From contig PWYL01000001.1 in the NCBI GenBank assembly GCA_003568315.1, forward strand, positions 1 through 39,565: 39,565 bases of DNA, written 5' to 3'. Made by a program: the position numbers and the translations under genes. Under the pieces are notes generated by a model. That model was not told the origin of the DNA. It ran no database searches and saw only the letters and a list, made by a program, of their open reading frames with translations. The stretch comes from Mollicutes bacterium. GTDB taxonomy: Bacteria > Bacillota_I > Bacilli_A > Izemoplasmatales > Izemoplasmataceae. Position 1 is the first letter of the stretch, and the number at the start of each line of letters is the position of its first letter. Of this stretch, positions 1-39,565 are shown piece by piece.

Positions 1-31
1 CCAGATCGAGTGCGATGAGATAACGGTTCAT
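1..31 (-). CDS. HAD-superfamily (Cof-type) phosphatase, N-terminal start only
   Basis: Reading leftwards from an ATG at 31 gives MNRYLIALDL and then runs off the window. This matches the usual opening of Cof-type HAD hydrolases, where the next residue is the catalytic Asp of the DLDGT motif. A GGGTGA ribosome binding site lies just upstream, and a good promoter (47-75) drives it divergently from the gene at 141. Only ten residues are visible, so the family call rests on this opening and the promoter context. Family members dephosphorylate sugar phosphates or other small metabolites; no substrate can be named. Confidence 0.5.
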   Translation of the reverse strand, partial: MNRYLIALDL

Positions 32-46
32 GAAATCACCCAGAAC

Positions 47-75
47 ATTATCGCACAGAGCTCCCACTTTGGCAA
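47..75 (-). promoter_or_regulatory. Sigma-70-type promoter for the leftward HAD gene
   Basis: On the minus strand, TTGCCA (75-70) and GATAAT (52-47) are separated by exactly 17 bases, with a TG two bases before the -10. It points into the partial gene ending at 31 and is back to back with the rightward promoter at 94-122. Confidence 0.7.
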
Positions 76-93
76 ATCTTCATCCCGCCTCGA

Positions 94-122
94 CGACAAG
101 CGACCCGTATGTATGCTATAAT
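94..122 (+). promoter_or_regulatory. Extended -10 promoter for the first rightward operon
   Basis: TATAAT at 117-122 is preceded by TGC, an extended -10. The -35 region (about 94-99) is poor. It lies 18 bases before the ATG at 141 and is the only convincing rightward promoter ahead of the tightly packed genes that run to 6357. Confidence 0.65.
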
Positions 123-140
123 ATTCAAGAGGTGATTCGC

Positions 141-887
141 ATGCCGGAGTTTTCCTTCGGGGGCATCATCAATTTTCTCATCGGTGTCGTCTTCGGGCTC
201 GTCATATTCGCCCTGACCTATGTCTATGTCGTCTTCCGGAGCAACTGGACTGTCTCGAGGAAGTCTTCCGCCCCAATCGAAGAAGTCGACGAGGAGAAAC
301 TCAAAGCCCTCATCACCGACAAACAGAAAACGTTCAAGCGTTTGTACAAGAGGACAGGGAAAAGTTTCGGCAAGATTATTTTCGATCTCTCTTACGAATT
401 GGTCCAAGATATCAGCGAATACTACTATCCGAAATCGAAACACCCCATGTTGGAACTCTCGGTCGAAGAAATGCTGGAACTGAACCGCTACATCACCCAA
501 CGCATCGATGGTCTTCTCGAACGTAATGTTTTGCGCGGCACACGCAACGTTCGGGTGAGCGGAATCGTGTACCTATACGAGAAGAAAAAGGCTGTCGAAG
601 AAACCAAAATTGTCCGCATCATGAGAAGCAAGAGCGCGACCCGTCTGACGAAAATCACTTTGGGAGCGCTCAACGCCATGAATCCGGCCTATTGGGTCCG
701 GAAACTCGTGGTCCGCACCAGTATCGACTTCATGACGCGACACATCGCTTTTGTCATTCTCGGTGTCGTGGCCGAAGAGACGAGCAAGGTGTATTCCAAG
801 AAACTCTTCAACAAAGAACCCGAACTCAACATCGTGGAAGACGAATTGCGGCTGATGGAGGAAGGCGTCGATGACGAAGACGATTGA
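141..887 (+). CDS. Single-pass membrane protein of unknown function
   Basis: A 248-residue protein I do not recognise. Residues about 9-32 form one strongly hydrophobic helix beginning GGIINFLIGVVFG, followed by an acidic/basic cytosolic-looking domain. That domain contains helices rich in Lys and Glu, a Tyr-rich SEYYYPKSK stretch and an acidic C-terminus (EEGVDDEDD). The frame stays open to 30, but the ATG at 141 is preferred because it has an AGAGGTG ribosome binding site and sits just after the promoter. Its end overlaps the thioredoxin-like gene by 17 bases, so the two are probably translationally coupled. The membrane anchor and co-expression with an SftA-type translocase suggest an envelope or division role, but that is only inference. 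Confidence 0.75.
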   Translation: MPEFSFGGIINFLIGVVFGLVIFALTYVYVVFRSNWTVSRKSSAPIEEVDEEKLKALITDKQKTFKRLYKRTGKSFGKIIFDLSYELVQDISEYYYPKSKHPMLELSVEEMLELNRYITQRIDGLLERNVLRGTRNVRVSGIVYLYEKKKAVEETKIVRIMRSKSATRLTKITLGALNAMNPAYWVRKLVVRTSIDFMTRHIAFVILGVVAEETSKVYSKKLFNKEPELNIVEDELRLMEEGVDDEDD

Positions 888-1206
888 TTCTCCCGACGCT
901 CTCCGTGCCATCGTGGCGGAAGAGACCTGGGTGGTCCTCGTCTTCAAGAGCCCGGTCTGTCCCGACTGCGACGCCTTCGAGCATCATCTGCCCGTTCTCG
1001 AGGAACTGTTTCCGGACATGTGTTTCTTACGGGCCGACCGCACGGAGGTGCCCATTTTGGCGGAACAATTCGCCATCCGTCATGTGCCGGCTCTCGTGGT
1101 GTTCCACGAAGGTGAAGTCATAGACAGGAACGAGACCGAAAAACGCCCGGATCTCGTCGACACCAGGAATTTCTTGAAAACGGCGCAAAGGAAAGGGGAG
1201 CGCTGA
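871..1206 (+). CDS. Thioredoxin-like protein with CPDC active site
   Basis: A 111-residue single thioredoxin-fold protein. The redox motif CPDC is at residues 30-33, where classical thioredoxins have CGPC, and a cis-proline loop follows in HVPALVVF. The length matches small thioredoxin-like proteins such as Bacillus YtpP. In Bacillus, ytpP lies in the same region as ytpT (sftA). Here the next gene is also an SftA-type translocase, so the neighbourhood supports the YtpP comparison. A GGAGGAAGG ribosome binding site lies inside the end of the previous gene. The expected role is cytosolic thiol-disulfide exchange; the Pro-Asp between the cysteines may shift redox potential or partner choice relative to thioredoxin. 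Confidence 0.85.
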   Translation: MTKTIDSPDALRAIVAEETWVVLVFKSPVCPDCDAFEHHLPVLEELFPDMCFLRADRTEVPILAEQFAIRHVPALVVFHEGEVIDRNETEKRPDLVDTRNFLKTAQRKGER

Positions 1207-1209
1207 TAC

Positions 1210-3438
1210 ATGTTTTTCACACGTCGGAAAAAACTCGTCCCACCTTATGAGAGGACACCGGACGACAAGCCGTTCCAGGTGTTCGAGATTCTCGAAAGGC
1301 CACGGGAGGAAAAGAAGGAGTACCGGCCGAACCGTTTCGTTTCGCCGATTTTCGGCATGAACGTGAAGGACGAGGTTGTCATTCCCATCAAGACGAGCCG
1401 CAAACGCGATTTGGACAAGCTCGACCCCTTCCGCACCAAGCCACGGCTCACCCGTGAAGAGCGAATCAGGAAATACGGCACCGCCTATCCCGAGTTCGAC
1501 CTCGTCCGCGGGAAGGACCTCGACGAAGTCATGAGTTCACACGGGAAACCCCGCCAATCCCGTCCCGATATGCGAGCGGATATCATGGCTGAAACGCCCT
1601 CCGGGCATGATCGGGATGAGGATACATCCCGAAAGGATTTCACCGCCCAAGAGGTTTCCGCCGACCACACTTCCGAGGAGCGGGAGAAAAAAGAGGACAT
1701 CGGCCGGTTCTTCGATGGAGAGCGGCCTTCGGCGGATTCGTTCTCGGAAGAAAAAACCCTGCCAAAGGAGGATGCCGGACACACGGAAGAAAGAAAGCCC
1801 TCACCACAACCGGACGATACGCGTGAAGATGAGTCCCGAGAGGACACTTCCGAAGAACACGCGCACGAGGCCACCCGAAAACATGACGAGACCTACGAGG
1901 AAGAAGCACCACGAACAACGGACCCGGAAAGCTCCCCGGAAGAGAGCACCCTTCCGCCAAGGGCTCACGAACCGGAAGAGAGAGGCGCCACCGACCAGAC
2001 CATCAAGACCGGCGCCAAGACGTACGACAACTACAAAATCCCTCCGGTCGACCTCTTGAACGACAGCCTCGAGGATCCGCCCGATCTCACCGAATCGATC
2101 GAGAAACAGAAGAACGTGTTGAACGAGACCTTCTCCGAGTTCAATATCGGCGCCCGGGTGTACCATCACACACAAGGCCCGACGGTGACCCGTTTCGAGA
2201 TTGCCGTGGAAAAAGGTGTCAAACTGAACAAAATCACCAATATCAGCGACAATATCAAGATGAAACTCGGCGCCAAGGAAATCCGCATCGAAGCCCCGAT
2301 ACCGGGAAAGAAGATCGTCGGTATCGAGGTACCGAACGAACAACCGGCGAAAGTCCATTTCCGTAACGTCGTCAACCGTTCCATGTTCAAAAACGCGGCC
2401 ATGCCGCTCACCGTCGCCCTAGGCATGGACATCGACGGCAACCCGATCTACGCCCCGATCAAATCGATGCCCCACGGTCTCATCGCCGGCGCGACGGGAA
2501 GCGGGAAAAGCGTCTGCATCAACACCATCCTCATGAGCCTCCTTTTGAAATACAAACCGAGCGACCTCAAGCTCATCCTCATCGACCCGAAGATGGTCGA
2601 GCTCGCTCCCTACAACGACATCCCCCATCTCATCACGCCGGTGATCAGTGACGCCCAGGCGGCCACTGCCGCTTTGAAATGGATTGTCGAGGAAATGGAA
2701 AGAAGGTTCAACCTCTTTTCCGACATGCGAGCCCGCGATATCGAGAGTTATAACCAGAAAATCGAGGACGCCCGGGAAAAGCTCCCCTATATCGTCATCG
2801 TCGTCGACGAACTCGCCGACCTCATGATGATCTCGAGTCAGCACGTCGAAGAGGCGATCATGCGCATCACCCAGAAGGCCCGTGCCTGTGGCATCCATCT
2901 CATCATCGCGACACAAAGGCCTTCGACCGATGTCATCAAGGGGACGATCAAATCGAACATCCCCACCCGAATCGCCTTCAGCGTGTCGAGCCATATCGAT
3001 TCGCAGACCATCATCGACTCCCCGGGGGCCGAGCTCTTATTGGGCAGAGGCGACATGCTCTACATGGCCGCGGGACAAAGCAAGATCCGTTTGCAGGGAG
3101 CCTTCATCTCGGATGATGACATCGAGACCGTCACCGACTTCATCCGCGACCAGGCGACCGCCGAATACATCTTTGATGAAAAGGCGCTCATCAAGAATGC
3201 CACGAAACCTTTCGAGTACGACGAACTCCTGCCCGATGTCGCCCGCTTCGTGGTCGAGAAGCAGGAAGCCTCCATCAACAAGATCAGCAAGAGCTTCTCG
3301 ATCGGGTTCAACCGCGCGCAATCCATCGTCGAGAGTCTCGAGGCGGCCGAGATCGTCTCGGGGAATCTGGGCTCGCGGGCCCGCGAAGTGCTCGTCGATG
3401 AAGACGACCTCGACGAGGTGCTGAAAAAGTTAGGATGA
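1210..3438 (+). CDS. sftA: Soluble FtsK/SpoIIIE-family DNA translocase, SftA type
   Basis: A 742-residue ATP-driven DNA pump. Unlike FtsK and SpoIIIE it has no N-terminal membrane helices. It opens with a basic segment carrying SPIFGMN (residues 45-51), reminiscent of the N-terminus of Bacillus SftA (YtpT). A long charged, low-complexity linker spans residues about 100-265. The motor follows, with Walker A GATGSGKS at 427-434, LILIDPKMVEL, and Walker B ending in VVDELADL (Asp533, Glu534). The C-terminal 65 residues form the winged-helix gamma domain (FSIGFNRAQSIVESLEAAEI) that reads oriented chromosome sequences. Its likely role is moving trapped chromosome DNA out of the closing septum. GGGGAG lies upstream of the ATG. 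Whether a membrane-bound FtsK exists elsewhere cannot be seen. Confidence 0.9.
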   Translation: MFFTRRKKLVPPYERTPDDKPFQVFEILERPREEKKEYRPNRFVSPIFGMNVKDEVVIPIKTSRKRDLDKLDPFRTKPRLTREERIRKYGTAYPEFDLVRGKDLDEVMSSHGKPRQSRPDMRADIMAETPSGHDRDEDTSRKDFTAQEVSADHTSEEREKKEDIGRFFDGERPSADSFSEEKTLPKEDAGHTEERKPSPQPDDTREDESREDTSEEHAHEATRKHDETYEEEAPRTTDPESSPEESTLPPRAHEPEERGATDQTIKTGAKTYDNYKIPPVDLLNDSLEDPPDLTESIEKQKNVLNETFSEFNIGARVYHHTQGPTVTRFEIAVEKGVKLNKITNISDNIKMKLGAKEIRIEAPIPGKKIVGIEVPNEQPAKVHFRNVVNRSMFKNAAMPLTVALGMDIDGNPIYAPIKSMPHGLIAGATGSGKSVCINTILMSLLLKYKPSDLKLILIDPKMVELAPYNDIPHLITPVISDAQAATAALKWIVEEMERRFNLFSDMRARDIESYNQKIEDAREKLPYIVIVVDELADLMMISSQHVEEAIMRITQKARACGIHLIIATQRPSTDVIKGTIKSNIPTRIAFSVSSHIDSQTIIDSPGAELLLGRGDMLYMAAGQSKIRLQGAFISDDDIETVTDFIRDQATAEYIFDEKALIKNATKPFEYDELLPDVARFVVEKQEASINKISKSFSIGFNRAQSIVESLEAAEIVSGNLGSRAREVLVDEDDLDEVLKKLG

Positions 3439-3444
3439 TGATTC

Positions 3445-4317
3445 GTGAGACAAGACGATGACCTCAAAGAGCATTTCGACCCGCTAGAAAAGGCCAAGCG
3501 CGACCGTTTCCGCCTGAACCTCCGTCTTTTCCGGAAGCTCAGGCGGAAAGTCGTCCTTGCCGTCTTTTCCCTGCTCATCGTTGTCGCGCTTCCCATGGTC
3601 TTCGACCGCCATCTTCCCTTCAACACCCTGCACACGATCACTTTGGGCGCTTTCACACCGCTCCGCGGTTTTTTCGGCAATCTTCCGATCGTATGGCTGA
3701 TCGGCCTTTTCGCTTTGACATACATCCTTTTCATGACAGGCAAACTCGTCGATGCCGGCCGCCGTCTCCAACGGGCGGAAAGCATCCACCTCGAGAAGAG
3801 TCTGTCCCAATTCGATCTGGTCTCTTTCACCATGTATGTGCTCGCCGTCTATACGGTGTTGAACACGTTCATCCTCTCGTTCGCCGTCATCCAGGGCATC
3901 AGTATGCAACCCACGTTGCATGCCGGAGAGAACGTGCTCCTTTTGCACTATGACAAGACGTATGAACGAGGCGACCTCCTGGTCGTGGACACCGAACAGA
4001 AAACGGGAAACGGAGAATTCTACATCAAACGGCTCATCGGAATGCCGAACGAGGTTGTCGCCATAACGGATGACGGGGTGAAAATCGACGGGATATCCCT
4101 CGTTGAGCCCTACCTTCCCGACAATACCGTCACGGAGTGTTCCGGAGGAGAGGATGCTTGCGAATTCGAGCTCGGGCCGGACGAATATTTCATTCTCGGC
4201 GACAACCGCGTCCGTTCCGAGGATTCACGAGAACTCGGCGCTTTCACGAGCGATGAGGTCTATGGACGTGTGACGTTCCGTTTCCGTCCCATCACTCGTT
4301 TCGGAAGGGTTGACTGA
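3445..4317 (+). CDS. lepB: Signal peptidase I with extra N-terminal membrane helices
   Basis: A 290-residue membrane serine protease that removes signal peptides from exported proteins. The catalytic serine is Ser153 in GISMQPTL, the general-base lysine is Lys195 in FYIKRLIGMPNE, and the box E motif GDNR is at 252-255, followed by SEDSRELG. Typical Gram-positive type I enzymes have one anchor. Here there are three hydrophobic segments, at about 36-53, 80-98 and 125-150, so the N-terminus is extended. Translation starts at GTG 3445, supported by AGGA nine bases upstream; nearby ATGs are out of frame. It is followed by rbgA with a 1-base gap, an arrangement that resembles the lepB-rbgA-rnhB order of other Bacillota. 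Confidence 0.92.
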   Translation: MRQDDDLKEHFDPLEKAKRDRFRLNLRLFRKLRRKVVLAVFSLLIVVALPMVFDRHLPFNTLHTITLGAFTPLRGFFGNLPIVWLIGLFALTYILFMTGKLVDAGRRLQRAESIHLEKSLSQFDLVSFTMYVLAVYTVLNTFILSFAVIQGISMQPTLHAGENVLLLHYDKTYERGDLLVVDTEQKTGNGEFYIKRLIGMPNEVVAITDDGVKIDGISLVEPYLPDNTVTECSGGEDACEFELGPDEYFILGDNRVRSEDSRELGAFTSDEVYGRVTFRFRPITRFGRVD

Positions 4318-4318
4318 C

Positions 4319-5173
4319 ATGAAGCGCTTCGATTATTATCCGGGACACATGGCCAAGACCAAAAGAGAGCTGAAAGAAAAACTGAAATGGGCCGACATCG
4401 TCTATGAGGTCGTGGATGCGCGCGGCCCCGTTTCCACAAGGAATGCGGACCTTGACGGGCTCGTCGGGAAGAAACCCCGCTTCATCCTCATGAACAAGGC
4501 GGACCTCGCAAACAAGGAGGAGGTCGACCGTTTCGCTTCCTTTTTCGCCTCCGAAGGTCTCAAGGCCTTGCCGCTGCAAGCGGATTCGAAGGCATCCATC
4601 CGCCGCATCCTCCCCGCCACCGAAACATATCTTGAAGAACTCTCCGGGCCCAAAACGCCCAAACACCGCACTTTCCGACCGTTCCGCGCTCTGGTCGTGG
4701 GCATCCCCAATGTCGGCAAGAGCACCATCATCAACCGTCTCGTCGAAAAACGGGTCACCGCGGTGGGAGACACCCCGAACATCACCCGTCATCTCCAGGT
4801 CGTGAGAATCCACGACAAACTTGAACTCATCGACAGCCCCGGCGTGCTCTGGCCGAAGATCGCCTCGGAAGCCACCGGGCTGAAACTCGCTCTCCTTGGC
4901 GCGTTGAAAGACCATCTCATTCCCAAGGACGAAGTCGTCATCCACGGGTTCAAGTTGTTGAAGGAGCGTTATCCGGAAGCATTCCGGAAGCGTTACGACT
5001 TAGAAAGCATCGACATGGAGACCGTTGCCCTCTTTGATGCTATCGGTAGGCGCATGGGTTGTATCCAAAAGGGAGGCGGGATTGATTACGACCGGGGGAT
5101 GGACCGTTTCCTCCATGATTTCCGCCACAAGAAATTCGGTCGTATCATGGTCGAGACCGTGGAGGATTTATAG
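4319..5173 (+). CDS. rbgA: Ribosome biogenesis GTPase RbgA (YlqF)
   Basis: A 284-residue GTPase with circularly permuted motifs: G4 (NKADL) comes first, then G1 GIPNVGKS and G3 DSPGVLWP. The N-terminus FDYYPGHMAKTKRELKEKL is typical of YlqF. In Bacillus the protein drives a late step of 50S assembly, allowing uL16 and neighbouring proteins to join. The frame is open from a TTG at 4310, but the ATG at 4319 has GGAAGG ten bases upstream and starts just after the lepB stop, so it is chosen. The C-terminal helical domain (residues about 185-284) matches the family in length. Confidence 0.95.
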   Translation: MKRFDYYPGHMAKTKRELKEKLKWADIVYEVVDARGPVSTRNADLDGLVGKKPRFILMNKADLANKEEVDRFASFFASEGLKALPLQADSKASIRRILPATETYLEELSGPKTPKHRTFRPFRALVVGIPNVGKSTIINRLVEKRVTAVGDTPNITRHLQVVRIHDKLELIDSPGVLWPKIASEATGLKLALLGALKDHLIPKDEVVIHGFKLLKERYPEAFRKRYDLESIDMETVALFDAIGRRMGCIQKGGGIDYDRGMDRFLHDFRHKKFGRIMVETVEDL

Positions 5174-5791
5174 ATGTATGCCCACGAAGAGAAACTATGG
5201 CGGCAAGGCTACAAACGCATCGCCGGTTGCGACGAAGTGGGGAGGGGGCCGTTGGCCGGACCCCTGGTGGCCGCGGCTGTCGTGCTCGACCCGGATGTAC
5301 GCATAGAAAGGCTTGCCGACTCGAAGACCCTTTCTGCCAAGCGGAGGGAAACACTGGCCGAGGCAATAAGAGAGAAGGCCCGCGTGGCTGTCGTGATGAT
5401 TCCGGCACATGAGGTGGACCGGTTGAACGTGCTTGCCGCGAGCGAGCTGGCGATGCAGAGGGCCGTAGAGGAATTGGGAGACATTGACCATATCCTCACG
5501 GACGCCCTGGTGTTGAAAGCGATTCCTCATCCGCAGACGGCCCTCATCAAAGGGGACAAGAGAAGCGCCTCTATCGCCGCCGCGAGCATCGTCGCCAAAG
5601 TGGAACGGGACGCCTATATGGAAAGGCTCGGGGAAAAACATCCCGCTTATGGCTTCGAACGGCACAAAGGCTATCCCACGAAAGAACACATACGTTTGTT
5701 GGAAGAACACGGCATCACGGACGAACACCGGAGGAGTTTCGCTCCCGTCCGGAGAATCCTCGAAAAACAGATGCGTCTGGATCTCGGGTGA
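5174..5791 (+). CDS. rnhB: Ribonuclease HII
   Basis: A 205-residue enzyme that cuts RNA in RNA-DNA hybrids and starts removal of single ribonucleotides from DNA. The family motif is clear: GCDEVGRGPLAGP with Asp20 and Glu21, a later LTDAL carrying the third acidic residue, and KVERDAYM with the fourth. ASIVAKVERD and YGFERHKGYPT are also typical. It starts directly after the rbgA stop codon. Its last bases overlap the start region of tsaC. The length is normal and no key residue is missing. Confidence 0.95.
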   Translation: MYAHEEKLWRQGYKRIAGCDEVGRGPLAGPLVAAAVVLDPDVRIERLADSKTLSAKRRETLAEAIREKARVAVVMIPAHEVDRLNVLAASELAMQRAVEELGDIDHILTDALVLKAIPHPQTALIKGDKRSASIAAASIVAKVERDAYMERLGEKHPAYGFERHKGYPTKEHIRLLEEHGITDEHRRSFAPVRRILEKQMRLDLG

Positions 5792-6357
5792 TGATGATGG
5801 AAACCTCTCTGCAGGCATTCCTCAGAAAACGGATCACCGACGAAATCGTCGTGTTCCCGACGGATACCGTCTATGGCATCGGCTGCCGTTACACGGAAGA
5901 AGATGCGATTGAGCGGATCTATGCGATCAAAAAACGCGAGAAGGAGAAACCTCTCGCCATCCTTTGCGCCGATATCGAGAGTGCGAGGCTTTTATGCAAG
6001 GATCCATCCGCCCTCTCACCCCATGCCGAGAGACATTGGCCCGGCCCCTTGACGCTCGTGGTCGAAAAGAGCGAACGGGTACCCCTTTCGGTGACCCGGG
6101 GCAAAGACACGGTCGGAATCCGTATCCCCGCCCACAAGACGGCGCAAGCCATCTTGGAACGTTTCGGCCCGATGGCGGTGACGAGTCTCAACGAATCGCA
6201 CGAGCCGCCCGTCCTTCGTTACGATGATGCTCTCGCCTTCTCTGACCGTGTCGATTGCATCGTCGAGGGCGAAGACCTTGACGGCACACCCTCGACGGTC
6301 TATGACACGATCCACAGGAAGACGCTACGGAAGGGCGATATCGACATAGAGGGATGA
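5791..6357 (+). CDS. tsaC: Threonylcarbamoyl-AMP synthase (YrdC/Sua5 family)
   Basis: A protein of about 188 residues of the YrdC domain alone, without the extra Sua5 C-terminal domain, so it resembles TsaC in length. It makes threonylcarbamoyl-adenylate from threonine, bicarbonate and ATP for the t6A base next to the anticodon of ANN-decoding tRNAs. Diagnostic parts are PTDTVYGIG near residue 23, the KKREKEKPL substrate-binding segment, WPGPLTLV and the closing PSTVYD. Four candidate starts (GTG 5788, ATG 5791, 5794, 5797) are in frame and cannot be separated; a GGGTG at 5786-5790 would favour 5797. rpiB follows, as in Bacillus, where the ywlC homologue is near ywlF (rpiB). Confidence 0.9.
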   Translation: MMMETSLQAFLRKRITDEIVVFPTDTVYGIGCRYTEEDAIERIYAIKKREKEKPLAILCADIESARLLCKDPSALSPHAERHWPGPLTLVVEKSERVPLSVTRGKDTVGIRIPAHKTAQAILERFGPMAVTSLNESHEPPVLRYDDALAFSDRVDCIVEGEDLDGTPSTVYDTIHRKTLRKGDIDIEG

Positions 6358-6382
6358 AACGCTTTCAACAAGCGCCAATTTA

Positions 6383-6410
6383 TTGTTTTTTGCCGGCGTT
6401 TTGATATAAT
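6383..6410 (+). promoter_or_regulatory. Extended -10 promoter ahead of rpiB and the atp operon
   Basis: TATAAT at 6405-6410 is preceded by TGA, an extended -10. TTGTTT at 6383-6388 can serve as a -35 with a 16-base spacer. No terminator or better promoter appears between rpiB and atpZ, so this promoter may also drive the ATP synthase genes. Confidence 0.7.
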
Positions 6411-6445
6411 GGTTAAGGTAGAAATCCATGAACGGAGTGGAAATC

Positions 6446-6877
6446 ATGAGAATCCTCATCGGTTCCGACCACGGCGGTTTCGACCTCAAAAAAGCAATCA
6501 AGGCCCACCTCGAAGAACAAGGTCACAGCATTGAGGATTATGGAAGCCGCGACAAACAAAGCTGCGATTACAACGATGTCGCGAAAACACTCGCCGAGGA
6601 CATCGCCAAAGGGAAGGCGCCTCGCGGCATCCTCATTTGTGGGACGGGCATCGGCATGTCCATCCAGGCCAACAAGGTGAAAGGCGTCCGCGCCGCACAC
6701 GTGCATGATGTCTACAGTGCGAAAGCGACAAGGCTGCATAACGATTCGAACATTCTCACCATGGGTGGACGCGTCGTCGGGCCCGAACATGCGAAAGTCA
6801 TCGTGGATACCTGGTTGGAGACAGAATTCTCCGCCGAAGAGCGTCATGTTCGTCGTGTGAAGAAAATCGAAGGCTGA
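6446..6877 (+). CDS. rpiB: Ribose-5-phosphate isomerase B
   Basis: A 143-residue RpiB/LacAB-family isomerase that interconverts ribose 5-phosphate and ribulose 5-phosphate in the pentose phosphate pathway. The N-terminal phosphate-binding GSDHGG and the catalytic Cys65 in ICGTGIGMS are present, followed by GVRAAHVHDVYSA, as in RpiB. An in-frame ATG exists at 6428, but GGAGTGG five bases before 6446 marks the true start. It lies between tsaC and the ATP synthase genes, 29 bases before atpZ. Confidence 0.95.
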   Translation: MRILIGSDHGGFDLKKAIKAHLEEQGHSIEDYGSRDKQSCDYNDVAKTLAEDIAKGKAPRGILICGTGIGMSIQANKVKGVRAAHVHDVYSAKATRLHNDSNILTMGGRVVGPEHAKVIVDTWLETEFSAEERHVRRVKKIEG

Positions 6878-6906
6878 CACCCCGCGACATACAGGAGAGG
6901 GATGCC

Positions 6907-7194
6907 ATGACCGACAAGAAATTCATTGTGAGATTGTTGGCGGTCGCGACGAATTTCGTGTATGAAGCCCTCGTCGCGATTGCCATCGGTTATTTCATCG
7001 GGCTCGGTCTGGACAGGCTGTTCGACCTGGACACTGTGTTCGTGGGGATTTTTATGACCATAGGGGCCATTGCGGCCATCCGCAACCTGATCGTGCGTGT
7101 CCTTCGACTCGGCAAAGAGAAAGACCGTGCGGACCTCGAAGAAAAGAAAAGACAATCGGAAGAGGACGGAGGAGAAGACCATGACAAAACGTGA
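6907..7194 (+). CDS. atpZ: AtpZ-like small membrane protein of the ATP synthase operon
   Basis: A 95-residue protein with two hydrophobic segments at about residues 18-36 and 42-60, the second ending in FMTIGAIAAIRNLI, then a charged tail (EEKKRQSEEDGGEDHD). Size, hairpin topology and first position in the operon match the AtpZ family. In Bacillus, AtpZ with AtpI has been linked to ATP synthase assembly and divalent cation uptake; the role here is inferred. AGGAGAGGG precedes the ATG. The 3' end overlaps atpI by 14 bases. Confidence 0.8.
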   Translation: MTDKKFIVRLLAVATNFVYEALVAIAIGYFIGLGLDRLFDLDTVFVGIFMTIGAIAAIRNLIVRVLRLGKEKDRADLEEKKRQSEEDGGEDHDKT

Positions 7195-7672
7195 AAAGGT
7201 CATGACCGAGAAGACACTCATCAAGACGTTCCTTTATGTATGGCCTTACGTGATTGTCGTGGCCGGATTGGTCTATCTCATCGGTCATCTTGTCGGAACC
7301 GAAGAGGCCTGGATATGGACTCTCAGCTTCTTTCTCGGTTCGGCCGTGAGTGTCATGTTGATGAGTCACCATTATCGGACGAGCATGAAAACGGCAGCGA
7401 CCTCTCCGGAGGATTTGAAAAAAGTCGCAATCCGCAATTACATCTTCCGTTTCGCTTTCTACGCGCTCATTCTTTTCGTCGCGCATCTGAGCGACGGACT
7501 TGACCTCATATTCACTTTTGTCGGCTTCATGTCGTTCAAGGTGGCCATGTTTCTGACATTCCTCTTGAGCAAACGGGAGGTCTCGGAAGGAAACACGGGC
7601 CCCTTTGATGTGGAAAAAGACGAAGAGGAAAGCACTGAGAGCGCGCCGAGGAAGGAGGGATGTGATGATTGA
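7181..7672 (+). CDS. atpI: ATP synthase protein I (AtpI-like)
   Basis: A 163-residue membrane protein with four hydrophobic segments, including FLYVWPYVIVVAGLVYLIG and LSFFLGSAVSVML, and an acidic C-terminal tail. It matches the AtpI/UncI family by position before atpB, by length and by topology; sequence identity in the family is low. AtpI assists c-ring assembly in several bacteria. The frame stays open to 7097 inside atpZ, but ATG 7181 has GGAGG upstream and is chosen; ATG 7202 is a weaker alternative. The stop overlaps the atpB start. Confidence 0.75.
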   Translation: MTKREKVMTEKTLIKTFLYVWPYVIVVAGLVYLIGHLVGTEEAWIWTLSFFLGSAVSVMLMSHHYRTSMKTAATSPEDLKKVAIRNYIFRFAFYALILFVAHLSDGLDLIFTFVGFMSFKVAMFLTFLLSKREVSEGNTGPFDVEKDEEESTESAPRKEGCDD

Positions 7673-8342
7673 GTTCTATGAGAACCTTTCGCCGAGCATC
7701 AAGGCGTCAGTCTTTTTGACGCTCGTCTTGATGGTGTTGGCGGTCATTCTCGGACACATCGTCGCGAAGAAGGATCCCACCCAACCGATCCGGGGCGTGA
7801 GCTTCTTTGTCGTTCTCATCGTCGACAGCCTGAACAAGTTCATCCGCCAATTCCACGGCAAGCAGTGGCGTCGTTTCGCACCGATCCTCATCGCGATCTT
7901 CATATTCCTGCTTGTCGCGAACACGGCGGGCCTCATCGGGTTGGAGACGCCTTTGGCCAACATCAACGTGGCCATCGCCTTCAGCATCATCGCCTTCTCG
8001 ACAATCCAGGTCTCGGCACTCATCGTCCGCAGACCCTGGACGCGCATCAAGGATCTCGCGAGCCCCTCGCCGCTCCTTTTCCCGGTGAACGTCATCAGTG
8101 AGATCTCCACCCCTTTCGCCATGGGGCTCCGTCTCTTCGGCAACATTCTCTCCGGCAGTGTCATCGCCACCATCGTTTTCAACGCTCTCGGCCATGTGGC
8201 GGGCCTTTTCGCCTTCACGGGGTTGGTCCATCCCATCTTCAACATCGGTTTCGGCATCATCCAGGCGTTCGTCTATTTCATGCTGCTGACGATCTTTTTG
8301 GCCATGGCCGTGGATGCCGGCAATGACACGGCCGAAGAATGA
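7665..8342 (+). CDS. atpB: F-type ATP synthase subunit a
   Basis: A 225-residue integral membrane subunit that forms the two ion half-channels against the c-ring. The essential arginine is in MGLRLFGNILSG, the family signature. About five to six membrane helices can be drawn, ending in IIQAFVYFMLLTIFLAMAV. GGAGGG lies six bases before the ATG at 7665; upstream in-frame codons belong to the overlapping atpI. Because the c subunit looks Na+-type, the residues lining this channel are worth comparing with Na+ enzymes. Confidence 0.95.
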   Translation: MIEFYENLSPSIKASVFLTLVLMVLAVILGHIVAKKDPTQPIRGVSFFVVLIVDSLNKFIRQFHGKQWRRFAPILIAIFIFLLVANTAGLIGLETPLANINVAIAFSIIAFSTIQVSALIVRRPWTRIKDLASPSPLLFPVNVISEISTPFAMGLRLFGNILSGSVIATIVFNALGHVAGLFAFTGLVHPIFNIGFGIIQAFVYFMLLTIFLAMAVDAGNDTAEE

Positions 8343-8389
8343 TCCAAGGAACCGGTTCATGTCACATAGATAGAATTGACCCATAATAA

Positions 8390-8671
<282 letters not shown>

Positions 8672-8693
8672 ATCCACGATTGGAGGCACCACC

Positions 8694-9221
8694 ATGGACG
8701 CAATTATCCGAGGCATTGAACGTCTGGTAGATATCGCCCTCGGGGTGGACCCCGTCGAGATACTCATCCAGATCGGTGCGACCGTCCTTCTCATCCTCGT
8801 CGTCAAGTTCTTCTTCTGGGACAAGGTGACCGCCTTCCTCGACAAACGCCGTGAAGCCGTGGACAAAGAGATGACGGAAGCGGCCGAACAGAACGAGGAA
8901 GCGAAATCCCTGAAGAAAGAGGCCGAATACGAGCTGAAAGAAGCTCGCAAGGAAGCAAAATCCATGATTGACGAGGCCAAGACCAAGAGCGAGGATCTGA
9001 AAAGGGACATCATCGCCGAGGCGAAAGAGGACGCGCAGCATATCCGGAAGAATGCCGAACGCGACCTCGAGAAGGAGATCCGCGTCGCCCGCACGAAACT
9101 CAGAAATGAGATCATCGGTGTCGCGACCGCCCTTTCGAAGAGGGTCCTCCGCGACGAAATCGATGAGGAGACCTATGAACGCTATCTCGATGCAGCCATC
9201 GAAGAGGTGCGCAAACAATGA
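8694..9221 (+). CDS. atpF: F-type ATP synthase subunit b
   Basis: A 175-residue peripheral stalk subunit. One N-terminal membrane helix (ILIQIGATVLLILVVKFFFW, residues about 23-42) is followed by a long, heptad-rich charged helix (residues 45-150) that dimerises and reaches the delta subunit. The motif FFWDKVTAFLDKR after the helix is typical. Length is close to the usual 160-170. GGAGG precedes the ATG, and the last four bases overlap atpH. Confidence 0.95.
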   Translation: MDAIIRGIERLVDIALGVDPVEILIQIGATVLLILVVKFFFWDKVTAFLDKRREAVDKEMTEAAEQNEEAKSLKKEAEYELKEARKEAKSMIDEAKTKSEDLKRDIIAEAKEDAQHIRKNAERDLEKEIRVARTKLRNEIIGVATALSKRVLRDEIDEETYERYLDAAIEEVRKQ

Positions 9222-9733
9222 CCATAGCCAGTGGCCCGTATGCGACCGCTTTATTCGCGTTGGCTGCGGAGAGGGAAATCATCGAGGAGGTCGAGACCGC
9301 GTTGGATAGTTTCGTGCAAAGTCTCGACGAAGAGACCGAGGATTTCTTTTTGCACCCGGGCATCGCCAAAGAGGAGAAGAGACGCATCTTACGTTCACTT
9401 TCCGGCCCCGGGGTACTTCTTGATTTCCTGTGCGTCCTTATCGACAACAACCGCATCTCCGAGCTTTTTGGAATCCTCGAGGACTTCCGGAAACTCAAGG
9501 CCCGTATGCAGGATTTGCTCGAGCTCAAGGTACACAGTCGCAAGAAACTCTCATCGGAAAGGCTCGAGGCGATAAAAGAAGAATACCAAAAACACTACAA
9601 CCGGAAGGTCACCGTCGAAAACACCGTGGATGATGCGATTGTCGGCGGTCTCCGTTTCGAATTCGACGGCAAGGTCGTGGATGACACGATCAACCGCACC
9701 CTCGACCGTTTGAAGAGCCGCTTGACAAAATAG
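9218..9733 (+). CDS. atpH: F-type ATP synthase subunit delta
   Basis: A 171-residue OSCP/delta subunit linking the catalytic head to the b stalk. The N-terminal helical bundle opens with SGPYATALFALAAE, the counterpart of the usual ARRYAxALF motif. The C-terminal domain has the expected VGGLRFEFDGKVVDDTINRTL segment (family: GG..i..gd.viD.Sv...L). It starts by ATGA overlap with atpF and precedes atpA by 12 bases, the standard order. Confidence 0.93.
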   Translation: MTIASGPYATALFALAAEREIIEEVETALDSFVQSLDEETEDFFLHPGIAKEEKRRILRSLSGPGVLLDFLCVLIDNNRISELFGILEDFRKLKARMQDLLELKVHSRKKLSSERLEAIKEEYQKHYNRKVTVENTVDDAIVGGLRFEFDGKVVDDTINRTLDRLKSRLTK

Positions 9734-11254
<1,521 letters not shown>

Positions 11255-11269
11255 AAGGAGGCGGATTGA

Positions 11270-13577
<2,308 letters not shown>

Positions 13578-13585
13578 GTGGTTTT

Positions 13586-13978
13586 ATGCACCTCATCGTC
13601 ATCACGCCCGAAGGCGAACTCTACAATGAAGAAGTGGACTATATCGTCGTGAGTGCTTCGGGTCTCGGCGAGTTCGCCATCATGAAGGATCACGCTCCGC
13701 TCATCTCGGCCATCGAGGTGGGCCATGTGAAGATGGTCAAAGGTGACGACCATGTTTTCACCGTGGTCATCAACGGCGCTTTGGAACATCAAAGCAACAC
13801 CATCCACATCCTGGCCCAAGAAGCCCATGTCGGTTTGGAGAAAGAAAGCGCCATGGAGCATCTGAATGAAGCCCGGAAAGAACGACTCGAGGAGAACCGC
13901 AGACGCACGATGGATTTCTTGGAAGCTGAACGGGAACTCAAAAAGAACATCCGGGAAGCTCGCGCCTCCAAGCGCTGA
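13586..13978 (+). CDS. atpC: F-type ATP synthase subunit epsilon
   Basis: A 130-residue subunit with an N-terminal beta sandwich (residues 1-85: LIVITPEGELYNEEVDYIVV, GEFAIMKDHAPLISAIEVG) and a C-terminal helical hairpin rich in Arg and Glu that can inhibit ATP hydrolysis in other bacteria. It closes the ATP synthase operon. No strong intrinsic terminator follows: the only hairpin (GGCAA/TTGCC, 13995-14014) is weak and overlaps the next promoter, so some read-through into dps is possible. Confidence 0.94.
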   Translation: MHLIVITPEGELYNEEVDYIVVSASGLGEFAIMKDHAPLISAIEVGHVKMVKGDDHVFTVVINGALEHQSNTIHILAQEAHVGLEKESAMEHLNEARKERLEENRRRTMDFLEAERELKKNIREARASKR

Positions 13979-14004
13979 CAATGCATGTTTCACAGGCAAA
14001 ATGG

Positions 14005-14032
14005 TTGTCTTGCCCAAGAAATATGGTATAAT
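14005..14032 (+). promoter_or_regulatory. Promoter for the dps gene
   Basis: TTGTCT (14005-14010) and TATAAT (14027-14032) are 16 bases apart, with TGG before the -10 (extended -10). The start codon is 37 bases further on, preceded by AAGGAGG. Confidence 0.75.
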
Positions 14033-14069
14033 GAAATTGTAATGAAAACAAAAAAGGAGGAAGTACTAC

Positions 14070-14507
14070 ATGGACAAACAAAAAAGACTCATGAACCAAC
14101 TCGTGGCCGATCTGGCCGTGTTGAACGTCAAGTTCCACAACCTGCATTGGAATGTGAAAGGTGAACGCTTCGCGCCCGTCCACGTGTATGTGGAAAAACT
14201 CTATGACATGCTTTTCGAGCACTACGACGAAGTCGCCGAACGACTGAAAATGCTTGGTGAATTCCCGCTCGCAAGCGTGAAATCCTATCTCGAAGTCACC
14301 AATGTCGAAGAGCTCGAGAGCAAGGATCACGACATCCCCACAGTCTATGCGACTTTGAAAGCGGACCTCGACAAAGTGAGAAGCCTCACCACCGAAATCC
14401 GCAATCTCGCCGACGACGAAGGCGATTTCGGAACGGTGGCCATGCTCGAGGACCAAGTCGCCGCCTACGATAAGGAAATCTGGTTCATCGAACAAGCCAT
14501 GAAATAA
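14070..14507 (+). CDS. dps: Dps-family ferritin-like DNA/iron protection protein
   Basis: A 145-residue ferritin-like four-helix protein. Ferroxidase ligands match the Listeria Dps pattern in spacing: His26 (LHWNVKG), His38, Asp53 and Glu57 (DEVAERL). LHWNVKG and AERLKMLGEFP are family signatures. Such proteins form 12-subunit shells that oxidise Fe2+ with hydrogen peroxide and store the iron, protecting DNA. The N-terminus has only a few basic residues, so direct DNA binding is uncertain. The gene has its own promoter and a UUCG-loop terminator, so it is probably expressed alone. A peroxide- or iron-responsive operator was not recognised upstream. Confidence 0.93.
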   Translation: MDKQKRLMNQLVADLAVLNVKFHNLHWNVKGERFAPVHVYVEKLYDMLFEHYDEVAERLKMLGEFPLASVKSYLEVTNVEELESKDHDIPTVYATLKADLDKVRSLTTEIRNLADDEGDFGTVAMLEDQVAAYDKEIWFIEQAMK

Positions 14508-14513
14508 GGATGG

Positions 14514-14535
14514 CACCCTCTTCGGAGGGTGTTTT
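14514..14535 (+). terminator. Intrinsic terminator after dps
   Basis: A 7-bp stem CACCCTC/GAGGGTG (14514-14520, 14525-14531) is closed by the stable TTCG tetraloop and followed by a run of T. It ends seven bases after the TAA stop of dps. Confidence 0.9.
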
Positions 14536-14556
14536 CATTCGCAAAGGGGGAATGCT

Positions 14557-15033
14557 ATGCGCATCATCCATCTCGAAGAGACGACCTCGACGAACGACTA
14601 TGTGAAGAAGCAGCGGGAGAAGCTCGAGACACCTTCATTGGTGCAAGCGGACTATCAGACGGAAGGACGGGGGCGCCGGGGAAGAACATGGAACAGTGAA
14701 AGGGGCAAGAACTTTCTCGCCACCATCTTCTTCAAAGATGACCCCGGCCCCTTCCACAGCCTTGTGCTCGCATCCTTGACGATCCTCGAAACCTTGCGGC
14801 ATTTCGGTGTGCATGCACATGTCAAACTTCCGAACGACATCGTCACGGAGCGGGGGAAAATCGCGGGCATTCTCGTCGAGAGACTCGCGGGACGCGAGCC
14901 GGCGACGGCCATCGGTATCGGTCTGAATGTCAACGAGGTCTTTCAAGATTCCACCAGGGTATCGATTCGCACGGAGACCTCGGCAAAGCACGATGTCGCC
15001 CGCGTGCGGGACATTTTGGCCGACCGTTTCTAA
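14557..15033 (+). CDS. birA: Biotin-protein ligase, catalytic domain (interrupted by TAA)
   Basis: A 158-residue reading frame with the catalytic core of biotin-protein ligase, which activates biotin as biotinyl-AMP and attaches it to AccB (encoded at 15814). Visible motifs are the biotinyl-AMP loop GRGRRGRTW, LPNDI (usually WPNDI), KIAGILVE and IGIGLNVN. There is no N-terminal helix-turn-helix, so it is not the repressor type. The frame is stopped by TAA at 15031-15033, but continues in the same frame for 63 more codons that look like the missing C-terminal domain (see next entry). It is either a truncated enzyme, a recent point-mutation pseudogene, a read-through case or a sequencing error. 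GGGGG lies upstream of the ATG. Confidence 0.8.
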   Translation: MRIIHLEETTSTNDYVKKQREKLETPSLVQADYQTEGRGRRGRTWNSERGKNFLATIFFKDDPGPFHSLVLASLTILETLRHFGVHAHVKLPNDIVTERGKIAGILVERLAGREPATAIGIGLNVNEVFQDSTRVSIRTETSAKHDVARVRDILADRF

Positions 15034-15225
15034 AGGCTCTGGCGTGAGCCTTTCCAACAACTGTTCAAGACCTTCAAGAAACGCATCGACCCCGGCAGTC
15101 TCATCGGAAGGCATCAAGGAAGACGTGTGTTCGTCGAGGATGTCGACGAGGATTTCCTCTGTGTCATCGAGGGCGAGAAGATTCCGTGCCAGGAGATCGA
15201 ATTCTCCTTGAAAGAGAGCAATTGA
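15034..15225 (+). pseudogene. birA: In-frame continuation of birA beyond the TAA (C-terminal domain)
   Basis: From 15034 the birA frame stays open for 63 codons to TGA 15223-15225. It encodes a basic start (RLWREPFQQLFKTFKKR), then SLIGRHQGRRVFVEDVDE and IEGEKIPCQEIEFSLK, which looks like the small SH3-like C-terminal domain of biotin ligases. The full product would be about 222 residues, a plausible length for a monofunctional ligase. There is no ribosome binding site or start codon suited to separate translation. The TAA is immediately followed by an 8-bp inverted repeat (15032-15039 with 15046-15053). The intrinsic terminator lies after this segment, not after the TAA, so the whole region is one transcription unit. 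Confidence 0.65.
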
Positions 15226-15311
15226 AAATTTTCTAAAATAGCACCATACGATATGTACGCACACAAACGAATTACATCGCGTTTTGATCCTGACTAGGCT
15301 ACGATACGCTC

Positions 15312-15353
15312 AAGTGTCCGAAAAAGGCTTGGAAAAGCCTTTCGGACACTTTT
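15312..15353 (+). terminator. Strong intrinsic terminator after birA
   Basis: A long hairpin pairs AAGTGTCCGAAA and AAGGCTT with AAGCCTT and TCGGACACTT around a GGAA loop, with a two-base bulge, and ends in TTTT. It separates birA from the fatty-acid operon. The bases between 15226 and 15311 contain no gene I can support. Confidence 0.85.
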
Positions 15354-15445
15354 GACATTTGATATGAATTGCCCTTTTCACATGAGAGGGAACACATATC
15401 GATTTGTACACATATGTTTATGAGGACATAGAAGGGTTTTATTAA

Positions 15446-15462
15446 ATTTTGATAATCAAAAT
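15446..15462. promoter_or_regulatory. Perfect 17-bp palindrome, probable FabT-like operator
   Basis: ATTTTGAT-A-ATCAAAAT is a perfect 8-1-8 inverted repeat ending three bases before the -35 of the acpP promoter. Its core TTTGAT...ATCAAA resembles the sites of FabT, the MarR-family regulator of fatty-acid genes in streptococci and lactococci, whose clusters also use FabK. No fabT gene lies in the window, so the identity of the regulator is inferred. A weaker inverted repeat, ATCGA/TCGAT (15471-15475, 15480-15484), sits between the -35 and -10. Confidence 0.6.
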
Positions 15463-15465
15463 ATA

Positions 15466-15494
15466 TTGACATCGAAGGGTCGATTATCTATAAT
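15466..15494 (+). promoter_or_regulatory. Consensus promoter of the fatty-acid operon
   Basis: TTGACA (15466-15471) and TATAAT (15489-15494) are separated by exactly 17 bases: a perfect sigma-70/SigA consensus. Transcription would start at about 15501, at the first base of the AAAGGAGGT ribosome binding site, leaving an unusually short leader of about 16 bases before acpP. Confidence 0.92.
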
Positions 15495-15516
15495 GGCGCT
15501 AAAGGAGGTTTTTTTT

Positions 15517-15744
15517 ATGTTTGCAAAGATTCAAAAAATCATCAGCGAAGAACTCGACGTCGAATTGGAACAAGTGACGAAGGATGCCGATATCCTCGCC
15601 GACCTCGGCGCCGACTCTTTGGATGTCGTGGAACTCATCATGGCCCTCGAGGAGGCTTTCGACATTTCCGTGGACGATGCACAGGCGCAGAAGATGAAGA
15701 CAGTCGGCGATATCGTCGCTTACATAGAGAAGATGAGACAATAG
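15517..15744 (+). CDS. acpP: Acyl carrier protein
   Basis: A 75-residue acidic helical protein that carries growing acyl chains. The phosphopantetheine site is Ser34 in LGADSLDVVELIM. Length and charge are normal. The frame is open to 15466, but ATG 15517 follows AAAGGAGGT by seven bases and lies just after the promoter. It is the first gene of an operon that continues without a terminator to fabZ; a 69-base gap follows before accB, in which I see no promoter. Confidence 0.97.
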   Translation: MFAKIQKIISEELDVELEQVTKDADILADLGADSLDVVELIMALEEAFDISVDDAQAQKMKTVGDIVAYIEKMRQ

Positions 15745-15813
15745 GACGAACCGGATCCTTATCCCGTCTTCATTCCTCCCGCACATCCAACTCAAAGGAC
15801 AGGGGCGATTTCC

Positions 15814-16245
15814 GTGAACAACCGTGAATTGAAAACCATCATCAAGCTTTTCGAGTCCTCCAAGCTGTCGCACATGGTGCTCGAGAAGGAAAATGTGAAA
15901 ATCGAACTGCACAAAGAGACCGCATCTCGTCAGCAATCCGTTGACAACCCGTCGGTGAACATCGAGCGTCCCCGACCGGATGACAAGAAAGAGGAAACCG
16001 ACAAGCCGGCGTTCGATCCCGTCTGTGCACCTCTCGTGGGAACATACTATGAGGCGCCGGCTCCGGACCAGCCGCCTTTCGTCCGGGAAGGCCAGACCGT
16101 GAAAGAGGGAGACACGCTCTGCATCATCGAGGCGATGAAAGTCATGAACGAGATCTCCGCCCCCCGTGACGGCAGAATCGTCAAGATCCACGCGAAGAAC
16201 GGCGACATGGTCATGTACGACCAGACTATCATGGAGATCGAATGA
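15814..16245 (+). CDS. accB: Acetyl-CoA carboxylase biotin carboxyl carrier protein
   Basis: A 143-residue BCCP subunit. The C-terminal biotinyl domain (residues about 68-143) has Lys109 in EAMKVMNEI, the biotin attachment site. A hydrophilic, proline-containing linker (about 40-65) joins it to the N-terminal helical part, as in the family. Translation starts at GTG 15814, eight bases after AGGGG. It overlaps accC by ATGA. The birA-like gene upstream would supply the biotinylating enzyme. Confidence 0.95.
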   Translation: MNNRELKTIIKLFESSKLSHMVLEKENVKIELHKETASRQQSVDNPSVNIERPRPDDKKEETDKPAFDPVCAPLVGTYYEAPAPDQPPFVREGQTVKEGDTLCIIEAMKVMNEISAPRDGRIVKIHAKNGDMVMYDQTIMEIE

Positions 16246-17600
16246 TGGTCCAGAAAATCCTCATCGCCAATCGCGGAGAGATCGCCGTCCGGATCATCCG
16301 CACGTGTCGGCAGATGGGCATCGAGACCGTGGCTGTCTACAGCAAGGCCGATGCCGACAGTCTGCATGTCCAATTGGCGGACGAAGCGGTCTGCATCGGG
16401 GATGCGCCCGCGAGCGCATCCTATTTGCACATGGAGAACATCCTCTCCGCCGCCATCTCCAAAGGAGCCGAAGCCATCCATCCGGGCTACGGCTTTTTGA
16501 GTGAGAACGCAAAATTCGCCGAACTGTGCGATTCGTGCGGTATCACCTTCATCGCGCCCCCCGCGGAAGTCATCGAAAAGATGGGCGACAAAGCCCGGGC
16601 CAAAACCATCATGAAAGCGGCCGGTGTACCCTTGGTTCCGGGTGGCCTCGGTGCGGTCGGCATCGAAGAAGGCAAGAACGTCGCCAAAGAGGTCGGGCTC
16701 CCCGTCCTCATCAAGGCGAGCGCCGGCGGAGGTGGTCGGGGCATGCGCGTCGTGAAGCGGATGAGCGATTTCGACAAAGCCTTCCGGGCCGCCAAGCAGG
16801 AAGCCCGGGCCGCCTTCGGCGACGATGCCGTCTACATCGAGAAGCTGATCGAGAATCCGAAACACGTCGAAGTGCAGATTCTCGCCGACAAATATGAGAA
16901 CGTGATCCATCTCGGGGAACGCGACTGCAGCATCCAGCGTAGAAACCAGAAAATCATCGAGGAAGCGCCGAGCACGCTCCCCGACAATCTTCGGAAAAAA
17001 ATGCACGAAGCCGCCGTGCGGGCCGCCCGCCACGCCGGCTATGAGAACGCGGGCACGATCGAATTCATCGTCAAAGACGATGAATTCCATTTCATCGAGA
17101 TGAACACCCGTATCCAGGTCGAACATCCCGTGAGCGAGATGGTCACGGGAATCGATATCGTCAAAGAACAGATCCGGATCGCTTCGGGCGAGAAGATCGG
17201 CATTTCCCAAGAGGATGTCGAATTCCGGGGTCATGCCATCGAAGCCCGCCTGAACGCCGAGGATCCGAAACACGATTTCCGCCCCGCCCCCGGGAAGATC
17301 GAGCTCTTCCACCTCCCGCAGGGACTCGGGGTGCGTTTCGATTCGGGAATCTATACCGATTATGAGATTCCGCCGCATTACGATTCCATGATCGGCAAAC
17401 TCGTCGTGCATGGTGCCGACCGCATGGATGCCATCCGCAAGATGCGCGCGGCACTCGACGAACTCGTCATCGAGGGAGTGCCCACCAACCGGATGTTTCT
17501 GCTCATGATCATGTTGCAGGAGGACTTCGAGAAGAACAACGTGGACACCGGATTCCTCCCGCGACATCTGAAGGGGCTTTTGAAATATGAGACGCGATAG
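16242..17600 (+). CDS. accC: Acetyl-CoA carboxylase biotin carboxylase subunit
   Basis: A 452-residue ATP-grasp enzyme that carboxylates biotin on AccB with bicarbonate and ATP. It opens with ILIANRGEIAVRIIRTCRQMGI. HPGYGFLSENAKFAELC, the Gly-rich ATP loop SAGGGGRGMRVV, and NTRIQVEHPVSEMVTGIDIV are all family signatures with active-site residues. Length is standard. ATG 16242 overlaps the accB stop; ATG 16245 is an alternative. The end overlaps accD by 14 bases, which implies coupled translation of the subunits. Confidence 0.97.
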   Translation: MMVQKILIANRGEIAVRIIRTCRQMGIETVAVYSKADADSLHVQLADEAVCIGDAPASASYLHMENILSAAISKGAEAIHPGYGFLSENAKFAELCDSCGITFIAPPAEVIEKMGDKARAKTIMKAAGVPLVPGGLGAVGIEEGKNVAKEVGLPVLIKASAGGGGRGMRVVKRMSDFDKAFRAAKQEARAAFGDDAVYIEKLIENPKHVEVQILADKYENVIHLGERDCSIQRRNQKIIEEAPSTLPDNLRKKMHEAAVRAARHAGYENAGTIEFIVKDDEFHFIEMNTRIQVEHPVSEMVTGIDIVKEQIRIASGEKIGISQEDVEFRGHAIEARLNAEDPKHDFRPAPGKIELFHLPQGLGVRFDSGIYTDYEIPPHYDSMIGKLVVHGADRMDAIRKMRAALDELVIEGVPTNRMFLLMIMLQEDFEKNNVDTGFLPRHLKGLLKYETR

Positions 17601-18480
17601 ACTGAAACAGGCCTTCGAGGAGAGGAGGCGTTTCCGGGAAGCTTTGCGGACCTACAGGGACAAGCCGACTCCGGAAAAGACCCCGGACGTTCCCGAGGGT
17701 CTCTATGAAAAATGTGACGAATGCAAGCGGACCTTCGTGGCGAAGGACATGACGAAGAATCTTTTCGTCTGTCCCGAATGCGGAAACCATTTCCGTATCC
17801 GCGCCATCGACCGGATCGCCATCACCGCCGACAACGACACGTTCGTGGAGAAGGGGTTGGGATACATCACATTGAATCCCCTTTTCCAAGACGCCTACGA
17901 GCAAAAAATCGCCGAATACAAGGACAAAACGAAACTGGACGAGGCATTCGTCTATGGCTATGCCGAAATCGGCGGACACCCATGTGTGCTAGGTGTCTTG
18001 GACAGCTACTTCATGATGGGAAGCATGGGGAGTGTCGTCGGCGAGAAGGTCGTGAAAAGTGTCGAATACGCCATGGTGAAAAACCTGCCCCTCGTCCTTT
18101 TCATCGCTTCGGGGGGCGCGAGGATGCAAGAGGGCATCTACAGCCTCATGCAGATGCCGAAGACGAGTGGCGCCATCCATAAGCTCAATGAGCAGGGTCT
18201 GCTCTATATCAGCGTGCTCACCCATCCCACAACGGGCGGTGTATCCGCCTCCTTCGCTTCGCTCGGGGACATCATCCTGGCGGAACCCGGCGCGCTCATC
18301 GGTTTCGCGGGCCCCCGGGTCATCAAACAGACCATCAAGCAGGAACTCCCCGAAGGGTTCCAGACCGCGGAATTCCTTCTCGAAAAGGGCATGGTCGACA
18401 AGGTCGTCCATCGACATGACATGAAACCCGCGTTGACGAAACTCCTGCGGATGCACAGTGCGGGAGGTGAGGGCTCTTGA
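17587..18480 (+). CDS. accD: Acetyl-CoA carboxylase carboxyltransferase subunit beta
   Basis: A 297-residue carboxyltransferase subunit that, with AccA, moves the carboxyl group from biotin to acetyl-CoA to give malonyl-CoA. The N-terminal four-cysteine zinc ribbon is seen as CDEC...CPEC (residues about 43-65). The crotonase-fold core has FIASGGARMQEG and HPTTGGVSASFASLGD, binding carboxybiotin and CoA. It starts inside the end of accC and overlaps the TTG start of accA. Confidence 0.96.
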   Translation: MRRDRLKQAFEERRRFREALRTYRDKPTPEKTPDVPEGLYEKCDECKRTFVAKDMTKNLFVCPECGNHFRIRAIDRIAITADNDTFVEKGLGYITLNPLFQDAYEQKIAEYKDKTKLDEAFVYGYAEIGGHPCVLGVLDSYFMMGSMGSVVGEKVVKSVEYAMVKNLPLVLFIASGGARMQEGIYSLMQMPKTSGAIHKLNEQGLLYISVLTHPTTGGVSASFASLGDIILAEPGALIGFAGPRVIKQTIKQELPEGFQTAEFLLEKGMVDKVVHRHDMKPALTKLLRMHSAGGEGS

Positions 18481-19433
18481 ACATCCTGGAAAAAGAGAAG
18501 AAACTCGAGGCCCTGGAGAAAGAACTCGTCCGCCTCGACGATGAAGACGCCATCGAAGAGATCCGTCTGAAGATTGCGGATTACAAAAGAAGGGTCATGC
18601 AGAATCTCGACGCTTGGGACCGCGTGCTCCTCGCCCGCCACAAGGACCGTCCCACCGCCAGAGAAGTCGTCGACAACGTCTTTGCCGATTTCATCGAGCT
18701 GCATGGCGACAGGAACTATGCCGACGATGCGGCCGTCATGGGCGGCATCGGCGAAATCGGTGGACATGTGGTGACCATCATCGGTCAACAGAAGGGCAAG
18801 ACCACCGAGGAGAACATCCGCTGCAATTTCGCGATGGCCCATCCCGAAGGTTACCGCAAGGCCTTGCGGCTCATGCGGCAGGCGCAGAAATTCCGCCGCC
18901 CGATCATCACCCTGATCGACACGCCGGGTGCGTTCCCGGGTATCGGTGCCGAAGCCCGGGGACAGAGTGAGGCCATTGCCCGCAACCTTTACGAGATGAG
19001 CGGTTTCAGTGTGCCGATCATCGCCGTCGTCATCGGCGAGGGGGGAAGCGGAGGCGCTCTGGCCATCGGTGCGGGGAACCAGATCTTCATGTTGGAAAAC
19101 AGCATCTATTCCATCCTGAGTCCCGAGGGGTATGCGAGCATACTCTGGAAGGATTCCTCCAGAGCCAAGGAAGCCGCCGAAGTCATGAAATTGACGAGTT
19201 ACGACCTGAAGGAGCTCGAAATCATCGACGGCATCATCCCCGAGCCCGTGGGCGGCGCCCACCGCGAACCGAACAACGTCTACAGGGCCATCAAGTCGAC
19301 ACTCATCCAGGCTTTGGCCCGTCTCGGCCAACAGAGTCCCTATGAGATCCGCACGGGACGTTACGCCAAATACCGAAATATCGGTTTCTTCCAGCGGTTC
19401 AACTACGAGAACCTCAAAGGAGTGGTCCGATGA
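18477..19433 (+). CDS. accA: Acetyl-CoA carboxylase carboxyltransferase subunit alpha
   Basis: A 318-residue partner of AccD. An N-terminal coiled-coil region (residues 1-45) is followed by the crotonase-fold core with HPEGYRKALRLM, DTPGAFPG and GEGGSGGALAIG, the family signatures. The start is TTG 18477, chosen because GGGAGGTG lies seven bases before it and the frame has no good ATG before the conserved region. It overlaps accD at one end and fabH (ATGA) at the other. Confidence 0.96.
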   Translation: MNILEKEKKLEALEKELVRLDDEDAIEEIRLKIADYKRRVMQNLDAWDRVLLARHKDRPTAREVVDNVFADFIELHGDRNYADDAAVMGGIGEIGGHVVTIIGQQKGKTTEENIRCNFAMAHPEGYRKALRLMRQAQKFRRPIITLIDTPGAFPGIGAEARGQSEAIARNLYEMSGFSVPIIAVVIGEGGSGGALAIGAGNQIFMLENSIYSILSPEGYASILWKDSSRAKEAAEVMKLTSYDLKELEIIDGIIPEPVGGAHREPNNVYRAIKSTLIQALARLGQQSPYEIRTGRYAKYRNIGFFQRFNYENLKGVVR

Positions 19434-20398
19434 ACCATACAAGCATCATCGGAACCGGGTCCTATGTACCCGCGAACATCGTTTCCAACGCCACGTTCGA
19501 AAAGATCGTCGACACGTCCGACGAATGGATCCGGACGAGGACCGGAATAGAGAACCGTCATATATCCATCAACGAGAACACGAGCGATCTGGCCTATGAA
19601 GCTTCCGTGCGCGCGCTCGACGATGCGCGTCTATCCGCGGAAAGAATCGACCTCATCATCTGCGCGACTGTGACCCCGGATTATTTCATTCCGGGCGTGT
19701 CCCAGATTCTCCAACGCCGTTTGGGCTGCGATGCCATCACCGCCTTCGACATCAACGCCGCCTGCACGGGATTCATCTATGCCCTCGAGATCGCCGACAA
19801 GATGCTCGGCTCGGGAGATTACGAAAACGCCCTCGTCATCGGTGCCGAGACGCTCTCGAAATTCACCGATTTTTCCGACCGCAACACCTGTGTGCTTTTC
19901 GCCGATGCGGCCGGCGCCATGGTCCTCACCCGTGGTGAAAAACAAAGCATCAAGAAAATCGTCACCCATGCCTGGGGCGATCTGGAAGGGTTCCTCCGCA
20001 TGGAGACCTATCCGCTCAAACAGGATTTTTTGACCGTCGAGGACAAACGGCCCTTCATCCGCATGAACGGTCGCGAAATCTTCAAGTTTGCCACGCGTGT
20101 GCTTCCCGAGACCATCCGGGAACTTCTCGCGCTTACCGGATATGACCTGCACGACCTCGACCTCATCATCGCCCACCAAGCGAACAAGCGCATCATCGAC
20201 CACGCCGCGAAGGTTCTTGCCTTCCCGCCGGGAAAGATGTATGTTAATATTGACAGATACGGCAACACCTCCGCTGCGAGCGTCCCCCTCGCCATCGACG
20301 AAGCCAAGAGGGAAGGACGGCTCGCAAAAGGAGAACTCTTCGCCACCGTCGCCTTCGGAGCGGGATTGACCTGGGGCGGCGCCATCATCGAACTCTAG
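19430..20398 (+). CDS. fabH: 3-oxoacyl-ACP synthase III (FabH)
   Basis: A 322-residue initiating ketoacyl synthase that condenses an acyl-CoA primer with malonyl-ACP. The catalytic triad is intact: Cys112 (NAACTGF), His249 (IAHQAN) and Asn279 (GNTSAAS). RTRTGIENRHI near residue 36 is the usual CoA-binding region. Length is standard. The primer (acetyl or branched) cannot be told from sequence by eye. Confidence 0.97.
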   Translation: MNHTSIIGTGSYVPANIVSNATFEKIVDTSDEWIRTRTGIENRHISINENTSDLAYEASVRALDDARLSAERIDLIICATVTPDYFIPGVSQILQRRLGCDAITAFDINAACTGFIYALEIADKMLGSGDYENALVIGAETLSKFTDFSDRNTCVLFADAAGAMVLTRGEKQSIKKIVTHAWGDLEGFLRMETYPLKQDFLTVEDKRPFIRMNGREIFKFATRVLPETIRELLALTGYDLHDLDLIIAHQANKRIIDHAAKVLAFPPGKMYVNIDRYGNTSAASVPLAIDEAKREGRLAKGELFATVAFGAGLTWGGAIIEL

Positions 20399-20409
20399 GA
20401 GGGATCATT

Positions 20410-21336
20410 TTGCGAGACATCACCGAACTCCTCAACACGAAATATCCCGTCATCCAGGGCGGGATGGCGAACATCGCCGACCACCGTCTCGCCAGCGCCG
20501 TCAGCAACGCCGGAGGCCTCGGCCTCATCGGCAGCGGTGGTTGGGACATGGAAAGAGTCAGAGAAGAGGTCCGTAAGACCCGTGAGAGGACCGACAAGCC
20601 CTTCGGTGTGAACATCATGCTGATGAGCCCCCATGCCGAAGACATCACCGACATGGTCATAGAAGAAAAAGTCCCCGTCGTCACGACCGGCGCCGGCAAT
20701 CCCGGTCCCCATGTGAAGAAATGGAAAGAGGCCGGTATCATCGTCATTCCCGTGGTTCCGAGCGTGGCACTCGCGAAGCGCGTCGTCCGTTACGGGGTCG
20801 ATGCCGTCGTCGTCGAGGGAACCGAAGCCGGCGGACACATCGGCGAACTCTCCACCTTCGCTCTCGTGCCACAGGTCGCGGACGCCGTCGATGTACCGGT
20901 GATCGCCGCCGGCGGCATCGCCGATCATCGCGGGGTCGATGCGGCTTTCGCCCTCGGCGCCAAGGGTGTGCAGGTGGGCACTGTGCTCCTCGCCTCGAAG
21001 GAGTGTCCGATCCACGAGAACTACAAACAGAAGGTCCTCAAGGCGAAAGACACCGACACCATCGTCACCGGCAGGGAGACCAAAGCCCCCGTGCGCGTCT
21101 TGAAAAACAAGATGGCCAAGAAATACCTTGAACTCTCACGTCGCGGCGTCGACCTCATGGAACTCGAGCGGCTCACGCTCGGGTCCTTGTGGAAAGCCGT
21201 TTGTGACGGCGACCTTGATGAAGGTTCCTTCATGGCGGGACAAATCTCCGGTTTGGTCACATCCATCCGCAGTGTCGAGGAGATCTTCCAAGACATGTTT
21301 GAAAACAGTCGCGCCTACAAGGAGACGCACCCGTGA
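20410..21336 (+). CDS. fabK: Enoyl-ACP reductase II (FabK, FMN-dependent)
   Basis: A 308-residue FMN-dependent TIM-barrel enzyme that reduces enoyl-ACP at the end of each elongation cycle. It matches FabK/nitronate-monooxygenase-like proteins: PVIQGGMANIADHRLASAVSNAGGLGLIG at the N-terminus, VTTGAGNPGPHVKKWKEAG, EGTEAGGHIGE and AAGGIADHRG binding FMN. No fabI is present, so FabK is probably the only enoyl reductase of this cluster, which predicts triclosan tolerance at this step. The start is TTG 20410, six bases after AGGAGGG. Confidence 0.94.
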   Translation: MRDITELLNTKYPVIQGGMANIADHRLASAVSNAGGLGLIGSGGWDMERVREEVRKTRERTDKPFGVNIMLMSPHAEDITDMVIEEKVPVVTTGAGNPGPHVKKWKEAGIIVIPVVPSVALAKRVVRYGVDAVVVEGTEAGGHIGELSTFALVPQVADAVDVPVIAAGGIADHRGVDAAFALGAKGVQVGTVLLASKECPIHENYKQKVLKAKDTDTIVTGRETKAPVRVLKNKMAKKYLELSRRGVDLMELERLTLGSLWKAVCDGDLDEGSFMAGQISGLVTSIRSVEEIFQDMFENSRAYKETHP

Positions 21337-22265
21337 AAGTCGCTTTCCTCTTTTCCGGGCAGGGCGCGCAAGAAAAAGGCATGGGGAAGGACCTCTTCGA
21401 CACCGAGCCCGTCTTCCGAAAACGGATCGAAGAGGCTGAAGGGATATTGCCTTACAGTCTCACGGACATCATGTTCGAGGATGAAAAGAGACTTTCCTCC
21501 GGCCGCTACGGCCAAGTGGCGATTTTCGCCATGGGTGTCGCTCTCAAAGACCTCATGGAGGAGAAAGGGATCACGAGTGAAGGTTCCGCGGGTCTTTCTT
21601 TGGGAGAATACACAGCCTATTATGACCGGGGCGTTTACGGATTCGCGACCGGCATCCGGCTCATCGATCATAGGGCCCATTTCATGACGGAAGCGACAGC
21701 GGACCTTGCGGGCGGCATGCTCGCCGTGCGTGCGAGCATTGACGATGTGGTTCCCGTTGTCGAATCCCTCGAGGGGATTTACATCGCCAACCATAACCTC
21801 GAAAAGCAGATTGTGGTCGCCGGAAGTGACAAAGACCTCAAACAATTCCAAAAGGCGGCCGAAAAAAAAGGAATCCGTCGTATCCGCCCGTTGCCCACAA
21901 CCGGTCCTTTCCATACCCCCTTGATGGAAAAGGCCGCCCGGAGTCTTTGCGACTATCTCTTTGCGGTCAAGCTACAGCCTCCCCGGGGAAAGCTCTATTT
22001 GAACACTACGGGAAGGTGTCACACGGACGAGAACCTCAAAGACACCATGTGTGAACACATGACGAGCACGGTACGGTTTTACGACCTCTTGGTGAACATG
22101 GTTGCGGACGGGTTCGACACCTTCGTCGAACTCGGACCCGGCGGCATTTTGCGGAATTTCGTGAAAAAGACCCACCCCGGGGTGGAAGCGTATCATGTGG
22201 AAGATGCGGATACCCTGGAACACACACTTGATAACTTGAAAGGAGTGTCCTCTCATGAATGCTGA
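21333..22265 (+). CDS. fabD: Malonyl-CoA:ACP transacylase
   Basis: A 310-residue enzyme that moves malonate from CoA to ACP. The nucleophile is Ser89 in GLSLGEY; many FabDs have GHSLGEY, but GLSLGEY also occurs in Gram-positive FabK-type clusters. The catalytic base His194 lies in GPFHTPLM. FSGQGAQ opens the protein. Translation starts at GTG 21333, overlapping the fabK stop. The 3' end overlaps fabG by 11 bases. Confidence 0.95.
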   Translation: MKVAFLFSGQGAQEKGMGKDLFDTEPVFRKRIEEAEGILPYSLTDIMFEDEKRLSSGRYGQVAIFAMGVALKDLMEEKGITSEGSAGLSLGEYTAYYDRGVYGFATGIRLIDHRAHFMTEATADLAGGMLAVRASIDDVVPVVESLEGIYIANHNLEKQIVVAGSDKDLKQFQKAAEKKGIRRIRPLPTTGPFHTPLMEKAARSLCDYLFAVKLQPPRGKLYLNTTGRCHTDENLKDTMCEHMTSTVRFYDLLVNMVADGFDTFVELGPGGILRNFVKKTHPGVEAYHVEDADTLEHTLDNLKGVSSHEC

Positions 22266-22998
22266 CTCCAAGGTGGCGATTGTCACCGGCGCATCCAGGG
22301 GCATCGGCAAGGCGATCGCCCTTGCTCTCGGCAAGCAGGGTCATCGGGTCGTTGTCAACTATCATTCGAATGTCGAAGAGGCAGAAGCCGTGGTCCGTGC
22401 CGTCAAAGAGACGGGCGGAGAAGCAGTGGCGCACCAAGCCGACGTCTCGGACTATGCGGAGGCGGAAGGTCTTGTGGAAAAGGCCAAGGAGACCTTCGGC
22501 CGGATCGACATCCTCGTCAACAATTCCGGTATCGCCCGCGACCAGTTGATGCTCCGGATGAAAGAGGAGGATTTCGACAAGGTGATCGCGGTCAATCTCA
22601 AAGGCGCCTGGAACATGTGCAAACATGTCGCCAGACCCATGTTGAAGCAAAAAAGCGGCCGGATCATCAACATCGCGAGTGTGGTGGGACTCATCGGCAA
22701 CGCCGGACAAACGAACTATGTCGCCAGCAAGGCGGGTCTCATCGGCATGACGAAATCTTTGGCCCAGGAATTCGGCAAAAAGAACGTGACCGTGAACGCG
22801 CTCGCTCCGGGTTTCATCCGGACCAAGATGACCGATTCTCTTCCCGAAGAGATCAAAGATGATTATCTGGCCAAAATCCCCCTCGGCCGCTTCGGTGAAC
22901 CCGAAGATGTCGCCGCTGCCGTCTTGTTTTTGGCCGGCGATGCCGCCGCCTACATCAGCGGCCAGATTCTCGGCGTCAACGGGGGAATGTACGGATGA
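22255..22998 (+). CDS. fabG: 3-oxoacyl-ACP reductase
   Basis: A 247-residue short-chain dehydrogenase that reduces 3-oxoacyl-ACP with NADPH. The cofactor motif TGASRGIG is near residue 11, NNSGIARD near 85, and the catalytic Ser142, Tyr155 and Lys159 (YVASK) are present. NAS/NSG variation is minor. AAGGAG lies ten bases upstream, inside fabD. The length is exactly typical. Confidence 0.97.
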   Translation: MNADSKVAIVTGASRGIGKAIALALGKQGHRVVVNYHSNVEEAEAVVRAVKETGGEAVAHQADVSDYAEAEGLVEKAKETFGRIDILVNNSGIARDQLMLRMKEEDFDKVIAVNLKGAWNMCKHVARPMLKQKSGRIINIASVVGLIGNAGQTNYVASKAGLIGMTKSLAQEFGKKNVTVNALAPGFIRTKMTDSLPEEIKDDYLAKIPLGRFGEPEDVAAAVLFLAGDAAAYISGQILGVNGGMYG

Positions 22999-24233
22999 GA
23001 AGAAGAGTCGTCATCACCGGCATGGGCACCGTGAATCCCCTCGGCAACGATGTGGAAACGACATGGAAGAACGCCAAAGAAGGCAAGAACGGCATCGAGA
23101 AAATCCAAAGGATCGATACCGCCGAGATCGATGTGCATATCGCCGGGGAAGTGAAGGGGATCGACTTTTCCGAGTATCTGGGTCGCAAAAGATTCCGCCG
23201 GTTGGACCGTTTCACCCATCTGGCGTTGAAAGCCACCGATGAAGCTGTTGCTGACGCGAATCTCGCCGAGAGCGGGATAGACGAGGAAAGAGTGGGCGTC
23301 TACTACACGAGCGGCATCGGTGGGCTCGAGACCATCGCCGATGAAGAGGATAAAGCGCGAAAGAAGGGTTTCAACCGTCTCTCACCCTTTTTCATCCCGA
23401 TGACGATCATCAACCTCGCCGCCGGCAACATCGCCATCCAGCACGGTTTCAAAGGGATGGCGACGGCCAGCGTGACAGCCTGTGCCAGTGCGACGAACAC
23501 CATCGGTGACGCTTTCCGCGCGATCCGGGACGGCTATCTCGATGCCGCCGTCGCCGGCGGCAGCGAGGCGAGCATCACTCCCCTCGGTCTTTCGGGGTTC
23601 CGGGTCATGCAGGCCTTGAGTAAAAGCGACGACCCCGACAAGGCTTCGCGCCCCTTCGATAGGGACCGTGACGGTTTCGTCATGGGGGAAGGAGCCGGCA
23701 CCCTCTTTCTCGAAGAACTCTCCTCGGCCAGAAAACGGGGCGCCAAGATCCATGGGGAGATTGTCGGGTACGGCTCCACTTGTGATGCACATCATATCAC
23801 GAGTCCCGATAAAACGGGTGAAGGAGCCTACAACTGCATGCGACTGGCATTGGAAGATGCCCGCACCCCCTTGGGACAAGTCGGACATATCAACGCCCAT
23901 GGAACCTCGACACCTTTGAACGACAGAATCGAGACGCTCGCCATCAAGAGACTTTTCGGTGAGAGGGCGTATGATATCGCCGTCCACTCCACTAAATCGA
24001 TGATCGGCCATCTCCTCGGAGCGAGCGGTGCCGTAGAGAGCATTTTCACGATTCTCGCGGTGCGCGACAGCTATGCACCGCCGACCATCAACACCGTCAA
24101 CCCCGATGAAGGTTGCGATCTCGACTACACCTTGAACAACGGAAGAGAGAGAGATATCGACATCGCCCTGTGCAACTCGTTCGGTTTCGGCGGCCACAAC
24201 GCCACACTCGTGTTCAAAAAATGGGAGGAATGA
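22995..24233 (+). CDS. fabF: 3-oxoacyl-ACP synthase II (FabF)
   Basis: A 412-residue elongating ketoacyl synthase. The catalytic residues are Cys163 ([11 protein letters not shown]), His302 ([11 protein letters not shown]) and His339 ([13 protein letters not shown]), with the expected spacing. It opens with [18 protein letters not shown]. FabF elongates medium and long chains and influences membrane chain-length composition. It starts by ATGA overlap with fabG and is followed by fabZ after four bases. Confidence 0.97.
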
Positions 24234-24237
24234 AGAC

Positions 24238-24666
24238 ATGCTCATGAACAGTGACGACATCCGTCGCATCATCCCGCATCGTCACCCGTTTCTCATGATC
24301 GACGGCATCTTGGAGTTGGAAGCGGGAAAACGCGTCAAGGCGATCAAGAACGTCTCCGCCGCGGAGCCCCATTTCCAGGGCCATTTCCCCGATCAGCACG
24401 TCATGCCCGGCGTGCTCATTGTCGAGGCCATGGCGCAGGCGGGAGCGTGCGCCATTCTGAAATCCCCCGAGCACAAAGGAAAGACCCCCTTCTTCGCCGG
24501 TATCGACAAGTGCCGGTTCAAGCGCAAGGTCGTTCCCGGCGACACGTTGCTTCTTGAAGTCGAGATCACCCGCATGAAGGGTCCCGTCGGCAAGGGATGG
24601 GCGAAAGCGACGGTCGAAGGGGAACTCGCCGCGCGCGCGGAACTCATGTTCGCCCTCGGTGATTGA
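24238..24666 (+). CDS. fabZ: 3-hydroxyacyl-ACP dehydratase FabZ
   Basis: A 142-residue hot-dog-fold dehydratase that removes water from 3-hydroxyacyl-ACP. The catalytic His49 ([11 protein letters not shown]) and Glu63 (IVEAMAQAG) are in place. [11 protein letters not shown] opens the conserved region. GGAGGAA lies seven bases before ATG 24238. It is the last gene of the operon and is followed by a bidirectional terminator. No separate isomerase (FabM/FabN-type) for making unsaturated chains is seen here. Confidence 0.96.
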
Positions 24667-24678
24667 CAACGGACCATA

Positions 24679-24723
24679 AAAAAAGATGAGCGGTGCGCTG
24701 CATTTCACCCGCTCATCTTTTTT
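24679..24723. terminator. Bidirectional terminator between fabZ and dut
   Basis: A stem of GATGAGCGGTG with CACCCGCTCATC (one bulged base) is flanked by a run of A on the left and a run of T on the right, so it can end transcription from both sides. It sits exactly between the converging fabZ and dut genes. Confidence 0.92.
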
Positions 24724-25175
24724 CATTCATAGGCTTTCATCCCGGTGCTGCCGAACCCGCCTCGCCTCTCTTCTTCGCTTTCTTCATCTTCTTCATCCGC
24801 CCGCAGGGTCTTTTCGAAGATGCCTTGGGCGATGCGGGTCCCTTTCTTGATGGTCACGGTCTCGTCGCGGAAATTGTAGAGTTGGATGAATATGGCGCCG
24901 TCATTCTCTTCATTGCCATAATAGTCGGGATCGATGATGCCGACGTTGTTGGGGATGGTGAGACCGAATTTCCGCGGCAGCGAACTTCGCGGATAGATCT
25001 TCAAGACCTCGTCCTCGCCCATGCGGGCCTTGATGCCCGTTTCCGCGAGCACAATGGCCTTCGGGGCGATTGTGTGGTCCTTGCAGACGGCGAAATCGTA
25101 GCCGGCGCTCATTCTTGTGGAGCGTCTCGGCAAATAGACATGGGTGTAGCCTTTCGCTTTCTCGAAACCGCGCAT
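24723..25175 (-). CDS. dut: dUTP pyrophosphatase
   Basis: A 150-residue trimeric dUTPase that turns dUTP into dUMP, keeping uracil out of DNA. The five motifs are visible: SAGYDFAV, PRSSLPRKFGL, NNVGIIDPDYYGNE, KKGTRIAQGIF and the C-terminal GGFGSTG that closes over the active site. An insertion of acidic residues (LRADEEDEESEEER) lies before the last motif. The frame is open to TTG 25202, but ATG 25175 follows AAAGGAAG and is preferred. It lies 23 bases downstream of the phospholipase D-like gene on the same strand and is probably co-transcribed. Confidence 0.93.
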   Translation of the reverse strand: MRGFEKAKGYTHVYLPRRSTRMSAGYDFAVCKDHTIAPKAIVLAETGIKARMGEDEVLKIYPRSSLPRKFGLTIPNNVGIIDPDYYGNEENDGAIFIQLYNFRDETVTIKKGTRIAQGIFEKTLRADEEDEESEEERRGGFGSTGMKAYE

Positions 25176-25198
25176 GGAATCTTCCTTTCGTTTGGCGC

Positions 25199-26602
25199 TC
25201 AAAGCATGAAATTGAAGAAATAGCCGACGACATAGTAGAAGCCCAGGGTGATCCGCCGGCGCAAGGTGGGCTCCAGGGGAGTTATGTCCTCGTCATCGAC
25301 GAGAGAGCCGTCGGGATTCACCTCGAGACTTCTTCCGACATAGGTGTCGAGAACCGCTTTCAAGTCCTCGGTGAACTCCTCACCGACGATGACCACCATG
25401 TTCTCGGTGCTCATGAATGTGCTTCTCGGGTCAAGATTATAGGCGCCGATCACACTGATCCGATCACCGAAGACCATGGTCTTTCCGTGGATGCTCGCGG
25501 TGGAATGGAACTCGTAGAGGGTCCCGATATCCGCAAGATCCTCCCGGTAGTGGAGATAGCCGCCCCGGGTCAAGGGGTTCGGACAGTAGGCGATGTTGTT
25601 GGTGAGGAATGTGATTTCTCTCTCATGATCATCGGGGAGATAATCCCGCATGAGCGAGGAGAAGATGATGAAGGGGGACTGGATGAACCATTCGTCCTCG
25701 GTTTCCGCCAAGGCCGAAAGCGTCTCCAACACCACGGGGTATTTCATGCCTCTTTCGATGGGGCCTCTGACGAACGTGGCATTATCGACTTTGATGGCGT
25801 CATCGATGAGAGCGTTCATGATAGCACCGATATCCCTTTCTTGGACAAAGACCTTGTAATCGGCGATTATGTCGGCAATGACACCGTCATCGGATGCCGG
25901 GTTCCGCATAGGACGCGAGAAGTCGTGGTGGAAGACCTCGAGGAAATAATCATGCATGGCCCCTACGGCCGGGACGGTTTCTCCTTCTTCTCCGAAAATG
26001 AGGACATCACGGTCGAAGGTTCCTTGGTCCGCTTGATCATCGGAAAGGAAATACCTGTCGGCCAGGTTGCGGCCGCCGCTTGTGGCGAATTGTCCGTCCA
26101 CGAGGAACATCTTGTCGTGGAACCGGTTGTTCACGGTATGGGGGAGCAGGAAGTTCAAGGGTTCGTAGAGATGGAGCTCGATATTCCCGTGTGACGCGAA
26201 AGCCGCAAGCTTATCGTAATCGGGGTCGGTCGCGTAACGGCTCACGGCATCGAGGAGGACTTTGATTTCGACACCACGTTCGGCCGCTTCATAAAGGGCT
26301 CCGAGGACGATGTTCTTCGCTTCGCCGGAAGAGAGGGAGAAAGAAGAGACATACACCGTCTCTTCGGCCGATTCGATCAGGGCGACTCTCGCTTCCAACG
26401 AGAACACCCTGTCGTCGAGGGTGTGCGCATAGGTCGTCTTCTCTCCGGGGGAGAGGATTTCTTCGATATCATAGGCGATATCGGTCTCACCGATCATGAA
26501 AGGGGTCGCGAAAAGCAACACACCATAGATGAAAAGGTGTCCGAAAAAGAAATAGAGCAAAAACAGCAACGCTTTGGAAGAAGAAAGGATTCTTTTGCGC
26601 AT
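25199..26602 (-). CDS. Phospholipase D-family protein, cardiolipin synthase-like
   Basis: A 467-residue membrane-anchored protein with one N-terminal hydrophobic segment (residues about 11-33) and two PLD motifs. The first is a complete HxKxxxxD: His162, Lys164, Asp169, followed by GGRNLADRYF. The second has His372 and Lys374, but the expected Asp position is Gly379 with Asp next to it (HGKTMVFGD); GAYNLDPRS follows. The arrangement resembles ClsC/YmdC-type cardiolipin synthases, which join phospholipids head to head. The substrate cannot be fixed from sequence. GGAGGGGG lies just before ATG 26602; the upstream in-frame GTG at 26617 would place this site inside the gene and is rejected. Confidence 0.85.
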   Translation of the reverse strand: MRKRILSSSKALLFLLYFFFGHLFIYGVLLFATPFMIGETDIAYDIEEILSPGEKTTYAHTLDDRVFSLEARVALIESAEETVYVSSFSLSSGEAKNIVLGALYEAAERGVEIKVLLDAVSRYATDPDYDKLAAFASHGNIELHLYEPLNFLLPHTVNNRFHDKMFLVDGQFATSGGRNLADRYFLSDDQADQGTFDRDVLIFGEEGETVPAVGAMHDYFLEVFHHDFSRPMRNPASDDGVIADIIADYKVFVQERDIGAIMNALIDDAIKVDNATFVRGPIERGMKYPVVLETLSALAETEDEWFIQSPFIIFSSLMRDYLPDDHEREITFLTNNIAYCPNPLTRGGYLHYREDLADIGTLYEFHSTASIHGKTMVFGDRISVIGAYNLDPRSTFMSTENMVVIVGEEFTEDLKAVLDTYVGRSLEVNPDGSLVDDEDITPLEPTLRRRITLGFYYVVGYFFNFML

Positions 26603-26645
26603 CTTCCCCCTCCTCACCCGGCATGAGAAATTTCTTCCAATACCA

Positions 26646-26674
26646 ATTATAGCATAAAGCGGGAGCGGGTTCCG
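26646..26674 (-). promoter_or_regulatory. Extended -10 promoter for the pld-dut operon
   Basis: On the minus strand TATAAT (26651-26646) is preceded by TGC. The -35 region (about 26674-26669) is weak. The start codon lies 43 bases further at 26602. Confidence 0.65.
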
Positions 26675-26723
26675 AGAAGAAACCGTTCTCCCTCTCTTTT
26701 TTCAGGTTTCATGAGACAATCTG

Positions 26724-26752
26724 TTGACAATTTTCTTTCGCGGGCATAGACT
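26724..26752 (+). promoter_or_regulatory. Promoter of the cobalamin-riboswitch operon
   Basis: TTGACA (26724-26729) and TAGACT (26747-26752) are separated by 17 bases. Transcription would begin about 26759, at the 5' edge of the riboswitch. Confidence 0.8.
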
Positions 26753-26759
26753 GTTCATG

Positions 26760-26955
26760 TAGGAACCAGGTCCCATAAAGGGATAACAGGGAATCGGGTG
26801 TGAATCCCGAGCTGTCCCAGCAACCGTGATTCGGACGAAATGCAAAAGACCACTGCCAAAGCGGGAAGGTGCAGAGTAGGACGAAGATAAGCCGGTAGAC
26901 CTACCTGGTATCCACGAGAAGTCTGCACTCCTGGGTATGAGTGGAGCGGTTGTCT
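26760..26955 (+). promoter_or_regulatory. Cobalamin riboswitch aptamer
   Basis: The core elements of the cobalamin (B12) riboswitch appear in order: GGTCCC..AAAGGGATAACAGGGAA, then GGTGTGAATCCC, AGCTGTCCCAGCAACCGTGA, the B12-box region with ACCACTGCC, and GATAAGCCGGTAGACCTACC. A terminal hairpin CACTC/GAGTG (about 26926-26943) resembles the peripheral element that kisses the core. With the intrinsic terminator at 26993-27016 it should switch off the operon when cobalamin is abundant. It points to the downstream genes being for B12 uptake. Confidence 0.95.
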
Positions 26956-26992
26956 TTTTTGCGTTTTTCCCGTCAAAGGAGACGATTGTCAC

Positions 26993-27016
26993 ACCATCCA
27001 GGAGGATGGTTTTTTT
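26993..27016 (+). terminator. Riboswitch-controlled intrinsic terminator
   Basis: A 7-bp stem ACCATCC/GGATGGT with an AGGA loop is followed by six more T. It stands between the aptamer and the first gene and is the likely expression platform. I could not identify a unique antiterminator pairing by eye. Confidence 0.88.
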
Positions 27017-27047
27017 CATTTCATATCTTATATAACAGGAGGAAATC

Positions 27048-28148
27048 ATGAAAAAACTGTTCTCACTGGTCACGATCCTTTTTGTCTTTTTCATCCTCGC
27101 CGCTTGTCAGGGTGAGACTATCACCATCGTCGTGGTGGATGACGAGAACATCCTCGAAGAAGAGGTCGCCTTCCAAGAAGAGACATCCCTTTTCGATCTA
27201 CTGAAAGAGACTTTCGAGGTGGAATATGTCGAAACCGACCACGGCCCCATGATCCTGGGTGTCGGTCCCCTCACAGCCGAACACGAGGGCAGTTTCATCC
27301 TTTTCGAGAAGAACGACGAGAGTGCTTCCGCCGGTGTCGATGCCGTGAATGTGTCACCCGGCGACACGTTCCGCTTCTCCCTCGGTTGGTACGATGATGA
27401 TGCCCGGGCCGTTCATGAGACCATCAGGGCCTTTCGGAAGAACCATGCCGCGGACTACATCGAAAAGCCTCAGAGGGAAGCCGTTTTGGCTCTCGCACAT
27501 CTGGATGAACTCGAAGGTTTCGTACCGCCCGAGGATGATGCGGCGGAGAAGGATGCCAACGCGCTTGTCAACGCCATCATCCTGCGACACATCGCCGAAG
27601 AGGCGAGTGACGACTTGTATGCCGCGCTTGTCGACAAGGCCGTATTGGTCCATCCTTATCCGGATGCGCTTATCCGGATCGTCTTCAGTTTGCATGAAGG
27701 CTCCCTTGGCGGGGAGTTCTCCACAAAATGGCTGGACGACTTGCGAGCACAAGACCTCGATGAGATTGATACGGACACGCTCTCCATGATCCTTCTCGCT
27801 TTGACCCACGAGACCGCCCCCGACGGTACCGAAGACCTTCAAGACGAAGTGCTCTCTCTCATTTTTGCAAACGTCTACGATAACGAGTTCGGTCACAACG
27901 CCGCGGGCTTCGCCATGGCGACCATGGCGCTCCTTGCGGCGGGGACGGATCCTCGGGATGAAGGTCTTGTCCATGAGGGAGAGCACCTTCTCGGCCACCT
28001 ACTCTCTTTTGCCAACGAAGACGGCAGTTTCAACTACCAAGATGAGACCGACCTGGACTTTTCCACACCACAGGCCGTTCTCGCCCTTGTCATGATGCAA
28101 AAGTTCCTTGACGGCACAGAAGCGCCACACCCCTTTGAACTCCCTTGA
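27048..28148 (+). CDS. Lipoprotein with DUF4430 and alpha-toroid domains (transcobalamin-like)
   Basis: A 366-residue exported lipoprotein. The signal peptide ends in lipobox LAAC with Cys20 as the lipidated residue. Residues about 22-112 look like a DUF4430 domain (TITIVVVDDENI, then TSLFDLLKETFEVEY), the fold of the C-terminal domain of transcobalamin and intrinsic factor. Residues about 115-366 are helical, with repeated A-L-A-L patterns and a DGSFNYQDETDLDFSTPQAVLAL segment typical of alpha/alpha-toroid (terpenoid cyclase-like) domains, the other half of those proteins. The order is reversed relative to the animal proteins. Placed directly behind a cobalamin riboswitch, it is probably a surface B12-binding protein for the ECF subunit at 28547; this is inference. 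AGGAGG precedes the ATG. Confidence 0.8.
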   Translation: MKKLFSLVTILFVFFILAACQGETITIVVVDDENILEEEVAFQEETSLFDLLKETFEVEYVETDHGPMILGVGPLTAEHEGSFILFEKNDESASAGVDAVNVSPGDTFRFSLGWYDDDARAVHETIRAFRKNHAADYIEKPQREAVLALAHLDELEGFVPPEDDAAEKDANALVNAIILRHIAEEASDDLYAALVDKAVLVHPYPDALIRIVFSLHEGSLGGEFSTKWLDDLRAQDLDEIDTDTLSMILLALTHETAPDGTEDLQDEVLSLIFANVYDNEFGHNAAGFAMATMALLAAGTDPRDEGLVHEGEHLLGHLLSFANEDGSFNYQDETDLDFSTPQAVLALVMMQKFLDGTEAPHPFELP

Positions 28149-28160
28149 GCCGGTGATACC

Positions 28161-28550
28161 ATGAAAATCGCGTTGAGCCTTTTCGTCGTCGCTTTGGCTT
28201 TGGGAGCCTACTTTTTCTTCTCCCCTTTTCAAAGCGACGAAGAAGGCGTCATCACCATCGAGATCCATGATGAGAACGAGAATCTCGTTGCCCGCGACGA
28301 ACATCCTTTCGACAAGGATGATTCGCTTTTCACCGTTCTCGATGAGCACTATGAAATCATCTTTGAAGAGCGTTACATTCGTCCCGGCTTTAGTGGGAAG
28401 ATACTGCTCGCGATCGATGGTGTCGAGACGGATTTCGCGACCACGTTCATCTATATCGAGAAAGACGGAAAAAAAGCGTTGTACGGCATTGACGATCTGC
28501 CTTTGGAAGACGGCAGCGTCTATACGTTCCGGGTGCGTGATGTCGAATGA
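28161..28550 (+). CDS. Membrane-anchored DUF4430 domain protein
   Basis: A 129-residue protein with an N-terminal hydrophobic anchor (residues about 4-22) and no lipobox cysteine, then one domain resembling DUF4430 (ITIEIHDENENLV, SLFTVLDEHYEI, YIEKDGKKALYGIDDLPLEDGSVYTF). The same elements occur in the previous protein, so this is a second copy of the beta domain without the helical half. It lies 12 bases after the lipoprotein gene and overlaps the ECF gene by ATGA, so it probably acts with them on the outer face of the membrane. A weak GGTG serves as ribosome binding site. Confidence 0.75.
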   Translation: MKIALSLFVVALALGAYFFFSPFQSDEEGVITIEIHDENENLVARDEHPFDKDDSLFTVLDEHYEIIFEERYIRPGFSGKILLAIDGVETDFATTFIYIEKDGKKALYGIDDLPLEDGSVYTFRVRDVE

Positions 28551-29116
28551 GAAGACCTGACGCGAAACCCTTGCGGCGGCTCATCCTGCTCGCGATGTGT
28601 GCGGCGATCCTCTATGTCCAGCAACAAGTCCTCGCCTTTCTGCCGAACGTCCAGTTCACGACCATGCTCGTGATCGTTTTTGCGAGTGTCTTCACTTTCA
28701 AGGAGACGGTGTCCCTCGTCTTCGTCCACGTTTTCCTCGTGAATCTCATCAGTTTCGTCGGCGGCGGGTTCAACCCCTTGGTGTTGACCCCGATGCTTCT
28801 GGCGTGGCTTCTCGTCCCCATCGCCTACAACACGTTCTTGCGGAGGACGAAGAACGAAGTCGCCCTAGCTTTCTTCGCTTTGTTTTTCGGTTTCATCTAC
28901 GGATGGGTGTTCATACCTTTCACGATGTTGCAGGTGGAGGTTTTCGAGTTCTGGCCCTATCTTCTCGCCGACCTCCCCTTCGAGATCATCATGGGGACAA
29001 GCGGATTCCTGACTGTCCTTTGGCTGTTCAAGCCCCTACATCGCCTTCTTCGTCGCGAAATCGCCTCTATCGAGAAAGACGGAGCATCCCCGACCGAATC
29101 CGACGATTTCTCATGA
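28547..29116 (+). CDS. ECF transporter S component, predicted cobalamin-specific
   Basis: A 189-residue protein with about six membrane helices, from RLILLAMCAAILYVQQQVLAFLP to TSGFLTVLWLFKPLHRLL, and short charged ends. Size and topology fit substrate-binding S components of energy-coupling factor transporters; LLAMCAAILYVQQ at the N-terminus resembles the helix that docks on the EcfT subunit. The cobalamin riboswitch and DUF4430 partners suggest B12 or a precursor as substrate, like CbrT. No EcfA or EcfT genes lie in the window, so it would share an energising module encoded elsewhere (group II arrangement). No terminator is visible directly after it. Confidence 0.78.
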   Translation: MRRPDAKPLRRLILLAMCAAILYVQQQVLAFLPNVQFTTMLVIVFASVFTFKETVSLVFVHVFLVNLISFVGGGFNPLVLTPMLLAWLLVPIAYNTFLRRTKNEVALAFFALFFGFIYGWVFIPFTMLQVEVFEFWPYLLADLPFEIIMGTSGFLTVLWLFKPLHRLLRREIASIEKDGASPTESDDFS

Positions 29117-29190
29117 TTCGAATTTTCCTCGTTTTGGAAAGAAAGATATGGCGCTGACAGATTCTCATGGTATATAATTGAACTGTAGAA

Positions 29191-29249
29191 GGAAGGCCTG
29201 CCGGCCTTTCGATACATGGCGGCCGGACGCTTTGGATAGGCGGCCGCCA
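29191..29249 (+). other. Two GC-rich hairpins in the leader of the DUF2784 gene
   Basis: The first hairpin pairs GGAAGGCC (29191-29198) with GGCCTTTC (29203-29210) around TGCC. The second pairs TGGCGGCC (29217-29224) with GGCCGCCA (29242-29249) and ends in the first base of the probable ribosome binding site AGGG (29249-29252). A possible extended -10 (TGG then TATATAAT, 29168-29178) lies upstream without a good -35. Neither hairpin has a T run, so they are not normal terminators; they could limit ribosome access. Confidence 0.5.
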
Positions 29250-29259
29250 GGGTATGGAC

Positions 29260-29721
29260 ATGTTCTCTCCCCAAACCTACCGCGTGTTCGCGGAAATCAC
29301 CTTGGGTGTCCATCTTGCATATGTTCTTTTTGTCGTCGGTGGGCTCGTTTTGATATGGATCGGCTGGATGATGGGCTGGTCTTTCACACGCAACCCCTAT
29401 TTCCGTTGGGCCCATATCGTCGCAATCGCTTTCGTCGTTATCGAGGAAGCCTTCGGAATCCGTTGTCCCTTGATAACGCTCGAGTACTATTTCTTTGGCC
29501 GGGCGAGAGTCGATGCCCCCCCCCTTGAAAAAACCCTCATCATGCGCCTTTTCGAGAGCGTTCTCTACTACCGGCTGCCCGATGCCTTCTTCACCTTCCT
29601 CTATTACTTCTTCGGGGCCATCATCTTCATGACATTCTTTTTCCATCCACCCCGGCTGAGGAAGCCCCCGAGAATGAGGGGTGCCAAAAGACGGTGCAAG
29701 AAGATTCTTTCCCCTCGTTAG
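29260..29721 (+). CDS. DUF2784 family membrane protein
   Basis: A 153-residue membrane protein of unknown function. Three to four hydrophobic helices are visible (AEITLGVHLAYVLFVVGGLVLIWIG..., AHIVAIAFVVIEEAFGI, and the C-terminal FFTFLYYFFGAIIFMTFFF). The motif EEAFGIRCPLITLEYYFFGRA matches the E..xG..CPLT..E signature of DUF2784, and HLAYVLFVVGGL the first helix. The tail is strongly basic. ATG 29260 is preferred to 29254 because AGGG at 29249-29252 gives it proper spacing. It appears to be a one-gene unit ending at the terminator at 29757. Confidence 0.8.
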   Translation: MFSPQTYRVFAEITLGVHLAYVLFVVGGLVLIWIGWMMGWSFTRNPYFRWAHIVAIAFVVIEEAFGIRCPLITLEYYFFGRARVDAPPLEKTLIMRLFESVLYYRLPDAFFTFLYYFFGAIIFMTFFFHPPRLRKPPRMRGAKRRCKKILSPR

Positions 29722-29756
29722 GAGCTCGACGTCCGAAGCCGTCGACGGGATGAACT

Positions 29757-29788
29757 GTAAAAAACACTTGCGCCGCAAGTGTTTTTTT
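29757..29788 (+). terminator. Intrinsic terminator before rpsB
   Basis: An 8-bp stem ACACTTGC/GCAAGTGT (29764-29771, 29775-29782) with a three-base loop is flanked by A and T runs, so it could work in both directions. It overlaps the -35 of the rpsB promoter. Confidence 0.9.
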
Positions 29789-29796
29789 GTTATAGT
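29768..29796 (+). promoter_or_regulatory. Extended -10 promoter of rpsB
   Basis: TATAGT (29791-29796) is preceded by TGT, and TTGCGC (29768-29773) sits 17 bases upstream inside the terminator stem. Transcription would start near 29803, giving a leader of about 113 bases before rpsB. Confidence 0.65.
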
Positions 29797-29819
29797 ATTG
29801 AGTGCCGTAAAAATACACA

Positions 29820-29880
29820 CACAAGGAGAGCTCGCACCCGCGAGCCGCTTATGCGGTGGGTACGGGCCGGGATTCTTGTG
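29820..29880 (+). promoter_or_regulatory. Structured rpsB leader RNA, candidate S2 autoregulatory element
   Basis: CACAAG (29820-29825) pairs with CTTGTG (29875-29880) to close a 61-base element. Inside are hairpin GCTCGC-ACCC-GCGAGC (29830-29845) and hairpin CCGC-TTAT-GCGG (29845-29856, sharing one base with the first). The ACCC loop of the first (29836-29839) can pair with GGGT at 29858-29861, a pseudoknot or an alternative fold. Ribosomal protein leaders that bind S2 are known in other bacteria; this one is not matched to any by me. Confidence 0.55.
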
Positions 29881-29915
29881 GAGGCAAATCAAAAATACAG
29901 GAGGAAACACGCACT

Positions 29916-31109
29916 ATGGCTATCATTTCTATGAAACAACTTCTCGAAAGCGGTGTCCATTTCGGACACCAGACCCGTCGGTGGAACCCGAAAATGGCGA
30001 AATACATCTACACCAAGAGGAACGGGATCCACATCATCGATTTGCAACAGACCGTGTCCTTCATCGAAGATGTCTACAACCAATTCCTCAAGATGGGCAA
30101 GGAAGGCAAGAAGGTCCTTTTCGTCGGCACGAAGAAACAGGCTGTCGACACCGTCAAAGAGGCGACCACCCGTGCCGGCCATTATTATGTGACCAAGCGC
30201 TGGCTCGGTGGCCCCCTGACGAACTTCAAGACCATCCGCAAGAGTGTCCGTCGTTTACAGACCATCGAGAAATGGGAGACCGACGGAACCTTCGAACGTC
30301 TGCCGAAAAAAGAGGTCGTCCAGCTCAAAAAGGAGATGGACCGTCTCGAGATGTTCCTTGGCGGTATCAAGGAGATGCGCACGCTTCCCGATGCCGTGTT
30401 CATCGTCGACACCCGGAAAGAACACAATGCCGTTGCCGAAGCCCGCAAGCTGAAGATTCCCATCTATGCCATGGTCGACAGCAACTGCGACCCCGACGAG
30501 ATCGACCACATCATTCCGGCGAACGACGATGCCATCCGCTCCATCAAAGTCATCGTCAACAAGATGGCCGACGCCCTCGTCGAAGGTGCCGGCGGTGCGG
30601 AAGAAGAGGCAGAAGCCGAAGCGAAGGAAGAGAAACCCGCAGATAAGAAAGAAACGAAGGAAGAAGAGAAAAAACCCGCGAAACCCAAGACCAAAGATGA
30701 CGTGAAGAAGGCCCTCGAGACTTCGCCCGCCAAGGCGAAGAAGGAAAAAGAGGTCAAGAAGACCCCCGAGAAGAAGGCAGAAGAGAAAGCGGAGGCTCCC
30801 GCTACCAAGAAGAAAGCCCCCGAGAAGAAGACAGAAGAGAAAGCGGAGGCTCCCGCTACCAAGAAGAAAGCCCCTGCGAAGAAGACCGAAAAGAAAGCGG
30901 AGGCTCCTGCGACCAAGAAGAAGGCCGAGCCGAAGAAAGAGGCCGCACCCAAGAAAGAGGCCGCACCAAAGGAAGAGGGTCCTGCAAAAAAAGCGGAGAA
31001 CCTCGAGAAACTCACTGTCCCCGAACTTCGCGAACTCGCCAAAGAAAAGGGTATGACCGGATATTCGAAACTCCGAAAAGCTGAACTTGTCGAGGTTTTG
31101 AAAAAATAG
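29916..31109 (+). CDS. rpsB: 30S ribosomal protein S2 with repeat tail and Rho-N/SAP-like C-terminus
   Basis: The first 225 residues or so are a normal S2 ([61 protein letters not shown]). The protein then continues to 397 residues, about 150 longer than most S2 proteins. The extension is rich in Lys, Glu, Ala and Pro, includes three tandem 18-residue repeats, and ends (residues about 360-397) in [18 protein letters not shown] and [14 protein letters not shown], which fits the Rho N-terminal/SAP helix-extended-loop-helix pattern, a nucleic-acid-binding fold. The tail is in frame and continuous, with a terminator just after it, so it is not an assembly artefact of two genes. ATG 29916 follows AGGAGG. 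Confidence 0.95.
30768..30929 (+). repeat. Three tandem 54-base repeats inside rpsB
   Basis: Copies at 30768-30821, 30822-30875 and 30876-30929 each encode an 18-residue unit of the type [18 protein letters not shown]. Copies 1 and 2 differ by very few bases; copy 3 has more silent and conservative changes. This indicates recent expansion, and copy number may vary between strains. Confidence 0.9.
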
Positions 31110-31110
31110 C

Positions 31111-31137
31111 AGAGAGCTTTTCAGCTCTCTCTTTTTT
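31111..31137 (+). terminator. Intrinsic terminator between rpsB and tsf
   Basis: An 8-bp stem AGAGAGCT/AGCTCTCT with a TTTC loop is followed by C and six T. It begins two bases after the rpsB stop. Confidence 0.92.
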
Positions 31138-31155
31138 CAAAAGCGCCTCCGGGTG

Positions 31156-31184
31156 TTTTCTAACCGCCTCGATTGTGATAAAAT
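31156..31184 (+). promoter_or_regulatory. Extended -10 promoter of tsf
   Basis: TAAAAT (31179-31184) is preceded by TGA. The best -35 at 17 bases is TTTTCT (31156-31161), which is weak. It lies after the rpsB terminator, so tsf and the genes after it can be transcribed separately. Confidence 0.55.
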
Positions 31185-31213
31185 TACTATGAGACCATAT
31201 GGAGGGTTGCAAA

Positions 31214-32089
31214 ATGACCATCAAAGCATCAATGGTGAAAGAATTGCGTGACAAGACCGGAGCCGGCATGCTCGATTGCAAGAAGGCCTTGCAAGAGACC
31301 GGCGGCGATATCGACAAGGCCATCGACTATCTTCGGGAAAAGGGCATCTCAAAAGCCCAAAAACGCGTCGGCCGCATCGCGGCCGAAGGATTGGCCAATG
31401 TCGTGAAGGGCGAGGACAAGGCCGTGATTTACGAACTGAACTCGGAAACCGACTTCGTCGCCAAGAACGAAGAGTTCCAGGAACTCATGCAGACAATCGG
31501 CCAGGCGCTCCTTTCCGCCGATGCCAAGAACCTCGACGAAGCATTGGATATCAAGGTCAGCGGCAAAAGTCTTTCCGACTACATCACCGAAAGCGCCGCC
31601 CGGATTGGCGAGAAGATCGCTTTGCGCCGCATCAAGGTGTTTGAGAAGACCGATTCACAAGTCTTCGGCACCTATGTGCACATGGGCGGAAAAATCGCCG
31701 TGGTCACCTTGATCGAAGGCGGCGATGAAGAGACGGCAAGGGATATCGCCATGCATGTGGCCGCGATCAACCCACAATACCTCAAAGAGGATGACATCAC
31801 CCAGGATGTCATCGACCACGAGAAGGAAGTCCTCCGGAAAGAGGCCTTGAACGAGGGCAAGCCCGAGCACATCGTCGACAAGATGGTCAAGGGCCGCCTC
31901 AACAAGTATCTCAAGGAAATCTGTTTGGTCCATCAACCTTTCGTCAAGGACCAAGACATCACTGTGGCCGAGTACGCCAAGAAGAAAGACGCCTCCATCA
32001 CCGCCTTCACCCGTTACGAAGTCGGCGAAGGCATCGAAAAAGAAGAGACCGACTTTGCGAGCGAAGTGCAGTCGCAAATCTCTTCATGA
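31214..32089 (+). CDS. tsf: Elongation factor Ts
   Basis: A 291-residue nucleotide exchange factor for EF-Tu. The N-terminal UBA-like domain (KELRDKTGAGMLDCKKALQETGGDIDKAIDYLREKG) and the TDFVAKNEEF motif, which inserts next to the EF-Tu nucleotide site, are intact. The core domain and C-terminal helices match the family, with VHQPFVKDQDITVAEYAK near the end. The frame includes ATG 31199, but GGAGGG (31201-31206) lies between it and ATG 31214, which is therefore the start. Confidence 0.97.
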   Translation: MTIKASMVKELRDKTGAGMLDCKKALQETGGDIDKAIDYLREKGISKAQKRVGRIAAEGLANVVKGEDKAVIYELNSETDFVAKNEEFQELMQTIGQALLSADAKNLDEALDIKVSGKSLSDYITESAARIGEKIALRRIKVFEKTDSQVFGTYVHMGGKIAVVTLIEGGDEETARDIAMHVAAINPQYLKEDDITQDVIDHEKEVLRKEALNEGKPEHIVDKMVKGRLNKYLKEICLVHQPFVKDQDITVAEYAKKKDASITAFTRYEVGEGIEKEETDFASEVQSQISS

Positions 32090-32094
32090 CAAGT

Positions 32095-32119
32095 TAGGAC
32101 ACGCATGTGTCCTACTTTT
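32095..32119 (+). terminator. Hairpin with short T run between tsf and pyrH
   Basis: An 8-bp stem TAGGACAC/GTGTCCTA (32095-32102, 32107-32114) with a GCAT loop is followed by CTTTTA. The T run is short, so it may only attenuate transcription into pyrH. Confidence 0.6.
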
Positions 32120-32145
32120 ATATGTGTGAGGAATGGGGAGTGGAA

Positions 32146-32859
32146 ATGGAAGAGAAAAAGCGCATCATCATCAAACTCAGCGGCGAGGCCCTTTCGGGGC
32201 CCGACGGCAAGAGTATCGACCCGTTACGCGTCAAAGAGATCGCCGAAGAGATCAAGGCCGCGCATGATATCGGCAAGTTCGAGATTGGCGTCATCGTCGG
32301 CGGCGGCAACATCTGGCGCGGCAAGACCGCGGCCGAGATCGGCATGGAAAGAAGCAGCGCCGACTACATGGGGATGATCGCCACCATCATCAACGCCCTC
32401 GCATTGCAAAACGCGCTCGAGGCGATCGGGGTCGAGACCCGCACCATGACGAGTCTGAACATCCCCCAGGTGGCCGAGCCCTACATCCGCCGCAAAGCCA
32501 TAAGCAACCTCGAGAAAGGCATGGTGGTGATTTTCGGTGGCGGCACGGGGAATCCCTATTTCAGCACCGACACGACCAGTGCGCTCCGGGCCGCGGAAAT
32601 CGGCGCCCGGACCATCCTCATGGCCAAAAACGGCACGGACGGCGTCTATGACAGCGACCCGAAGACCGACAAGAAGGCCAAGAAATTCGAACGGCTCACG
32701 CACCACGAGGTGCTCGAGCATCGTCTCGAGGTCATGGATTCGACGGCAGCCGCTTTGTGCAAAGACAACGATATCGAGATTGTCGTCTTCGACATGAACA
32801 TCACCGGAAACATCAAACGTGCCGCGCTCGGTGAAAATATCGGCACGGTAATCAAATAA
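32146..32859 (+). CDS. pyrH: UMP kinase
   Basis: A 237-residue amino-acid-kinase-fold enzyme that phosphorylates UMP to [14 protein letters not shown] at the N-terminus, GGGNIWRG, and the [14 protein letters not shown] and [15 protein letters not shown] segments are typical. The frame is open from 32107, but ATG 32146 follows GGGGAG and gives the standard N-terminus. It precedes frr by 28 bases, the conserved bacterial order. Confidence 0.97.
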
Positions 32860-32887
32860 GCGACCGGTAATCTTAAGGAGGGAAACC

Positions 32888-33445
32888 ATGATCGACGAAA
32901 TTCTCATGGAAGCCGAAGAGAAGATGGAAAAGGCACTTGATTCGCTCCACTACGAGATGGCACGGGTACGTACGGGACGCGCCAATCCCAACATGCTGGA
33001 TCCGGTGCGTGTCGACTATTACGGCGCCAAGACCCCGATCAACCAGCTTGCGGGCATTTCCACTCCGGAAGCGAACCAACTCCTCATCAAACCCTATGAC
33101 AAGAATGTGGTCAAAGAGGTTGAGAAGGCGATTCTCGCCGCGAACCTCGGCGTCACCCCGAACAACGAGGGGGACCAGATTCGCATCGTCTTGCCGAAGT
33201 TGAACGAAGAACGCCGGCAAGAACTCGTCCGCCAGGTGAAAAAATACGCCGAGGACGCACGGGTGAAAATCCGCAACGCGCGCAGGGAAGCGAACGACAA
33301 AATCAAGAAAGCCGAGAAGTCCGGCGATATCTCCGAGGACGACTCCAACCGCTTCCAAGACGACGTGCAGGAGTTGACCGACAAGTACACCGGCGAAGTG
33401 GATGAACAAGTCACCGACAAGGAGACCGAACTCACCGAAGTCTGA
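32888..33445 (+). CDS. frr: Ribosome recycling factor
   Basis: A 185-residue tRNA-shaped protein that, with EF-G, splits the ribosome after termination. The long helical bundle and the VRTGRANPNMLDPVRVDYYGAKTPINQLA motif at residues about 27-57 are clear, as are PKLNEERRQELVRQVKKYAEDARV and IRNARREAND. Length is typical (185). AAGGAGGG lies upstream of the ATG. A strong terminator follows. Confidence 0.97.
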   Translation: MIDEILMEAEEKMEKALDSLHYEMARVRTGRANPNMLDPVRVDYYGAKTPINQLAGISTPEANQLLIKPYDKNVVKEVEKAILAANLGVTPNNEGDQIRIVLPKLNEERRQELVRQVKKYAEDARVKIRNARREANDKIKKAEKSGDISEDDSNRFQDDVQELTDKYTGEVDEQVTDKETELTEV

Positions 33446-33447
33446 GA

Positions 33448-33476
33448 CCGTCGCCCCCGCCGGGCGGCGGTTTTTT
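33448..33476 (+). terminator. Intrinsic terminator after frr
   Basis: CCGTCGCC (33448-33455) pairs with GGCGGCGG (33463-33470), one G-T pair, with a seven-base loop and then six T. Confidence 0.9.
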
Positions 33477-33496
33477 CGCATCGGACGGCCCGGTCG

Positions 33497-33525
33497 TGGA
33501 AATCATGACATGTTTGTTGTATAAT
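33497..33525 (+). promoter_or_regulatory. Promoter of the uppS-cdsA-dxr-rseP-proS operon
   Basis: TATAAT at 33520-33525 lies 17 bases after TGGAAA (33497-33502), a four-of-six match to the -35. It follows the frr terminator and precedes uppS by 31 bases. Confidence 0.7.
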
Positions 33526-33556
33526 AGGCTTTGCATATCGGCATAGGAGGCAAGCG

Positions 33557-34300
33557 ATGAGACGCAGAGAAAGGATATTCAGAAAGCCGCTCCCGAAGCA
33601 TGTGGCCATCATCCTCGACGGCAACGGCCGCTGGGCGAAAAGACGTGGACAACCCCGCACCTACGGACATCGACACGGTGCTTTGAATCTTCGCCGGATC
33701 GCGTTCGAGGCTCATGACCTCGGCATCGAGGTCTTGAGCGTCTATGCCTTCAGCACGGAAAACTGGAAACGTCCGCAAGAAGAGATCGATTTTCTGATGC
33801 AACTTCCCCACAATCTTCGCGAAGATTTCAAAGACCGCTTCAAGCACGACGAGATCCGTGTTGTCTTCAGCGGCCGCAGGGATCGTGTCGGCAAGAAGAA
33901 CAAGGAACTCATGGCGGAACTCGAGGAGAAGACCAAAGACCGCGAAGGTCTCATCGTGAACGTCTGTCTTGACTACGGAGGGCGCCATGAAATCATCGAA
34001 GCCGCGAAGTCCTTGGCTATGGCGGTCCAAGAAGGCACAAGGAAACCGCAAGATATCGATGAAGCGGCAATCGAAGAAGAACTCTACACGCATCCTTTGC
34101 CCCCGGTGGATTTGCTCATTCGCACAAGCGGAGAACTCCGCATCAGCAATTTCTTGCTTTGGCAGTCGGCCTATGCGGAATTCTACTTCACCAAGGTCCA
34201 TTGGCCCGCTTTCAGCGTCCGCCGTTTCCACAAGGCCATCCTCTCCTATCAAAAACGCGACCGGAAGTTCGGCGGACTGAAAAGGAGTGACCACCAATGA
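33557..34300 (+). CDS. uppS: Undecaprenyl-diphosphate synthase (cis-prenyltransferase)
   Basis: A 247-residue cis-prenyltransferase that extends farnesyl diphosphate with isopentenyl diphosphate to make the C55 carrier lipid. The catalytic Asp21 is in ILDGNGRWAKRRG; YAFSTENWKRP, RTSGELRISNFLLWQSAYAE and the Glu-containing YAEFYF region are the family signatures. AGGAGG precedes ATG 33557. In a wall-less relative the product might serve glycolipid or other polymer transfer; whether this organism makes a wall cannot be judged here. The stop overlaps the cdsA start. Confidence 0.96.
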   Translation: MRRRERIFRKPLPKHVAIILDGNGRWAKRRGQPRTYGHRHGALNLRRIAFEAHDLGIEVLSVYAFSTENWKRPQEEIDFLMQLPHNLREDFKDRFKHDEIRVVFSGRRDRVGKKNKELMAELEEKTKDREGLIVNVCLDYGGRHEIIEAAKSLAMAVQEGTRKPQDIDEAAIEEELYTHPLPPVDLLIRTSGELRISNFLLWQSAYAEFYFTKVHWPAFSVRRFHKAILSYQKRDRKFGGLKRSDHQ

Positions 34301-35106
34301 AGAGACGTCTGCTCACGGGGTTACTCTTGGCGGCCGTCCTCTTCCCGCTCATTTTCGTGCCTGCCATGGCTTTTCAGGGGGTCATCACGGTCTTGTTGGT
34401 CGTGGCTGTCTTCGAACTGGCCCACCTCTACAGACGTACAAGTCCGCTCCCTCTCGAGGGTGTCGTCTACATGCTCGTCTCCGCCCTCGCCCTCTTCGCG
34501 GCCGTCCTCTTCTCGGTACAAACGGAGCATGCCTCTCTTTGGATTTTTGTCACCGTTTCGGCGGTGTCGCTTGTCGGACTATCACTTATGCTGTTTTCGG
34601 AACGGCTCAGATTCGAGACCTTTACCCGTCTCTTTTTCGGCGCATTCTATCTCTCTTTCACCTTTGCGGCTCTCTCGCTCGTACACACTCTCGGCGCCCT
34701 CCTCTTCATATATCTCTTGATCCTGACAATAATCACGGACATCTTTGCCTATTTCATCGGCATTTCCCTCGGCCGACACAAACTCGCGCCCCAAATCAGT
34801 CCGAAAAAGACCGTTGAAGGCTTTCTCGGCGGCATGGCCATCGCCGTCGCAATCGCGACCGTGTTCGCGACGGTTCTCGACATATCGCCCTTTCCCAACC
34901 TCTTGGTGTTGATTCTCGTCGGGGTCTTCATCTCCGTTGCCGCGCAGCTTGGCGACCTTGCCGCTTCGCGCATGAAACGTGCTCACGGCGCCAAGGATTT
35001 CTCCAACCTCTTCCCCGGCCACGGCGGTGTCTTGGACCGTTTTGATTCCACCCTCTTCGCCGCGCTCGTTTTCACACTGGTTCTCTTTGCGGCCGGGGTG
35101 TTCTGA
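34297..35106 (+). CDS. cdsA: Phosphatidate cytidylyltransferase
   Basis: A 269-residue membrane enzyme with about seven to eight hydrophobic helices that makes CDP-diacylglycerol from phosphatidate and CTP, feeding phospholipid synthesis (including the cardiolipin-like route that the PLD protein may serve). The signature near the C-terminus, KRAHGAKDFSNLFPGHGGVLDRFDS, is intact. Start by ATGA overlap with uppS; dxr follows after two bases. Confidence 0.95.
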   Translation: MKRRLLTGLLLAAVLFPLIFVPAMAFQGVITVLLVVAVFELAHLYRRTSPLPLEGVVYMLVSALALFAAVLFSVQTEHASLWIFVTVSAVSLVGLSLMLFSERLRFETFTRLFFGAFYLSFTFAALSLVHTLGALLFIYLLILTIITDIFAYFIGISLGRHKLAPQISPKKTVEGFLGGMAIAVAIATVFATVLDISPFPNLLVLILVGVFISVAAQLGDLAASRMKRAHGAKDFSNLFPGHGGVLDRFDSTLFAALVFTLVLFAAGVF

Positions 35107-35108
35107 CC

Positions 35109-36266
35109 ATGAAGGACATCCAGCTTCTCGGCGCCACCGGCAGCATCGGCACCCAGACTGTGGAGATCATCGAGGAATTCCCCCATGATTTCCGTCTTCA
35201 AGCCGTGAGTGCCCGCGACAGCGTCTCGAAGATTCTCGAAATCGCCAAACGCCATGACGTTGGAACCGTCGTCATGGCCGAGAAACATCGCAAGGCCCTC
35301 GAGAGGGCATTGCCGGATTGCACATTCCTCTCCCTCGAGGAGGGAGGGCTCGAAGCCGTCGCCCGAAGCGACAAGGATGCCGTTCTCGTGAATGCGCTCG
35401 TGGGAAGCGCCGGTCTTCCCCCGACCCTTGCCGCCGCGGAAAGCGGAAAAGACGTATTGCTTGCGAACAAGGAATCCTTGGTCGTCGGCGGCGAACTCAT
35501 CAAAGCGGCCATGAGAAGGACCGGAGCGAAAATCGTCCCCATCGACAGTGAGCACTCGGCCTTGGCCGGGATCCTCGCCGGAAACCGCATCGAGGATGTC
35601 GAGAAGCTCGTCATCACCGCCAGCGGGGGCAGTCTCCGTCATCTGGACAAGGACGAACTCGAAGATGTGTCGCCCAAAGACGCCCTGAAGCATCCGAACT
35701 GGCAAATGGGCGCGAAGATCACCATTGATTCCGCCACCATGATGAACAAGGTCTTCGAAGTGATCGAGGCCCATCATCTCTTCGATGTGCCGTATGAGAG
35801 AATCGAAGCGATCCTGCACGAAGAAAGCGTCGTGCACGCCCTCGTCCATTTCAAGGACGGCAACGTGCTCGCCCACATGGGCCCCGCCGACATGCGCATC
35901 CCGATTCTCACCGCCCTGCAGGGCGGGGAAAGGAAAGCGCACAGGAGTCTTTTCGACCTCACCCGGATCGGCACGCTCCATTTCGCTTTGATCGATTCCG
36001 GACGCTATCCGCTTTTCGACCTCGGCCTCGCCGTGGCGAAAAAGGGCGGACTCCACACGGTCACGCTGAACGCCGCGAACGAAGCGGCGGTGGCACTCTT
36101 CTTGGCGGAGAGGATTTCTTTCCGGGAAATCGAGACCTTGATCAAGAAAGCGCTCGACCATTTCCGAAACGACAACCATCTGACCCTTGAGAAAATCCTT
36201 TCGCACGATGCATTGGTGCGGAAGTTCTTAGAAGATATCGTCAAACAGAAGGTGAAAACACAATGA
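35109..36266 (+). CDS. dxr: 1-deoxy-D-xylulose 5-phosphate reductoisomerase
   Basis: A 385-residue enzyme of the MEP isoprenoid pathway, the target of fosmidomycin. The NADPH motif GATGSIGTQT, LANKESLVVGG, the metal and substrate site DSEHSAL, ASGGSLR, and HPNWQMGAKITIDSATMMNKVFEVIEAHHLF are all present. It shows that isoprenoids are made by the MEP route rather than mevalonate, and it supplies precursors for UppS next door. The 3' end overlaps rseP by ATGA. Confidence 0.97.
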   Translation: MKDIQLLGATGSIGTQTVEIIEEFPHDFRLQAVSARDSVSKILEIAKRHDVGTVVMAEKHRKALERALPDCTFLSLEEGGLEAVARSDKDAVLVNALVGSAGLPPTLAAAESGKDVLLANKESLVVGGELIKAAMRRTGAKIVPIDSEHSALAGILAGNRIEDVEKLVITASGGSLRHLDKDELEDVSPKDALKHPNWQMGAKITIDSATMMNKVFEVIEAHHLFDVPYERIEAILHEESVVHALVHFKDGNVLAHMGPADMRIPILTALQGGERKAHRSLFDLTRIGTLHFALIDSGRYPLFDLGLAVAKKGGLHTVTLNAANEAAVALFLAERISFREIETLIKKALDHFRNDNHLTLEKILSHDALVRKFLEDIVKQKVKTQ

Positions 36267-37882
36267 TCTATATTATCGGTTTCATCCTGATCCTCGGCCT
36301 GGTGATCTTCGTCCACGAACTCGGACATTTCGTCATGGCCAAGCGGGCCGGTATCCTCTGCCACGAGTTCGCCATCGGCATGGGCCCCATCCTCTTCAGC
36401 AAGCGCAAGGGAGAGACCCTCTACAGCCTCCGGCTCATCCCGATCGGCGGTTTTGTCATGATGGCCGGCGAGGAAGTGAACGAGGACTTCCTGAAGAAGG
36501 ACCGGAATGTGCTTGTGACAAAGAACGACAAGGGCGAAATCGACCAGATCATCCTCTCTTCCGATGATCCCCGCTTCCCCGAGGCCGAGGAAGTGACAGT
36601 CGAATCCTATGACCTGAAAGGAAAAGAAGAAGCCCCCATGCATCTGAACGGGGAGCCTCTCGCCGATGAGGCCTATTATGTCATGACCAAAAAACGGATG
36701 CGGATCGCCCCGTTTGGCAGGAGTTTCGACTCGAAGAGCCTTCCCGCCCGATTCAAGACGATTTTCGCCGGGCCTTTCATGAATCTCGTGCTGGCGTTCT
36801 TCCTGTTTTTGCTTCTCGGGTTTTTGATCGGTGTTCCCAAGGACACGCTGGAGATCGGTCAAATCCAACAAGATGCCCCCGCCGACGGCGTGTTCCTTCC
36901 CGGAGACGAAGTGGTTCGCGTTGCAGGACCACAAGGCGGTGAACCCGCCGATTGGGCCGAGTTCACGGGCATGTTGCGGAACATGAGAGGCGAGCGCACT
37001 TGGGAGATTGTCGTTTTGCGCGACGGAGAAGAACAGACGCTAAAGGTCGTCCCCCTCCTCGCTTTCAACGCCTTGGGCTTCCGCAACATGACCGAAGCCG
37101 AATTCCACGACCTCCACGGCGACGAAGAAGTCTTCGATCCCGATGTCGTCCGGGTGGGTCGAATCGCCGACAACAGCCCCGCCGCGGGAGCCGTCATGAC
37201 TGAAGGTTGCGCCCGTGAACAGGGCGAAGGTCTCAAGAGAGGCGATGTCATCCTTGCCGTAGACGGCATCGAGATCGAAAAATGGCAGACCTTCATCGAC
37301 ATTGTCGAAGCCGATTACGGCCCCGACGCCGATTGGCGCCAAAAGACCTACACCTTCGAGATTCTCCGGGACGGCGAAGAACATGTTTTGGAAATCGCCC
37401 CCTATCCGCCGGAAATCCTCGGTATCCAGGACGTGCCCGCGCTCACTGTGGCCATGGGGGTTTCGAGACCGACCGAGTTCGCCTTCTTCCAGAGTTTCCC
37501 CCAAGCTTTCGCCTTCATGGGCCAATCGGTCATGATGATCGTCGGCACGCTCAGACTTCTTTTCACCGGCGTCGCCGGTGTCGGCGACCTCGCGGGTCCC
37601 GTCGGCATCGCCGCCATCACGGCCGATGTCATCCAGGCGGGGTTGATTACACTCATCAACTGGGTGGGGCTTCTGAGTGTGAATCTCGCCATTTTGAATC
37701 TCCTTCCCATCCCCGCGCTCGATGGAGGAAGAATCGTTTTCTTGGGCTATGAAGCCGTCACCCGCCGGAAGCCCAACAAGACCATTGAGAACTATCTCCA
37801 TCTCATCATGTTCTTTCTGCTCATCGGTCTCATCATCTATGTCACCTACAACGATATCTTGCGACTCTTGAATATAGGATAG
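36263..37882 (+). CDS. rseP: Site-2 zinc metalloprotease RseP/RasP
   Basis: A 539-residue intramembrane protease that cuts anti-sigma factors and leftover signal peptides. Zinc ligands are His18 and His22 (HELGH) in the first helix, and Asp487 in the PALDGGR motif of a later helix. Two PDZ-like regions lie between, at about residues 195-270 and 295-385 (LKRGDVILAVDGIEI in the second). It is longer than Bacillus RasP (about 420 residues): besides the second PDZ there is an acidic insert at about 75-135. Position between dxr and proS is the conserved Bacillota order. Confidence 0.94.
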   Translation: MIYIIGFILILGLVIFVHELGHFVMAKRAGILCHEFAIGMGPILFSKRKGETLYSLRLIPIGGFVMMAGEEVNEDFLKKDRNVLVTKNDKGEIDQIILSSDDPRFPEAEEVTVESYDLKGKEEAPMHLNGEPLADEAYYVMTKKRMRIAPFGRSFDSKSLPARFKTIFAGPFMNLVLAFFLFLLLGFLIGVPKDTLEIGQIQQDAPADGVFLPGDEVVRVAGPQGGEPADWAEFTGMLRNMRGERTWEIVVLRDGEEQTLKVVPLLAFNALGFRNMTEAEFHDLHGDEEVFDPDVVRVGRIADNSPAAGAVMTEGCAREQGEGLKRGDVILAVDGIEIEKWQTFIDIVEADYGPDADWRQKTYTFEILRDGEEHVLEIAPYPPEILGIQDVPALTVAMGVSRPTEFAFFQSFPQAFAFMGQSVMMIVGTLRLLFTGVAGVGDLAGPVGIAAITADVIQAGLITLINWVGLLSVNLAILNLLPIPALDGGRIVFLGYEAVTRRKPNKTIENYLHLIMFFLLIGLIIYVTYNDILRLLNIG

Positions 37883-37893
37883 AGGTGTTCGCC

Positions 37894-39135
37894 ATGAAAC
37901 AGAGTCTCTTTTTCATCCCCACATTGAAAGAAGCCCCGAAAGATGCGGAAGTGAAAAGCCACCGGCTCCTATCCCGGGCGGGGCTTGTCAAGCCGGCGGC
38001 CGCCGGCATCTATTCCTATCTCCCGTTGGGTCAAAGGGTGATGCGGCGCATAGAACGGATCGTCCGCGAGGAGCATGACAAACGCGGTTGCAGCGAACTG
38101 CTCATGCCGGCGTTGCAGCCGAGAGACCTCTGGGACGAATCCGGGCGCTGGAGCGACTATGGTCCCGAGCTCATGCGGCTGAAAGACCGCAAGGAACGCG
38201 ATTTTTGTCTCGGCCCGACCCACGAGGAAGTCATCACGGCCATCGTCCGTGACCATCTGGATTCCTACAAGAAGCTTCCCTTGGCCTTGTATCAGATCCA
38301 GACCAAATACCGGGACGAACTGAGGCCCCGCTTCGGCCTCATGCGCGGCCGCGAGTTCGTCATGAAAGACCTCTACACCTTCAGCGAGAACGAAGAGGAT
38401 TTGGATTTCTGGTATGAGACGATGAAGGAAGCCTATACCGTTATTTTCGAACGGATGGGTCTCGAGACGCGCATCGTCAGTTCCGACACCGGCCAGATCG
38501 GCGGCGATGTCGCCCACGAGTTCATGGTGATGAGCGAGGTGGGCGAGGACACGATTGCCTATTGCACGGAATGTTCCTATGCGTCCAACCAGGATTTCAG
38601 CGGACTTGAGACAGGTGATGCCTGTCCCGAATGCGGCGGCAGGAGCGAGACCGCGAAAGGCATCGAGGTCGGCAACATCTTCAAACTCGGCACCAAGTAT
38701 TCGGAAAGCATGAATGCCCGTTTCACGGGCCGTGACGGCAAGAGGCACCCTGCGCAGATGGGGTGTTACGGCATCGGCATCAGCCGGACCCTCATGGCCG
38801 CCGTCGAACAGCACAGTGACGAGGAGAGCATCCTCTGGCCGAAAGAGATCCGCCCCTTCGACATCCACATTCTGCCGCTGGCTGACGAACACGTCGAAAA
38901 GGCGGAAGCGTTGACGAAAGAACTCGGCTCCTCCTATGAGGTCCTCATGGACGACAGGAGCGAACGCCCCGGTGTCAAGTTCAAGGACGCGGACCTCATC
39001 GGCATCCCCTACCGGGTCGTTCTCGGTCGGAGTCTCGAGGAAGGCAAAGTCGAGTTTGTCGACCGCTACAGGGGCGAGAAGGAGCTCATCCCCATCCAAG
39101 GCCTCCGTGAGCACCTCGAGAATGTGATCGACTGA
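37894..39135 (+). CDS. proS: Prolyl-tRNA synthetase lacking the editing insertion
   Basis: A 413-residue class II aminoacyl-tRNA synthetase. Motif 1 (KRGCSELLMPALQPRDLW), motif 2 (YRDELRPRFGLMRGREFVMKD) and motif 3 (CYGIGISRTLMAAVEQ) are intact, and the C-terminal anticodon-binding domain follows. Typical bacterial enzymes have about 565 residues with a 180-residue INS domain that hydrolyses Ala-tRNAPro. Here only 16 residues separate the paired cysteines 224/227 and 244/247 that normally flank it. Editing would have to come from a separate protein. The frame is open to GTG 37885, but ATG 37894 follows GAGGTG and is preferred. Confidence 0.96.
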   Translation: MKQSLFFIPTLKEAPKDAEVKSHRLLSRAGLVKPAAAGIYSYLPLGQRVMRRIERIVREEHDKRGCSELLMPALQPRDLWDESGRWSDYGPELMRLKDRKERDFCLGPTHEEVITAIVRDHLDSYKKLPLALYQIQTKYRDELRPRFGLMRGREFVMKDLYTFSENEEDLDFWYETMKEAYTVIFERMGLETRIVSSDTGQIGGDVAHEFMVMSEVGEDTIAYCTECSYASNQDFSGLETGDACPECGGRSETAKGIEVGNIFKLGTKYSESMNARFTGRDGKRHPAQMGCYGIGISRTLMAAVEQHSDEESILWPKEIRPFDIHILPLADEHVEKAEALTKELGSSYEVLMDDRSERPGVKFKDADLIGIPYRVVLGRSLEEGKVEFVDRYRGEKELIPIQGLREHLENVID

Positions 39136-39142
39136 ATGCACA

Positions 39143-39164
39143 GGGGGCGGGAAATCGCCCCCTT
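39143..39164 (+). terminator. Intrinsic terminator after proS
   Basis: GGGGGCG (39143-39149) pairs with CGCCCCC (39156-39162) around GGAAAT, followed by a T-rich but interrupted tract. It ends the long uppS-proS operon before the rRNA promoters. The stretch 39165-39229 shows no gene. Confidence 0.8.
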
Positions 39165-39229
39165 CATCTTCTTCATCATGCGGAATGACCACGACTCGGC
39201 GATTTGTCGAAAAAAATGGGGTCTACCTA

Positions 39230-39258
39230 TTGACTTTAAAAGTCAAAAAATATATACT
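39230..39258 (+). promoter_or_regulatory. rrnP1: rRNA promoter P1
   Basis: TTGACT (39230-39235) and TATACT (39253-39258) are separated by 17 bases, about 220 bases before the 16S gene. The -35 lies inside a perfect 8-1-8 palindrome (39230-39246). Confidence 0.85.
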
Positions 39259-39348
39259 CTTTATTGCGGGCCGAAGAAACGGAGAGCTCGCAACGCTTTT
39301 AAAAAGGGGAAAACAAGCCGTTTTCCCGGACGCGACGAGCGTCTAGTA

Positions 39349-39377
39349 TTGACACCTGAGGTGCTTTGTAGTATAAT
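39349..39377 (+). promoter_or_regulatory. rrnP2: rRNA promoter P2
   Basis: TTGACA (39349-39354) and TATAAT (39372-39377) are separated by 17 bases: a perfect consensus about 100 bases before 16S. Two hairpins (39307-39327 and 39330-39344) lie between P1 and P2. Tandem promoters are typical of rRNA operons. Confidence 0.92.
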
Positions 39378-39397
39378 TCTAGCGCACCGAAAAGGAA

Positions 39398-39414
39398 TGG
39401 TCTTTGAAAACTGA
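39398..39414 (+). promoter_or_regulatory. boxA-like antitermination element in the 16S leader
   Basis: GGTCTTTGAAAACTGAA resembles the boxA/Nus recognition sequence and the conserved TCTTTGAAAACTGAATA of Bacillota rRNA spacers. It lies between P2 and 16S, where NusB/S10-dependent antitermination normally begins. A small hairpin AACTCC/GGAGTT (about 39455-39470) follows. Confidence 0.7.
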
Positions 39415-39478
39415 ATAGAACAAACCTGCTTTTGAGTTTCTTTCGATCGAACTGAACTCCATACGGAGTTTCGATACT

Positions 39479-39565
39479 TTTATGGAGAGTTTGATCTTGG
39501 CTCAGGATGAACGCTGGCGGCATGCCTAATACATGCAAGTCGAACGGGGTTCGCTTCGGCGGACC
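39479..39565 (+). rRNA. rrs: 16S ribosomal RNA, 5' end only
   Basis: The conserved 5' sequence GGAGAGTTTGAT, GGCTCAGGATGAACGCTGG and GCATGCCTAATACATGCAAG is unmistakable. The mature start is placed at about 39479 by counting back from the conserved AGAGTTTG. The bases after GATC are TTGG instead of CTGG or ATGG. The gene continues past the end of the window. Confidence 0.97.

Follow-up and report, generated by a model that had tools for sequence, protein, structure and literature searches.

Four described systems come closest to the locus analyzed here: ECF-CbrT, the bacterial transcobalamin-like SLBB proteins, human transcobalamin/intrinsic factor, and BtuFCD. ECF-CbrT, a vitamin B12 transporter of the ECF type reported from Lactobacillus delbrueckii in 2018 (PDB 6fnp), imports cobalamin and cobinamide. 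With it, E. coli regains cobalamin-dependent growth, and no binding protein dedicated to the transporter is described; the L. delbrueckii cluster reads nrdJ-cbrS-cbrT-pduO (PMC5997447). Earlier, Burroughs et al. (2007) had predicted that transcobalamin-like SLBB surface proteins of low-GC Gram-positive bacteria are B12 scavengers. According to that paper, these proteins carry the toroid on either side, often have a second paralogue in the operon as well as CbiO/CbiQ neighbours, and animal transcobalamin is predicted to have been acquired from such bacteria (PMC1796856).

The window (the whole stretch of 39,565 nucleotides that was analyzed) comes from an Izemoplasmatales-type MAG with relatives including Candidatus Izimaplasma. 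It contains the following features, all on the forward (+) strand:

26724..26752, +, possible sigma-70 promoter, TTGACA-17-TAGACT (10/12 matches; chance expectation for the region, 1.5 sites)
26751..26922, +, cobalamin riboswitch aptamer RF00174 (99.9 bits, full length 1-189)
26926..26943, +, CACTC-loop-GAGTG hairpin directly 3' of the aptamer, read from the sequence
26928..27004, +, long antiterminator helix, predicted to pair away the terminator's 5' half
26993..27017, +, intrinsic terminator hairpin and T-run (hairpin 26993-27010, ACCATCC-AGGA-GGATGGT)
27037..27042, +, Shine-Dalgarno sequence AGGAGG of P1, read from the sequence
27048..28148, +, P1 lipoprotein (lipobox LAAC, Cys20), DUF4430 N-terminal and alpha-toroid C-terminal
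28161..28550, +, P2, single N-terminal membrane anchor with the DUF4430 domain outside
28547..29116, +, P3, six-helix ECF S component related to CbrT, its start overlapping the P2 stop by 4 bases

We propose, with a probability of roughly 0.8, that P1-P3 form a B12-repressed corrinoid uptake operon in which P1 captures the corrinoid, P2 hands it off and P3 imports it with the ECF motor. Capture and import have good support; binding of the corrinoid and its hand-off we infer.

The riboswitch named in the preliminary description was recovered by the covariance model with a score more than three times the curated cut-off (31.5 bits; E 6e-24), and it is the sole RF00174 copy in the host genome (1.41 Mb, 96.6% complete). 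The sequence 3' of the aptamer (26923-27022) has a predicted fold of -40.8 kcal/mol (z = -5.3), and no shuffled sequence folds equally well. Within it lies the terminator that had also been claimed, a hairpin of -12.4 kcal/mol followed by a T-run. Terminator and antiterminator are mutually exclusive in the fold computation, and the layout is that of a transcription-level OFF switch. The hairpin next to the aptamer is a possible L13-type kissing-loop partner. As to the claimed promoter, the hexamers are present, but a site of this quality is no better than chance expectation and is plausible only. When adenosylcobalamin, the ligand expected from the riboswitch family, is plentiful, its binding would let the terminator form and transcription halt; when it is scarce, the antiterminator predicted from sequence and fold would allow read-through.

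The switch is shared by relatives. A cobalamin riboswitch was found at 39/39 homologous loci scanned; the outcome that the preliminary description had named as refuting, homologues mostly without one, did not occur. In 36 of the 39 loci the aptamer is followed by a terminator, often a near-identical one. In the other three the open frame begins 13-20 bases past the aptamer, and these switches may therefore act on translation.

P1 had been described as a lipoprotein joining DUF4430 to an alpha-toroid, and both the PF14478 match and the toroid fold, whose absence it had named as refuting, were found. DUF4430/SLBB occupies approximately residues 22-116 and the toroid approximately residues 117-366; the lipobox cysteine is invariant in 32/32 homologues. 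The P1 protein scored 22.9 bits against DUF4430 (PF14478), below the cut-off of 23.8 bits, but the six-frame search gave 26.4 bits, above it, and 29/32 homologues match the family. In the structure model (pLDDT 93.4, pTM 0.88), a beta-grasp domain precedes a toroid made up entirely of helices. Its best PDB matches by Foldseek were structures of the human transcobalamin beta domain, both with cyanocobalamin and without it (5np4/5no0; E 7e-5, rmsd 1.7 Å over 98-99 residues, TM 0.78 of target). The next match was 3u7z, a Ruminococcus DUF4430 protein, and intrinsic factor (3kq4/2pmv) was matched over 270-278 columns. On the model, structure comparison supports the toroid, with matches to intrinsic factor and squalene-hopene cyclases; Pfam hardly does so, matching it in 2/32 homologues. 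At the sequence level, transcobalamin is matched only marginally (E 0.1-0.3). Searching the PDB with P1 alone by phmmer gave no match, and NCBIfam provided no name for P1, P2 or P3.

P1 thus shares both the beta domain fold and the alpha-toroid with human transcobalamin and intrinsic factor. However, the toroid comes first in the human proteins and the beta domain first in P1, and P1 has a lipid anchor and would work with a membrane transporter, in contrast to endocytosis. Judging from the model, P1 probably works like transcobalamin and intrinsic factor without being a member of that group, the domain order being reversed. Lipid-anchored at the surface, it would clamp the corrinoid between DUF4430 and the toroid, as modelled on the human carriers.

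The assignment of P2, which had been described as a second, membrane-anchored DUF4430 protein, rests on its homologues: P2 itself matches DUF4430 weakly, at 13 bits, but PF14478 is matched by 27/39 P2 homologues. In the minimal loci L069-L071 of family f3 the P2 counterpart has a lipobox in place of the membrane anchor. P2 would dock on P3 at the outer side of the membrane and receive the corrinoid there, as gene order and a natural P2::P3 fusion (see below) suggest.

The model of P3 (pLDDT 91.4) has six helices, and its top Foldseek matches are the ECF S components RibU, PanT, FolT and BioY, as expected for the six-helix S protein initially described. These matches have TM values of 0.5-0.6 and probabilities of up to 1.0 but E-values of 0.09 or worse, and the match to PF12822 is weak (18.1 bits, cut-off 30.7). 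CbrT was absent from the S-component matches of P3, and the fold search alone therefore does not give its substrate. Membership with CbrT at first looked unproved, because profile A1, built from P3 and 38 homologues of the near family, had no match in the PDB; intermediates from the class survey resolved this doubt. S proteins of f10, the family closest to CbrT, matched CbrT (6fnp) at E 8e-25 singly and at E 2e-29 as a profile, and hhalign aligned A1 with f10 over 168 columns (probability 97.6, E 4e-12). The P3 profile with f10 intermediates matched 6fnp at E 1.8e-24. With a profile of P3 relatives free of any f10 sequence, CbrT was the sole PDB match at E <= 1 (E 2.4e-11); none of the other PDB S components (riboflavin, thiamin, biotin, folate, pantothenate) was matched. 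On this profile evidence, P3 is homologous to CbrT, above other S components, although far diverged from it, A1 alone finding nothing in the PDB.

The host genome has both a motor for P3 and uses for its presumed substrate. EcfA1 and EcfA2 score above the NCBIfam cut-offs and EcfT above that of PF02361; EcfT adjoins EcfA1/EcfA2 upstream of truA. The ECF motor is complete and is encoded at a distance from the P1-P3 operon. P3 would move the corrinoid inward using this shared EcfA1-EcfA2-EcfT motor. Imported corrinoid would serve the B12-dependent ribonucleotide reductase NrdJ (1330 bits, cut-off 854) and glutamate mutase, which is complete as GlmS-GlmL-GlmE. Glutamate mutase is an adenosylcobalamin enzyme. 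A true BtuC was not found in the host genome, where the best FecCD (PF01032) match is partial (33.5 bits); such matches of ~30 bits were rejected, since true copies in relatives score near 300. The P1-P3 module is therefore the sole corrinoid importer found in the host.

Among 61 relatives, the riboswitch occurs in 51, P3 in 50, B12-binding domains in 50 and NrdJ in 49. Family f2 (7 genomes, one genus) is without the riboswitch, P1, P3, B12-binding domains and NrdJ together, which amounts to one loss event, not seven. Two GTDB families, f1 and part of f3, retain the order riboswitch-P1-P2-P3 while the neighbours change: the flanking PLD gene is conserved within the genus only, and the DUF2784 gene occurs in none of the other loci. 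Other f3 loci are minimal, consisting of riboswitch, DUF4430 lipoprotein and S gene, and the toroid is thus dispensable there.

The co-occurrence of these families behind cobalamin riboswitches, which the preliminary description proposed to survey, was also seen across the class. The survey covered 392 genomes, with DUF4430 in 61, the riboswitch in 83 and the S family in 105. The S protein is present in 57/61 DUF4430 genomes versus 48/331 others (Fisher p 3e-34) and the riboswitch in 45/61 versus 38/331 (p 7e-23); note that the counts include related genomes and that the p-values ignore relatedness. In 54/61 genomes DUF4430 has an S gene on its strand no more than 6 kb away; four DUF4430 genomes are without an S homologue. 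At strong S loci, a riboswitch lies within 8 kb upstream in 58/82, and none was found there in 24/82. In f10 the parts are split into a toroid protein, a DUF4430 protein and a CbrT homologue, with a riboswitch ahead in 6/11 loci.

Several survey loci link the two families physically or place them beside B12 enzymes. At L166:4994-6151, a single 385-residue frame fuses an anchor, DUF4430 (7-153), a further hydrophobic stretch and an S component (208-368); judged by its predicted topology, the fusion would place DUF4430 on the outer face next to the S component. L166 also has a MetH-like gene, a riboswitch and a P1 homologue. The gene order at L151 is riboswitch-DUF4430-S-cobalamin adenosyltransferase, that at L204 is riboswitch-DUF4430-S-adenosyltransferase-ribonucleotide reductase, and at L047 and L085 the adenosyltransferase gene comes first (riboswitch-adenosyltransferase-DUF4430-S). 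The gene set of L204 matches the L. delbrueckii cluster if CbrS is a DUF4430 protein. The relation of P3 to CbrT, the fusion and the operons with adenosyltransferase and NrdJ lend support to the B12 scavenging originally suggested.

The main doubt concerns the need for P1 and P2. P3 with the ECF motor could be the whole transporter, with P1 and P2 handing over no substrate and serving only to enrich, store or shield corrinoids at the cell surface or to acquire them from other proteins. No dedicated binding protein is described for ECF-CbrT, which functions in E. coli (PMC5997447), and P1 and P2 may for this reason be helpful rather than required; the toroid part of P1 is also missing in several f3 loci. 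Nevertheless, a P2-type DUF4430 is seldom far from the S gene (<=6 kb in 54/61 genomes, as above) and fused to it once, and in the window the P2 stop overlaps the P3 start, making this alternative rather unlikely. The cargo, too, might differ from complete cobalamin and be another corrinoid or a precursor (cobinamide, pseudo-B12 or a lower-ligand base). CbrT transports cobinamide as well (PMC5997447), and sequence cannot reveal the identity of the ligand. However, NrdJ and glutamate mutase require the complete adenosylated cofactor, and, among the loci of relatives, genes for late corrinoid synthesis were seen only next to the BtuFCD operons of two of them. We consider import of such an alternative cargo unlikely.

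DUF4430 is a broad family whose members may bind other ligands, and 3u7z carries an annotation as putative metal-binding protein. The proteins might accordingly not be for corrinoids at all: the ligand of DUF4430 could be cobalt, heme or a peptide, with a riboswitch that only balances cobalt or metabolism, a point raised by a reviewer of Burroughs et al. (PMC1796856). With CbrT as the sole PDB relative of the S protein, and adenosyltransferase, NrdJ and MetH-like genes as neighbours, a role apart from corrinoids is very improbable. That the gene order is a chance arrangement in one metagenome bin would be conceivable from the window, a single contig of a draft genome, but is refuted by the recurrence of the same order in ~30 genomes belonging to two families and, beyond these, in further families of the class; its probability is negligible. 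We thus favor the B12-repressed uptake operon with capture by P1, hand-off by P2 and import by P3.

A more far-reaching reading, for and against which we see the balance as about even, is that DUF4430 docked on or fused to a CbrT-type S component acts as a gate for delivery, supplied by a transcobalamin-like lipoprotein, and that the module represents an ECF class using dedicated extracytoplasmic delivery subunits. If true, ECF S components would no longer be held to capture their substrate alone as a rule, and the module would mark the bacterial setting in which the B12 carriers of animals may have originated. As a precedent for an ECF capture protein, the heme importer LhaSTA was considered and rejected, as it is reported to be independent of surface-displayed receptors.

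The preliminary description knew of no well-described system with this layout, which overstates the novelty of the locus. A bacterial transcobalamin is not a new idea, as Burroughs et al. predicted such scavengers (PMC1796856), and ECF-CbrT is known (PMC5997447). Like P1, the SLBB proteins of 2007 fuse a beta-grasp domain to a toroid, their operons encoding another paralogue and having ECF-type neighbours; in contrast to the locus described here, the available portion of the paper mentions neither a riboswitch nor a fusion to an S protein and makes the link to CbiO/CbiQ, not to a B12 S component (PMC1796856). The toroid-DUF4430 lipoprotein and the cobalamin riboswitch of the window are likewise not mentioned in the report on ECF-CbrT (PMC5997447). 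In the open-access literature, we found no paper linking Izimaplasma and cobalamin, none describing DUF4430 with an ECF S component, and none describing the riboswitch, the CbrT tie, the fusion, the adenosyltransferase and NrdJ operons and the co-occurrence together. New are the riboswitch, the tie to CbrT, the DUF4430::S fusion, the operons with adenosyltransferase and NrdJ, and the systematic co-occurrence.

The proposed operon joins the transcobalamin-like scavengers predicted in 2007 and the ECF-CbrT importer of 2018 into one testable machine, and suggests that ECF vitamin importers can employ surface capture proteins. It offers a likely function for DUF4430 across many genomes of the Bacilli class and would improve genome-based prediction of B12 dependence. 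It also points to a bacterial setting where both domains of the human B12 carriers already work side by side.

The module is similar to BtuFCD in that a binding protein would feed an ATP-driven B12 importer, but the binding protein (PF01497) and permease (PF01032) of BtuFCD are unrelated to P1-P3. In two f1 relatives (L082 and L084), BtuFCD has a cobalamin riboswitch of its own in front and the late corrinoid synthesis genes after it.

At locus L166:4994-6151 (genome G434, contig C9), a DUF4430 domain and a CbrT-type S component are encoded in a single frame as a natural fusion; upstream of this frame lie a riboswitch, a homologue of the DUF4430 plus alpha-toroid lipoprotein (P1) and a MetH-like gene. 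The P1 counterparts at L064:5999-7894 and L067:5616-7517 are ~630 residues long and carry several DUF4430 domains in tandem.

Small genomes in which TGA encodes tryptophan contain a cobalamin riboswitch followed by an S protein (L192:1712-2993, L193:1379-2543 and loci L194-L197). In two of these loci, L192 and L193, the gene between riboswitch and S protein encodes a diverged product whose C-terminus resembles DUF4430 and for which Pfam gives no match, and a ribonucleotide reductase-like frame adjoins the locus. At L137, L138, L149 and L150, the riboswitch precedes a DUF4430 gene that is followed by EcfT- and EcfA-like genes; here the ECF motor is dedicated, not shared.

Relatives also possess a second corrinoid operon, consisting of a riboswitch, a cobalamin adenosyltransferase, a DUF4430 protein and a diverged S protein (L085:6087-8724 and L047:1801-3444). 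The L085 operon is flanked by the fabZ/dut region and rpsB/tsf, the same placement as that of the module in the window. Immediately 3' of the latter, a DUF2784 membrane protein is encoded (29254-29721), a gene absent from the other loci examined. Ribosomal protein S2 of the window (29916-31109) has a C-terminal Rho_N domain (35.3 bits) and a long linker of Lys/Ala/Glu-rich repeats.

The top-scoring cobalamin riboswitch among the relatives (121 bits; L081:2904-5037, G031:C7) precedes two membrane proteins, the first belonging to the YitT family, for which we know of no corrinoid role. Outside the window, the genome to which it belongs encodes a complete glutamate (methylaspartate) mutase operon, GlmS-GlmL-GlmE, a B12-dependent enzyme (G000:C36:82316-85634, equivalent to L097:2317-5635).
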